Source: Spiroplasma poulsonii
GTDB taxonomy: Bacteria > Bacillota_I > Bacilli_A > Mycoplasmatales > Mycoplasmataceae
NCBI RefSeq assembly: GCF_009866525.1
Contig: NZ_CM020866.1
Span: 374,260-438,259 of the forward strand
Direction: 5' to 3'
DNA length: 64,000 bases
This document shows positions 1 to 64,000 of the stretch, piece after piece. A program made the position numbers and the translations under genes. The notes beneath the pieces were generated by a model. The model had not been told where the DNA came from and made no database searches. It worked only from the letters and a program-made list of their open reading frames with translations. The first letter of the stretch is position 1. Each line of letters opens with the position of its first letter.

Positions 1-796
1 GGTGGACAAGGATACATGTTATACATTAATAAATCTCTTGAATTCATAACTTTTTTATTAAATTGACCTTTAATAATTGGCCGACCAATTACAGGCATAT
101 CAAAAAAGATAGGATTACCATAAAATTTAACTGCCATTGCTCTAACCCCCGGGTCTTTTAATAAAACTTCATCTAATTCAACAATACCTTTATTTAGTTT
201 TTCATCATAAGTTATTTTAGGAAAACAATAACCTTCACCTGGGGCACTTGTTTGTATAAATTGTCTTACTGATAAACCACTATTACTAATTTTGTCATTA
301 ATACTTGAAAATGTAATTTCTTGTCATAAAAAACTACCATCATAAGGTGAATAATAATTAATAACATTAGATGGATATAATCATTGTCTATCTTGTGGTG
401 CAGAATTAATATTACCCCCACCAATATTTAAACCACGGTCATTAAATACAGTATAAAAATTATAATAATCATTAATATTTAATTTATTGACATCTTCATC
501 TAAAATTAATAAAGTATATTGTCTTTCAGTTGATTGTTGAGTAAATACTTGTTCAAATTTAGCTTCACCAAATTGAATTGAACTTCTATCATCAATCATA
601 TAAGCATCTCAATATTTCCCAACCTTAACTTCTTTAGTATAAAAATTATCTGCTTTATTATCATTATTCATAAAATAACTTAATTTATATTGCTTTAAGT
701 ATTCTAGCATTCTATTAATATCATAAATATTTTCACCATCAATTAATTTTCAATAAACATTATTATTTTCATCTTTTAATTTTATAGCAAAGGTGT
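1..796 (-). pseudogene. phage virion-type gene, 3' part after a frameshift (partial)
   Basis: Read on the minus strand from about 796 down to the window edge, this frame encodes an open stretch of about 260 codons. It contains TGSW-like phage structural sequence such as VGKYWDAYMIDD, NIGGGNINSAPQDRQW and QTSAPGEGYCFP. It continues, in another frame, the gene that starts at 1144. One inserted base in the short T run near 791-796 would join the two frames as NETPFAIKLKDE. I do not recognise the family. Its place directly after the portal gene suggests a capsid or head protein of the same prophage. The gene runs off the window, so its end is unknown. Confidence 0.6.
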
Positions 797-1144
797 TTCA
801 TTATTGGCTCATATAGTTGAATTAATTGGCTGTTTATTAAAATCATCAATCGTTAATATATTAATTTCTTCACCTTTATATTTTTGTACTATTTTTAAAC
901 TATTTTGTCATTGAGCAATAGTACTTTCCATATTATCAAATATGCGTGAATAACTACCATAATCACTTGGTTTTGCATTATTAGGTTTTCATCCTGTTTC
1001 AGTATCAGGGATATATGAACTATAAACATTAAAAGGAAATACCATTCAATGACGATTGTCTTTTATGTTTTCTCTGATATCTATTAAAGTATCGTGGGCT
1101 TGTCTTCTTAATTCTTCGATAACTCCGGGATTAATTCTACTCAT
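782..1144 (-). pseudogene. phage virion-type gene, 5' part (frameshifted)
   Basis: ATG at 1144 begins MSRINPGVIEELRRQ. The frame stays open for 120 codons, with TGA as Trp, to a TAA at 782-784. The start lies 3 bases after the portal stop and has a GGAG-type ribosome site inside the end of the portal gene, as expected for a translated phage operon. Beyond about position 790 the natural continuation is in another frame (the partial gene at 1-796), so a one-base deletion in this copy is the simplest explanation. Function unknown; probably a head protein by position. Confidence 0.65.
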
Positions 1145-1147
1145 TTG

Positions 1148-2539
1148 TTAATTCTCCTTAATTTCTGTTCTACCTTGTAAGGCATTTTGATTATTACCAG
1201 TTTCATCATATTCTAGTAATTTATTATTATGTTCAATTTCTTTGGTTTGCATTTTATCTTGTCATTTTTCTATTTTTTCAAAATATTTGTTTGCTTCTAA
1301 TTCATCAATATTATCATATTCAGTAATTGCTCTTATTGGTTCCATTGTGCCATTATCTAATCTAGCAGTAATTAATTCATTTTGTCGCATTTGGTCAACT
1401 AAACTAGCACTAACAAAATCAAAACCATAAGGTCGTTCACCAACACCATCTCATAAACCATAATATTTTAAAACAGTATCAAACATCTTTGTATAATATT
1501 GTTTACGATATGCTTGTAAATATGCTTGTTTTTCTAAATCTTTGGTTTTAGTTAATAAAGATTGTGTTTTATTTTGGTCATTATCTGATTTATCACCAAA
1601 AGGACTAGAAAAATGACATGCTAAATATACTTGTTCAATAATTGATTTTTCGTCTTCGGTATATGTTTCTAAGGTTGGTGTACCTTGTACTACTTGTAAA
1701 GATTGTGATAATTGACCATCTACTGCTGATTGACCTGATTGAATAAAAATATCATCAAAAGCATCTTGTAATACTTTTTTATTGCCTTTGTTATAAGCAG
1801 TCATTAAATCATCATCTAATACCCCATATCAATGAGTACGATTTGCTCATCTTTCTTTTGATTTAATATTAAAACTATCTTCTAAATCAAATTGTAATTT
1901 ATAACAATTTGCCATAGTAGGCCATGGGTTTAATGTTGTTGAAGTTGATAAAAATAATGGATTAGGTTCATTAATCATTTCTCAAAAAGGGACAATACCT
2001 AATTTGTTTTTAAATTCTTGTACTAAAACAGGTCTAACATCATCTTTAATTTGTGTTTTACTTTGCCCAACAACTACTTCATTATTTTTTGGTCAACCTT
2101 TAATAATTATTTTATCTTTGGTACAAATTAAATTTAAAATAAAACCACTATCTGATTGATGATAATTTAATCAAATATCAGCACCTTGTTCAATTTCATT
2201 TATTTTGCTTACTCTTGAAGTAAAGTTAAATGGGTTAATTCATAAATCAATATTGCCATCACTAGTTTCTAATAAACCAAAGATAGTTTTACCCATTAAA
2301 CTGGCTGTTAATTCATTTTTATCTAATTTTTCTTTTATTTTATAAGTTTCATATCATCAATTTAATTTTTCTAAAATGTCTTTACGATGAGACTTAAATA
2401 AAATATCTTTACCATTTACTAGTCGCATTTGATGGCGAGCAATAATATTTGCTAAATTAATAGTTCAATCATAATTATAAAATTTTAAAACACTATTAAT
2501 ATCATTTAAGTTTGGTAAACTAGGGAAAGTATTATTCAT
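1148..2539 (-). CDS. phage portal-like protein
   Basis: The 463-codon gene (MNNTFPSLPNLNDINSV...) has eight or more in-frame TGA codons read as Trp. It follows the large terminase and one small gene, which is the usual place of a portal gene. The sequence is rich in Trp and Asn and carries MGKTIFGLLETSDGNIDLWINP and VLVQEFKNKLGIVPFWEMINEPNP, which resemble portal-type clip and stem regions. No single catalytic motif is expected for a portal, so the call rests on size, order and general character. Its start overlaps the 3' end of the upstream small gene by 8 bases, and it is followed by the virion-type gene. Confidence 0.6.
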
Positions 2540-2810
2540 TGTTATTTTGCTCCTTTAATTTTAAAATAAGTGCATAATTAATAATATTTACTGTTAATAA
2601 ATTTGGTTCATTTGATAAAACTTGTACACATACTTTAATTTTTTGATATTTCTTAATATATTCGTTATATAAATTTAATTTACATATTGCTATATTATCT
2701 TTTTTTAATTCTTGACAAAGTCTTTTTTTAACTTGTCCACAAACAGACATATAAGGTCTTTTTGCATTTATTACACGTTCATCATGTATTACATAAATAT
2801 CTTTTTTCAT
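2532..2810 (-). CDS. small basic phage protein, unknown
   Basis: About 92 codons from ATG at 2810 (MKKDIYVIHDERVINAKR...). This ATG overlaps the terminase stop in a TAATG junction and has AAGGGAG 11 bases upstream. The longer frame from ATG 2837 lies inside the terminase gene and is less likely. The protein is Lys-rich with two Cys in KRPYMSVCGQVKKRLCQ and no membrane segment. Its 3' end overlaps the portal start. Function not recognised; translation is probably coupled to its neighbours. Confidence 0.55.
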   Translation of the reverse strand: MKKDIYVIHDERVINAKRPYMSVCGQVKKRLCQELKKDNIAICKLNLYNEYIKKYQKIKVCVQVLSNEPNLLTVNIINYALILKLKEQNNNE

Positions 2811-4270
2811 TAAGTTAATCACTCCCTTTGTTGTCATAATTTATAATCGGATGAACTATTATGTTTAACCATTGGTATTAATTCAAAGTGTAAAGCATAA
2901 AAATCACTATCAAATGTATCATCATATAAATCTAACATTCGTTCTTCTCTTACATCGGGTTTATCTTCTCATTGAATTAATTCATATTGGGTTTTACTTA
3001 CAGGACATTTTTCTCATAATCATTTTAATTGATTAGTATTTATTAACATTGTAAATGCTTCTACACGATGTTTTATTTTAAACTTCTGCTTTTGTGCTGG
3101 TTTAAAATTCATGTATTGACCAAAAGTATAATTATATTTTTCTCTATTTAAACTTTCTAATGTTGCATAAGCACTATCATCAACATTAATTGATATTCCT
3201 TGTTGTATTAAATTAAAATATTGGTTTAATTGATTGTTGTAAAACTCTAAAATATCTTTTACTTGTTCTAATGGTCCTTTAAATTGTTGCGTAGCATTTG
3301 AGTGTGTATATTCAGCAACTTTATAGGCTTTTTTATCAAATGAATTATATATTCAAAAGCTCGATGCTGTTGTATGTCCTTTGGGACTAGTAGAGTTTGC
3401 TAAGTCAACACCACCTAATAATTTAGTTGGTTGAATAATATCTGTTGCTTGCATAATATCAATATATCTTGCAAAAATTGAACCACTAGTATTCCCAGGC
3501 AGTCCTCAACTTCATACTCTTGCTCTTTCAATATCTAATTGTTCTAATCTTAATTGTTCATTAACTTTATCTTGTGGTAATTCATAATTAAGTCTTCAAC
3601 TAGAATAATGAATAATAATCTTCATATTTCATTTTTCAATATAATTAATTTGTTCATATTTACTACGCATTATTTCTTCATTAAAAGGTAATAATTCATT
3701 ACAATAACCAACAATATATCTTTTTAAGCTTTCAGGATTACATGTATTAATTGTTATTTTATTTTGATAACCACGAATAGCAAATTCTAAATCACTTAAA
3801 TCTTTTTGTTGAAATTGATCACATTCTTCTCTTCAATCAATAACTAATTTATATTTATTTAAATCAGCAAAAGCTTTTAATTTTTCTTTTCGACTTGGTG
3901 AATGTAAACCTTTACAATATATTTTGCTCCCATTTGATAAAGTAAAAGTAAAATTAGATAAATTAATAGTATAAGAAATATTATTTTCATCTAACATATT
4001 TCATATGTTTTGAAAGACACTATCTTTTAAATCTTTACTTCAATACATACTAGCAATAATACAAATTGGTTCTTTAATCAATAAACTAATTTTTAATAAT
4101 TCACCAAACATTTTAATATTTGAAATAGTTTTACCACTATATCGTGTTCCAATTTGATTAATTTCATTAACTAATTCATATTTTTTAGCAAATGGATATT
4201 TATCACCAACATTACTATTTTGTAATAACCAATAAGGCGTTTCTAACAAATAAGTAAAATGATTAAGCAT
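2810..4270 (-). CDS. phage terminase large subunit
   Basis: A 486-codon protein that fits a packaging ATPase-nuclease. Near residues 41-48 is a Walker A-like GTRYSGKT. Further on, LVIDWREECDQF looks like the Walker B strand with its acidic pair. The C-terminal half has LLGGVDLANS and INVDDSAYATLES, typical of the RNase H-fold nuclease that cuts concatemers. ATG 4270 is chosen over GTG 4279: both lie inside the end of the small-subunit gene, but ATG has AGAAAG at a good distance. It follows the small subunit with an overlap and is followed by a one-base overlap to the next gene. Confidence 0.8.
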
Positions 4271-4661
4271 TATTATCACTTTCTTTTTTAATATCTCTAA
4301 TATCAGTTTGTAAATTAACTATTATTGGTTGTTGATTATTTAAATTTAATTCTTTTTCAAGTTCTTTTTCTTGCAGTGAATATTTATAATTAAATGCTCG
4401 TTGTCAATATAATTTAGCACCATCAGGCGAACGCATCATATATTCAATTATTTCACTTTCAATTCTATCAACTTGTTTTTCAAGCAAAGGAACTATCTTT
4501 TCGCTCGCATAAGTATCATATCTTCACTTGCAAGAAAGGTTGAATTTATTGGTTAAATCATTCAATGTATATGGTTTATTAGATGATTTATCTTGTCAAA
4601 ATTCTTCTATTTTACGGTAAATTGTTCGTAAACTTGCTGTTTTTGGATTAAATTCTTTCAT
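4263..4661 (-). CDS. phage terminase small subunit
   Basis: A 132-residue protein (MKEFNPKTASLRTIYRKIEEF...) starting at ATG 4661 behind a strong AAGGAG site. The N-terminal third looks like a helix-turn-helix (YTLNDLTNKFNLSCKWRYD); the rest is helical and charged, as in small terminases that bind DNA and recruit the large subunit. It directly precedes and overlaps the large terminase. Identification is by position and fold type, not by a unique motif. Confidence 0.6.
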
Positions 4662-4739
4662 TTTTACTCCTTGTTTCATACTAAAATTGCAATTATAAAA
4701 ATTATATGGTTAAATATAAGTATAGAAAAAACATGTACG

Positions 4740-4765
4740 AAAGAACTTGGCCGGTTCTTTTTATT
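4740..4765 (+). terminator. hairpin followed by T-rich tract
   Basis: AAAGAAC and GTTCTTT pair around a 7-base loop and are followed by TTTATTT on the plus strand. No plus-strand gene ends just before it, so it may be a leftover terminator or a leader element of the prophage operon. Confidence 0.4.
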
Positions 4766-4771
4766 TACATT

Positions 4772-4809
4772 CTTAATTAAAATAAAAAAAAGGTAAATTT
4801 CTTTACCTT
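4772..4809 (-). terminator. intrinsic terminator, minus orientation
   Basis: AAGGTAAA (4790-4797) pairs with TTTACCTT (4802-4809) with a 4-base loop. Read on the minus strand it is followed by a run of seven T. It faces transcription entering the prophage operon from the right. Its original gene is not present, perhaps displaced by the transposase gene next door. Confidence 0.5.
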
Positions 4810-4939
4810 CTTAGTTAAATTAATTTGCTAATAAATAAATTAACACCTATATTATAACATATTAAATAAAAATTACTATCTTTTTTGATTTTTTATTATT
4901 TTTGTGATAATGTTTGAAATTAAGAAAAGAGGGTAAAAA

Positions 4940-6277
4940 ATGATAAATGTTGATAACAACTTTTTTAACAATTTTAATATTTTATTAGATAAACAAAGTA
5001 TTGAAATTATTCAACAAAATTTAGAAAATTATGATAAATGAATTTTTAAAAATTATAAAATTGATGAAACTTTAAAAGAATTTAAAGATTATAAAGTAAA
5101 AGAAATAAAACCAAGAACATTAACTATTTTAAATGGGAAAATAACTTTTAAAAGAAGAAGATATTATAAAATTAATCCAGAAACAGGTAAAGAAGAATAT
5201 ATTTTTCCTTTGGATAAACTTTTAGTAATTGAAAAATGACAAAGAATAGATAATTCTGTTAAAGAAAAAATATTATCATTTATTGGCAAGAAAAAAACAT
5301 ATCAAGATATTTTAGATACTATGGAACATGTAAAAATTTGTATAAAAACAATTTCAAATATTATGAAAAATGCAAAAACTGATAAAGAATATTATCTTAA
5401 TAAAACTAATAAAAAAATAAAAATACCGCATACTTTATATATTCAAATTGATGGAACTTTTTTAAAAATGTGAAATGAAAATAAAATAGGAAAACAGAAA
5501 ATAAAAAAACATAGTATATTTTCAACTGTTTATACTGGTTTTGATAAAGCAAAATCAACTAAAAAAAGACCTGTAATTGAAAATAAATTGGGTGTTATAG
5601 AATTAGATAACATTCCAGAATATATTAGAAAAAATAGTAAATTAACTAATTTTGTTAATAAATTACTTATATTAATTACAAGTTATTATGATATTAATGA
5701 CAATATTGAAATTATGGTATTAGGTGATGGTGCACCTTGAATTAAAAATATTGCAAAAGTTATTCAAGAATATTTCCCTAAAAATAAAGTACATTACACC
5801 ATAGATAAATTTCATCTTACAAGTAGATTTAAAAAACTATATCCGTTTCAAAATAAAAATAAAGAAAATAGAGAAACTTATCATAAAACCGTTGATTATT
5901 TTTATAATGCAAAATATGAAGAATTATTACAATGCTTAGAAAACAGTTCTTCTTTTATAAAAGAATCAAAAATGAAATTCTTAAAAGAAACAATTAAATT
6001 AATTAAAAATAATGAAGAGGGTGTCAGAAATCAAATATTATGAAATAATATTGGTTGTCATATTGAAGGTGATATATCACATTACTGTAAGGGTGTTTTG
6101 GTTAAAAAAGCAACTTATCATGAAAAAACTCTTAAAAATAAATTAAATACTAGTATGATGAATTTTAAAAATAAAATTAATTTATTTAACACTAATGAAC
6201 CATTAGAAGAAAATAGAATTAATTATTCAGTTAATAATTTTAATAAAAAATTACAACAAAACTTATATCTTTATTAA
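4940..6277 (+). CDS. UPF0236 / ISLre2-type transposase-like protein
   Basis: An intact 445-codon gene, with TGA as Trp, behind AGAGGG. The N-terminal 130 residues are basic, with FKRRRYYKINPETG. Then come YIQIDGTFLK, MVLGDGAPWIK, HYTIDKFHLTSRF and GCHIEGDISHYCKG. This order of acidic and His motifs is that of the UPF0236/ISLre2 group, which includes the transposase-like proteins of mycoplasma integrative elements. I could not find convincing terminal inverted repeats or a target duplication, so the mobile unit is undefined. It sits between a truncated prophage and a broken sigH-like gene and may mark an insertion or rearrangement point. Confidence 0.75.
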
Positions 6278-6355
6278 TTTTATATAATAAATTAAGTAAT
6301 TTTAATAAAAATATATTTTTTGTTGTGAAAAAATTTAAAAAATACTAAAATATTA

Positions 6356-6383
6356 TTGACAATAAAATTAAAAGTTATATACT
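6356..6383 (+). promoter_or_regulatory. sigma-70 type promoter
   Basis: A consensus TTGACA (6356-6361), 16-base spacer and TATACT (6378-6383). It points at the sigH-like pseudogene and the rpmG-secE-nusG genes behind it. It may be the native promoter of that operon or be brought by the upstream transposase unit. Confidence 0.55.
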
Positions 6384-6446
6384 ATAGATAAGTAAGTGGT
6401 ATATTATTCCACAATTTCTAAGATATTAATTAAAACCCTTAAATAA

Positions 6447-6968
6447 TACATACAACCTAATTTATATAAATTATATGCCCCCTTTCTAGAAGAGGTAAAA
6501 CGACGAACGTTTTATAAGTATTTTGCTTTGCCAATTGAATTATCCGATTTAGAGAGTTTGAAGTATTTTTCTGTCCTAGAAAGTGCGAAAATGTATAATC
6601 CTCAGTCACGGAAAAAACTAAAAGATTTTATTTTTCAACGTTATACATAAGATATTCATAAGCAAATTCGCCAATGTTTAAATATGCGAAATCGCGTTTT
6701 GAATTATTATGTTAAACTAGCAAATGATAATGTTACAAACAATGAAGAATATTTTTCAACAAAAATTGCGCGTTTTGATGAACAAAAACAAGTTATTAAA
6801 TTATTTTATCAACGGTTATCACCATTAGAAAAAGAAGTTTTTCGATTATGGTATGCAGGGGAAAATATTTATAATATTCATCAACTTTTAGCCCTAGATT
6901 ATTGGCAAGTTGATAATGCAATGCAACGAATTATGCAAAAAACAAAGGATTTTTATAAAAATAATTAA
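6447..6968 (+). pseudogene. SigH-like sigma factor, interrupted by a stop codon
   Basis: One frame runs from 6447 to 6968 but contains TAA at 6648-6650. The first part reads LYAPFLEEVKRRTFYKYFALPIEL and lacks a clear start codon. The second part includes a 94-residue open frame from ATG 6684 with a region 4-like helix-turn-helix: LSPLEKEVFRLWYAGENI and then VDNAMQRIMQKTKDF. The VDNA-QR signature and the neighbours rpmG-secE-nusG match the Bacillus sigH locus. The stop removes regions 1-2 from region 4, so a working sigma factor is unlikely. The 94-residue C-terminal piece could still be made. Confidence 0.7.
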
Positions 6969-6972
6969 ATTA

Positions 6973-7000
6973 AGTATATCAATATTTTTATTAATATACT
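6973..7000 (+). other. hairpin between sigH-like gene and rpmG
   Basis: AGTATAT and ATATACT pair, with a further AATA/TATT after one mismatch. No T run follows, so it is not a typical terminator; it may be a processing or stability element. Confidence 0.35.
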
Positions 7001-7022
7001 ATAATTAAATATGGTGAATATT

Positions 7023-7172
7023 ATGCGCGAAAAAATTATATTAGTATGCTCGGAATGTTTAAATCGAAATTATTCAACATTTAAGAATAAGATGACACAA
7101 AAAGAGCGGTTAGAAATAAATAAATTTTGTAAAACATGTAACAAGCATACGAAACATAAAGAAACAAGGTAG
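7023..7172 (+). CDS. rpmG: 50S ribosomal protein L33
   Basis: The 49-residue protein [20 protein letters not shown]... has two CxxC pairs (CSEC near residue 9 and CKTC near residue 37), the zinc-ribbon form of L33, a component of the large ribosomal subunit. It lies directly before secE with no space: the stop is at 7170-7172 and the next start codon at 7182. The rpmG-secE-nusG order is conserved in Firmicutes. Confidence 0.93.
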
Positions 7173-7181
7173 GTGTTCGCA

Positions 7182-7628
7182 ATGACTAAAAAAGCGAAAG
7201 ATGATAACGCAAAAAAAGAAATTAAACCAGTTTTAACAAAAGAAGAAAAAAAAGCGTTAAAGCTGCAAAAGAAAAATGAGAAAGCAGCGCTAATTTTTCA
7301 AAAAAAAGCAAGTAAAACAGCGCCAATTCAAATTGGAACAAAAAAAGAAATTACTGCACCAGAAATTGACGAAAATGGTGAGCCAATTAAAAAAGGTCTT
7401 TTTAAAAGTAAACATTCCGATAAAAGTAAAAGAACAAATTGAAAATTAGCATTTCGTGAATTTCCTGTTAAAATGGCCAAAGAAGTAACAAGAATTCGTT
7501 GGACAAGTAAAGGTAGTTTAGGACGCAAATTTTTAATAACAATTTTATTTATTATTGCTTTTGCAATATTTTATTTAGTATTGGATTTAGTTTTACACCA
7601 CTTACTAATCGTCGCGCGCATTATATAA
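7182..7628 (+). CDS. secE: preprotein translocase subunit SecE
   Basis: A 148-residue protein with a long Lys/Glu-rich N-terminal extension (about residues 1-85), then the SecE motif FPVKMAKEVTRIRW and one membrane segment near residues 112-138. SecE clamps the SecY channel. ATG 7182 is preferred to GTG 7173 because AGGTAGGTG precedes it at a normal distance. It is much longer than the 60-residue minimal SecE, as is usual in mollicutes. It is followed by nusG. Confidence 0.9.
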
Positions 7629-7665
7629 TAATAGTACGATAAGAAAAAATTAAAGGAGCAAAATA

Positions 7666-8310
7666 ATGACAGAACAGAACACAATGACAGAACTAGAGGC
7701 AAATAATGATAACCTGGATAACAGTGAAGATTTCGATGATGTTACGAAGTATCCTGGAAAATGATATGTAATTAATTGTTATTCTGGTCACGAAGATCGT
7801 GTCCGTGATGATTTAATTCAACGGGTAGAATCATTAAATATGAAAGATGTTGTTTTTGATATTATAGTTGTAAAAGAGACAGTCCCACCCAAAAACGGGA
7901 AGACAATAGAAAAAAACGTTTATCCAGGATATATTTTTATTAATATGATTATGAATGATGAAGCCTGATATATTGTTCGAAATACAACTGGTGTTACCGG
8001 GTTTATTGGTTCATCAGGACGCGGGACAAAACCGTTTCCATTAACTGACCAAGAAGCAAAAACAATGCTTTCAAAATCACTAGCAGCTAAAAAAGCAGCA
8101 GCACAACAAGGGAAAAAAGTTAAAAAAGTGTTTGTTGCAAACTTTGAAGTTAACAATTATGTTCGTATTCTATCTGGAACTTTTGTTGATATGGAAGGAC
8201 AAGTTACAAAAATTGATACTTCAAAAGGAATTGCAACAGTAAATTTAGAGATGTTTGGTCGTTTAACTTCCACCGAAGTTGATTTTGACCAATGTGAAAA
8301 GATTGGTTAA
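7666..8310 (+). CDS. nusG: transcription termination/antitermination factor NusG
   Basis: A 214-residue protein behind AAAGGAG. The NGN domain starts near residue 30 (KWYVINCYSGHEDRV) and contains VYPGYIFINM and the TGVTGFIG motif. A KOW domain follows near residue 160 (NYVRILSGTFVDMEGQV). NusG binds RNA polymerase and aids elongation and termination. The acidic first 25 residues are an extension. A strong terminator follows. Confidence 0.95.
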
Positions 8311-8315
8311 GAAGA

Positions 8316-8352
8316 CATAACAAATTAGTAATAATTTTTGTTATGTTTTTTT
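8316..8352 (+). terminator. terminator after nusG
   Basis: CATAACAAA (8316-8324) pairs with TTTGTTATG (8337-8345) and is followed by seven T. It ends the rpmG-secE-nusG transcript. Confidence 0.85.
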
Positions 8353-8359
8353 CGCAAAA

Positions 8360-8952
8360 ATGTTAAATTTAACATGATTAGTAGATTCTGCTTTTTTTTC
8401 GCAAAATGCTATTATTGTTGCAAAACAATTATTAGGAAAGTATTTAATTCGTATTATTGATGGGAAAAAAATATTTGTAAAATTATTTAGACAGAAGCAT
8501 ATGATGGACCAAACGATGATGCTAATTATGATTTTAACAATAAACGAAGTTTACGTAGTGAAACATTATTTTGACAAGGTGGTTATGCCCATATTTTTAT
8601 GATTTATGGGATGTATTTTTGTCTTAATATTGTTACTGATCAAGTTTATTATCCGAGTGCTGTTTTGTTACGAGCTGGTGAAATTATTCTTGATGAAACA
8701 ATTCCTAATTTTATTAGTAAACCTAATTTAGCAAATGGTCCAGGAAAACTGTCACGTTATTTAAAAATTAATAAAACTGATGATGGGCTTAACCTTATCA
8801 AAAGTTCAACACTATATTTAGGGCAAGAAACAACGCCAAGTGTTTTTGACATTACAACAACGCCACGGGTTAATATTGATTATGCAACTAATTTTAAGTT
8901 AAAACCATATTGTTTTTATATTACCAATCATAAGGCAGTTTCAAAAAAGTAA
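8360..8952 (+). pseudogene. 3-methyladenine DNA glycosylase (Aag/MPG family), dead
   Basis: The N-terminal part (MLNLTWLVDSAFFSQNAI, AKQLLGKYLIR) and the C-terminal part (ANYDFNNKRSLRSETLFWQG, GGYAHIFMIYGMYFCLN, NGPGKLSRYL) clearly belong to one Aag-type base-excision glycosylase. They lie in different frames, with a shift near 8470-8485. The second frame also has TAG at 8488-8490 where the family has Glu of the catalytic ETEAY motif. Two lesions, one on the catalytic Glu, mean the gene cannot make active enzyme. Confidence 0.85.
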
Positions 8953-8962
8953 GAGGTTAAAA

Positions 8963-9532
8963 ATGAACAAAACAAAAAACACAGAAATTTGAAAAATTCA
9001 TCCTGATTTTCCTTATCTTGAGATTAGTAATATGGGTCGTATTCGTAACAATATGACAAAGAAAGTTAAGGAACTAAAAAAACCAAAAAATACAAATTAT
9101 TTTTTAGTTCGTCGTCGTGAAGAAGGAAAAACAAAAACAAAACCGCTGCATAAATTAGTTGTTGAATTATTTATTGGCCAAGTACCACCAAATATGACGA
9201 TTGATCATATTAATGGTAATCCCCGCGATAATCGTGCTGAAAATCTTGAAATTGTGTCAAAACGTGAAAACACAATGCGGCAAATTAGAATGTGATCACA
9301 TCCACACAGTTTTTATAATCGTAATTTAATTGAAGCTCATAGCGAAAAGCGTTGAATGTATCGCGATCAATTATACAATTGGATTGAGTTGTTAAAATTA
9401 CTACACGCTCAAGGAATTATTTATTATCAAGTTAAATGAAGGGGCAGTAGCAGCGGGCGGATTGGTCAATTGCCAAACGGTGAAACCATTATGCGGGTAA
9501 AAAACATTGATTTTGACGATGATGATTTTTAA
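8963..9532 (+). CDS. HNH endonuclease (homing-type, NUMOD4-like N terminus)
   Basis: A 189-residue protein with intact frame (four TGA as Trp). Residues 8-25 (EIWKIHPDFPYLEISNMGRI) resemble NUMOD4. Residues 62-105 hold the HNH_3 core: LHKLVVELFIGQ, TIDHINGNPRDNRAENLE. Such proteins are free-standing nicking or homing endonucleases found in phages and introns. The C-terminal 80 residues, ending in an acidic tail, carry no motif I know. It starts 10 bases after the dead aag gene and is closed by a terminator. Likely mobile or phage-derived cargo. Confidence 0.8.
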
Positions 9533-9535
9533 ACA

Positions 9536-9566
9536 AACTATTATTTATTAAGATAATAGTTTTTTT
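9536..9566 (+). terminator. terminator after HNH gene
   Basis: AACTATTAT (9536-9544) pairs with ATAATAGTT (9553-9561) and is followed by T residues. It lies between convergent genes. Confidence 0.8.
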
Positions 9567-10068
9567 AAAAGGTAATGTGGGGGTTAAGGCCAACACTATA
9601 TGTTAGGTCAAGATAACCATGGTAATTTAATTTAATAGCATCAGTTAAAGTTGCAGAAACACAAACATCTAATGCAACACCAACCAGGACAAGGTCTGTC
9701 ACATTTTGTTCTTGTAAGAATTCATGTAAACCGTTCGAAATTTGATTATCATTGAAAAAGGCACTATAACTGTCAATGTCTTGTGCTGTTCCTTTTAAAA
9801 TAATTTTATTAAAATAACTTTCTGGTAATTGATAAAGTTCGCTTCCTCAATTATTGGCAAGACAATGTGGTGGTCACTTTGTAAATGAACAGTGATCTTT
9901 GGGATGAAAATCTTTTGTGGCAACAACTAAATCTTTATTATTTTGAAACGTTTTAATTAACTTTACAATTTGATGATGAAGTTTTTCTGCTCCAGAAACA
10001 TATAATGCTCCTTTTGGATTAACAAAGTCATTTTGATAATCAACAACAATTAACGCTTTTTTCGTCAT
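9565..10068 (-). CDS. pncA: nicotinamidase / isochorismatase-family hydrolase
   Basis: A 167-residue protein starting MTKKALIVVDYQNDFVNP. The catalytic Asp is in DYQNDF, metal-site His residues are in DFHPKDHCSF, and the nucleophile Cys is in GVALDVCVSATLTDA. This is the PncA layout, which turns nicotinamide into nicotinate for NAD salvage. A GGAG site lies before the ATG. It is a single gene, divergent from rsmG. Substrate is inferred from the DFHP-H pattern. Confidence 0.85.
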
Positions 10069-10124
10069 TTTTAACTCTCCTTTTGAATAATTTTTATTAT
10101 CTATTTATATATTAACAAATATCT

Positions 10125-10133
10125 TGTTATAAT
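10125..10133 (+). promoter_or_regulatory. extended -10 promoter of rsmG-parAB
   Basis: TGTTATAAT, an extended -10 (TG-n-TATAAT), lies about 30 bases before the rsmG start. No good -35 is visible, which is usual for extended -10 promoters. Confidence 0.55.
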
Positions 10134-10162
10134 GTTAACGCAATTAAAAGTTATGAGGGGTT

Positions 10163-10864
10163 ATGATGATCAAACTAATTAATGATTATTTTTCTGAGCT
10201 TGTTATTAACCAACAGCAAGAAGAACAATTAGAACAATATTATCAATATTTGATTGAGCAAAACAAAGTAATGAATTTAACAACCCTTGTTATTCGTGAG
10301 GATGTTTATATTAAACATTTTCTAGATTCAGCATTAGTGTTAAAAAATTATACGTTTAGTGATAAAGTAAAAGTTGTTGATGTTGGGAGTGGCGCTGGAT
10401 TTCCGGGGATTATTCTGAAAATATTTTGTCCAACAATTAAATTAACGATTATTGAAGCATTAGAAAAACGTTGTTTGTTTTTGCAACGGTTAATTACCAA
10501 GTTACAGTTAAATGATGTTGAAATTGTTCATGCTCGTGCAGAAAATTACAGTTGACAACATTGTGAACAGTTTGATTATGTTGTCTCACGAGCTGTTGCT
10601 AATTTAGGAATGTTGTTAGAATTAGTTGTGCGAATGGTTAAAGTGCAGGGAAAAATTATTTGTTATAAAGGACCTAATATTGTTAACGAATTAGCAACAG
10701 CACAAGCAACATTAAAGGCCTTAAATTTAAAGTTAGAACAGACACAATATGAAAATATTCTTCCATTAGGAGAACGTAATATTTGTTATTTTATTAAAAC
10801 CGCACCAACAGTAAAACCATATCCACGCAGTTTTAATCAAATAAAAAAATTCCCAATTGGGTAA
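10163..10864 (+). CDS. rsmG: 16S rRNA (guanine-N7) methyltransferase RsmG (GidB)
   Basis: A 233-residue protein with the RsmG signature: YLIEQNKVMNLTTL near residue 30, HFLDSALVL, then the SAM-binding VVDVGSGAGFPGI near residue 72, and SRAVANL. It methylates G527 of 16S rRNA. Start may be ATG 10163 or 10166 (ATGATG behind GAGGGG). It heads a run with parA and parB, as at the Bacillus origin (gidB-soj-spo0J). Confidence 0.95.
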
Positions 10865-10922
10865 AGTGTTATATAATAGTAGTATATAAAATTATTAGTT
10901 ACAGAGCAAAGAGAGGAAAATT

Positions 10923-11702
10923 ATGGGGAAAATTATTGCAATCACAAACCAAAAAGGTGGGGTTGGAAAAACAACAACTTCAATTAATTTAGCGGCGGGC
11001 TTAGCGCGAACTGGGAAAAAAGTTTTATTAGTTGATATTGATCCCCAGGGAAATGCGACAACAGGAACGGGGGCTAATAAAGATAAAATTCATGATGGGA
11101 TGAGTATGTATGATGTTTTAGTTGGTCAAGTGCCGTTAAAAAATATTATTATCCCAGGCGTTATCAATAATGTTGATTTAGCACCAGCAACAATTTCGTT
11201 AGCGGGAGCAGATATTTATTTAATGGAAAAATTAGATGATAATCAAAGTCTGTTACTTGACCGGATTAAACCGATTCGTGATAAATATGATTTTATTTTA
11301 ATTGATTGTCCACCGTCATTAGGATTAATTAATCGAAACGCGTTAGCTTGTGCTGATTCAGTTTTAATTCCAATTCAAGCGGAATATTATGCATTAGAAG
11401 GTTTAGCCCAATTGTTAACTTCAATTCGCTTTGTACAAAAAATGTTTAATAAAAATTTAACCATTGAAGGGATTGTTCTGACAATGTTTGATTCACGAAC
11501 AAAACTATCATTTGAAGTAATGGCAGAAGTTAAAAAATATTTTAATGAAAAAGTATATCGAACGCATATTCCCCGTAATATTAAAATTAGTGAATCACCC
11601 TCACATGGATTAAGTATTTTTGATTATGATAAAGGTGGCGCCGGGGCAATTGCGTATGAAGAATTAACGAGAGAGGTGTTGGCAAATAATGGCAAACAAT
11701 AA
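10923..11702 (+). CDS. parA: chromosome partition ATPase ParA/Soj
   Basis: A 259-residue protein with the deviant Walker A QKGGVGKTTT near residue 9, DIDPQGNATTG near residue 39, and FILIDCPPSLG near residue 124. ParA moves origins apart and regulates initiation through ATP-dependent DNA binding. Good GAGAGGAAA site. Its end overlaps the parB start by 14 bases, so the two are translated together. Confidence 0.95.
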   Translation: MGKIIAITNQKGGVGKTTTSINLAAGLARTGKKVLLVDIDPQGNATTGTGANKDKIHDGMSMYDVLVGQVPLKNIIIPGVINNVDLAPATISLAGADIYLMEKLDDNQSLLLDRIKPIRDKYDFILIDCPPSLGLINRNALACADSVLIPIQAEYYALEGLAQLLTSIRFVQKMFNKNLTIEGIVLTMFDSRTKLSFEVMAEVKKYFNEKVYRTHIPRNIKISESPSHGLSIFDYDKGGAGAIAYEELTREVLANNGKQ

Positions 11703-12579
11703 GAGTCGATTAAGTTCAAAGGGATTGGATAAAATTTTTGGTGAAGGAATTAACGATGTAATTAAAGAAATTGAAAGTAGCGATGAATTAAAAGCAACAG
11801 CAAATGAAATTATGCTAACAGAAATTTTTCCAAACCCACATCAGCCACGAAAAACTTTTAATGACGAAGAGTTGGCAGAATTAGCACAATCAATTAAAGC
11901 ATATGGTTTAATTCAACCAATAATTGTTAAAAAAACAAGTAGTGGTTATTATTTAGTGGCGGGAGAACGTCGTAGTCGCGCTGCTAAATTAGCGGGGTTA
12001 ACAAAAATTCCAGCAATCATTGTTGATTTTAATGATCAACAAATGAAAGAAGTGGCATTGGTTGAAAACATCCAACGGGTTGATTTAAATACGATTGAAG
12101 AAGCAAATGCATATAAGGAATTAATTGCGTTACTAGACTTAACCCAAGATGAATTAGCAAAACGAATTGGAAAATCACGGAGTCATATTACAAATACCTT
12201 ACGTTTATTAACTTTACCAGCTGATGTTCAGAAATTATTATTAGAAAATAAAGTTACGATGGGACAAGTGAAACCGTTAATTAGTCTTCACATTGATAAG
12301 AGTGAATTTAAAAAGGTTGTTGATAAAATTGTCAGTCTTAATTTAAATGCGCGCCAAGTTGAAGAATTAGTTAAAACTTATGGGACAAAACAAAGTAAAG
12401 TTCAAGAAACTAATAAAAAAGATTCGGGGAAACGAACTGTTAATGAATTTTTAGAAAATAAAATTATGCGAAAATTAGGAACAAAGGTCGTTATTGATGC
12501 TGATAAGGTTGTTATTAGTTACCATGGATTAAAAGATTTAAACCGAATTTTAGAATTATTAGGTTTAACAGATGATTAG
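11689..12579 (+). CDS. parB: chromosome partition protein ParB/Spo0J
   Basis: A 296-residue protein. The N-terminal nuclease-like CTPase domain has FPNPHQPRK and the arginine patch VAGERRSRAAKLAG. The ALVENIQRVDLNTIEEA motif follows, then a helix-turn-helix (TQDELAKRIGKSRSHITNTL). It binds parS sites and works with ParA. I did not find a parS-like 16-mer in the window. Overlaps parA by 14 bases. Confidence 0.95.
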   Translation: MANNKSRLSSKGLDKIFGEGINDVIKEIESSDELKATANEIMLTEIFPNPHQPRKTFNDEELAELAQSIKAYGLIQPIIVKKTSSGYYLVAGERRSRAAKLAGLTKIPAIIVDFNDQQMKEVALVENIQRVDLNTIEEANAYKELIALLDLTQDELAKRIGKSRSHITNTLRLLTLPADVQKLLLENKVTMGQVKPLISLHIDKSEFKKVVDKIVSLNLNARQVEELVKTYGTKQSKVQETNKKDSGKRTVNEFLENKIMRKLGTKVVIDADKVVISYHGLKDLNRILELLGLTDD

Positions 12580-12601
12580 TTGATAGTAAGGAAGAAAAAA
12601 G

Positions 12602-13702
12602 ATGGCATTAAAAATGGGGATTGTTGGTTTACCAAATGTTGGTAAATCAACTTTATTTAACGCAATTACAAATTCACAAGTTGAAGCAGCAAACTATCCG
12701 TTTGCAACAATTAATCCTAATGTTGGAACAGTTGAAGTTCCTGATGAACGCATGGATACTTTAATTAATCTTTGTGAACCAAATAAAGCAATTCGTAGTA
12801 CATTTGAATTTTATGATATTGCCGGATTAATTGCTGGCGCTAGTAAAAGAGAAGGCTTAGGCAATGCTTTTTTACAAAATATTCGCGAAACGGATGCAAT
12901 TTGTATGGTTGTTCGTTGTTTTGATAATAAAGATATTACACATGTTGAAGGAACAGTTGACCCAATTCGTGATATTGAAATTATTAATTTGGAACTAATT
13001 ATTTATGATCAAGAACAAATTCAGAAACGAATTGATAAAGTGGCGAAAAAAGCGCAAACCCTAAAACAAAAAGATGATGTTCTTGAATATGAGTTGTTAT
13101 TAAAGTTAGCAGCAACATTAGAACAAAACAAGTTATTAAAAGATCTTGTGTTATCAGAAGATGAATTAAGAGCTGTAAAAAGTTTTAATTTATTAACAAT
13201 TAAACCATTTATTTATGTTGCTAATGTCGCTGAAGATGATTTGAGTCAACGAGATAATGTTTATGTTGAAAACGTAAAGGCATATGGCAAACAAAATGGG
13301 ATTGAAGTTGTTGTTATTTGTGCCAAAATTGAAGAAGAATTATCGGTGTTAGATGTAACTAATCGTGCTCTGTTAATGGAAGATTATGGTATTAAAGAAA
13401 CAGGGTTAAATCAATTAATTAAAAAATCATATGCCTTATTAGGATTACAAACATTTTTTACGGCGGGAAAACAAGAAGTTCGTGCCTGAACTTTTAAGAA
13501 GGGTTCAACAGCACCAATGTGTGCGGGTCTTATTCACTCTGATTTTGAACGTGGTTTTATTCGTGCCGAAATATATTCATATGCTGATTTAATCAAATAC
13601 GGTAGTGAAAAAGCGATAAAAGAAAATGGTCGTTTACGGAGTGAAGGAAAAAGTTATATCATGCAAGATGGTGATATTTGCTTTTTCAAATTTAATGTTT
13701 AA
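12602..13702 (+). CDS. ychF: redox-regulated ATPase YchF (Obg-like)
   Basis: A 366-residue protein. The P-loop [15 protein letters not shown] is near residue 9, followed by [11 protein letters not shown], the [17 protein letters not shown] switch, the YVANVAED region, and the C-terminal TGS-like domain ([20 protein letters not shown]). One TGA is read as Trp at 13487-13489. In Bacillus ychF (yyaF) is also just downstream of spo0J. Confidence 0.95.
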
Positions 13703-13713
13703 GGAGAATAATA

Positions 13714-14175
13714 ATGCGGATTGGTAATAGTTATGATTTACATAATTTAAAAGCAGGAACAGGATTACTTTTGGGAGGAATTTTTATTCCCTGTCAACAT
13801 CAAGTTGAAGCTGTTTCGGATGGTGATATCTTGTTACACACAATTAGTGAAGCAATTATTGGAGCCTTAGGACTTGGCGATTTAGGTGATTGGTTTGATG
13901 AAACAAACAAAAATATTAATTCACAAGTAATTTTAAAGCAAGCACTAACTTTAATGGCTAAGCAAAATTATCAAATTGTTAATATTGATACAACGATTAT
14001 TGTTGATGCGCCAAAATTAAAAGAATATAAAACATCAATTAAGATGAATTTAAAACAATTATTACAATTAGAAGATGAAAATATTAATATTAAAGCAACA
14101 ACAACAGAAAAAAACTTTACTAACATTATTCAAAGTTATACAACATTGCTGCTAGTTAAAAAAGACAATTGTTAG
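13714..14175 (+). CDS. ispF: 2-C-methyl-D-erythritol 2,4-cyclodiphosphate synthase (IspF), altered
   Basis: A 153-residue protein of normal length. It keeps metal ligands D8, H10 and H42 (RIGNSYDLHNL, SDGDILLHTISEAIIG), LGDLGDWF and the KATTTEK motif near residue 130. It has Val at position 34, where the family has the substrate-site His (HSDGD), and lacks the Gly-rich GFTGRGEG stretch after ATTTEK. IspF makes the cyclic intermediate of the MEP isoprenoid pathway. The substitutions may lower or change its activity. Neighbouring gltX follows 21 bases later. Confidence 0.85.
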   Translation: MRIGNSYDLHNLKAGTGLLLGGIFIPCQHQVEAVSDGDILLHTISEAIIGALGLGDLGDWFDETNKNINSQVILKQALTLMAKQNYQIVNIDTTIIVDAPKLKEYKTSIKMNLKQLLQLEDENINIKATTTEKNFTNIIQSYTTLLLVKKDNC

Positions 14176-14187
14176 AAGTTAGAATGA

Positions 14188-15645
<1,458 letters not shown>

Positions 15646-15647
15646 AG

Positions 15648-16880
15648 ATGATGAAATTACCCTTAACAATCCGGGATAGTGTTCATGGTGATATTGAAAT
15701 TATTGAAGAAATTGCTGTCAAATTAATTAATACTCCAGAATTTCAGCGGTTACGTCGCATTAGTCAGTTAGCAGGGGGACAATATGTTTTTCCAAGTGCG
15801 TCGCATACGCGTTTTTCACATTGTATTGGTGTTTATCATTTGGTTAGTAAAATGTTAGAAACACCAAGTTTTCAAGAAATGTATAGTAAACATGAACAAT
15901 TATTGGTTAAATTAGCAGGATTATTGCATGATATTGGGCATGGTCCTTTTTCGCATACTTTTGAAATGATTAATAAAATTACGAATAGTAATATTAACCA
16001 CGAAAGTTATTCAACATTATTAATCAAAAGTCCAACATCAAATATTAATAAGATTTTAATTGAAGAATTTAGTTCAGATGAAATTAATGAATTATGTATG
16101 ATTATTGAAGGAAAACATCAGGATAGTGTTTTATCATCATTAGTTTCATCGCAATTAGACGCTGATCGGATGGATTACTTATTACGTGATGGCCAAACAA
16201 GTGGTGTTGGTTATAGTCATGTTGATACGCAATGAATTATTCGGCACTTGTTTATTAAAGACAAAAAAATCATTTTTCCGTTAAAAGTTCAGTATGCAAT
16301 TGAATCCTTTCTAATTGGTCGTTATCATATGTATAAACAAATTTATTTACACCCATTAAGCATTGGTTTTGATTTAACTTTTAAAATGATGTTTAAGCGT
16401 TTATGTGATTTGTACCATGAAAAATATCCTTTTAAAAATAAAGATATTGTAACATTATTAAGGCCATTATTTGATGGTAAAATGATGAAAGCAGAAGAGT
16501 ATTGTTTATTAGATGATTACACTTTATTTACTTATTTAAAAATGTTAGAGCAGGAAAATGATGAAATTTTAGTTACTTTAATTAAAATGTTAACAAATCG
16601 TCAGTTTTTACGAAAAGTAAATAATGATAAAAGAAATTTAGAAGAAATTAAAAATAATTTGATAAAAAAATATAAAAACCATTATAATTATTTTATGGTT
16701 GAATATAACCTAAAACCAGTTAAATTATATGATAGTGATACAAAACCAATTTATATTGATACTCCTGATGGTATAAAATGCATTATGGAAGTGTCAGAAG
16801 TCTTGGCATTTAAAAATAATAACAAAGAAACTGCAACAACAATTTGGTTTTCAATTGGTGAAAGATATGAAAGTAGTTAG
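15648..16880 (+). CDS. HD-domain phosphohydrolase (dGTPase/YwfO-like)
   Basis: A 410-residue protein. The N terminus reads TIRDSVHGDIEIIEE, then FQRLRRISQLAG, TRFSHCIGVYHL, LLHDIGHGPFSHTFE and later SSQLDADRMDYLLRD. These are the H, HD and D metal ligands of the HD superfamily. YwfO-type members cleave dNTPs and are allosterically regulated. The exact substrate cannot be told from sequence. It starts 2 bases after gltX, so the two are co-transcribed. Confidence 0.88.
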
Positions 16881-16898
16881 TAAGAAAGGTTTAAATTA

Positions 16899-17438
16899 AT
16901 GAACGATAGTGTAGAATTATTAGAGTTAGTGTATTTATGTTTAAAGAAAAAAGGTGGAAGTGATACTTTTGAAAATATTTGAAATGAGATTGCTTCACAA
17001 AGTGCTGTAATAGTACACGGAACAAGTAAGGAAGACGTTATTGCGGAATTATATACTGATTTAGTTTTAGATAATCGTTTTGTCTTAACAAGTGAAGGTA
17101 TGTGAGGGTTGCGTGAATTTTTAAAATATGATGATATTAAAAAACAATATGATTATACTGATCAATTTGAAACAACAGAAGAATTTGAAGATATTGATTT
17201 AGATGAAGAGGAAGAAGATGAAGAAGAGGAATCATTGATTGACACTCTTGATTTTGATGATACTTTAGATGAAGATGATAATGAAGAGGATGATTTTGTC
17301 AAAATTGAAGTTGAGGATGATGAGTTGACGAATGATTATTCTGTTGATGATGACGATGAGACAGTAGCCGCTAAATTGGGTATTACAGAAGAAATTGACT
17401 GAAAAGCTCTTGAAAAGGAAATGGAAGAAAATAATTAA
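16899..17438 (+). CDS. rpoE: RNA polymerase delta subunit
   Basis: A 179-residue protein. The N-terminal 85 residues form the HARE-HTH domain (TFENIWNEIASQS, ELYTDLVLDNRFVL, MWGLREFLKYDD). The rest is a long acidic tail dominated by Asp and Glu, which displaces RNA from polymerase and aids recycling. Placement directly before pyrG is the same as in Bacillus. Confidence 0.93.
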
Positions 17439-17449
17439 TACCAAGATTG

Positions 17450-17494
17450 AAGAGTGTTAGAACTGACAACCCTGTTAATTTCTAAACTCTTTTT
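17450..17494 (+). terminator. terminator between rpoE and pyrG
   Basis: AAGAGTGTTAGAA (17450-17462) pairs with TTCTAAACTCTT with one bulge or mismatch, followed by a T run. The loop is 17 bases. It ends rpoE and could also attenuate pyrG. Confidence 0.75.
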
Positions 17495-17521
17495 ATTTGG
17501 GGATGAAAGGATGAAAATACG

Positions 17522-19117
17522 ATGGCAAAATATATTTTTGTAACGGGAGGAGTTGTAAGCGGTCTGAGGAAAGGAATTACTGCTTCTTCAATTGGTGTCT
17601 TATTAAAAGCAAGTGGATTAAATGTTTTTATGCAAAAATTTGATCCATATTTAAATGTTGACCCAGGAACAATGAGCCCTTATCAACATGGGGAAGTTTT
17701 TGTTACAGCTGATGGTGCAGAAACTGATTTAGATTTAGGACACTATGAACGTTTTATTGATGAAAACTTAACAAAAGAATCAAATATTACTTCAGGACAA
17801 ATTTATAAAAATGTAATTGAAAAGGAACGTCGTGGTGAATATGATGGCGGAACAGTCCAAGTGGTGCCACATGTTACTAATGAAATTAAAAAGAAGGTAT
17901 ATTATGCCGCAGAAACATCAAAAGCTGATATTATTATTACTGAAATTGGTGGTACTGTTGGTGATATTGAATCATTACCTTTTATTGAAGCAATTCGCCA
18001 AGTCCGAATGGAACAACGTCGTGAAAATGTGATATATATGCACGTTTCATTAGTTCCGTATATTGCTGCTTCAAAGGAATCAAAAACAAAACCAACGCAA
18101 CATTCAGTGCGAGAATTATTATCATTAGGAATTCAACCCGACATTGTTGTTGCTCGCGCAGAACAATTATTAGATGATAGTTTAATTGAAAAGATTGCTT
18201 TATTTTTTAATATTGAAAAAAGTAATGTTCTTGTTGCAACTGATGCTGCGAGTATTTATGAAGTACCAATGAAAATGTATCAGCAGAATGCGCAGCAAGT
18301 GATTAGTAATTTGTTAAATTTAAACATTACAAAAACAGATATTACGGAATGAAAGCGATTTGTTGAAAAAATTGAACATTCACAAACAACAATTGAAATT
18401 AAGTTGGTCGGAAAATATATTGAGTTACCAGATGCTTATCTATCTGTTAGTGAATCATTACGAATTGCTGGTTATGAAAATAGTGTTCAAATTAAAATTG
18501 ATTGAATTAAAGCTGAAGATGTTACTGTCGATAATTATCAACAGTTATTTCAAAATGCAAAGGGAATTTTAGTTCCTGGTGGTTTTGGTAAACGAGGTTT
18601 TGAGGGGAAAATTTTGACTTGTCAGTTTGCCCGTGAAAATAAGATTCCGTTATTAGGAATTTGTTTTGGAATGCAAGCAGCAGTGATTGAATTTGCTCGT
18701 AATGTTTGTCATATTGAGGATGCAAATTCTTCTGAACTAGTTAAAACAAATAATGCTGTTATTGATCTGATTCGTGGCAAAGATAAAACAGAAGATATTG
18801 GTGGAACGTTACGATTAGGAAATTATAAAACAACTTTAGTTCCAAATACATTAGCTCATCAATTATATGGTAAAGATGAAGTATTAGAACGTCATCGTCA
18901 TCGTTATGAGGTTAATAATGATTATCGTCAACAATTAGAACAAGCAGGATTAGTTTTTAGTGGCCTTTATGAGACAAAAAACTTGGTTGAAATTATTGAA
19001 TTACGTGATCATCCGTTTTATATTGCTGCGCAATATCATCCTGAGTTTACTTCACGGCCAAACAAACCAAACCCATTATTTAATGGTTTTATCCAAGCGG
19101 TAATTAAGACTAAATAA
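17522..19117 (+). CDS. pyrG: CTP synthase
   Basis: A 531-residue enzyme making CTP from UTP, ATP and Gln. The synthetase half has [20 protein letters not shown] and [16 protein letters not shown]. The glutaminase half has GICFGMQ (nucleophile Cys) and the His-Glu pair in YHPEF. In the N-terminal ATP loop the family reads SSLGKGI or SGLGKGI; here it is SGLRKGI, so Gly16 is Arg (AGG for GGG). The frame is otherwise intact. Whether it is active needs testing. Confidence 0.93.
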
Positions 19118-19184
19118 AGAGAAAAAATGTAAAATCATTGAAAATTATATTAAGATTAAAAGGTAGAAAGGTTGGGAATAAGTT

Positions 19185-20486
19185 ATGAGTGGTACAAATT
19201 ATCGAACATTAGCGGTTGTTGGTAGTCAATGAGGGGATGAAGGAAAAGGTAAAATTACCGATTATTTTGCCCAAAAAGCTGATGTTATTGTGCGCTGAGC
19301 GGGTGGCGATAATGCTGGGCACACAATTGTGATTAAGGGAACAAAATATAAGTTAAGTATTGTTCCTTCGGGTGTTTTTAATAAAAATTCAATTAATGTA
19401 ATTGGGAATGGTTGTGTTGTTAACTTACGAAAATTAGTTAGTGAAATTAATTATTTACAAGAAAATGGGTTTGACTGTAGCAATCTACGGATTAGTGATC
19501 GAGCACATTTAATTTTTCCATATCATATGAAAATTGATGAATTGCAAGAAGAATATCGCCAAAAAGATTCAATTGGAACAACAAAAAAAGGAATTGGACC
19601 TTGTTATCAGGATAAGGCCGAACGAATTGGGATTCGTTTAGGTGATTTGTTTGATGAAGCTGGATTTTTACAAAAATTAGAAAATAATTTGAAATTTAAA
19701 AATGAAATTTTAACAAAGATTTTTAATAGTGAAGGATTTGAACCAAAATTAATTTGAAAAGAATATTTAGATTTATTCCAACAAATTAAAACAAAGGTAA
19801 CTGATACTTCAATTTTAGTTGATAATGCGATTTATGCCCATAAGAAAGTCTTATTTGAAGGAGCCCAAGGAGTAATGCTGGATTTAGACCACGGAACCTA
19901 TCCTTTTGTGACATCTTCTAATCCAACAGCTGCATCAATTCCGGTTGGGGTTGGAATTGCCCCGCGTTATATTAATAATGTTATTGGAATTGTCAAAGCT
20001 TATAATACGCGAGTTGGAACTGGTCCGTTTCCATCAGAAATTTTCGGCGAAACAGAACAATATATTCGCGAAGTAGGACGCGAGTATGGTACTGTTTCTG
20101 GTCGCGCGCGGCGAATCGGGTGGTTCGATGGTGTTTTAATGAAACATTCATTACGAATTAGTGGTTATACTAGTATGGCAATAATGTTGTTAGATGTTTT
20201 ATCATCAATTAAGGAATTGAAAATTTGTGTTGGATATGAATATGAAGGTCAACAAATTGATTATGTTCCAAGTACAATTAAAGAATATGAAGCATGTAAA
20301 CCAATCTTAATTACAATGCCAGGGTGAGAAGAGGATATTAGTAAAGTGACGTCATTTGAAGAACTACCACATAATTCTCAACAATATTTAATGAAATTAG
20401 AAGAAATTGTTGGAGTACCAATTAGTTTATTTTCGGTTGGTCCTGATCGTGAACAAACCATTTTAATGAATGAGGGAATTTTCTAA
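19185..20486 (+). CDS. purA: adenylosuccinate synthetase
   Basis: A 433-residue enzyme with [14 protein letters not shown] near residue 13, [47 protein letters not shown] and the C-terminal signature region. It joins IMP and Asp on the way to AMP. Stop and purB start overlap (TAATG). Confidence 0.95.
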
Positions 20487-21775
20487 TGATTAATCGTTAT
20501 GCTGTTTCAGAGTTGGAAGCAATTTGAAGTGATGAAAATAAATATAATACTTGAGCAAAAGTAGAGCTATTAGTTTGTGAAGGTTGAGCTAAAATTGGCT
20601 TAATTCCTCCTGGCGATATTAAAAAAATTAAAGAACATTTAACAGTAAATTTATCACGAATGTTAGAATTAGAGGTTGAAACAAAACATGATGTTGTTGC
20701 TTTTACCCGCATGTTGTCTGAAACATTAGGACCAGAAAAGAAATGAATTCATTATGGTTTAACATCAACTGATGTTGTTGACACTAGTCAAAATTATTTA
20801 ATTAAAGTTTCAAATGAAGTTGTTAAAAAATCCTTGCATCTGTTGCAAACAGTTTTAAAATCGTTAGCCCTCTTATATAAAAAGCAACTAATTATGGGGC
20901 GTACCCATGGGATGTTTGCTGAACCAACTTCATTAGGATTAAAATTTTTACTTTGGTATGCAGAATTAGAACGAAACATCATTCGTTTTAATGCAGCAGC
21001 ACAAGGGATTGAAGTTGTAAAAATTTCTGGTTCAGTCGGTAATTTTGCTCATGTTGAAATGGCGGTCGAAGAATATGTTGCACAACAATTAGGATTACAA
21101 ATTGATCCAATTGCAACTCAAGTTACTTCCCGTGATTATCATGTTGCGTTGTTCACTAGTTTTGGACAAATTGCTAGTTTATTAGAAAAAATGGCTTTAG
21201 AGTTTCGCCACTTTCAACGTTCAGAAGTTAACGAAATTGCCGAAGGCTTTAGTAAAACCCAAAAAGGGTCATCTTCAATGCCCCATAAAAAAAATCCAAT
21301 TAGTGCGGAAAATATTTCAGGATTAGCTCGTTTAATTCGTAGCAACATGAATGTTGCTTTTGAAAACAATTTATTATGACATGAACGTGATATTTCACAT
21401 AGTAGTAATGAACGAATTATTATTCCTGACACATATCAGTTAGTTGTTTATTTGTTAAAACGAATGATTATTGTTCTTGAAGATTTAGTTGTTAATCCAA
21501 TTAAGATTAATGAACATTTACAACAAGCGAATAATCTTTATTTTAGCCAAGTTGTTTTAACAAAAATTTTGAAAAAAACTAATTATTCGCGGGAAGAAGT
21601 TTATGATTTTATTCAAAAATGCACCTTACTTACACAACAACAAATTGATTTTAAAACAGTCTTGATTAAAAATGATGTTGCAAAATATTTAACATTATCA
21701 GAACTAGACCAGTTATTTGATATTAATTATTTTTTACGTAATGTTGATAAAATTTATCAACGGGTGTTGAAATAA
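20486..21775 (+). CDS. purB: adenylosuccinate lyase
   Basis: A 429-residue enzyme of the fumarase/aspartase superfamily, with [27 protein letters not shown] and the signature [17 protein letters not shown]. It completes AMP synthesis after PurA. One-base overlap with purA. Confidence 0.95.
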
Positions 21776-21789
21776 AGAGGAGCGAAATT

Positions 21790-22359
21790 ATGAAGTTAAT
21801 TGTGGGTTTGGGTAATCCGGGTTGTGAATATAGTTATACAAGACATAATATCGGATTTTTAGCAATTGATAAACTAGTTGTTAAGTTTAATTTAACAAAA
21901 CCTCGTAATGTTTTTAATGCTTTTGTTTGAGAAACAGCAATTAACAATGAAAAAGTTCTTTTTTGTCAATCGCAAACTTTTATGAATTTAAGTGGTGATG
22001 CCGTTTTATTAATTAAACAATTTTATAAATTAACGTTAGAAGATATCATTGTTATTTATGATGATAAAGATCTTGCCTTTAATGTTATAAAATTAAAAAA
22101 GAATGGTTCAAGTGCGGGGCATAATGGTATTAAAGATTTAATTCACAAGTTAGGTAGTGAAAATTTTTTGCGTATTAAGTTAGGAATTGGTAAGCATAAT
22201 CAAATCCCGCTTCGCAACTGGGTTTTAGGAAAATTTAGCGCTGATCAGTTAGCAATTATTAATAATGACCTTCTAGAAAGAGTTTCTCAAATTATTTCCC
22301 AATATTTGGTTCAAGGTGATAGTTTTGATAAACTAATGAGTCTTTATAATGGCAAATAA
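21790..22359 (+). CDS. pth: peptidyl-tRNA hydrolase
   Basis: A 189-residue protein: LIVGLGNPG at the start, catalytic His in TRHNIGF, Asn in KTFMN-type QTFMNLSG, Asp in VIYDDKDL, and [17 protein letters not shown]. It releases peptides from dropped tRNAs. Its 3' end overlaps the rsmI start by 11 bases. Confidence 0.95.
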
Positions 22360-23233
22360 AATTAAGCAATATGGTTTTAAAAGTAATCGGCCCAAAGTTT
22401 ATTTAATTGCAACACCAATTGGGAACTTACAAGAAATGACACCACGAGCGATTGATGTTATTAAAAATAATGTTCAAAAAATTTATTGTGAGGATACTCG
22501 TAATACTTTAAAATTGTTAAATTATTTTAATCTAAAGAAAAAATTAGTTTCATTAAATAAAGAAAATGAAATTGAACGGTTTACAGAAATGATTAATGAT
22601 TTAACAGCTAATTTATCGATTGCTATTATTGGTGATGCTGGTTATCCGTTAATTAGTGATCCGGGTTATTATGCTGTTCATAAAATTTTAGCGGAGTATC
22701 CTTATGATGTTGTGCCAATTAGTGGAGCAAATGCTGCTTTAAATGCGATTGTTAGCTCAGGTCTTAATCCAAAACATTTTTTATTTTTTGGTTTTTTAGA
22801 TAAAACTAAAACAAAGAAAACTAATGAATTAGCACAAATTGCACAGCTACCATACCCAGTTATTTTTTATGAAGCACCACACCGTCTGTTAGAAACATTA
22901 AAACTAATTTTTACGGTGCTGGGTGATCGTCAAATTGCAGTGGTGAAGGAACTTACAAAAATTTATGAACAATGATATCGTGGTTCTTGCCAAGAAGTTT
23001 TAACATTTTTAGCAGAAGAATAAAATGTTGCTTTTGGTGAATATGTAATTGTTGTTGATGGATTTACTTGTGAACCAAAAAGCATCGTTGCTGATGAAGT
23101 TTTAATTAATGAAATTGATCAATTAATTAAAAATAAAAATTATCGAGTTAGACAAGCAATTGATTTTGTTGCTAGCAAATATCAAATTAGTAAAAATATC
23201 TTGTATAATAAATATCATCATCACAAGCAGTAA
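22349..23233 (+). pseudogene. rsmI: 16S rRNA 2'-O-ribose methyltransferase RsmI with premature stop
   Basis: The first 224 codons encode the methylase core: VYLIATPIGNLQEMTPRA, YCEDTRNTLKLL, IIGDAGYPLISDPG and FYEAPHRLLETL. A TAA at 23021-23023 then interrupts the frame. The same frame continues NVAFGEYVIVVDG for another 70 codons to the natural stop at 23231-23233. RsmI modifies C1402 with RsmH. The catalytic fold may be nearly complete without the last 70 residues, so partial function cannot be excluded. Confidence 0.85.
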
Positions 23234-23495
23234 TATGTCAAAACAAATACAGATTAAAAATTTAATTTATTGTAGTCTTCTTTTTAGTTTGGAAATTATT
23301 ATTTTAGCGTTAACTTATTTTTATAGTTTATTTCATTATCAATTAAATTGGTTAAGTTACTCATGATATTTTATTAGTTGATGGAGTGTTCAAACGGATT
23401 TATTAATTTTGTTATTTGCGTTAGGTGGTTTAATTTATTTTAGCAAGCAAAAATATTGTCATTTTGTGACAAACCATCTTTTTGTGTTATATATT

Positions 23496-24561
23496 AGACT
23501 TCTTGCGATACCATTTTTTATTAAAATATTATTATAAAATATAATTTATGAGGAAATAAAAATATGAACAATAATAAATTTAATACTCTTAATGATAGAA
23601 AATGGTTAAAATTAACAGTAATAAAAAAATCCACTTTTAATAAAATGTTAGATATTTTAAAAGTTGCTGAAATAGAAAAATTTAAAAAAGGTGGTAAAAC
23701 TAATAAATTATCATTAGAAAATAGATTATTGATGACTTTATTATATTGACGAGAATATCAGACTTATTTTCATCTTGGTAAAAGTTTTGATATTAGTGAG
23801 GCTAATTGTTATCGTAATATTAAGTGAATTGAAGATATTTTAATTAAAAACTCTGATTTTCAACAACTTGCTGGTAAAAAAGCACTAATAAATGATTATT
23901 TTAATGATAAAAATATTATTATTGATGCTACCGAAACTCCAATCCAACGCCCAAAAAAGACAAAAACAATCTTATTCTGGTAAAAAGAAAAAACATACGA
24001 TCAAAACACAAGTAATTATCGAACAAGAAACCAAAAAAATTATTGCAACAAGTTTTTCGCTCGGAAAAAAACATGATTATGCTTTATTTAAAGAATCAAA
24101 AATCCCAATTTTAAAAAATACCAAATTAATAGTTGATAGTGGTTATCAAGGAATACAAAAAAATCACAATAATGTTCTAATACCTACAAAGAAAACAAAG
24201 AAAAACCCTTTAAACAAAGAACAAAAGCAATATAATAGACTAGTTTCAAAAATGAGAATTATTATTGAAAATATTTTTGCTATTCTTAAAAAATTTAAAA
24301 TTATTACAGAAAAATATCGTAATCGAAGAAAAAGATTTGGTTTAAGATTTAATTTAATTGCCTCAATTTATAATTTACAATTATTATATTTAACATAAAA
24401 TATTTATTTAAAATTAAATAATTTAAATAATAAATTAATTTTTCGTTGTGGAAAAATATTAAATTTTTAAATAAAAAACATAATTAATTAAAATTATATT
24501 TTTCTATTAGTATCTTTTTTACAAATATTTGCAATTTTTTAACAAGTAATGCAAGAAGTCT
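23496..24561 (+). mobile_element. IS5-like element, copy 1
   Basis: Ends are AGACTTCTTGC and GCAAGAAGTCT (11-bp inverted repeats), with a direct ATT at 23493-23495 and 24562-24564. It encodes a two-frame DDE transposase. This copy has six A at the frame junction instead of seven and several substitutions near the start (RKWLKLTVIKK), so it is probably inactive. Confidence 0.9.
23564..24398 (+). pseudogene. IS5-like transposase, copy 1
   Basis: The first frame starts MNNNKFNTLNDRKW and ends soon after the D motif IIIDATETP. The second frame has LIVDSGYQG and RIIIENIFAILKKF, giving the DDE triad. With six A at the junction the second frame is +1 relative to the first, not the -1 seen in the seven-A copies. 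Confidence 0.8.
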
Positions 24562-25139
24562 ATTGTTTTTGCAGCATTGTTAACTTTTTTGTTTTTTACA
24601 ATCGGTAGTGTGATTGGTGCAATTACAAGACAAACTTTTACCGCAAGTTGGAATAATATTACAATTTATTGGATTAGTACTGTTGTTCAACATTGACTTT
24701 GTCCAATTATTTTTATTATTTATTTTTGTTTTAGGTTTGAAAAAAATAATTAATCATCGTGATTTTTATGCACGAAAGTTATACAAGTTTTATCTTCATC
24801 CCATTTTCTAAACAATTTTTATTGCTTTACGACAAATAGTATTATTGTTAACTCCGATTGATGAAAAGTTATGAAATTATAGTACTCCTGCCAAAAATTA
24901 TTATGTTCCATATTTTTTTCAAGATTTTCGAAAACCAGAATATTATATTTTATATTTAATTGTCTTAAGTTTAATTATTGCGTTATTAGTTTCAATTGTT
25001 GTTAATTTAAATAATTTGTTAGTTAATCGTCAAAAAATTAAAGAAAATCAAGAAAAGACAAATTAAAATAACATAAATTTTTATTTTACGGTAAAATTGG
25101 AGTACATAATAATTTATAGAAATAGAGGGATATGATATT

Positions 25140-26015
25140 ATGACACAACAGAATAATTTCTGAGCAGATGTTGAAAAAGGAATGATGAATTATTTAACAA
25201 AATATATTGATCTTTTTGAAGTAGATTATCAAAAGGATACTGCAGAAAAAAACCCAAAAATTGAAGCATTTTTAGCAGGAGCTAAATTTAAAACTAATTT
25301 TGAGGATTTATTTAATTTTGTTAAAACAGAAATTAAACCTTTATTTGATGATATTAGAACTGAATATTTAGAAGATAAAACACCCGAAGAAGTTGATCAA
25401 AAGAAAGTGACAACACTAATTGAAGTAAGTAAATTATTTAATGCAATTATTCCGTTACCTCGTTTTTTAAACGATTTTATGGCTAGTGCCAAAGAATCAA
25501 GTCCAGTTGATTTAAATAAACTTTTCGTAGATATGATGAAAGTAGAAATTACTGAATTAACAAAAATTTATGATGAAGAAATTAAGAGTTTAGATTCAGC
25601 CCTTGATAAATGTTTAGAAGATATTAATCAAGCAAGTGATGCGTTAGAAATTTGAAATTTAGTAAATCAATTAGGATTATTTTTACAACGCGATATTGTT
25701 TTAACTGAATTTTCAGTTGATCAAGAAGAAGAAAAATTAAAAACACAATTAGAAAATATTGATAAAATTGAGAAAGATTTTAATGAGGGAAAAATTAAGT
25801 TACCAGAATTTAACAAAGCAAAAATTGTTGAAGAAGTGGAAACTTATCATAAATTTGTTATTGGATTAACACCAGAAAAAAGATTAGAAATTGCTCAAAA
25901 AATAACAGACTATCGTAATAAAGTTGTTCCATTAGTACAAATTATTCAATGCTTACATGAGTTATTAATGAATATTTTGACTTCAACTAATATTATTAAT
26001 ACTGCAAAACAATAA
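25140..26015 (+). CDS. hypothetical soluble protein
   Basis: A 291-residue, acidic, helix-rich protein (MTQQNNFWADVEKGMMNYL...) with two TGA Trp codons and no signal peptide or membrane segment. I see no motif that names a family. AGAGGGATATG precedes the ATG. It is intact between a pseudogene and the arc operon, which suggests it is under selection. Confidence 0.8.
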
Positions 26016-26335
26016 GAAATTTATTGTTTTTTTATTTAAAAGAGTATAAGATTAGAGGTATAAGGATAAAAAAGTAAGGAATGGCATCTTTACTTCTGCA
26101 ATATGTAAAGTCATATTGTCAATAAATATATATTGTGCTAGGAGAATAACGAATACAAAAAAGTATATTTATTTAAATGATATTAAAATATTACAACTTG
26201 ATAAGCATCCTGTATATTTAAAAACAATTTGTTTTTTACTTTTTTTGCATATTTATCTTTAAAATTTTTTAATAAGATATTTTTATTAAAGTGTTTTATT
26301 AAAGATTAACGTAGAAAGAAATGAGGAAATGTAAC
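26016..26335. other. intergenic region before arcA, no gene seen
   Basis: An AT-rich stretch without a supported gene. It should hold the arc operon promoter, but I cannot pick one -35/-10 pair with confidence. Confidence 0.5.
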
Positions 26336-26548
26336 ATGGCAGAAAAATATGGTATTAATGTTTACTCAGAAATCGGTCAATTAAAAACCGTTTTATTACA
26401 CCGTCCTGGCGATGAATTAGCTAATTTATCACCAGATTTGCTAGAAAGGTTATTATTTGATGATACACCAGATTTAGCAGTTGCCCAAAAAGAACATGAT
26501 GCTTTTGCAAAAGTTTTTAAAGATTTAGGTGTAGAAGTTTTATATATT

Positions 26549-27614
26549 AGACTTCTTGCGATACCCTTTTTTATTAAAATATTATTATAAAATATAATTT
26601 ATGAGGACATAAAAATATGAACAATAATAAATTTAATACTCTTAATGATAGAGAATGGTTAAGATTAACAGGAATAAAAAAATCCACTTTTAATAAAATG
26701 TTAGATATTTTAAAAGTTGCTGAAATAGAAAAATTTAAAAAAGGTGGTAAAACTAATAAATTATCATTAGAAAATAGATTATTGATGACTTTATTATATT
26801 CACGAGAATATCAGACTTATTTTCATCTTGGTAAAAGTTTTGATATTAGTGAGGCTAATTGTTATCGTAATATTAAGTGAATTGAAGATATTTTAATTAA
26901 AAACTCTGATTTTCAACAACTTGCTGGTAAAAAAGCACTAATAAATGATTATTTTAATGATAAAACTATTATTATTGATGCTACCGAAACTCCAATCCAA
27001 CGCCCAAAAAAGACAAAAACAATCTTATTCTGGTAAAAAGAAAAAACACACGATCAAAACACAAGTAATTATCGAACAAGAAACCAAAAAAATTATTGCA
27101 ACAAGTTTTTCGCTCGGAAAAAAACATGATTATGCTTTATTTAAAGAATCAAAAATCCCAATTTTAAAAAATACCAAATTAATAGTTGATAGTGGTTATC
27201 AAGGAATACAAAAAAATCACAATAATGTTCTAATACCTACAAAGAAAACAAAGAAAAACCCTTTAAACAAAGAACAAAAGCAATATAATAGACTAGTTTC
27301 AAAAATGAGAATTATTATTGAAAATATTTTTGCTATTCTTAAAAAATTTAAAATTATTACAGAAAAATATCGTAATCGAAGAAAAAGATTTGGTTTAAGA
27401 TTTAATTTAATTGCCTCAATTTATAATTTACAATTATTATATTTAACATAAAATATTTATTTAAAATTAAATAATTTAAATAATAAATTAATTTTTCGTT
27501 GTGGAAAAATATTAAATTTTTAAATAAAAAACATAATTAATTAAAATTATATTTTTCTATTAGTATCTTTTTTACAAATATTTGCAATTTTTTAACAAGT
27601 AATGCAAGAAGTCT
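26549..27614 (+). mobile_element. IS5-like element, copy 2 (in arcA)
   Basis: Same ends as the other copies. ATT is duplicated at 26546-26548 and 27615-27617, and removing the IS plus one ATT restores the arcA frame (LYIEKLVAEV). The junction has six A, as in copy 1. Confidence 0.93.
26617..27451 (+). pseudogene. IS5-like transposase, copy 2
   Basis: Same two-frame DDE transposase. It differs by Ser instead of Trp in LLYSREYQ (TCA for TGA) and has the six-A junction, which breaks the -1 slip. Confidence 0.8.
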
Positions 27615-28643
27615 ATTGAAAAATTAGTCGCTGAAGTTTTAGAAACTGATCCAAAAATGCGGCAAACTTTATTAGAACAATTCTTAAAAGAATCCGGTGC
27701 AAAAGCAGAGTATATTAGTAAATTACGTACTTATTTAGACAAATTAGATAATCAAGCTCTTGTTAATAAAATGATTGTCGGAGTGACAAAATATGAATTA
27801 GGAGTTGAGATAACTGATGATTATCCATTAGCAGTTGACCCTCTACCAAATATCTTATTCCAACGTGATACATTTGCATCAATTGGGAATGGAGCAACAA
27901 TTCACAAAATGTTTACGATAACAAGAAATCGTGAAACATTATTTTCTGATGTTGTTTTAAGACATCACCCACGTTTTAAAGATAAAATTAATTACTGATA
28001 TAGTCGTGATGAAAAAGAAACTTTAGAAGGTGGAGACATTTTAGTTTTAAACAAAAAAACATTAATCATTGGTGCATCACAATGAACATCAATGGAAGCA
28101 ATTAAAAAAGTAGCAAAAAATTTAATTGAAAATAATTCAGTTAATTATGAAAAAGTAATTGCATTAGATTTAAAAACAAAAAATCGTGCTTTCATGCACT
28201 TAGATACTGTTTTTACAAATATTGATTATGATAAATTTATCGCTCATCCATTAATTTTTGAAGCAATGGGTGAATTTAAAATTTTTGAGATTACAAAAAA
28301 TGGGGTCACAGAAATTAAAGAAACAATTAAAGATTATTTATCAGCAGAAGTTGGAAAACCAGTGCACATTTTTAAGTGTGGTGGTGAAGACCCAATTTCG
28401 CAAGCAAGAGAACAATGAAATGATGGAACAAATGTAATTACAGTTCGTCCTGGCGAAGTAATTGCTTATTCACGTAACCATATTACGATTGAAGAATTAA
28501 AAGCGGCAGGAGTTAAAGTTCATGTCATTGCTTCATCTGAATTATCACGGGGACGTGGTGGACCTCGTTGTATGTCGATGCCAATTTGAAAAGAAGACAT
28601 TTAAAAAATTAATATTACATTTTAAAAGGAGAGAAAAAATAAT

Positions 28644-29648
28644 ATGGCTGTAAATTTAAAAGGAAGAAGTTTTTTAACTTTATTAGATTTCACACAAAGA
28701 GAAATCTATTATTTATTAGATTTAGCAAAACAATTAAAAGATGCAAAATATGCTGGAACAGAACAAAAACCATTAGCTGGTAAATCTGTTGCATTGTTAT
28801 TTGCAAAGGATTCAACACGAACAAGATGTGCGTTTGAAGTAGGAGCATTTGATTTAGGAATGCACCCTGTTTATTTAGGACCAAGTGGTAGTCAAATGGG
28901 GAAAAAAGAATCAATTGAAGATACAGCAAAAGTATTAGGAAGAATGTTTGATGGAATTCAATTCCGTGGTTTCAAACAAACCGATGTTGAAGCTTTAGCA
29001 AAATTTTCAGGAGTACCAGTTTGAAATGGTTTAACTGACGAATTTCACCCAACACAAATGTTAGCGGACATTTTAACATTACAAGAAGAAAAAGGTCGTC
29101 GTAACATGAAAGGGTTAAAATTTGTTTACTTTGGAGATTCACGTTTTAATATGGCAAATAGTTATATGGTTGTTAGTGCTAAATTAGGAATGCATTTTGT
29201 TGCTTGTGCACCAAAAGATTTATGACCAGACAAAGAATTATTAAAAAAAGTAGAAGCTATTGCTAAAGAACATGGTGGATCAATTACTTTAACGAAAGAT
29301 CATAAAACAGCAGCAAAAGATGCTGATGCTATTGCAACTGATGTATGAGTATCAATGGGAGAAGACCCATCAGTGTGAGGACAAAGAATTAAATATTTAA
29401 CACCATACCAAGTAACAATGGAAAAAATGAAACAAGCAAAAGAAGATGTTATTTTCTTACATTGTTTACCAAGTTTCCACGATGCTGAAACTGATACTGC
29501 CCAACAAGTAATTAAACAATTTGGCGGAACTGGTGAATTAGAAGTTACTGATGAAGTATTTCAATCAAAATATTCACGTGTTTTTGAAGAAGCAGAAAAT
29601 CGTTTACATATTATTAAAGCAGTAATGCTAGCAACAATTCGTGATTAG
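28644..29648 (+). CDS. arcB: ornithine carbamoyltransferase (catabolic)
   Basis: A 334-residue enzyme with the carbamoyl-phosphate loop [13 protein letters not shown] near residue 54 and the HCLPSFHD ornithine/catalytic motif. The second substrate motif is FHPTQ instead of the common WHPTQ, and GDSRFN replaces GD-RNN. It splits citrulline to ornithine and carbamoyl phosphate. It lies between a dead arcA and the transporter, and looks intact. Confidence 0.92.
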
Positions 29649-29686
29649 AATTTGTTGAAAAATAGAATTCAGAAAGGGTTGCAGAA

Positions 29687-31177
29687 ATGGATGTAAAAAA
29701 TAAAAAGAAGTTTAAGTTTAAATTACCAACGGCATTCACAATTTTATTAGTACTTACATTGTTTATTATTATTATTTCTTGAATTCCAGGAACAACAGGG
29801 GCTTGAACTGATGCGGATAAAAAGACGTATGCGGGGGGACCAGCTGGGATTTTTGACTTATTTTTAGCGCCAATGAATGGTTTTAAAGATAAAGTTGATG
29901 TTATTATCTTTATCTTAGTGCTAGGAGGATTTTTAGGAATCGTTATTGAATCAAAAGCACTAGATGCCGGAATTGGGCGGTTAGTAGCAAAAATGAAAGG
30001 TCGCGAAATTTGAATTATTCCAATTGTAATGTTCTTATTTTCAGTTGGAGGAACAACTTACGGAATGGGAGAAGAAACAATTGCGTTATATCCTGTTATT
30101 ATTCCGGTCTTATTAGCTGCTGGATTTGATGTCTTGACAGCTGTTATGACGATTTTATTGGGAGCTGGAATTGGATGTATCGGGTCAACTTTAAACCCTT
30201 TTGTAGTTCAAATTGCAGTTTCTAATGCTGGTGTTCCTGAATTAACATCATCAACAGGAATTGTTTGAAGAGTAGTAACATGATTATTATTAACAGCAGG
30301 AGGAATTTCTTTTGTTGTTTGATATGCGTTACGTGTTCGTCGTACGCCAGGGAAATCACCATTATTTGATAAAAAAGATTTTTATGAAGCAGAATTTGCA
30401 ATTGCGGCTGATTTACCTGAATATACTAAAAAACGAAAAGCAATTATGGTTATTTTTATGATTGCTTTTGCTTTAATGATTTTTGCCTTAATTGGGTGAG
30501 ATAAGTTTGGAATACCGGTCTTTGTTGATTTTACTGAGTTAGTTAGCAAACATGCTCCGTATATTGCGCATTTCTTTGCGCCATTAGGACAATGATATTT
30601 TATGGAAATTTCAGCGTTATTCTTTATTTCATCACTTATTATTGCATTAATTAACTGAAAGGGAGAAGAAAACTATGTTAATAGTTTTATCCGTGGATCA
30701 GCTGATATTTTATCAGTGTGTTTAATTATTGCGTTTGCAGCTGGAATTGGTTTCATTATGACAAATACTGGAATGCAAACTAAATTAGTTAGTGGATTAT
30801 CTTCACCAATGTCATCGTTAGGAAAAACTGGTTTTATTATGGTGGCGTTCTTCTTCTTCTTAATTATTTCCTTTGTAATTCCATCAAGTTCAGGATTTGC
30901 AACAGCGGTCTTTCCGATTTTAGGACCAGTTGCAAACGGAGTTTCTGCTGGATTAGCATCAGGAACAATTACTGCCTTTTCATTTGCAAATGGAATTATT
31001 AACTTAGTTTCACCAACTAGTGCAATTTTAATGGCAGCATTATCAATTTCAAAAGTTCCATATGACAGCTTTATTAAAGCATCATGGCCATTACTTGTTG
31101 GAATTACTATTGGGTCAATTGTCTTGTTGGCAGTTGGTACTTTATTACCAATTTCAAATACTGGGACTTGATTCTAA
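29687..31177 (+). CDS. YfcC/ArcD-like membrane transporter (arginine/ornithine exchange likely)
   Basis: A 496-residue protein with about 12 membrane segments and many TGA Trp codons. It contains GGTTYGMGEETIALYPVIIP and IPSSSGFATAVFPILGP, typical of the YfcC family used as arginine-ornithine antiporters in arc operons. The role is inferred from its place between arcB and arcC. The frame is intact. Confidence 0.85.
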
Positions 31178-31201
31178 GACTAAGAAAGGATATGTAAATT
31201 T

Positions 31202-32134
31202 ATGGCAAGAATAGTTGTTGCGTTAGGGGGAAACGCTTTAGGAAATTCCCCCACTGAACAACAAGAAATTGTAAAAGATACGGCAAAAGCAATGGTTGAT
31301 ATTATCGAAAACGGTGATGAATTAATTATTGCGCATGGGAATGGACCACAAGTTGGAGTGATTAACAATGCTTTTGATGAAGCATCACATGTTAATAATA
31401 AAATCCCAATGATGCCATTTCCAGAATGTGGGGCAATGTCACAAGCTTATATTGGATATCATTTGCAAAATGCAATTTTAAATGAACTAAATAAACGAAA
31501 AATTAATAAAAGTGTTGTGACGATTGTAACTCAAGTTGAAGTTGATCAAAAAGATCAGGCTTTTAATAATCCAACAAAACCAATTGGGGCTTTTTATGCA
31601 GAAGCGGAAGCAAAAGCATTAGCTGCCAAAAATGGTTTTAGCGTTAAAGAAGATGCCGGGCGAGGATGACGACGCGTAATTGCTTCACCACAACCCGTTG
31701 ACATCGTTGAAAAACATATTATTTAGGACTTAATCAACAAGGGGCATATTGTTATTACTGTTGGTGGTGGGGGAATTCCCGTTGTGAAAACTGCCAGTGG
31801 TTATCAAGGTGTTCCTGCTGTAATTGACAAAGATTTTGCTAGTGCAAAATTAGCAGAATTAATCAAAGCTGATAAATTAATGGTTTTAACAGCAGTTGCA
31901 AAAGTTGCAATTAATTATGGGAAACCTAATCAAGAAACTTTAGATGTTTTAACATTAGCTTATGCTAATAAATATATTGCTGAGAATCAATTTGTGCCAG
32001 GTAGTATGTTGCCAAAAGTTCAAGCAGCAATAAAATTTGCTAATTTAGGTGATCAAAAATTTGCTATTATTGCTGAATTAGCGCAAGCAAAAGCAGCATT
32101 AGCTGGTAAAGCTGGAACAGCAATTAAAAAATAA
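31202..32134 (+). pseudogene. arcC: carbamate kinase with premature stop
   Basis: Begins [16 protein letters not shown], has [10 protein letters not shown], and after the stop VGGGGIPVV and KADKLMVLTAV, all of carbamate kinase. TAG at 31724-31726 stops the frame after 174 codons (VEKHII stop DLINKGHIVIT). The downstream half keeps the frame to 32134. Translation would lose the second lobe, so the ATP-making step of the pathway is broken. Confidence 0.9.
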
Positions 32135-32143
32135 TTGATTTAT

Positions 32144-32174
32144 AAAAAAGTATTTTAATAAAATACTTTTTTTA
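32144..32174 (+). terminator. terminator of arc operon
   Basis: AAAAAAGTATTTT pairs with AAAATACTTTTTT across a 3-base loop and is followed by more T. Confidence 0.85.
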
Positions 32175-32421
32175 TTTTTTATCTTTAATTACCTTAATGA
32201 AGACGTCCTGACTATTCAGACGATCTATTAACAGCTGATAAAATAATAAAATTATTGTTCGGGGGTAAAAAAGAAGGGAAGGAATTTAAGACATAATGAA
32301 ACAATGAAAATTAAAACCATTAAAAACATTGTGCAAAATCCATTCAACTGTCTTGAAATTAAACTAGTTATTTTGTATAATTTTAAGTTCCAAGATCGAA
32401 AATGTTATTTCATTGCTTTTA

Positions 32422-32430
32422 TGTTATAAT
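32422..32430 (+). promoter_or_regulatory. extended -10 promoter
   Basis: TGTTATAAT (TG-n-TATAAT) lies about 37 bases before the start at 32468. No clear -35. The region 32175-32421 holds no supported gene. Confidence 0.5.
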
Positions 32431-32467
32431 TAATATAAGTGATTAAATTGCGAATAGGGTGAATAAT

Positions 32468-34018
32468 ATGGGTGAAAACATAAAAAAGGGTCATAGTAAG
32501 GGTTGTCATAATAATTGTCGGATTCATTATAATCCTGATTTTTTTAGTTATTATCAATATCCATATCCACCGTTTTATCCATATCCTACTCCCCCATCAG
32601 GAGTGCAGTATACCCTACCACAAAATTTATATCCCCCATTGTTATCGCAGTATAATTATTCGCCAGTAATTCAACAACCAACACCATTACAACAACAATC
32701 TCCCGCAATGGTAAATCCAACGCCACCGTATCAAAATATTAATCAAACGGTGAATCCTTCTTCATTGCCAAATTTAGGGCCTGAGAATGATATGCGAAAT
32801 ATGTCATCATATCATAATCGGTATGATTATCGTAATCAACAATATTTGGATGATCCTTATTCACCGTATTATAATTCTCGCCCATTCGCGAAAGAAAGTA
32901 ATTATAATGATTTTCGTCGTCCTGTCGGTCCGCTTAGTGCTGAAGATGAATATAATTGAGCAATTCATATTTCTAAAATTTTAGATGAGTTTATTAGCCG
33001 CGATCGTAATCAGCCAAAAACAAGTGGTGGTGAATACAAAGAATTTAAAAATACGTTAGATACTTCACTTCGTCATTTAAAAGAAGCTGAATCTTTAAAT
33101 AAAACTTTAATTGAAGCTTGAGAAAAAAGAAATGAAAAACAAGAGTCACGGTCAACTGTAACTAGTTCAGAAACAATTATTTTACCAGAATTACCATTAA
33201 CAACTGAACAAGAAGAAGTAATCCAAAATGAACCACCAACAATTTTAAATGCGGAGAATCGCTCAGAAGTAAAAGATGTCATTGAACCTGCAGGAAAGGC
33301 AAAAATTGATTCACTATCTGAAAATAATGTTTTTAATTTATTTAATTTTGATGATGATTTTGATAGTCACTTTGATGACGAACAGGATGACGAACACAGT
33401 TTCTTCTTCGATACTGCTGAATTCAATGACCCCACTCCCCCAATTGTTAATAAAGCAGAACATGATGATAATTTTGACAATAATTTTACAGAAAATTTAC
33501 ATGATTTTTTTGATACAAATGCTCCAGTAATTGATTTAGATCCAACGAAAGTTGAACCAATGATAGATGATGAAACAGAAGAAAGTTTTAAAAATAGTTT
33601 TGTAAAAGGAGTGGTTGATACATCACCCGGATTGGGAACATATAAAAATTACACCATTAAGACATTAATGGGAAAAATTCAAGCACAAGAAATTTATGAT
33701 AAAATCTTTGATGAATTTGGTCATAGCAAGATGGATCAGTTTGAAGTTATGAATGAATTTGGGCTTACGCAAAAACAATATGATAAGTTAATTGATAATT
33801 TTTATCAAGTAAAGAAAAATTGGAATAAGAAAATCGATGAAAAACAAATTGGGGTTGTAATTCGCTCAAGATTTAATGTCAAAGCCTTTTGAATTAGTAT
33901 GACTATTATTGGAATAATTTTGTTACTAGTTGGGGTTATTGTTATTCTTTATTTTACAGTTCCAAGTGTTGCAAATACGATTGATATGATTATTAATAAG
34001 ATTCAAAATCTATTTTAG
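32468..34018 (+). CDS. Pro/Tyr/Gln-rich protein with C-terminal membrane anchor
   Basis: A 516-residue protein. Residues 20-110 are rich in Pro, Tyr and Gln (YPYPPFYPYPTPPSG). The middle is charged and acidic (DDDFDSHFDDEQDDEHSFFF). A conserved-looking helical part (AQEIYDKIFDEFGHSKMDQF) precedes one membrane segment near residues 478-502. ATG 32468 has AGGGTG upstream. It resembles in style the Pro-rich protein at 62062. Spiroplasma cytoskeleton or adhesion roles are possible but unproved. Confidence 0.75.
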
Positions 34019-34105
34019 TTTGAAAAAATAAATTTAAATAGTTTTTTTGAAATATTATGTATAATAATTATTGTAATGTATTATCCAATTTAAAGGAGAG
34101 AAAAA

Positions 34106-36109
34106 ATGGCGAATACGCTGGTAATAATGGAATCCCCCACAAAAACAAAAGCAGTTGAAAAATATCTTGGTGATGGTTATTTAGTATTATCTTCAGAAGG
34201 ACATATTCGAAACTTATCAACAAAGGGTGAGTATGGTCTGGGTGTTGATATTGAAACTTTTGAACCAACTTACAAGATGGAACGTGGTAAAAAAGAACTG
34301 GTAAAAAAATTAAAACAAGAAGCTAAAGCTGCAAATTTAGTTATTCTTGCAACGGACCCCGACCGTGAAGGAGAAGCGATTGCATATCACTTGAATGAAG
34401 TTTTAAATTGTAATGACAAATCGCGTCGTGTTCGTTTTAATGAAATTACAAAAGAAGCCGTTTTAGAAGCGTTTCATCATCAAACTGATATTGATATGAA
34501 CTTGGTAAAATCACAAGAAGCACGCCGAATTCTTGACCGTTTTATTGGGTTTCGATTAAGTAAATTGTTACAAAAAAAGATTAAGTCAAAATCAGCTGGA
34601 CGAGTACAATCTGTTGCGTTAAAATTAGTTGTTGAACGAGAAAAAGAATGACAAGTTTTTGTTCCCGAAGAATATTGAACTGTTGAAGGATTATATAAAA
34701 AAGCAGTTGTTAAATTAACAAAATTTAAAGATGAAAAGATTGAATTAAAAAATGAAACTGATGTTTTAAAAATTAAAAAGGCATTAAAAAAAGATTTTGT
34801 TGTTGTTCAAGTTAAGGAAATAGAAAAACACCGAAAATCACCTAATCCACACACAACATCAACAATGTTACAAGAAGCAAGTAGTAAGTTTGGGTTTGCT
34901 TCAAATAAAACTTCTTTAATTGCGCAACAACTATACGAAGGAATTAAAGTAAAAGATGATATTACGGGGTTTATTAGTTATCCTCGAACAGACTCTATTC
35001 GGTTAAGTGATAAATTTATTCAAGATGCATTTGATTATATTACGATTCAGTATGGGCAAAAATATTTGGGTGAAGTTAAAACTCCTGCTAAAAATAAAAA
35101 AAATGTGCAAGATGCCCATGAAGCAATTCGACCAACTGATTTAATGATGACACCTGATGCAGCAAAAGAATATTTGAGTCGTGATCAATTACGTTTATAT
35201 AAAATTATTTATAATCGTGCTCTTGCTAGTTTAATGGCTAGTGCTAAATTATTAAGTAAAGCAATTATTTTAGATAATAATAATTATGAATTTCGAATGA
35301 CGGGAAGTACGATTCAGTTTGATGGTTTTTTAAAATGTTCCGCATTAGATGATGATGAAGAAATTGCAAAATTACCAGCCTTGAAACCAAACCAAATTAT
35401 TAATTTAAATGAATTATTTGGAATTCAGCACTTTACAAAACCACCAAGTCGTTATTCTGAAGCAAAATTAATTAAAACACTAGAAGAAATTGGTGTCGGT
35501 CGACCATCAACTTATGCCCCAATTATGCGTACTTTAAAAGAGCGTGGGTATATTATTGTCGAAAATAAAGCTATTAAAGCAACAGAAAAAGGAATTTTAA
35601 CAAGTGATAAGTTGCAAGAATATTTTAATGATATTATTAATGAAACATATACTTCAACCATTGAGGAAAGTTTAGATGTGATTGCCCATGGTGAAGCAGA
35701 CCCTAAACCATTATTAAAAGAATTTTGAGAACGCTTTGAACCACGAATTGAAGCAGCAATGGAATTAATGGAAGAGATTCCGGTTGAAAAAGCGGGAATT
35801 GATTGTCCAGAGTGTGGTCGTGATTTGGTATATCGTTATGGAAAATATGGAAAATTTATTGCTTGTTCTGGTTTTCCAAAATGTCGCTATATTCACCAAA
35901 CTGGTCCTAAATTTGGGCTATGCCCAGAGTGTGGTGTTGGTGAAATTATTTTAAAATTTAATAAACGTTTTCAACACTTTAAAGCTTGTACTAATTATCC
36001 AAATTGTCATTATACTGATTCTTATAAAGAAGAAAAACCTGAGCAAGAAGGAAATAATGAGGATAATAATGAAAATAACGGATTATATCGCCGTAATTTA
36101 TTAAAATAA
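34106..36109 (+). CDS. topA: DNA topoisomerase I
   Basis: A 667-residue type IA enzyme. The TOPRIM domain starts LVIMESPTKTKAVEKYL and has ATDPDREGEAIAYHL. The active-site Tyr is in FISYPRTDS. VGRPSTYAPIM follows, then two C-terminal zinc fingers with CPECGRD and CPECGVG pairs. It relaxes negative supercoils. AAAGGAGAG precedes the ATG. Confidence 0.96.
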
Positions 36110-36127
36110 GGTGATATAATCCTTTTT
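36080..36127 (+). terminator. terminator overlapping the end of topA
   Basis: GGATTATATCGCC (36080-36092, inside topA) pairs with GGTGATATAATCC (36110-36122), with one G-T, then TTTTT. The stop codon of topA is in the hairpin. Confidence 0.85.
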
Positions 36128-36223
36128 ATATGCGGCTAATAAATTTTTTTCTGATTTAGAAAATGATTTTCATAGTTCTAGCGGTATAATTATTATAGTT
36201 TTAGAAAGGGGCTGTGACTAATT

Positions 36224-36547
36224 ATGTATGAAAAAGGAAGTAAAGTTATTGCGAAGATAAAAAACATTACACCATTTGGTGCTTTCTGTGAGTTAAAGAA
36301 CGCGGATGGATTAATTCACATTAGTGAATTTTCAGATTTCTTTGTAAGAGACATTAAAGAATTTGTTAATTTTGGTGACAATGTTGAAGTGGAAGTACTT
36401 GATTTTGATCCAGTTAAGAAACAAGTTAAATTAAGTTATAAAAACTGCCGACCTGAATTACTGAAGAAAAACAACAGTCAAATTCAAGAGACGGGAGCAG
36501 GTTTTCAACCTTTATGTGAAAAAATTACTTCGTTAACAAGTAAATAA
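36224..36547 (+). CDS. S1 RNA-binding domain protein (YugI/GSP13-like)
   Basis: A 107-residue protein. One S1 domain covers residues 4-76 (GSKVIAKIKNITPFGAFCEL, GLIHISEFSD, VKLSYKNC). Family members bind ribosomes or RNA and affect translation under stress. It is just upstream of pgi, as yugI is in Bacillus. Confidence 0.9.
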   Translation: MYEKGSKVIAKIKNITPFGAFCELKNADGLIHISEFSDFFVRDIKEFVNFGDNVEVEVLDFDPVKKQVKLSYKNCRPELLKKNNSQIQETGAGFQPLCEKITSLTSK

Positions 36548-36606
36548 AACGTTTAAATTTTATAAATAAATTGATTTTTAGATAGAAAGCGGGCAATATT
36601 ATTAAA

Positions 36607-37884
36607 ATGATCAAAGTAAATTTTACTAATGCATTAAGTGAAGCTGTTTTCGAGAAGTATTTAGGACAAGTTAAAGATATTCACCATATGATTCATGACA
36701 AAACTGGCCTAGGAAGTGATTTTTTAGGTTGGGTTGAATGACCAAATACTTATGATCAAGCAGAACTTGCAGCAATGAAACAAACAGCAAAACAATTAGC
36801 GAATGAAATTGATGTTTTATTAGTAATTGGAATTGGTGGGAGTTATCTTGGTGCTCGTGCTGCGATTGAAATGATTAATGGGTTATATAGTCAACAAAAA
36901 GTCAAAGTAATTTATCTTGGTAATACAATGTCTTCAACTTATATGGCACAAGTTTTACAATATCTTCAAAATAAGAAATTTGGAATTTGTGTTGTTTCTA
37001 AATCTGGAACAACAACTGAACCAGCGATTGCATTTCGTCTATGTAAGGAGCTTTTAGAGAAAAAAGAAGGGTTTCTAAAAGCAGCAAAATTAATTGTTGC
37101 AATTACCGATAAGCATAAAGGTGCATTAAAAACATTAGCTGATGAAGCAGGATATCAAACCTTCGTAATTCCTGATGATATTGGAGGAAGGTATTCAGTT
37201 TTAACTCCGGTTGGGGTTTTTGCAATGCTCGTAAGTGGTATTGACGTTGACAATGTTTTTAAAGGAGCACAACAAGCTTATCAAGACACTTTAATTGATG
37301 ATTTAACTAATTATGCCTATAAATATGCTGTTGGCCGTTATATTTTGAATTACGAAAAAAAATATAAAGCTGAAATGCTTGTAACTTATGAGCTACAAAT
37401 GCAGATGATTACTGAATGATGAAAACAATTATTCGGAGAATCAGAAGGAAAAGATTCAAAAGGATTACTACCTTTATCATGTATTTTTTCAACAGATTTA
37501 CATTCTCTTGGTCAATTTATTCAAGAAGGAACAAAAAACATCTTATTTGAAACAGTTATTGAAATTAAAAAACCACAATTAGATCTTGCTTTAACCAAAG
37601 CAGAGCAAGACATTGATGGCTTAAACTATCTAGCAGGAAAAACATTGCACGAGGTCAATATAACTGCAATCCAAGGTGTTATCGCCGCTCATATCAAAGT
37701 AGGACATGTTCCTAATATTATTTTGGAATTTGAGACAATGGATGACAAAATGTTTGGCTATTTATCATATTGATTTATGAAAGCATGTGCGATGTCAGCT
37801 TATTTATTAAAAATAAATCCGTTTGATCAACCTGGTGTTGAAATTTATAAAAAAAATATGTTTGATTTGCTAGGAAAAAATTAA
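36607..37884 (+). CDS. pgi: glucose-6-phosphate isomerase
   Basis: A 425-residue glycolytic enzyme: [42 protein letters not shown], and the C-terminal catalytic region with His in [12 protein letters not shown]. Four TGA codons are Trp. Ends in a strong terminator. Confidence 0.95.
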
Positions 37885-37897
37885 AAAATAACAAGGT

Positions 37898-37930
37898 AAA
37901 AAATATTGAATCTCAATATTTTTTGTTTTT
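37898..37930 (+). terminator. terminator after pgi
   Basis: AAAAAATATTGA pairs with TCAATATTTTTT around a 3-base loop and is followed by T residues. Confidence 0.85.
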
Positions 37931-38102
37931 TTAAGTTAAATTAAAGCGACAAATGCGGTAAAACTATTAATTAAATAATAGAATTTTTGATTTAAATATG
38001 ATTCTTATCATTATTTTATATTAAAAAATAATTTTCTTGTGCCTTAAGGTAGGATAATACTATCTTAGGATGTCCTAAGAGATAAAGAAAGGTTAATTTT
38101 AA

Positions 38103-38768
38103 ATGAAAAAAATTTTAAGTTTAGTAAGTAAGTGTATTAACAATTGGCGTTGCACCAATTTTAACATTAAATGCTACGAGTTTATATGATGTAAAAAATA
38201 ATTTTGAAGGTACTGATTTCAAAGCTAACTTAGAATCTAGTCAACAAGCAAAAAAATAGTAAAAAGAGAAACTGAGATTCATCAAAAAAAATCTAATTTT
38301 GTGAAAGATTCAGAATTGGCAACACCAATTACGAAGGTGACCGCTTTTTATATAAATAATTCGGATAAGAATACATTTATTTGATCAAAAAAATTACCAA
38401 CAGGAACAAAATATAATTTTTTTAAGGTAGAAGTTAAAGAAAATAGTAATTATTGAGTTGAAGGGTATGAATTTAATTATTTTAATCGAAGGGTTTATTC
38501 ACCGCTAGGTTATGTAGTTAATATGCCATTAATAAATAATAAAGAAGATGAAAAAACATTAGCAGAAGAAACTTATAGTAGCTATGTATGAGGGAATAAG
38601 AGTTAAAGAAAGATTGATGTAGTAAACGTAAAGTTAATTTTAAATTTGCAATATTCTGATAATGTCATAACTGCGAAATTTACCGCTAAAGCTACTGTCA
38701 AAAATACTAGTTTATTTAGTTGAGTGAAAACTCAAGCCAAATTTTATTTTAAAATTATAGTTTCTTAA
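38103..38768 (+). pseudogene. secreted/lipoprotein-like protein, decayed
   Basis: It starts MKKILSLVS like spiroplasma exported proteins. A 4-base tandem duplication (AGTA AGTA near 38122) shifts the frame; the other frame then continues VLTIGVAPILTLNATSLYDV, the rest of a signal peptide. Further stops are at 38257 (TAG) and 38605 (TAA). Between them remains readable protein such as YWVEGYEFNYFNRRVYSPLG. No domain known. Several lesions mean it is dead. Confidence 0.65.
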
Positions 38769-38919
38769 AACAAATGATTATAATGATAATAATGTTGAAT
38801 AAAATTAATGAACTATTTTTTTAAACTAACTTTATTTTAAATATGATTATAATTTTTATATTACCTATTTTATTTAAAAATACTAAATCTCTTTATCAAT
38901 ATGATATATTTTAATTAAT

Positions 38920-38972
38920 AACATTATTTTATTTATCTTTAATTATTAAGGACTATAAAATAATGTTTTTTT
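38920..38972 (+). terminator. long-loop terminator
   Basis: AACATTATTTTAT pairs perfectly over 13 bases with ATAAAATAATGTT across a 22-base loop, then six T. It follows the decayed secreted-protein gene. The rest of 38769-39031 is AT-rich with no gene. Confidence 0.7.
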
Positions 38973-39489
38973 ATTTAAAAATTAACTTAAAAAAAAGTTA
39001 ATTTATTGTAGTTTGTATTCTAGGTTATAAATTATAAACCTGATTTTTGCATTTTATAGACTTGTTTTAAAACCATTTTACGAGGTAAGTGCTTTGCGAA
39101 AAAAACATTAATTTTATTTTTACTGCCAATTAAAACAACGTCTCTTTTTGTTTGATTAATTTTTTTAAAAGCAATTTTAGTAAATTTAGTAACATTCATG
39201 CTACCAGGTGGTAGTTTTTTACTTTGATATTGGGCTCTATTTCAAAAGTCTGTTTTGATTGGACCGGGACATAACGCAATTACCTTTAATTTAGATTTTT
39301 GTTGTTGCAATTCAAAATTTATTGCACAACTAAAATTTAAAACATAACTTTTTGAGGCAAAATAAGTGGCATATAATGGTCCTGGTTGGAAGGCGGCGAT
39401 GGAAGCGCGAGGTTAATAATTCTTTTTTCGGTGTTAGTTTTATGATATTTTAAATAGAAGTATTTAGTCATAAATTGGAGACTTTTAAT

Positions 39490-40557
39490 AGACTTCTTGC
39501 ATTACTTGTTAAAAAATTGCAAATATTTGTAAAAAAGATACTAATAGAAAAATATAATTTTAATTAATTATGTTTTTTATTTAAAAATTTAATATTTTTC
39601 CACAACGAAAAATTAATTTATTATTTAAATTATTTAATTTTAAATAAATATTTTATGTTAAATATAATAATTGTAAATTATAAATTGAGGCAATTAAATT
39701 AAATCTTAAACCAAATCTTTTTCTTCGATTACGATATTTTTCTGTAATAATTTTAAATTTTTTAAGAATAGCAAAAATATTTTCAATAATAATTCTCATT
39801 TTTGAAACTAGTCTATTATATTGCTTTTGTTCTTTGTTTAAAGGGTTTTTCTTTGTTTTCTTTGTAGGTATTAGAACATTATTGTGATTTTTTTTGTATT
39901 CCTTGATAACCACTATCAACTATTAATTTGGTATTTTTTAAAATTGGGATTTTTGATTCTTTAAATAAAGCATAATCATGTTTTTTTCCGAGCGAAAAAC
40001 TTGTTGCAATAATTTTTTTGGTTTCTTGTTCGATAATTACTTGTGTTTTGATTGTGTGTTTTTTCTTTTTACCAGAATAAGATTGTTTTTGTCTTTTTTT
40101 GGGCGTTGGATTGGAGTTTCGGTAGCATCAATAATAATAGTTTTATCATTAAAATAATCATTTATTAGTGCTTTTTTACCAGCAAGTTGTTGAAAATCAG
40201 AGTTTTTAATTAAAATATCTTCAATTCACTTAATATTACGATAACAATTAGCCTCACTAATATCAAAACTTTTACCAAGATGAAAATAAGTCTGATATTC
40301 TCGTCAATATAATAAAGTCATAAATAATCTATTTTCTAATGATAATTTATTAGTTTTACCACCTTTTTTAAATTTTTCTATTTCAGCAACTTTTAAAATA
40401 TCTAACATTTTATTAAAAGTGGATTTTTTTATTCCTGTTAATCTTAACCATTCTCTATCATTAAGAGTATTAAATTTATTATTGTTCATATTTTTATGTC
40501 CTCATAAATTATATTTTATAATAATATTTTAATAAAAAAGGGTATCGCAAGAAGTCT
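39490..40557 (-). mobile_element. IS5-like element, copy 3 (in SDR gene)
   Basis: Same 11-bp ends, with AAT at 39487-39489 and 40558-40560. It is 1068 bp: it has the seven-A junction and one extra T in a run near 39891 that shifts the second transposase frame. Confidence 0.93.
39653..40489 (-). pseudogene. IS5-like transposase, copy 3
   Basis: The first frame is near standard (Phe for Leu in RLFMTLLY). The second frame is broken by an eighth T in the run before the codons for GYQGIQ, so no full protein can be made. Confidence 0.8.
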
Positions 40558-40911
40558 AATATTCAAATCAATTAAATTTAGTTCATCATCAATGTTAGTA
40601 TTCTCAAACATTCCGAAAACACTAAAACCAGCATTATTGATCATAATATCAAAATCAATTTTATTAAGTTCAGAAATTAGTTTTCTGTTGGTTGCAATTT
40701 GACTTAAATCACAATTAAATGTTTGTAAATAACTGGTTAGATTTTGTTCTTTTGCTCAGATTGTAATTGGTGTTGTATTTCTTGCCACACAAAAAACATT
40801 AATATGGTTCGTTAAGTATTGTTTTGCTAATTCAAAGCCAATTCCTTTGCTTGCTCCTGAAATAAAGACACTTTTAATGTTATTTAATTTCATTTTAGTT
40901 CCCCCTTTATT

Positions 40912-41978
40912 AGACTTCTTGCATTACTTGTTAAAAAATTGCAAATATTTGTAAAAAAGATACTAATAGAAAAATATAATTTTAATTAATTATGTTTTTT
41001 ATTTAAAAATTTAATATTTTTCCACAACGAAAAATTAATTTATTATTTAAATTATTTAATTTTAAATAAATATTTTATGTTAAATATAATAATTGTAAAT
41101 TATAAATTGAGGCAATTAAATTAAATCTTAAACCAAATCTTTTTCTTCGATTACGATATTTTTCTGTAATAATTTTAAATTTTTTAAGAATAGCAAAAAT
41201 ATTTTCAATAATAATTCTCATTTTTGAAACCAGTCTATTATATTGCTTTTGTTCTTTGTTTAAAAGGTTTTTCTTTGTTTTCTTTGTAGGTATTAGAACA
41301 TTATTGTGATTTTTTTGTATTCCTTGATAACCACTATCAACTATTAATTTGGTATTTTTTAAAATTGGGATTTTTGATTCTTTAAATAAAGCATAATCAT
41401 GTTTTTTTCCGAGCTAAAAACTTGTTGCAATAATTTTTTTGGTTTCTTGTTCGATAATTACTTGTGTTTTGATCGTGTGTTTTTTCTTTTTACCAGAATA
41501 AGATTGTTTTTGTCTTTTTTTGGGCGTTGGATTGAAGTTTCGGTAGCATCAATAATAATAGTTTTATCATTAAAATAATCATTTATTAGTGCTTTTTTAC
41601 CAGCAAGTTGTTGAAAATCAGAGTTTTTAATTAAAATATCTTCAATTCACTTAATATTACGATAACAATTAGCCTCACTAATATCAAAACTTTTACCAAG
41701 ATGAAAATAAGTCTGATATTATCGTCAATATAATAAAGTCATCAATAATCTATTTTCTAATGATAATTTATTAGTTTTACCACCTTTTTTAAATTTTTCT
41801 ATTTCAGCAACTTTTAAAATATCTAACATTTTATTAAAAGTGAATTTTTTTATTCCTGTTAATCTTAACCATTCTCTATCATTAAGAGTATTAAATTTAT
41901 TATTGTTCATATTTTTATGTCCTCATAAATTATATTTTATAATAATATTTTAATAAAAAAGGGTATCGCAAGAAGTCT
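40912..41978 (-). mobile_element. IS5-like element, copy 4
   Basis: ATT at 40909-40911 and 41979-41981 flank the standard ends. It sits between the SDR gene start and the coaD stop codon. It carries its own target repeat, so it did not move together with copy 3 as a composite unit. Confidence 0.93.
41075..41910 (-). pseudogene. IS5-like transposase, copy 4
   Basis: Two nonsense changes: TAA in place of Glu in WREYQ (near 41719) and TAG in place of Ser in TSFSLGKK (near 41415). There are also several missense changes. It is the most decayed copy here. Confidence 0.85.
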
Positions 41979-41982
41979 ATTG

Positions 41983-42405
41983 TTATTTTTTTAGTTGTTC
42001 AATTTGTTTTAAAAAGGTTGAAGAAATTTCCGTTAAGCCATAATCAGCAACAAAGAAGATTGTCTCAAGATTTTCATTTAATTTTTTATTAGCAAAAGCT
42101 AATTCCATCTCATATTTTAAATCATTATTATTTCGTAATCCTCGAATAATATAGTTAACTTTTAATTCTTTTGCAAAATCGCTGGTTAACATTTTATCAT
42201 TAATGACAACTTCAATGTGTGGATTAATTTGTTGACAAACAGCAATAACTTTTGCTGCCCGGATTTTAATGTCAGTTTGTCCTGTTTTTTCTAAGTTATT
42301 AGTAACAACAACATACAATTTTGAAAAGAGAGCACTAGCTTTTTTAATAATATTAAGATGTCCATTATGAATTGGGTCAAAACTACCCGGAAATATTGCT
42401 TTCAA
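41983..42405 (-). CDS. coaD: phosphopantetheine adenylyltransferase
   Basis: A 140-residue enzyme: FPGSFDPIHNGHLNII (nucleotidyl-transferase T/HxGH), NYIIRGLRNNNDLKYE and ISSTFLKQI. It makes dephospho-CoA. IS copy 4 is inserted 2 bases beyond its stop, so any native terminator has been separated from it. Confidence 0.95.
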   Translation of the reverse strand: MKAIFPGSFDPIHNGHLNIIKKASALFSKLYVVVTNNLEKTGQTDIKIRAAKVIAVCQQINPHIEVVINDKMLTSDFAKELKVNYIIRGLRNNNDLKYEMELAFANKKLNENLETIFFVADYGLTEISSTFLKQIEQLKK

Positions 42406-42630
42406 TTTTATTTCACATCCTTTTGATTGCTTTTATTATTTTAACTGAAAAAATGTGGTATTATAATGGTAATAAGATATTTTTTAATTATTTGTATATT
42501 TTTTTAATACTAATGTATAATAATTAAGATTACATTTATTTAATTTAAGAAAACAATGTAAAAAGCATTTAAATAATGAAATGTAAATGAGTACTAAACA
42601 AAAAAGAATAGAAAGAAGTAGATTTTAATT

Positions 42631-44298
42631 ATGGCAAAAATTAGTTTTTTCGCTCTTGGTGGCCTAGATGAGCGAGGTAAGAATTTATACTGTATCGAAG
42701 TAGAACAAGATATTTTTATTTTTGATGCAGGAACAAAAAACCCTGAACGAGGGATTTTAGGGATTGATGTAGTAATATCAAATTTTGATTATTTAAAAGA
42801 AAATCGTGCCCGTATTAAAGGGATTTTTATTACAAAACCTTCTGATGAATGTTCAGAAGCATTAACTTATATGTTAAAAGAATTAGCGGTACCAGTTTAT
42901 GGTAGTGATTTAACATGCAATGTTTTAAAATTCCATTTACAACGTTTTAAAGTACGTGGTAAAGAAGAATGTTTTAATGTTATTAATGCAAAGGATGTTC
43001 TTGATTTTGGAACATGTCAAGTTGAAGTTTTTTCAACAACAACAAATATGCCAAATAGTTTTGGATTTGCATTACACACACCAGATGGAACAATTATTTA
43101 CACGGGGGATTATATTTTTGATGCCAAAGCTGATCCAAACTTTGCAACTGATTTACAACACTTAAATCAAATTGTTGCTAAAAATAAGGTGTTATTATTT
43201 TTATCTGAAGCTTCAACAGCATCACGACGCGATTATACAGCACCAAATCATAAAATTAAAAATTATATTGAACGAGCAGTCAAAGAAGCAGAAGGGCGGA
43301 TTATTTTAGCTTGTTTTGATCAAGATTTACATAAAATTAGTGAACTTTTTGACTTAGTACGAGAAAATAATATTTCAGTTGGAATTTACGGTCAAACCTT
43401 ATTAGAATCATTAAAAGTGTTATCAGATAGTAATAAATTAAACTTTAACGGGATTAATATTAAAGGTTTACAAGAAGCGGTTAAAGAAGAAAAATCATTA
43501 ATTATTGTAACTGGTAGTGGTGAACGTTTATATAGTCGTTTAATTAAAATTGCTTCTGGGAATGATGATATTTTAGATATTAAAGAAAGCGATATGATTA
43601 TTTTAGCAACCCCACCAAATCCAGGAAGTGAATTAAACCATGCTAATGTTTTAGATGAATTAGCACGAACAGTGGCAAAAACAATTGCTTTATCGGATAA
43701 AAAAGTTTGAACAATGACAGCAAGTTATGAAGATGTTAAATTAATGAGCTCAATTATTAAACCAAAATACTTTATTCCCGTCAAAGGATTATACAAAGAC
43801 TTTGTCCAAGCAAAAACTGCGGCAATTGAAGCTGGTATTAACCCAGACCATATTTTTATTGTTGATAATGGTGATGGTGTTGAATTTGTTGATTGTGAAT
43901 ACACAAAAACAACAAATAAAGTAAAAACAGCCGATTTATATGTTGATGGAATTGGTGTTGGTGATATTGGGTCTGTTGTTTTAAATGAGCGAAAACAATT
44001 AGCAACCGATGGAGTTGTTATTATTGGTGTCTCAATTGATGGTAAAACAAAAGAATTAGTTTCCTTAATTGATACACAAATGCGAGGAGTAATTTATATT
44101 CAAGAAAATAATGATATTTTTCGGAAAATGCAAAAGGTAATTATTGACATTATTGAAAAACATTATAAAAAAGCTGTTGCTGGTGAAATGTATGATGTTA
44201 ATGAAGTTAAAAATGAAATTAGATTAACAATTAGTTCATTTGTTAAAACGGAAACAGGGAAAACACCAATTATTTTAGCAATTGTGAATGAAATTTAA
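42631..44298 (+). CDS. RNase J-family protein lacking the metal-binding motifs
   Basis: A 555-residue protein with RNase J architecture: metallo-beta-lactamase part, beta-CASP part and C-terminal domain (DIGSVVLNERKQLATDGVVI, KPIILAIVNE-like end). It begins FFALGGLDERGKNLYCIE. The HxHxDH motif (THGHEDH in RNase J1) is TKPSDEC at residues 68-74. HVSGHA is TMTASY, and the PGNE motif is PGSE. All zinc ligands in these motifs are gone, yet the frame is fully open. It is probably a non-catalytic partner of a true RNase J elsewhere, as RNase J2 partly is for J1. A TATAAT lies at 42516-42521 upstream. Confidence 0.88.
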
Positions 44299-44400
44299 TT
44301 TTATGATATATTTATAGTATATAAATATTTGAAACTTTTTAAATGTATGGTCATATTTAAAGGAATTCTTAAATATTTAGGATTTTAGGAGGGCTGCACC

Positions 44401-47370
44401 ATGAAAAAGAAATCTTATGATGATCACCTTTTAAATGATCATAATGAGAACACTGCAATCTTAAAAGTCGAAAAAAAGCAACATCGTAATGATTCAATCG
44501 GGTGAGTAATCGGTGCGTTGTTAGTTACTTTTTTTACGATTCTTGCGGTGGGCCGAATTACTTTAATTGGGCAATTTTTAGATGATGTTTTATTTACATT
44601 TGCTTTTGGTTGATTTAAATATTTACTATATTTAGTATGCTTAGTGCTTGGAGTTACAATTTTTATCGGTGTACGGATTAAATTAAAGAGTCGGGTATGC
44701 TGAATGATTATTAGCTTTGTTATTTTATCTTGTTGATTAGTAAGTAGTGTTTTACTAATTTATCAATATGCTAATGGTCAAATTGCCTTTTTTAATAAAA
44801 CCGTTTTTTTAGATGTTATTAATAATTATTTAGCACATTGACAGGATGCTTCAATTTTTAATGCTAATCCAAGTCATCCGATTACTTTTATTGGATTTAA
44901 TGGAGCTTGAATTACCTTATATGCTGGTGGCGGAATTATTGGAAATTTCCTGGCGGTAATTTTTAGTTATACCACAATTTTTGGTTCACTAATTTTTTGT
45001 TTATTAACTTTTTTATTATGAGGAAGTTTAGTAACAACCGGAACAGTTTGAGGACTGTTTTTACCAAAAGCACAACGCCAACAACAGGGGTTGCGTGTGT
45101 TAAGATTATCAGCTAATCGCCGCCAAAAACAAAATATTTATCAATCATTTAATATTCCTGATGAGGAATTATTTTCAGCTCGCCAAGTAATGCATACAAC
45201 GGAAGCATCAGATATTACTATTCAAATGCCTTCTTATACCGCTTTACATGATCAACGGTTAATTGATGATTTAATTGCGAATGATTTTGTTGGGAAGAAA
45301 AAAGGGAAACAAAATTATGTTCGTTTTGATGAACAAGAAAAAATGCAATCGAGAATGCCTGCTGATAAATTTAATGATTATAATCCAACGCCACCGCAAC
45401 GAACACCAAAAGTTTCGCCAACACCAGACCAATATATTCAACCACGTAATCGTCAAAATAATAATTATCTTAATAAGAATATTGATGACTTACCAGTATA
45501 TAGTTCCGCTTATGGCAAAGATGTTAATATTGATGCTGCTCGTGATAAACTGAATTCCGAGACAAATATTACACCATTTGGGAAAATTAATCGTAATCTT
45601 AATCCAACCAAGGTTAAACAAACATCATTTTATGATGATCATGTTCAGGTTGATGATTTTAATGTTGCAGAACCACAAGACTATGATCAATTTGATTCAA
45701 ATGTGCTTAATGATGATGGGATTTATCATCGTCAAAGTAATCAACCAATTTTTAATGAACCTGCCCCTTATCAAACAGAATATTATCCTTCATATGAACC
45801 GCCCTTAATGAGTGGGAATAATTTTAATATGCCACCGCAACAACGCCGTGCTTCAAAGCCAAAAACAATTGAAGTTAATAAAAAACTTAGCCAAGCTGCA
45901 CCGCGTCGTAGTAGTTTTAATAATCCACATTATAAATTACCAAATTTAGGATTATTAAATCCAAAAGAAGATAATCGGCGAAATAATGAACGTAATAAAA
46001 CTTCTGCGCAAAAGAAAGCGGTTAAAATTAATGAGGTCTTTCATCAATTTAATATTGCCGCTAGTGTTCAAGGTGTTAATATTGGACCAACAATTACAAA
46101 ATTTGAAGTTCAAATGCAACCCGGTGTGAAAGTTAATAAAATTATGAATTTAGAAAATGATCTAAAATATGCTTTAGCAACCCAAAATGTTCGAATTGAA
46201 GCACCAATTCAAGGTAAGTCAGCGGTTGGAATTGAGATAGCAAATGAAATTAGTAGCAAAGTAACCTTACGTGAAATTATGGAACGAGTACCCTTAGAAA
46301 AACAAAATAAGAAGTTGTTAGTTGGAATTGGGCGTAGTGTTAATGGTGAAATTATTTTTGTTGAATTAGATAAAATGCCCCATTTACTAGTTGCCGGGTC
46401 AACGGGAAGTGGAAAATCAGTATGTATTAATACGATTTTATCATCGTTATTATTACGAACAAAACCATCAGAAGTTAAATTATTGCTAATTGATCCAAAA
46501 CAAGTTGAGTTAGCAGTTTATAATAATTTACCGCATTTATTAGCACCAGTGATTTCTGATACAAAATTTGCAAATGCTGCTTTAAAAAAAGTTATTGCAG
46601 AAATGGAACGCCGTTATAGTATGTTATCAGAACGTGGAGTTAGAAACATTGAAACATTTAATAATAAAGTTTCCCCAAAAGAACGCTTACCATACATTGT
46701 TGTTGTAATTGATGAGTTAGGAGATTTGATGATGACAGCGGGAAAAGATATTGAAGATTCAATTATGCGAATTACTCAATTGGCGCGAGCAGCAGGAATT
46801 CATATGGTAATTGCAACCCAACGTCCTTCAACTGACGTTATTACGGGGGTTATTAAAACAAATATTCCATCACGAGTTTCCTTTTCTGTTGCTTCTTCGA
46901 TTGATTCACGCACAATTTTAGATCAAGGTGGTGCTGAAAAATTAATTGGTTATGGTGATATGTTATATGCCCCAGCTGGTCAAAATATTCCAACCCGTGC
47001 GCAAGGAGCATTTATTTCCGATGACGAAATTCAACGATTAGTTGATTTTTGTCATGCGCAACAAGAACCTGATTTTGATGAAGAATTTATTAATATTGAG
47101 AATTCGAATGAAGTTGGTGGTGGGAATGAAGGTGAAGATATTGACCCAATGTATAATGAAATTAAGCGTTTTGTAATTTTAAATCAAAAAGCATCAACAT
47201 CGTTAATTCAACGTAAATTTTCAATTGGTTATAATCGGGCAAGTCGGTTAATTGATGCTTTAGAGGACAACGGAGTTATTGGGCCACAAAATGGGGCTAA
47301 ACCACGTGATGTTTATATTCAAAGCAGTGACTTAGATGATAATGATTTTAGTAGTGGTGGTCAATGATAA
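44401..47370 (+). CDS. ftsK: DNA translocase FtsK/SpoIIIE
   Basis: A 989-residue protein. Four membrane segments lie in residues 35-220, then a Gln/Asn/Pro-rich linker to about residue 510. The motor has Walker [14 protein letters not shown] near residue 665 and Walker B VVVIDELGDLM. LARAAGIHMVIATQRPSTD and a C-terminal gamma winged helix (TSLIQRKFSIGYNRASRL) follow. It pumps chromosome DNA at division. Trp TGA codons occur only in the N-terminal part. Confidence 0.95.
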
Positions 47371-47521
47371 GTGGCTTGTTGAAAAATAAATTTTTTATTG
47401 TTTATTTATAATATTTATATATAATTAAATATGAAATTGGAAAGAAAAAATTTCAATTAATATTTAAAAATATTAAGATATAATTAAACTATTATGTAAT
47501 TAACATTAAGGATGAGAAGAA

Positions 47522-48388
47522 ATGGCAAAAAAAACAAAAAAATCAAATTCAAAATTAGAGAAACTAAATGATGTTTCATTAAAATTAACTGATGTTGAAT
47601 TTCGCTACCGTGAAAATCATCCTAATGCCGTTGATTGAGTTAGTTTTGAAATTAAACATGGTGAATATGTAACAATTATTGGTCATAATGGGAGTGGAAA
47701 ATCAACAATTAGCAAAATTATTATTGGTGTTTTACGCCCCCAAAAAGGAAGAATTGAAGTTTTTGGGAATGAAGTTCATTCATTAACACTAACTGGAATT
47801 CGTAAATTTTTAGGAATTGTCTTTCAAAATCCAGATAACCAATTTATTGGTTCAACTGTTCGTGATGATATTGCTTTTGGATTAGAAAATCGCCAAGTAC
47901 CACAAAAAGATATGCAAGCAATTATTGACAAAGCCGCTGCAAAAGTAGGAATGAGTAATTTTCTTGACCATGAACCATTAATGCTATCAGGAGGACAAAA
48001 ACAACGTGTTGCGATTGCTTCGGCGTTAGCATTACAACCTGATATCATTATTTTTGATGAGGCAACAAGTATGTTAGACCCCAAAGGACGTAAAGAAATT
48101 AAACAAATTATGGTTGATTTAAAAGAATCGCGCGAAAAAACAATTATTTCAATCACGCATGATATGGATGAAATCTTAAATGCGGATAAAGTTATTGTTA
48201 TGAACAAGGGTCAAATGGTTAAATGTGGAAAACCACACGAGATTTTGTATGATGAAGAATTTTTAAAATCAATTCATTTAGACGTGCCGTTTGTTTCGCG
48301 AGTAATTGATAGCTTACGTTTAAATGGGTTGAATGTTAAAAATACGCTAGATCTTAGAGAGTTGGTGGATGAACTATGTCAAAAGTAA
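47522..48388 (+). CDS. ecfA1: ECF transporter ATPase EcfA1
   Basis: A 288-residue ABC ATPase: [15 protein letters not shown]-loop [25 protein letters not shown], and [10 protein letters not shown]. The FQNPDNQF form is typical of EcfA for vitamin and metal uptake. It overlaps ecfA2 by 13 bases. A TATAAT near 47407 may be its promoter. Confidence 0.95.
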
Positions 48389-49293
48389 AAAAGAAAACTA
48401 AAGTTGAGGCCTTACAAAACACTGATATTACATTTACCGATGTCTCTTATGTTTATGTACCAAAAACACCGTATGAATATAAGTCATTGCAAGATATTAA
48501 TTTAGTTATTAAACCAGGGAAAATTACTGCTATTATTGGTTCCACGGGGAGTGGAAAATCAACTTTGATTCAACATATTAATGGATTATTAATTCCAACA
48601 ACAGGAGTTGTTGATGCAAATGGTTTCATTATTAAGGCAAAGCAAAAGCGGATTAGAAATATTAAACAACTACGAAAATCAATTGGTTTAGTATTCCAAT
48701 TTCCGGAATATCAGTTATTTGAAGAAACAATTGAAAAAGACATTATGTTTGGTCCAATTCATTTAGGTGAGAGTAAAGAAATTGCTCGTGAAAATGCTAA
48801 GAAATATTTAACAATGGTTGGTTTACCGTTAAATTATTTAGAACGTTCACCATTTGATTTATCAGGAGGACAAAAACGAAGGGTTGCAATTGCGGGAATT
48901 TTAGCAATGGAAGGAAATACTTTAATTTTAGATGAACCAACCGCAGGATTAGACCCGGAAGGAGAAGAAGACTTTATTAAGTTATTTCACCGGATTAATC
49001 AAGAACAAAACAAACGAATTATTTTAGTTACTCATAATATGGATCATGTTTTAGAAATTGCTGATGAAGTTGTTGCTTTAAAAGATGGAAAAATTATTAA
49101 AATTGGAACACCTTTTGAAATTTTTAAAAACAAAGATTTATTACAAACACTTTTAATTGAACCACCAAAGATTTATAATTTAATTTATCAATTAAAAGAA
49201 AAAGGATTTGATTTAACAGATGCTGACATTCGGAATATTGATGAATTAGCAAAAGAAATCATCCAACGTAAAGGCCTAAAAAGAAAGGGGTAA
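48376..49293 (+). CDS. ecfA2: ECF transporter ATPase EcfA2
   Basis: A 305-residue ABC ATPase: [48 protein letters not shown] and [12 protein letters not shown]. It pairs with EcfA1. Start at 48376 lies inside ecfA1; ecfT follows 4 bases after its stop. Confidence 0.95.
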
Positions 49294-49297
49294 AAAG

Positions 49298-50263
49298 ATG
49301 CGCTTATCATTTGGACGTTATATTGCCTACAATTCCGCTGTTCATCGGATGGACCCACGGGTAAAACTATTTATGTTGTTATCATTAATGGTATCAATCT
49401 TTTTTTCGACTGGTTTTACCGGTTATGCTATTCTGGGGGTAACCATTTTTACGTTGTTCTTTTTAGCAAAATTACCACCACGATTGCTAGTAGCATTATT
49501 AAAACCAATCTTATTTATGTTTGTTGTTTTACTATTAATTAATTGTTTTTTAGTAACCGATGGTTATATTGGTTGACACTGAGGTGGCAAAGCAACAGCA
49601 ACTGGTCCTTTCGCTCCGGGCGGGAAAAGTTGATTTGCTTTTTCCGAAAAAGCTGTTTTTAATGCGCTGTATATGGCTTGCCGGATTTATTTAATGATTT
49701 TAATTACAACCATTTTAACAGTAACAACACAACCATTAGATCTAACATTAGCATTAGAGGATTTATTGAGTCCTTTAAAATTAGTTCGTTTTCCAGTTCA
49801 TATTTTATCAACAATAATTTCAATTGCCTTGCGAATGATTCCAACGTTAATTGAAGAGGCTGGTCGGATTATGAAGGCTCAAGCTTCGCGGGGAGTTGAT
49901 TTTCGTAATGGTCATTTTAAAGATAAAATTAAATCAACAACAGCTTTAATTATTCCATTATTAGTATCGGCTTTTCAAAAAGCCGAAGATTTAGCTTATG
50001 CAATGGATGCACGTGGTTATGACCCGCATGCAAAACGAACACGTTATCGTCATTATCGTATTCATTTCCCAGATATTTTGTTGTTTATTTTTGGGGTTGG
50101 GGTTGCAAGTATTATTATTGCGCAATCAGTTACGATGGGTCAATATCAAGTTTTCTATGAAGTTTGATATTGAGGAACAAATGGATGAGTATTTGGGAAA
50201 ATTCCAACCGGATTTTTACAAATTCGTATTCCTCACATTGATGATTTTGTTTTAGGATGATAA
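49298..50263 (+). CDS. ecfT: ECF transporter membrane subunit EcfT
   Basis: A 321-residue membrane protein with about six segments. It carries the coupling motifs KAQASRGVDF and AFQKAEDLAYAMDARGYDP (the two A-R-G boxes that touch the ATPases). It energises substrate-binding S subunits; none is encoded in this window. It ends in TAATG shared with truA. Confidence 0.95.
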
Positions 50264-51003
50264 TGTTATCGTTATTATTAACCCTTGAATATGATGGTTA
50301 TGATTATAGTGGTTGAGTTAAACAAAAAAATGCACGAACAATTCAAAACGAATTAGAAAGAGCATTTTTTCGTGTTTGTCAGCAGCCAGTTTGAACATTG
50401 GGTGCTAGTAAGACTGATGCTGGTGTTCATGCTTGTAATCAAAAAGTGTTAGTTAAGATTCCGTTTCAACCACGCAATGTCGATTTTTTTATTAAAACAA
50501 TTAGCAAAAGTTTACCAATTAATATGAATATTAAAGATTATAAAGTAGTTGCTGATAACTTTAGTGTTCGGACAACAAAATTAAAAGAATATGTTTATAC
50601 GATTAATGATCATAGTTATGATTTTACTAATCACCGTTATGAATTAAAAGTTGATGAATTATTGGATCTTAAAAAATTACGGCAAGTTAGTCAAGTGTTT
50701 GTTGGTGACCACGATTTTGCTTATTTTTCAGGAGTAAAACAAAGCGAAGCAATTAAGACCCAGCGTAAAATTAATAAAATTTATGTTAAGAGAAACAAAG
50801 CAAAAAAAATTGAGATACATTTTATTGCAAAGGGTTTTATTCGTTATCAAATTCGGATGATAACACAAAACATTTTAGCGTGTTATTGGGATAGAATTAG
50901 TTTAGAACAGTTGAAGGAAGTTTTGGATCATCCTCCAGTTGGTCAAACAACAAAATATTGTGCAAAACCATATGGTTTATGTCTAAAAAAGATTAAATAT
51001 TAA
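50263..51003 (+). CDS. truA: tRNA pseudouridine synthase A
   Basis: A 246-residue protein: EYDGYDYSGW, the catalytic Asp in SKTDAGVHA, HDFAYFSG and FIRYQIRMI. The family consensus is GRTDAGVHA; here Gly-Arg is Ser-Lys, conservative for charge. It modifies U38-40 of tRNA. One-base overlap with ecfT. Confidence 0.93.
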
Positions 51004-51005
51004 CG

Positions 51006-51028
51006 AAAGATAAAAACTATCTTTTTTT
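51006..51028 (+). terminator. terminator after truA
   Basis: AAAGATA pairs with TATCTTT around a 5-base loop, followed by T residues. It closes the ecf-truA operon at the left edge of the plectrovirus. Confidence 0.85.
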
Positions 51029-51059
51029 TATTTTGTAAACTGTAATATGAAGTGCAACA

Positions 51060-51083
51060 AATCAACTTTGAAAGGAGTTGATT
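51060..51083 (+). promoter_or_regulatory. hairpin carrying a ribosome site, then T run
   Basis: AATCAACT (51060-51067) pairs with AGTTGATT (51076-51083). The loop and 3' arm contain AAAGGAG, the ribosome site of the next gene, and seven T run on from 51082. It looks like a terminator or attenuator that also hides the ribosome site. Confidence 0.55.
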
Positions 51084-51089
51084 TTTTTA

Positions 51090-51203
51090 ATGGAAAGAAA
51101 ACATTATTTTATTTTGCGGTGCTTAGTAACTAAGTATGGAAAAGATAATGTTATTAATACTGTTAATAAAATAGTAACTAATAATGCAAAAGAAGATGAA
51201 TAA
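51090..51203 (+). CDS. small plectrovirus protein
   Basis: 37 residues (MERKHYFILRCLVTKYGKDN...), with AAAGGAG 12 bases upstream inside the hairpin. Basic, one Cys. No known domain. Confidence 0.55.
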   Translation: MERKHYFILRCLVTKYGKDNVINTVNKIVTNNAKEDE

Positions 51204-51254
51204 ATTATCCGCGTAATTTATTAGCGGTAATTTATTCAATATAGTTTATTTTAA

Positions 51255-51283
51255 GCGTAGCGAACACGCGAAGCGTGCCGCGC
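51255..51283. repeat. GC-rich hairpin element
   Basis: A rare GC-rich patch. CACGC (51265-51269) and GCGTG (51273-51277) pair around GAA, preceded by GCGTAGCG. In such an AT-rich genome this stands out. It may be an origin, packaging or processing site of the ssDNA phage. Confidence 0.45.
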
Positions 51284-51311
51284 AAGTTAAATTTTTAGGA
51301 GGAATTAAGTT

Positions 51312-51461
51312 ATGCCAGGTTGATTAACGACAATTTTTAGTGTTGTTATTATATTAGGTATTTTTGCTTGAATTGGTTTATCGATTTATCAAAAAATTCG
51401 TCAAATTCGAGGAAAGAAAAAAGATAAAAAAGAAATTAAAAATAAGGAGGAAAATAAATAA
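51312..51461 (+). CDS. small membrane protein of plectrovirus (minor coat-like)
   Basis: 49 residues: one membrane segment near 6-25 ([20 protein letters not shown]) then a Lys-rich tail, like minor coat proteins of filamentous phages. AGGAGG precedes the ATG. It shares TAATG with the coat gene. Confidence 0.7.
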
Positions 51462-51712
51462 TGTTAGGTATGTATTTAACAACAGCGGTTAATTTTTTAG
51501 CAGATAGTAATACTCCTACTATTTCTGGTGGAATGGATTCTATTTGAAGCGGTTTAGGACAAGCAATGATGAAAGTTAAAGAAGCAATTTATGCTGTGTT
51601 ACCACAGTTAATGACCTTTTTAGGTGATGCTTGAATTATTTTAATTCCATTTGGAATTTTTGTTATTATTAAGATTTTGAATTTCTTTAGAATTATGATT
51701 AAAGGATTTTAA
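51461..51712 (+). CDS. major coat protein-like (plectrovirus)
   Basis: 83 residues (MLGMYLTTAVNFLADSNTPT...). A signal-like start, an amphipathic middle (WSGLGQAMMKVKEAIYAVL) and a membrane segment (AWIILIPFGIFVIIKILNFF) with a basic end give the typical filamentous-phage coat layout. It has the strongest ribosome site of the cluster (AAGGAGG) and is followed by a large hairpin. Confidence 0.75.
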
Positions 51713-51745
51713 TATTTATTATAATTGATCATGTATCTTAGCTGT

Positions 51746-51823
51746 GGCACACTAGCTTTGCTATTTGATTTATTAATTTTATATTTTTTATTAACGTTGT
51801 TAAATAGTATTTTTCAGTGTGCC
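51746..51823. repeat. large imperfect hairpin after coat gene
   Basis: GGCACACT (51746-51753) pairs with AGTGTGCC (51816-51823). Inside, CTATTT pairs with AAATAG. The span is 78 bases. It is a candidate packaging signal, origin hairpin or terminator in the noncoding gap 51713-51927, which has no gene. Confidence 0.5.
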
Positions 51824-51927
51824 TTAATTTTTAATTTTATATATTTTAACATTGTTATTACCAATGTTTTTTAAACAATATTAAGTTACATTTCTATAAC
51901 AATGTTTATTACAGTAAGGAGTAATTT

Positions 51928-52341
51928 ATGACAAAAAATATAGATGTTGATAATGATGAAATATTTTCTCAACAAGAGCGTGAAAATATTTTAGATAAAG
52001 TAAAAAAGATTTATGAAAATAAACTTGCTGAAAAAGATAGAAAAATTGATTTGTTATTAACAGCAAATAAACAAATTACTTATTCTAGTAAAACTAGACA
52101 ATATAGTCAATTAAAGAAAAGTGATGTTGAAGTTAAAGTATGATGTTATACTTGTGAATGCTGAGTTACAGATGATATTCAAGATTGTTATTGTCAATGT
52201 ACTTGTATTTTTGGCGAAGATAGTGATTATGATTGTATTTATGAAGAAGATATTAATGTAAACAGTGAATGTCCACGTAACAAAGAATGAACTTGGCAAT
52301 ATGAAATTTCTGAAATTCAATATAAAGCTTTGGAGGAATAA
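51928..52341 (+). CDS. Cys-rich plectrovirus protein
   Basis: 137 residues. The first 60 are a charged, coiled-coil-like helix (ERENILDKVKKIYENKLAEK). The C-terminal part has a Cys cluster (CYTCECW, CYCQCTCIF, CPRNKEW), possibly a metal site. TAAGGAG precedes the ATG. Intact. Function unknown. Confidence 0.7.
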
Positions 52342-52343
52342 TT

Positions 52344-52523
52344 ATGCAAGATTTATTAGACGAAATTAAAATGAAAATTAAAACTATGCAAGCTACTTTA
52401 ATTCAATTGAATGAATATGAAATTCATTATGAATCTATTAACATTATTCGAAAAGAAATGAGTTTTTATCAACATGTTGCAGAAGAGTTAGAAAAGAAAA
52501 TTGATACTAAAGAGTATGATTAA
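52344..52523 (+). CDS. small helical plectrovirus protein
   Basis: 59 residues (MQDLLDEIKMKIKTMQATL...), all helix-type and charged, perhaps a coiled coil. GGAGG in the end of the previous gene serves as ribosome site. Confidence 0.65.
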   Translation: MQDLLDEIKMKIKTMQATLIQLNEYEIHYESINIIRKEMSFYQHVAEELEKKIDTKEYD

Positions 52524-52525
52524 TT

Positions 52526-52735
52526 ATGTCAGTTGCTAAAACATATTTTTATAATCATATTTCAACACCAAAAGGAATTGCTTTATGCGTTTTATGTAAC
52601 AAAATTTTAATTGATGAAGATATTGAAATATGTTTTTTAAATAATTGTGGTGATAATAATTTAAAATACCAAAAAGAATATTGTGATAATTGTCATTGAA
52701 TTTTTCATCAAAAATTAAGAGAAAGGAAAAAATAA
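52526..52735 (+). CDS. small Cys-containing plectrovirus protein
   Basis: 69 residues with CVLCNK and CDNCHW, two CxxC pairs that suggest a zinc ribbon. It may bind ssDNA, which is inference only. Ends in TAATG with the next gene. Confidence 0.65.
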
Positions 52736-52899
52736 TGTTAGGAATTTGAATATTTTTTGTTAAACGTAAATGTCAAATTTGTCATTCTATTTTGAATAAA
52801 AAATTTGTTGGTAAATTATATTTTAAGTTAAATATTTGTTCAATGCAGTGCAATAGAAATCGAGTTGATTTGAGTAATGTATCAGAAACCAAATTATAA
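52735..52899 (+). CDS. small Cys-containing plectrovirus protein
   Basis: 54 residues with CQICHS and CSMQCN pairs, again zinc-ribbon-like, and a hydrophobic start (MLGIWIFFVKRK). AAAGGAAA site. Overlaps the next gene by 23 bases. Confidence 0.6.
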
Positions 52900-53050
52900 C
52901 AAAAGCCCAAATCCGTTTAATACTATCAAAGTAATTAATATAAAATGATTTATTGGTTATAACGGTTTTCAATCATTTAGAAAAATAATTGGAAGTAAGT
53001 GATTTGCTGGTATTGATACCAATAAAAATGAACTTTATATATGAAAGTAA
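52877..53050 (+). CDS. small plectrovirus protein
   Basis: 57 residues (MYQKPNYNKSPNPFNTIK...), basic and aromatic, three TGA Trp codons. The start lies within the previous gene. No known domain. Confidence 0.5.
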
Positions 53051-53059
53051 GGTGTTTTT

Positions 53060-53491
53060 ATGAGTTTTTATAAGAAGAATATTAATGTAAAAAATTATTT
53101 TATTCGAAGAGAATTTATAATTTTTCAAACTGATAAAGCTTCATTTATAAATTTGCCTAATCATAATCGCCATATTGGTTTCTGATTAAGCAATAAGTTT
53201 ATTTACTTTAGTGAAAAACATTCTGATCAAGTAGCTATTGGTTTGATTTATGATAATTCTTATCCTATTGTGAAATATGATGAAAATTTAAAACGTCATG
53301 TGTGAAAGTATTTGACTGGAACAGAAATAATCAATTTGTATAATCAATATAAACAAAATTATTTTACACAAATGAAAAAAGCAATATTTCCCGGTGAACC
53401 TCAAAAAGTAAAAACAACTAACAATAATTTAACAAATTGAAGTGATGAAAAAGTAGATAAATTATTGAATGACTTGAAGGACTTAAATTAA
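53060..53491 (+). CDS. hypothetical plectrovirus protein
   Basis: 143 residues ([19 protein letters not shown]...), soluble, basic; contains [20 protein letters not shown]. No known domain; by position a replication or ssDNA-binding role is possible. Ends in TAATG with the next gene. Confidence 0.65.
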
Positions 53492-53640
53492 TGAGTTTAT
53501 ATGAAATTTGAGTTCAATTTATAACTTACATTATTGGTTCAAATGCCCCCGAATTTTTATATGTTATATCTTTTGTATTATTTATTGTTTTATTTTTTGG
53601 TATCTTTTTTAAAATCATTCAAAAAATGTGAAGCTTTTAA
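53491..53640 (+). CDS. small membrane plectrovirus protein
   Basis: 49 residues with one membrane segment (FLYVISFVLFIVLFFGIFF) and a basic end. One-base overlap with the previous gene. Confidence 0.65.
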
Positions 53641-53643
53641 ATT

Positions 53644-53847
53644 ATGACAAAAGATTGAGAAAAATTAAAAGAGTTTTTTATTCATGTATTTTTATTTATA
53701 GATAAAACAAATGTTAAAACTATTACAACTTGCAATTTGACTCAAAATGAATATTTAACTTTAATGGTTGGTGTTTGAATTGTGATTTTATTTTTAACAT
53801 GGTTTTTATTGTGAATGGTTTTTAAAATAGTTAGTTGTTTTAAATAA
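53644..53847 (+). CDS. small membrane plectrovirus protein
   Basis: 67 residues: charged start MTKDWEKLKEFF, one membrane segment near residues 38-62 (LTLMVGVWIVILFLTWFLLW). Starts 4 bases after the previous stop. Confidence 0.65.
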
Positions 53848-53873
53848 TTACATTTTGTAATTACATTTTGTAA
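53848..53873 (+). repeat. tandem TTACATTTTGTAA repeats
   Basis: Two adjacent copies of a 13-mer whose ends are complementary (TTACA/TGTAA), right after a stop codon. Could be a protein-binding or processing site. Confidence 0.6.
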
Positions 53874-53874
53874 T

Positions 53875-54178
53875 TATTATGGTTTTCTCTCCCCACAAAT
53901 TTTTATATAAATATTGATATTATTCTTTTAATTATTATTCCTGTTCTTATTAAAACTGAAATAATGATAAATCAAATAAATGATAGGTTATTAATTTCTA
54001 TTGCATTGAATAATCATATTATTTTATCTAATATGAATAATTCTTTTCCAAAAGGATTAAAACCCAAAAATAATAATATATAGGGCATTATTGGTGTGAA
54101 TGCCCGTAGTATTGATAAAAAATACTAAGTATTTTTATCACTCTCCTTTCTGATTTGTGGGGAGAGAAAACCATAATA
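53875..54178. repeat. 26-bp perfect inverted repeats around a 252-bp cassette
   Basis: Arms at 53875-53900 and 54153-54178 are perfect reverse complements, with core GGTTTTCTCTCCCCACAAA. Inside are two more hairpins: GGGCATT/AATGCCC at 54083-54105, and GATAAAAAATACT with AGTATTTTTATC near 54114-54139. No gene with a normal start is present, although one start-less frame is open across most of it. The gap 53848-54206 is otherwise noncoding. Candidate origin or structural region of the phage. Confidence 0.75.
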
Positions 54179-54209
54179 AATACTGTGTGATTTTTTATAA
54201 ATAACTATT

Positions 54210-55267
54210 AGACTTCTTGCGATACCCTTTTTTATTAAAATATTATTATAAAATATAATTTATGAGGACATAAAAATATGAACAATAATAAATTTAATAC
54301 TCTTAATGATAGAGAATGGTTAAGATTAACAGGAATAAAAAAATCCACTTTTAATAAAATGTTAGATATTTTAAAAGTTGCTGAAATAGAAAAATTTAAA
54401 AAAGGTGGTAAAACTAATAAATTATCATTAGAAAATAGATTATTGATGACTTTATTATATTGACGAGAATATCAGACTTATTTTCATCTTGGTAAAAGTT
54501 TTGATATTAGTGAGGCTAATTGTTATCGTAATATTAAGTGAATTGAAGATATTTTAATTAAAAACTCTGATTTTCAACAACTTGCTGGTAAAAAAGCACT
54601 AATAAATGATTATTTTAATGATAAAACTATTATTATTGATGCTACCGAAACTCCAATCCAACGCCCAAAAAAAGACAAAAACAATCTTATTCTGGTAAAA
54701 AGAAAAAACACACGATCAAAACACAAGTAATTATCGAACAAGAAACCAAAAAAATTATTGCAACAAGTTTTTCGCTCGGAAAAAAACATGATTATGCTTT
54801 ATTTAAAGAATCAAAAATCCCAATTTTAAAAAATACCAAATTAATAGTTGATAGTGGTTATCAAGGAATACAAAAAAATCACAATAATGTTCTAATACCT
54901 ACAAAGAAAACAAAGAAAAACCCTTTAAACAAAGAACAAAAGCAATATAATAGACTAGTTTCAAAAATGAGAATTATTATTGAAAATATTTTTGCTATTC
55001 TTAAAAAATTTAAAATTATTACAGAAAAATATCGTAATCGAAGAAAAAGATTTGGTTTAAGATTTAATTTAATTGCCTCAATTTATAATTTACAATTATT
55101 ATATTTAACATAAAATATTTATTTAAAATTAAATAATAAATTAATTTTTCGTTGTGGAAAAATATTAAATTTTTAAATAAAAAACATAATTAATTAAAAT
55201 TATATTTTTCTATTAGTATCTTTTTTACAAATATTTGCAATTTTTTAACAAGTAATGCAAGAAGTCT
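54210..55267 (+). mobile_element. IS5-like element, copy 5
   Basis: ATT at 54207-54209 and 55268-55270. It has the seven-A junction and a 9-bp deletion in the 3' noncoding part (1058 bp in all). It lies just before the ribosome site of the Zot-like gene. Confidence 0.93.
54278..55113 (+). CDS. IS5-like transposase, two frames joined by -1 slip
   Basis: The first frame begins MNNNKFNTLNDREWLRL, has a helix-turn-helix-like part (FHLGKSFDISEANCYRNIKW) and D in IIIDATETPIQRP. At seven A in CCCAAAAAAAGAC a -1 slip joins it to the second frame with D in LIVDSGYQG and E in RIIIENIFAILKKF, giving about 278 residues and a full DDE triad. No stop within either frame when TGA is Trp. This copy may be active. 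Confidence 0.8.
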
Positions 55268-55279
55268 ATTGGAGGTAAA

Positions 55280-56293
55280 ATGAAAAAGTTCATATTTTTC
55301 TTAAAAAATTATTGTTATATTAGTGGTTCAATGATTTTGTTTAGTTTAATTGATTTGTTATTTTGAATTATTTCGTTAAATTATACTGGCTTAGTATTTT
55401 GATTATTATTTACTTTACAATGTGTTTACTTTGTTTGATGACTATGAAAAAATATTTTTTATCAGTTAAATGCGTTTAGATTAGTTAATTTTGTTTGAGA
55501 TAATCCTTTGTCAGTAATAATTGGTAAATTAGGAACTGGTAAAACGCTACTTTTAACTTATTTGTCAGAAACAATGAAATTATTAACAGATAAAATTTAT
55601 AGTAACTATCCATTAGAAGATGACAAAGTTAAAGTTTTAACGTTTAAAAATTTAGACTTTACTGATCGAACAAAAGCAGTTCCCCCTGATGATAGTTTAA
55701 TTTTGTTTGATGAAAGTTTTTTGTACATTGATGGTACAAGCCCACATGATGAAAAAGTAACTCATCGTGGTAAAATTCCTTGAATTGTGTTGGCTAGGCA
55801 TTTCGGACATCGTGCTTTATTTACAGCTCAACGGGAAGGCATGCTTTGAAACAATATTCGGCAATTAGCAAGTAGTATTATTATTCCAATTTCACTGAAA
55901 AAACCTACTGCTAAAAAAGGATTAAATTTTTTTAATCGTTTCTTTATTATGTAAATTGTTATTTTTCAAGATATTACTGATTATGAAATTTGAAAAACCG
56001 AGTCTGTCAAACGTACAGCGGAAGGTAAACGTGCAAAACATAGATCTGATGTTGGATTAGGAATTCGGTTTTTTAAGATTATTATTCCATTAGAAATTGC
56101 TCAAAAGTATGAAAGTAAATGATTATCATTTGCTCGTGATCTAAAAAATGATGATGTTCCTATTACTAAAGAATATTATTGAACTCAACTTAAAGATTTA
56201 ACAATAAAAGAACGTTTAGATTTATTAGATATTGATATTTTGAAAAAGAATTTAAAACCTAAAAAAGAAAAAGGAAGTGATAAGAATGATTAA
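55280..56293 (+). pseudogene. Zot/P3-like plectrovirus ATPase with premature stop
   Basis: Starts behind GGAGG. Two membrane segments in residues 5-75, then Walker A VIIGKLGTGKTLLLTYL near residue 80 and Walker B SLILFDESFLYIDG, as in Zot-type assembly proteins of filamentous phages. TAA at 55952-55954 stops the frame after 224 codons (FFNRFFIM), though the same frame goes on IVIFQDITDYEIWKTES to 56293. The assembly ATPase is therefore probably lost. Confidence 0.85.
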
Positions 56294-56668
56294 TTTATTA
56301 TCGGAAAATAATGGTAATTGAGACAAGATTTTTAGTTTTATTATTTTTGATGTGATTTGAAATACTAAGTTACCTATGACAAATACAACGATTGCTTATT
56401 TTATAATCTTTTTATGGTTATTAAATTATCAATTTATGCAATACATGGTACTTATACACAATATAATGAGTTAGGTTCAACTGTTCAAAATAGTACATCA
56501 CAAATATATTCGACAACAGCTCGTGGAGTATCAGATACTAAGCAAGGTATGCAAAAACATATTAAAGAGCGTAAACAATTTAAAATTAATCGTAATAAAC
56601 AACAATTATCAAGTTTAGCAAAACAATCAAAATCAAGAGAACAAGGATATAGGAGAGTGCATAAATAA
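56286..56668 (+). pseudogene. plectrovirus membrane protein, frameshifted
   Basis: The first frame MINLLSENNGNWDKIFSF has a membrane segment (TIAYFIIFLWLLNYQF). Near 56440-56450 the protein continues in another frame as TYTQYNELGSTVQNSTSQIY, to 56668. A one-base change explains this. The C-terminal part is basic and Gln/Lys-rich. Confidence 0.65.
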
Positions 56669-56904
56669 TGATTAGATTAGTTTTATTAGTTGCAGCAATA
56701 GCTATTTTTGGTACAGGTTTTATAACAGTTATTATAAATCAACTTACATCAGCAAAAAATATTATTATGGACCTATATAATTCAGATACCTGGTTACTTT
56801 CGTTGTTTGGTAAAATGGCAATATTATTTAGTCATCCGTTAATGCTTACAATTTCAAGTTTATATATTTTAGGTTTTATAGTTTCAAAAACGTTGTATAG
56901 TTAG
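56668..56904 (+). CDS. small membrane plectrovirus protein
   Basis: 78 residues with two membrane segments ([20 protein letters not shown] near the start, and [14 protein letters not shown] near the end). Shares TAATG with the previous gene. Probable minor coat or assembly protein. Confidence 0.65.
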
Positions 56905-57077
56905 GAGCGGTTAAATATGAAAAAGACAATATCTTTATTTTCAATATTTATTTTAGGTATTTTAAGTTTAGTGATTCCTTTCATCACTTTAACGGCATTT
57001 AAACCTTTAAATCAACAAACTTATAACATTGAACAACAAGCAACAGGAATAAATGAAACTGATTTTATTAATACAAT

Positions 57078-58145
57078 AGACTTCTTGCGATACCCTTTTT
57101 TATTAAAAATATTATTATAAAATATAATTTATGAGGACATAAAAATATGAACAATAATAAATTTAATACTCTTAATGATAGAGAATGGTTAAGATTAACA
57201 GGAATAAAAAAATCCACTTTTAATAAAATGTTAGATATTTTAAAAGTTGCTGAAATAGAAAAATTTAAAAAAGGTGGTAAAACTAATAAATTATCATTAG
57301 AAAATAGATTATTGATGACTTTATTATATTGACGAGAATATCAGACTTATTTTCATCTTGGTAAAAGTTTTGATATTAGTGAGGCTAATTGTTATCGTAA
57401 TATTAAGTGAATTGAAGATATTTTAATTAAAAACTCTGATTTTCAACAACTTGCTGGTAAAAAAGCACTAATAAATGATTATTTTAATGATAAAACTATT
57501 ATTATTGATGCTACCGAAACTCCAATCCAACGCCCAAAAAAAGACAAAAACAATCTTATTCTGGTAAAAAGAAAAAACACACGATCAAAACACAAGTAAT
57601 TATCGAACAAGAAACCAAAAAAATTATTGCAACAAGTTTTTCGCTCGGAAAAAAACATGATTATGCTTTATTTAAAGAATCAAAAATCCCAATTTTAAAA
57701 AATACCAAATTAATAGTTGATAGTGGTTATCAAGGAATACAAAAAAATCACAATAATGTTCTAATACCTACAAAGAAAACAAAGAAAAACCCTTTAAACA
57801 AAGAACAAAAGCAATATAATAGACTAGTTTCAAAAATGAGAATTATTATTGAAAATATTTTTACTATTCTTAAAAAATTTAAAATTATTACAGAAAAATA
57901 TCGTAATCGAAGAAAAAGATTTGGTTTAAGATTTAATTTAATTGCCTCAATTTATAATTTACAATTATTATATTTAACATAAAATATTTATTTAAAATTA
58001 AATAATTTAAATAATAAATTAATTTTTCGTTGTGGAAAAATATTAAATTTTTAAATAAAAAACATAATTAATTAAAATTATATTTTTCTATTAGTATCTT
58101 TTTTACAAATATTTGCAATTTTTTAACAAGTAATGCAAGAAGTCT
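57078..58145 (+). mobile_element. IS5-like element, copy 6 (hybrid)
   Basis: Left target repeat AAT at 57075-57077. Both normal ends are present, but the base after its right end is the inner AAT of another IS copy, not host DNA. Its ORFs are intact, with seven A and the variant IFTILKKF (Thr for Ala), shared only with copy 7. Confidence 0.9.
57147..57982 (+). CDS. IS5-like transposase (copy 6), -1 slip
   Basis: Same two-frame DDE transposase as copy 5 with one missense change (Ala to Thr next to the final Glu motif). No frame-breaking change seen. Confidence 0.8.
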
Positions 58146-59136
58146 AATTATTTTTTTTATTTAAAAATTTAATATTTTTCCACAACGAAAAATTAATTTA
58201 TTATTTAAATTATTTAATTTTAAATAAATATTTTATGTTAAATATAATAATTGTAAATTATAAATTGAGGCAATTAAATTAAATCTTAAACCAAATCTTT
58301 TTCTTCGATTACGATATTTTTCTGTAATAATTTTAAATTTTTTAAGAATAGTAAAAATATTTTCAATAATAATTCTCATTTTTGAAACTAGTCTATTATA
58401 TTGCTTTTGTTCTTTGTTTAAAGGGTTTTTCTTTGTTTTCTTTGTAGGTATTAGAACATTATTGTGATTTTTTTGTATTCCTTGATAACCACTATCAACT
58501 ATTAATTTGGTATTTTTTAAAATTGGGATTTTTGATTCTTTAAATAAAGCATAATCATGTTTTTTTCCGAGCGAAAAACTTGTTGCAATAATTTTTTTGG
58601 TTTCTTGTTCGATAATTACTTGTGTTTTGATCGTGTGTTTTTTCTTTTTACCAGAATAAGATTGTTTTTGTCTTTTTTTGGGCGTTGGATTGGAGTTTCG
58701 GTAGCATCAATAATAATAGTTTTATCATTAAAATAATCATTTATTAGTGCTTTTTTACCAGCAAGTTGTTGAAAATCAGAGTTTTTAATTAAAATATCTT
58801 CAATTCACTTAATATTACGATAACAATTAGCCTCACTAATATCAAAACTTTTACCAAGATGAAAATAAGTCTGATATTCTCGTCAATATAATAAAGTCAT
58901 CAATAATCTATTTTCTAATGATAATTTATTAGTTTTACCACCTTTTTTAAATTTTTCTATTTCAGCAACTTTTAAAATATCTAACATTTTATTAAAAGTG
59001 GATTTTTTTATTCCTGTTAATCTTAACCATTCTCTATCATTAAGAGTATTAAATTTATTATTGTTCATATTTTTATGTCCTCATAAATTATATTTTATAA
59101 TAATATTTTAATAAAAAAGGGTATCGCAAGAAGTCT
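58146..59136 (-). mobile_element. IS5-like element, copy 7 (hybrid, lacks one end)
   Basis: Minus orientation. The 5' end of the IS is at 59136 (GCAAGAAGTCT when read on plus). Its 3' end stops at AATTAT (58146-58151) and lacks about 77 bp. Those bases are found, inverted, at 59137-59215. Confidence 0.9.
58233..59068 (-). CDS. IS5-like transposase (copy 7), -1 slip
   Basis: Intact two-frame DDE transposase with seven A and the same Ala-to-Thr change as copy 6. The element itself cannot move as one unit because one end is missing. Confidence 0.75.
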
Positions 59137-59215
59137 ATTAATTAAAATTATATTTTTCTATTAGTATCTTTTTTACAAATATTTGCAATTTTTTAACAAG
59201 TAATGCAAGAAGTCT
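59137..59215 (+). mobile_element. IS5-like element, 3' end remnant
   Basis: 79 bp in plus orientation, starting ATTAATTAAAATTATATT and ending GCAAGAAGTCT. AAT at 59216-59218 matches the AAT before copy 6, so it is the far end of the outer element. Confidence 0.9.
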
Positions 59216-59348
59216 AATATAATATTGATAAATTCTATGATGTTGATAAAAAACAATTTTTAAAAGAATTAACTAATTTTTCTTATTCTTTCGCTAAGTA
59301 TTTTAATACTGTGGAAGTTATTAATAAATTAGAAAAAAGTGTTGATAA

Positions 59349-59639
59349 TTTACAACAAGTTAATTTAAAGTTTCAAAATTGAAAATTAGTTGATGTTAGT
59401 TCTAAAGAAAAATTAAAAAATGAATTATCAAATTTTAATGATAAATGATATACAGTAATTTGAAAACCAAAAAATATTTATTTCATTGCTAAATTTAATT
59501 CGAAATGAGATGTTTTAACTCCTGGTGGTAATATATCTTTTCAAAATTATTATGTTAATTTTGAATATATTAAATCTCTTTATCATTATGATAATAGTAC
59601 TAATGAACCTGAGTTACCTGAAATTGATAATAATGGTAA
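59349..59639 (+). repeat. direct arm of a 291-bp inverted duplication
   Basis: The same 291 bp occur in inverted orientation at 61107-61397, with two base differences that I can see and no gaps. The arm lies inside the ORF1-like gene. Confidence 0.9.
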
Positions 59640-61064
59640 TCCTATTTTTTGAACTGATAATAATTATCAAAATACTCGCTCTTTTTTATTAAAGTATATT
59701 AATGCTATTGTGCAAGAAAATATTAGAGTACAGCAAAGTGGTAACCCTGATTATGATGATCCGAATTTGGGCAGTCAAAGAATAATTTTTGATTTTGAAA
59801 TTATCAATAATTTAGATAAGCCTGATACTGGTACAATTTTAACTAAAAAATCAATTTATCGAATGATTTTAACAATTGATAAAAAGAAAAATATTATTGC
59901 TGGTAGTTTAGAGCTTACACATCTTAAACAATATTGAAATGGTAGTAATTATAATAATTATCGATATACTGATGATTTAGGGTTTTTATTTTCTTTTATG
60001 AAAGAAAAAGAAGATGTTTTTAATTTTAGTGCTGAAACTTATAATTATTACCCGGGTAATAGTACTAATACTGGTAAAAGTATATTTGAACAGATGAAAG
60101 GTCAAATTGAGATTAATAAATTTTTAAAAGCTTTTTTTGCGTATGCTTTAGTCCCGGTGTTTCAAAATCGTAGTAATTTTATTGAAAGTGGATATATTGA
60201 CAATTTACATTATGATACTGTTTTAATTAATTTTTTTGGTTTAAAATTGGTTAATTTTAGAGATGTTTTAATTGATGAAAGTAATACTAATAAAAGTCAG
60301 TTTGAAAAGTTATTAAATAGTATGTTTACGGTTTCTCAAAATTTTTATAAAGATTATTTACGCACCATTTTTGATTTAGAAAATAATACTTATGTGCAAG
60401 GATATCATAAAAAATATGGTTTATTAGCTAACAATGGTTTTAAAATTTATCCCCGTTACTTTTATTTTTCTGATAAATATAATCAGTTAGATATTAAGTT
60501 ATACTCAGCATTTAAAAATCGGTTTTATAATACAAAAATACAAATTATGGTAATGTGTTTAATTATGATTTTTCAGTTGTAAATAATTATAATATTAATC
60601 AAAATGAGGGTTATGTTTTTGAAGATGCTTTAAAAGATAAATATGGTTTAAAATACAAAAAAATTGAAGAACAAAAAATCGGTTATAATGTTTTTGAATT
60701 ACAAGCCTAAAAAGAAAATGATTTGTATCGTTATTATGATTTTAATTTTGGAATTTATAATTGACAAGAAATAAATAACGGTGGATTATTTCCTGATGGA
60801 CAATGATGACAAGCACAATATAAAATTTGTAATTGATATAATTTAGCATGTCATATACGAAATGCGGAAATTTGAGTTGTTAATAATATTCCTGGTGTAA
60901 AACAAGTCAATGAATTAGCAAGTGGTGTTGGTAAAATATTTCAAACAATATATAGTTTTTTTAGTCAAACATTTGAAGTATGAAAATTTAGTCCAGCATT
61001 GTACAACACAATAACAAATATATTCCTATTAATTATTTTTATGAAATTTGTTCGATTAATTTAA

Positions 61065-61092
61065 AAAAGGACTGGTTAGTCCTTTTATTCTT
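61065..61092 (+). terminator. terminator of plectrovirus ORF1-like gene
   Basis: AAAAGGACT (61065-61073) and AGTCCTTTT (61078-61086) form a perfect stem with a GGTT loop, right after the stop codon. Confidence 0.85.
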
Positions 61093-61106
61093 TTCAATCT
61101 GTAATT

Positions 61107-61397
61107 TTACCATTATTATCAATTTCAGGTAACTCAGGTTCATTAGTACTATTATTATAATGATAAAGAGATTTAATATATTCAAAATTAACATAATAAT
61201 TTTGAAAAGATATATTACCACCAGGAGTTAAAACATCTCATTTCGAATTAAATTTAGCAATGAAATAAATATTTTTTGGTTTTCAAATTACTGTATATCA
61301 TTTATCATTAAAATTTGATAATTCATTTTTTAATTTTTCTTTAAAACTAACATCAACTAATTTTCAATTTTGAAACTTTAAATTAACTTGTTGTAAA
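61107..61397 (-). repeat. inverted partial copy of the ORF1-like gene
   Basis: Read on minus it equals 59349-59639 with two differences. It borders directly on the helicase-nuclease fragment at 61402, so it marks a second, truncated phage insertion or a rearrangement junction. Confidence 0.9.
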
Positions 61398-61401
61398 ATC
61401 A

Positions 61402-61929
61402 ATCAAGGGTCATGATTTTGGTTATGATATTTCAGCACTAAAATCTGAAGGAGCAAAAGTATTTGCTGACTATATTAATTATGTTGATCACTTGCAATCA
61501 TGCAATTTAGATAATGAGGTTTTTCAATTAATTTGAAGTAAATATCTTATAGAATATAGTGATGAGAATCCTTATCAACAAATGGATAGTATTTTAGAAG
61601 AAGAAATTTATACTCAATTGAAAAAACATTTAAATGGAGAAAGATTTGAAATTATTCCGCAAGTAAAACAATCTGGTTTTCGGATTGATTTAGGAATTAA
61701 AGATAAAACAACAGGTAATTTTGTGTTAGCAATTGAGTGTGATGGTCATAAATATCATTCTAAGCCAATGGACCGAGCTCGAGATATTTGGCGACAATCA
61801 ATTTTAGAAAGTAATGGTTGAAAATTTGAACGAATTTCATTGTTGCAGTGATGAAAAGGAAACCAAAATAAAGTGATTGAACGAGTTTTAAAGAAAATAG
61901 AAACTTTAAGTTGGAGTTTAAAGGAATAA
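61402..61929 (+). pseudogene. C-terminal fragment of a large helicase with REase-fold nuclease (MTES_1575-like)
   Basis: 176 codons in one frame without the start of the protein. It reads GHDFGYDISALKSEGAKVF, then ENPYQQMDSILEEEIYTQL, then the nuclease core: GFRIDLGI, LAIECDGHKYHS, RDIWRQSILESNGWKFERI and LLQWWKG. This is the C terminus of DUF4011/superfamily 1 helicase proteins that carry an endonuclease-fold tail. The nuclease acidic and Glu-x-Asp residues are present. All helicase motifs are missing, cut off at the phage junction. Confidence 0.75.
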
Positions 61930-62061
61930 TTATTTTTTATTTTTTAAAGAAATAACCTATTAATTAAAAAATAGATATAATATTATATATTATTTCCTTT
62001 TTTTATGCTATAATGTATATAGTAAAGTATGGGTAGAAGATAGGGTAAATGAGGTGTAGTA

Positions 62062-63144
62062 ATGAATAATGGCTTTTATATCTTACCAAATGAAGAAGGA
62101 TATTTAGTGAAGTCACATGATACCAATAGTGAAATAGCGTTATTTAGAAGTCGCCGTGATGCTGAAGTGTTTATTAGTACACTAACGTTGTCACCATTAA
62201 TTTCACCTGCAAATAATTATTCAGCAGTATCAGCAATCCCACAATATTCGACACCACCACAACAACAAGTTATTACTCCGTATCCTGCGGCTAGTGGTGC
62301 TTCGCCACAAGTCTTTTTTATTCAACAACCAGCGCCAGCGCCATATCCGTATTATCCAATGATGCCGCCAATGCCACCAATGGGAATGAACACAGGAATG
62401 TATCACGGCATATATCCTAACCATTGATCGCAAAATGGCTGTGGTGGTGGATGCACTTGTGGCCATGGGGGTTATTATGAACATTCAGAAGAAGATTACC
62501 ATCGAAAAGATTCTACAGAAAAAAAGTATCAGGGCAGTAAAAGGGATGATGATTTAAGAAAGAATGCTGATGAAGATAATGATCGCCAACAAAGCGGTCG
62601 TGTTTTTAATGCTGAAAATGTGGCTGTTTCAAATGTTACTGATATTAAATCAGAACCTCTACAAACAGCCCAAGTTGAACCAATAGCACCTGTTACTGTA
62701 CAAGAACAATATAATAGTACACAACCAATTGGTACAAATGAATTGCCTTTAGAACAACAAGGAGCAGAGAGTGACCCATTAGGATCACAAGGATTTGGAC
62801 AACAAGGAACATCTGGTGAGCAACAACAAAATCAAGCGGGAGCAGGAATGCCAGATTACTACGAACAAGCTTTTGTTGCAAACCCAGTTTATGTTAACCA
62901 AGATGTATCACAACCGCAAGCGACAACGAAACCAACTGATTTAAATGATGATGATTTCTTTAGTTTTATTAATGATAATGATTTTAATCATAATTCAGAA
63001 ATGTCAAAGAAAGAAACAAAACGTTTAGCAAAAGAAGAATTAAAAGCGGCAAAATTGCAAGCAAAGTTAGAAAAACAAAGTCGTAAAAAATCAAATCGTG
63101 AAAATGTTAACGATATTGAAGACTTAAATCCGATTGTAAAATAA
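62062..63144 (+). CDS. Pro/Gln-rich soluble protein, unknown
   Basis: 360 residues. The first 40 (NNGFYILPNEEGYLVKSH, FRSRRDAEVFIS) form a small folded-looking domain. A Pro/Gln/Tyr-rich part with PYYPMMPPMPPMGMN follows, then a Cys/Gly cluster (CGGGCTCGHGG near residue 130), a low-complexity Gln/Gly part, and a basic Lys-rich helix at the end. No membrane segment. The Pro-rich style resembles the gene at 32468. Confidence 0.75.
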
Positions 63145-63167
63145 AAAGTAATTTAAATATTTTTGCA

Positions 63168-63248
63168 ATGTTTCTTTTAACTAAGAAAATATTAATAAAA
63201 ACCTTTCTAGGTTTTTATTAATATCTAAAGTTAGGAGAAACATTTTTA
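63168..63248 (+). terminator. long composite terminator
   Basis: An inner stem ATATTAATAAAAACC (63189-63203) with GGTTTTTATTAATAT (63210-63224) sits in an outer stem ATGTTTCT (63168-63175) with AGAAACAT (63236-63243), followed by T residues. Confidence 0.8.
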
Positions 63249-63373
63249 TATGGTTAAAAATTATATTAATTATTATTTAATTTAATTGTTTTTTACTGAT
63301 AGTTACTATAAATAATTAGATTAGGGTTCTAAAAATTATTTTCTTATTTTTTTAAAATATTTTGGGTTTATAG

Positions 63374-63403
63374 TTGTTTTTTAAATAAAATTAATGTTAT
63401 AAT
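63374..63403 (+). promoter_or_regulatory. promoter of the tRNA genes
   Basis: TTGTTT (63374-63379), 18 bases, TATAAT (63398-63403), 13 bases before tRNA-Ile. Confidence 0.65.
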
Positions 63404-63415
63404 GATTTAGGTTTT

Positions 63416-63492
<77 letters not shown>

Positions 63493-63508
63493 TTTTTTAT
63501 CTAATTTT

Positions 63509-63584
63509 GGGCCCGTAGCTCAGCTGGGAGAGCACCTGCCTTGCACGCAGGGGGTCGACGGTTCGATCCCGTTCGGGTCCACCA
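63509..63584 (+). tRNA. tRNA-Ala (anticodon TGC)
   Basis: Acceptor GGGCCCG / CGGGTCC (one G-T), anticodon stem CCTGC/GCAGG with loop CTTGCAC, T-loop TTCGATC, encoded CCA. 16 bases after tRNA-Ile; the pair is normally found together, often with rRNA genes. Confidence 0.95.
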
Positions 63585-63622
63585 TTTCAAATATATTTAA
63601 TTTAAACAGTAAACAATAAACA

Positions 63623-63657
63623 AAACATATCAAATTCCCATTGGTATGTTTTTTTAA
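63623..63657 (+). terminator. terminator after tRNA genes
   Basis: AAACATA (63623-63629) pairs with TATGTTT (63645-63651), with CAA/TTG inside, then T residues. Confidence 0.75.
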
Positions 63658-63830
63658 TTGTTTAGAAAAGATAATTGGTTAAGAAAATAGAATGCAATAA
63701 AAAAGCGATGATTATTAAAATTATTTTATTTATCATCAAATATAAATCCAAAGTTATTGCTTTAATTAATCTTGTTTTTTTGGTATAATATATATAATGT
63801 AGAAATAAAAAATATAATCAGGGGTGAAGT

Positions 63831-64000
63831 ATGTCAATTTTTGATAAAAATGAAAATGAAAGATATGCGTATTTTTTAACAAATTTTAAAGAAATTTTAT
63901 CTGATTGGTCAGTGATGGTCAATGACCAATTTATTAAAACATCGTTAGATAATTCGTCAACTAAATTATTTGGAATGAATGTTGATAAAGCAATTATTTT
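63831..64000 (+). CDS. unknown protein, start only (partial)
   Basis: ATG 63831 behind AGGGGTGAAG. At least 56 codons (MSIFDKNENERYAYFLTNF...) before the window ends. Two TATAAT boxes lie 33-47 bases upstream. No family recognised from this piece. Confidence 0.6.
   Translation, partial: MSIFDKNENERYAYFLTNFKEILSDWSVMVNDQFIKTSLDNSSTKLFGMNVDKAII

Follow-up and report, generated by a model that had tools for sequence, protein, structure and literature searches.

What does a full-length ribonuclease J do once the residues that bind its catalytic metals have gone? This question is raised by a gene in the window, i.e., the whole 64,000-nucleotide stretch of Spiroplasma poulsonii DNA analyzed here. 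The gene (rnjB, encoding RNase J2) lies at 42631..44298 on the + strand and encodes 555 amino acids under translation table 4. An earlier note, made from the letters alone, had described it as an intact RNase J paralogue that probably has a non-catalytic function, possibly as a partner or regulator of an active RNase J.

Identity of the window gene

The frame at 42631-44298 (+) is uninterrupted for 555 residues under table 4, and it contains one TGA codon (43708-43710, +), which is read as Trp360. The protein product matches the Pfam families RNase_J_b_CASP and RNase_J_C, with the beta-CASP domain (PF22505) at 43291..43662 (+; residues 221-344) and the C-terminal domain (PF17770) at 43978..44295 (+; residues 450-555). 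Its score against TIGR00649 is 422 bits (cut-off: 400), and its score of 392 bits against the RNase J1 profile NF047419 is below that profile's cut-off of 820 bits. Residues 5-555 align with the solved RNase J2 of S. epidermidis (E about 6e-89), and the full-length RNase J architecture of metallo-beta-lactamase (MBL), beta-CASP and C-terminal domains is present. These results agree with the earlier claims that all domains are retained over 555 residues and that the frame is kept open with TGA as Trp. A structure prediction based on an alignment of only four sequences had a mean pLDDT of 53.6 and a pTM of 0.37, which is too low for a usable model; among viral contigs, one fragment and nothing more was found as a relative for modelling.

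Based on the phylogenetic tree, the family profile and gene order, the window gene is rnjB. The tree was built from 108 RNase J sequences with the metal-motif columns omitted (quick search, LG+G4, unrooted). RNase J1 sequences from both Mycoplasmatales and Bacilli form one clade with a support of 100, and the window RNase J2 falls outside it, within a Mycoplasmatales J2 clade with a support of 99; in this unrooted quick tree, all J2 sequences together do not form a single supported branch apart from J1. Four residues shared by the window protein and the J2 of Bacilli (D312, E334, D342 and D368) separate them from J1; at the position of D312, all 35 J1 sequences have His and 19 of the 20 Bacilli J2 sequences have Asp. 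At several J1-invariant positions, that of D312 among them, the J2 of Bacilli shares its change with those Mycoplasmatales families that are closest to the window gene.

Directly downstream is a gene for an FtsK/SpoIIIE DNA translocase (44401..47370, +), whose adjacency to rnjB is conserved. The same order occurs in many Bacilli, including B. velezensis, in which the gene is annotated as rnjB, ribonuclease J2. The divergent upstream neighbor encodes a cytidylyltransferase-like (CoaD-like) protein (41983..42405, -). The earlier note thus overlooked that this is an ordinary RNase J2 (RnjB), which is present across the order and the class. The order-wide survey described below, together with the tree, rules out both an oddity confined to Spiroplasma and a recent paralogue.

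Other features of the window include a 107-aa S1-domain RNA-binding protein (36224-36547, +) that adjoins a topoisomerase-I-like gene. Sixteen further copies of this small protein occur across the chromosome with 60-66% identity, two of them with an internal TAA, and it is perhaps carried on a mobile element. A short-chain dehydrogenase gene (39032-40893, -) seems to be interrupted by an insertion sequence; the transposase of this element (HTH_Tnp_4; 40037-40489) recurs as a fragment at 41719-41910.

The metal site in the window and across the order

In catalytic RNase J and MBL nucleases, HxHxDH is complemented by three more metal ligands (His, Asp and His). In J1, the seven metal ligands are H74, H76, D78, H79, H142, D164 and H390 in Staphylococcus numbering (PMC7864078). 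By alignment, these positions correspond to K69, S71, E73, C74, T138, D160 and K385 in the window J2, so that six of the seven ligands have been replaced and D160 is the sole canonical one left. The description of the protein as being without any zinc-binding motif therefore holds for six ligands, but it overlooks D160 as well as E73, a conservative change from Asp to Glu.

The first metal motif of J1, THGHEDHIGG, aligns with TKPSDECSEA (residues 68-77; 42832..42861, +), which holds the ligand positions K69, S71, E73 and C74. The second, AVNHSIPDAFG, aligns with STTTNMPNSFG (residues 135-145; 43033..43065, +), in which the ligand His has become T138. The remaining Asp, D160 (43108..43110, +), is the equivalent of J1 D164; it lies in an STGDYKFD motif and is invariant in the J2 of three families (f1, f7 and f8). 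Further downstream, J1 HTSGHASQEE is replaced by VWTMTASYED (residues 359-368; 43705..43734, +) and PMHGDYRM by PVKGLYKD (residues 383-390; 43777..43800, +), with K385 at the position of the last ligand His. The alignment of THGHEDH with TKPSDEC and of HTSGHA with VWTMTA confirms the motifs named in the earlier note. Its reading of HVSGHA as a zinc motif was right about the loss but not about the function: SGH, which is TMT in the window J2, mainly forms the 5'-phosphate pocket, and it is the His of PMHG that serves as the seventh ligand.

The same genome encodes an RNase J1 (G000:C1:550948-552591, -; 591 aa) that scores 822 bits against NF047419 (cut-off: 820 bits). All seven ligands are intact in this protein, as are the motifs THGHEDH, HSIPD, STGD, TGSQGE, HTSGHA and PMHG, so the search for an RNase J1 elsewhere in the genome, suggested in the earlier note, had a positive outcome. 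A third RNase J copy was looked for in the same genome and was not found, leaving J1 and J2 only. Two RNase Y genes score above their family cut-off (G000:C1:1537754-1539256 and 1620686-1622086), and PNPase is also encoded.

Among 248 Mycoplasmatales genomes with a completeness of 90% or more, RNase J matches were identified in all 248, with at least two in 245; the other three (G055, G130 and G203) are drafts of 90 to 260 contigs. In the genomes examined, J1 was seen beside J2. All seven ligands are kept in 35 of the 35 J1 sequences scored, whereas J2 sequences keep three to six in Bacilli (n = 20) and zero to three in Mycoplasmatales (73 rows, close Spiroplasma relatives included). Since the metal site is absent in every related J2 sampled and all 35 scorable J1 sequences keep the full set, the loss of ligands is not a matter of chance. 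The last ligand His is absent from every one of the 73 J2 rows in the thinned tree, which also covers Bacilli; in records added later, this position is Asn in the J2 of B. velezensis and His in that of L. monocytogenes. Genes annotated merely as ribonuclease J illustrate the pattern, with TDVKNES at the HxHxDH site in the J2 of M. hyorhinis and SDIRNES in that of M. cynos.

An HxH pair was found in only three of the Mycoplasmatales J2 sequences sampled (L057, L059 and L060, from genomes G007, G056 and G058 of family f5), as HxHxD or HxHxE. A constraint that groups all J2 sequences lacking HxH in a single clade lowers the log-likelihood by 199 units (p-AU = 4e-101), which rules out such a clade and, with it, one common loss of the HxH ligands. 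If regain is disallowed, the 108-sequence tree requires six losses of HxH; unordered parsimony needs two changes, which could represent one loss and one regain, a course that is less plausible for metal ligands. One genome of the order sample (G224; 580,076 bp), which we take to be similar to M. genitalium G37, the species of MG423, encodes a J2 whose HxHxDH site reads GNAITEN. Its substitutions differ from those of the window J2, and the tree places its loss as independent.

Several observations from the survey stand apart from these counts. The three f5 sequences with an HxH pair could serve as intermediates in asking whether the ligands were lost stepwise. TIGR00649, whose founder name is MG423, is titled as an RNase J family beta-CASP ribonuclease, and the M. 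genitalium-like J2 lacks a metal site. One genome of family f7 (G239; 2.0 Mb) has two nearly equal J2 genes (L023 at G239:C1:1338882-1340531, and 629593-631242). In family f6, one RNase J1 (L133; G191:C1:473132-475302) is in two frames with the break close to HGHEDH, which is explained either by a genuine frameshift in a gene that is constant elsewhere or by an error in sequencing.

Selection, the dimer interface and the proposed role

Tree-wide omega was computed on 14 genomes of the genus. The values for J2 were close to those for J1 with each method (GY: 0.034 vs. 0.028; MGK: 0.060 vs. 0.046; NG86 median: 0.136 vs. 0.100), and J2 is under strong purifying selection close to the level of J1. 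The earlier note had proposed that selection maintains the gene, with a dN/dS near 1 as the contrary outcome; an omega of 0.03-0.06 is far below 1 and bears the proposal out.

The residues of M. tuberculosis RNase J that form the zinc site, the 5'-phosphate pocket, the RNA channel and the dimer interface are listed in PMC10119312, and we mapped them to the window J2 (P0001) by alignment using the sequence from 7wnt. Asp404 was omitted from the interface set because this position is Arg in the M. tuberculosis chain sequence. At the interface, 16 of 19 residues are identical or similar in P0001, compared with 6 of 18 for the zinc, 5'-phosphate and RNA-channel residues (Fisher p = 0.0025), a comparison in which the interface reference is the homodimer of a distant RNase J and several interface residues are conserved in RNase J generally. 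Likewise, P0001 retains 2 of 15 J1-invariant columns in the catalytic and RNA-binding set vs. 32 of 61 elsewhere (Fisher p = 0.008). The mean over Mycoplasmatales J2 is 0.37 for catalytic and RNA residues, 0.74 for the interface and 0.42 for background positions; the corresponding Bacilli J2 means are 0.63 (catalytic and RNA) and 0.70 (interface). Within the genus, the 19 interface residues are all invariant, whereas 33% of all residues vary.

The charged interface pairs keep their charges in the window J2. D342 (43654-43656, +; in the beta-CASP domain), the equivalent of Asp353 in M. tuberculosis RNase J, is paired with K389 (within 43777..43800, +), the equivalent of Arg401. D439 and D445, directly upstream of the C-terminal domain (+), are paired with K544, which is among the interface equivalents inside that domain (E453, L457, G486 and K544; within 43978..44295, +). 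The retention of the interface alongside the loss of catalytic and RNA residues indicates an active site that has been dismantled and an assembly surface that has been kept.

We therefore regard it as very likely, on sequence grounds, that J2 acts as a structural subunit without catalytic function in a complex with J1, here and throughout the Mycoplasmatales lineage. With its beta-lactamase, beta-CASP and C-terminal domains and its dimer-interface residues kept, J2 would most likely join J1 in dimers or tetramers. J1 would supply the 5'-3' exonuclease and endonuclease activity, J2 would contribute to assembly and presumably to stability, and it may dock RNase Y or other partners. The cautious reading in the earlier note, in which the protein lacks catalysis and partners or regulates an active RNase J, gains support from the intact J1, the low omega and the interface kept while catalytic residues were lost. 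Nuclease activity would presumably be absent altogether from the window J2. A broader claim, which we consider probable, is that J2 across Mycoplasmatales functions as an obligate pseudo-nuclease, having lost the metal site on several independent occasions while its interface was kept, and that J1 relies on this dead subunit. By analogy with related genera, the claim presumably extends to the minimal cell JCVI-syn3 (MMSYN1_0257).

The window J2 might instead still have some nuclease activity, based on a single-metal site formed by E73, C74 and D160 and reduced further than that of S. epidermidis J2, which functions with one Mn (PMC7864078). Of the four ligand positions in metal site 2, these residues occupy three, and they could still bind one metal. 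However, the HxHxH side used by the S. epidermidis enzyme is K69 and S71 here, the remaining ligands are replaced by T138 and K385, and the residues of the 5'-phosphate pocket and most of those in the RNA channel are also gone; moreover, a close relative (L009 in G152) has Ser in place of C74, and E73 and C74 are both Asn in other genera of the same family. We consider this reading very unlikely. It is unlikely, to a somewhat lesser degree, that the former active site has become a new binding site for a ligand, nucleotide or protein that regulates J1. R15, in the 5'-phosphate pocket, and K385 are fixed in 30 of 30 sequences across three families, and these cations in the old pocket may stand in for the metal charge or mark a new site. 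If they merely replace the charge, they would stabilize the fold; no ligand is known, and other families have fixed different residues.

A role of its own apart from J1, for instance in scaffolding RNase Y, cell-division proteins or chaperones, has some precedent, as the C-terminal domain of S. mutans J2 binds RNase Y, DnaJ and FtsZ (PMC6759994); the RNase Y genes and PNPase of the same genome and the position of rnjB beside ftsK fit such a role. We nevertheless judge an independent role quite improbable, given that the best-kept residues include the dimer-interface equivalents and that J1 accompanies J2 in the genomes examined; a scaffold would also be compatible with pairing to J1. Finally, the 4 kb upstream of rnjB contain insertion sequences and the broken dehydrogenase gene, as might be seen beside a decaying gene in which a stop codon has yet to arise. 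Decay is almost certainly not the explanation: omega is far below 1 and near the J1 value, which rules out a decaying pseudogene, nearly every genome of the order carries two RNase J copies, and the loss of ligands is ancient while the frame is still open.

Comparison with known RNase J2 systems

Previous work has established RNase J2 as a partner of J1 whose active site is dispensable. In S. aureus, a J2 active-site mutant grows like the wild type and deletion of J2 is harmful, and on this basis J2 has been proposed to be a structural component that does not need its active site (PMC3937233). In E. faecalis, J2 active-site mutants bind J1 at 81-89 nM, compared with 74 nM for the wild type, and pilus production requires J2 activity (PMC5383250). 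The J2 of S. epidermidis has been reported as a one-metal endonuclease that is mostly a monomer (PMC7864078), and that of B. subtilis as weakly active. Based on the E. faecalis pili and the S. epidermidis endonuclease, J2 is not purely structural everywhere.

For Mollicutes, a review of RNA metabolism lists J1 and J2 as two endonucleases found in all members and states that the exonuclease activity of both may apply there (PMC4014445), and another review describes RnjB as an unexpected component of the minimal cell (PMC4993169). In the searchable literature, which covers subscription journals thinly, we found no description of Mollicutes J2 as a pseudoenzyme. Judging from the residues it has lost, J2 of Mollicutes is very probably not a nuclease, and repeated loss of almost the full ligand set throughout an order seems not to have been reported in that literature. 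If J2 is non-catalytic, its retention would be explained by its role as a subunit, and models of RNA decay in minimal cells would change.

The window J2 shares its family with the rnjB of the B. velezensis and B. subtilis type, along with ftsK/spoIIIE close downstream; unlike the window J2, that type keeps HGHDE, HSIPD, GD and HVSGH. The best solved relative, S. epidermidis J2 (6K6W), also has changes at the last ligand His and at the site-2 ligands; however, it binds one Mn through five residues, nearly all of which are missing in the window J2. In S. aureus, as proposed here, J1 is the active enzyme, and S. aureus RnjB has the same family and domain layout as the window J2, whereas it carries HGHEHA, with an HxH pair that the window J2 lacks. 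The J2 of Mycoplasmatales, from which the active site has been removed more than once while the interface was kept, would therefore offer a natural test of the structural-partner hypothesis put forward for S. aureus.
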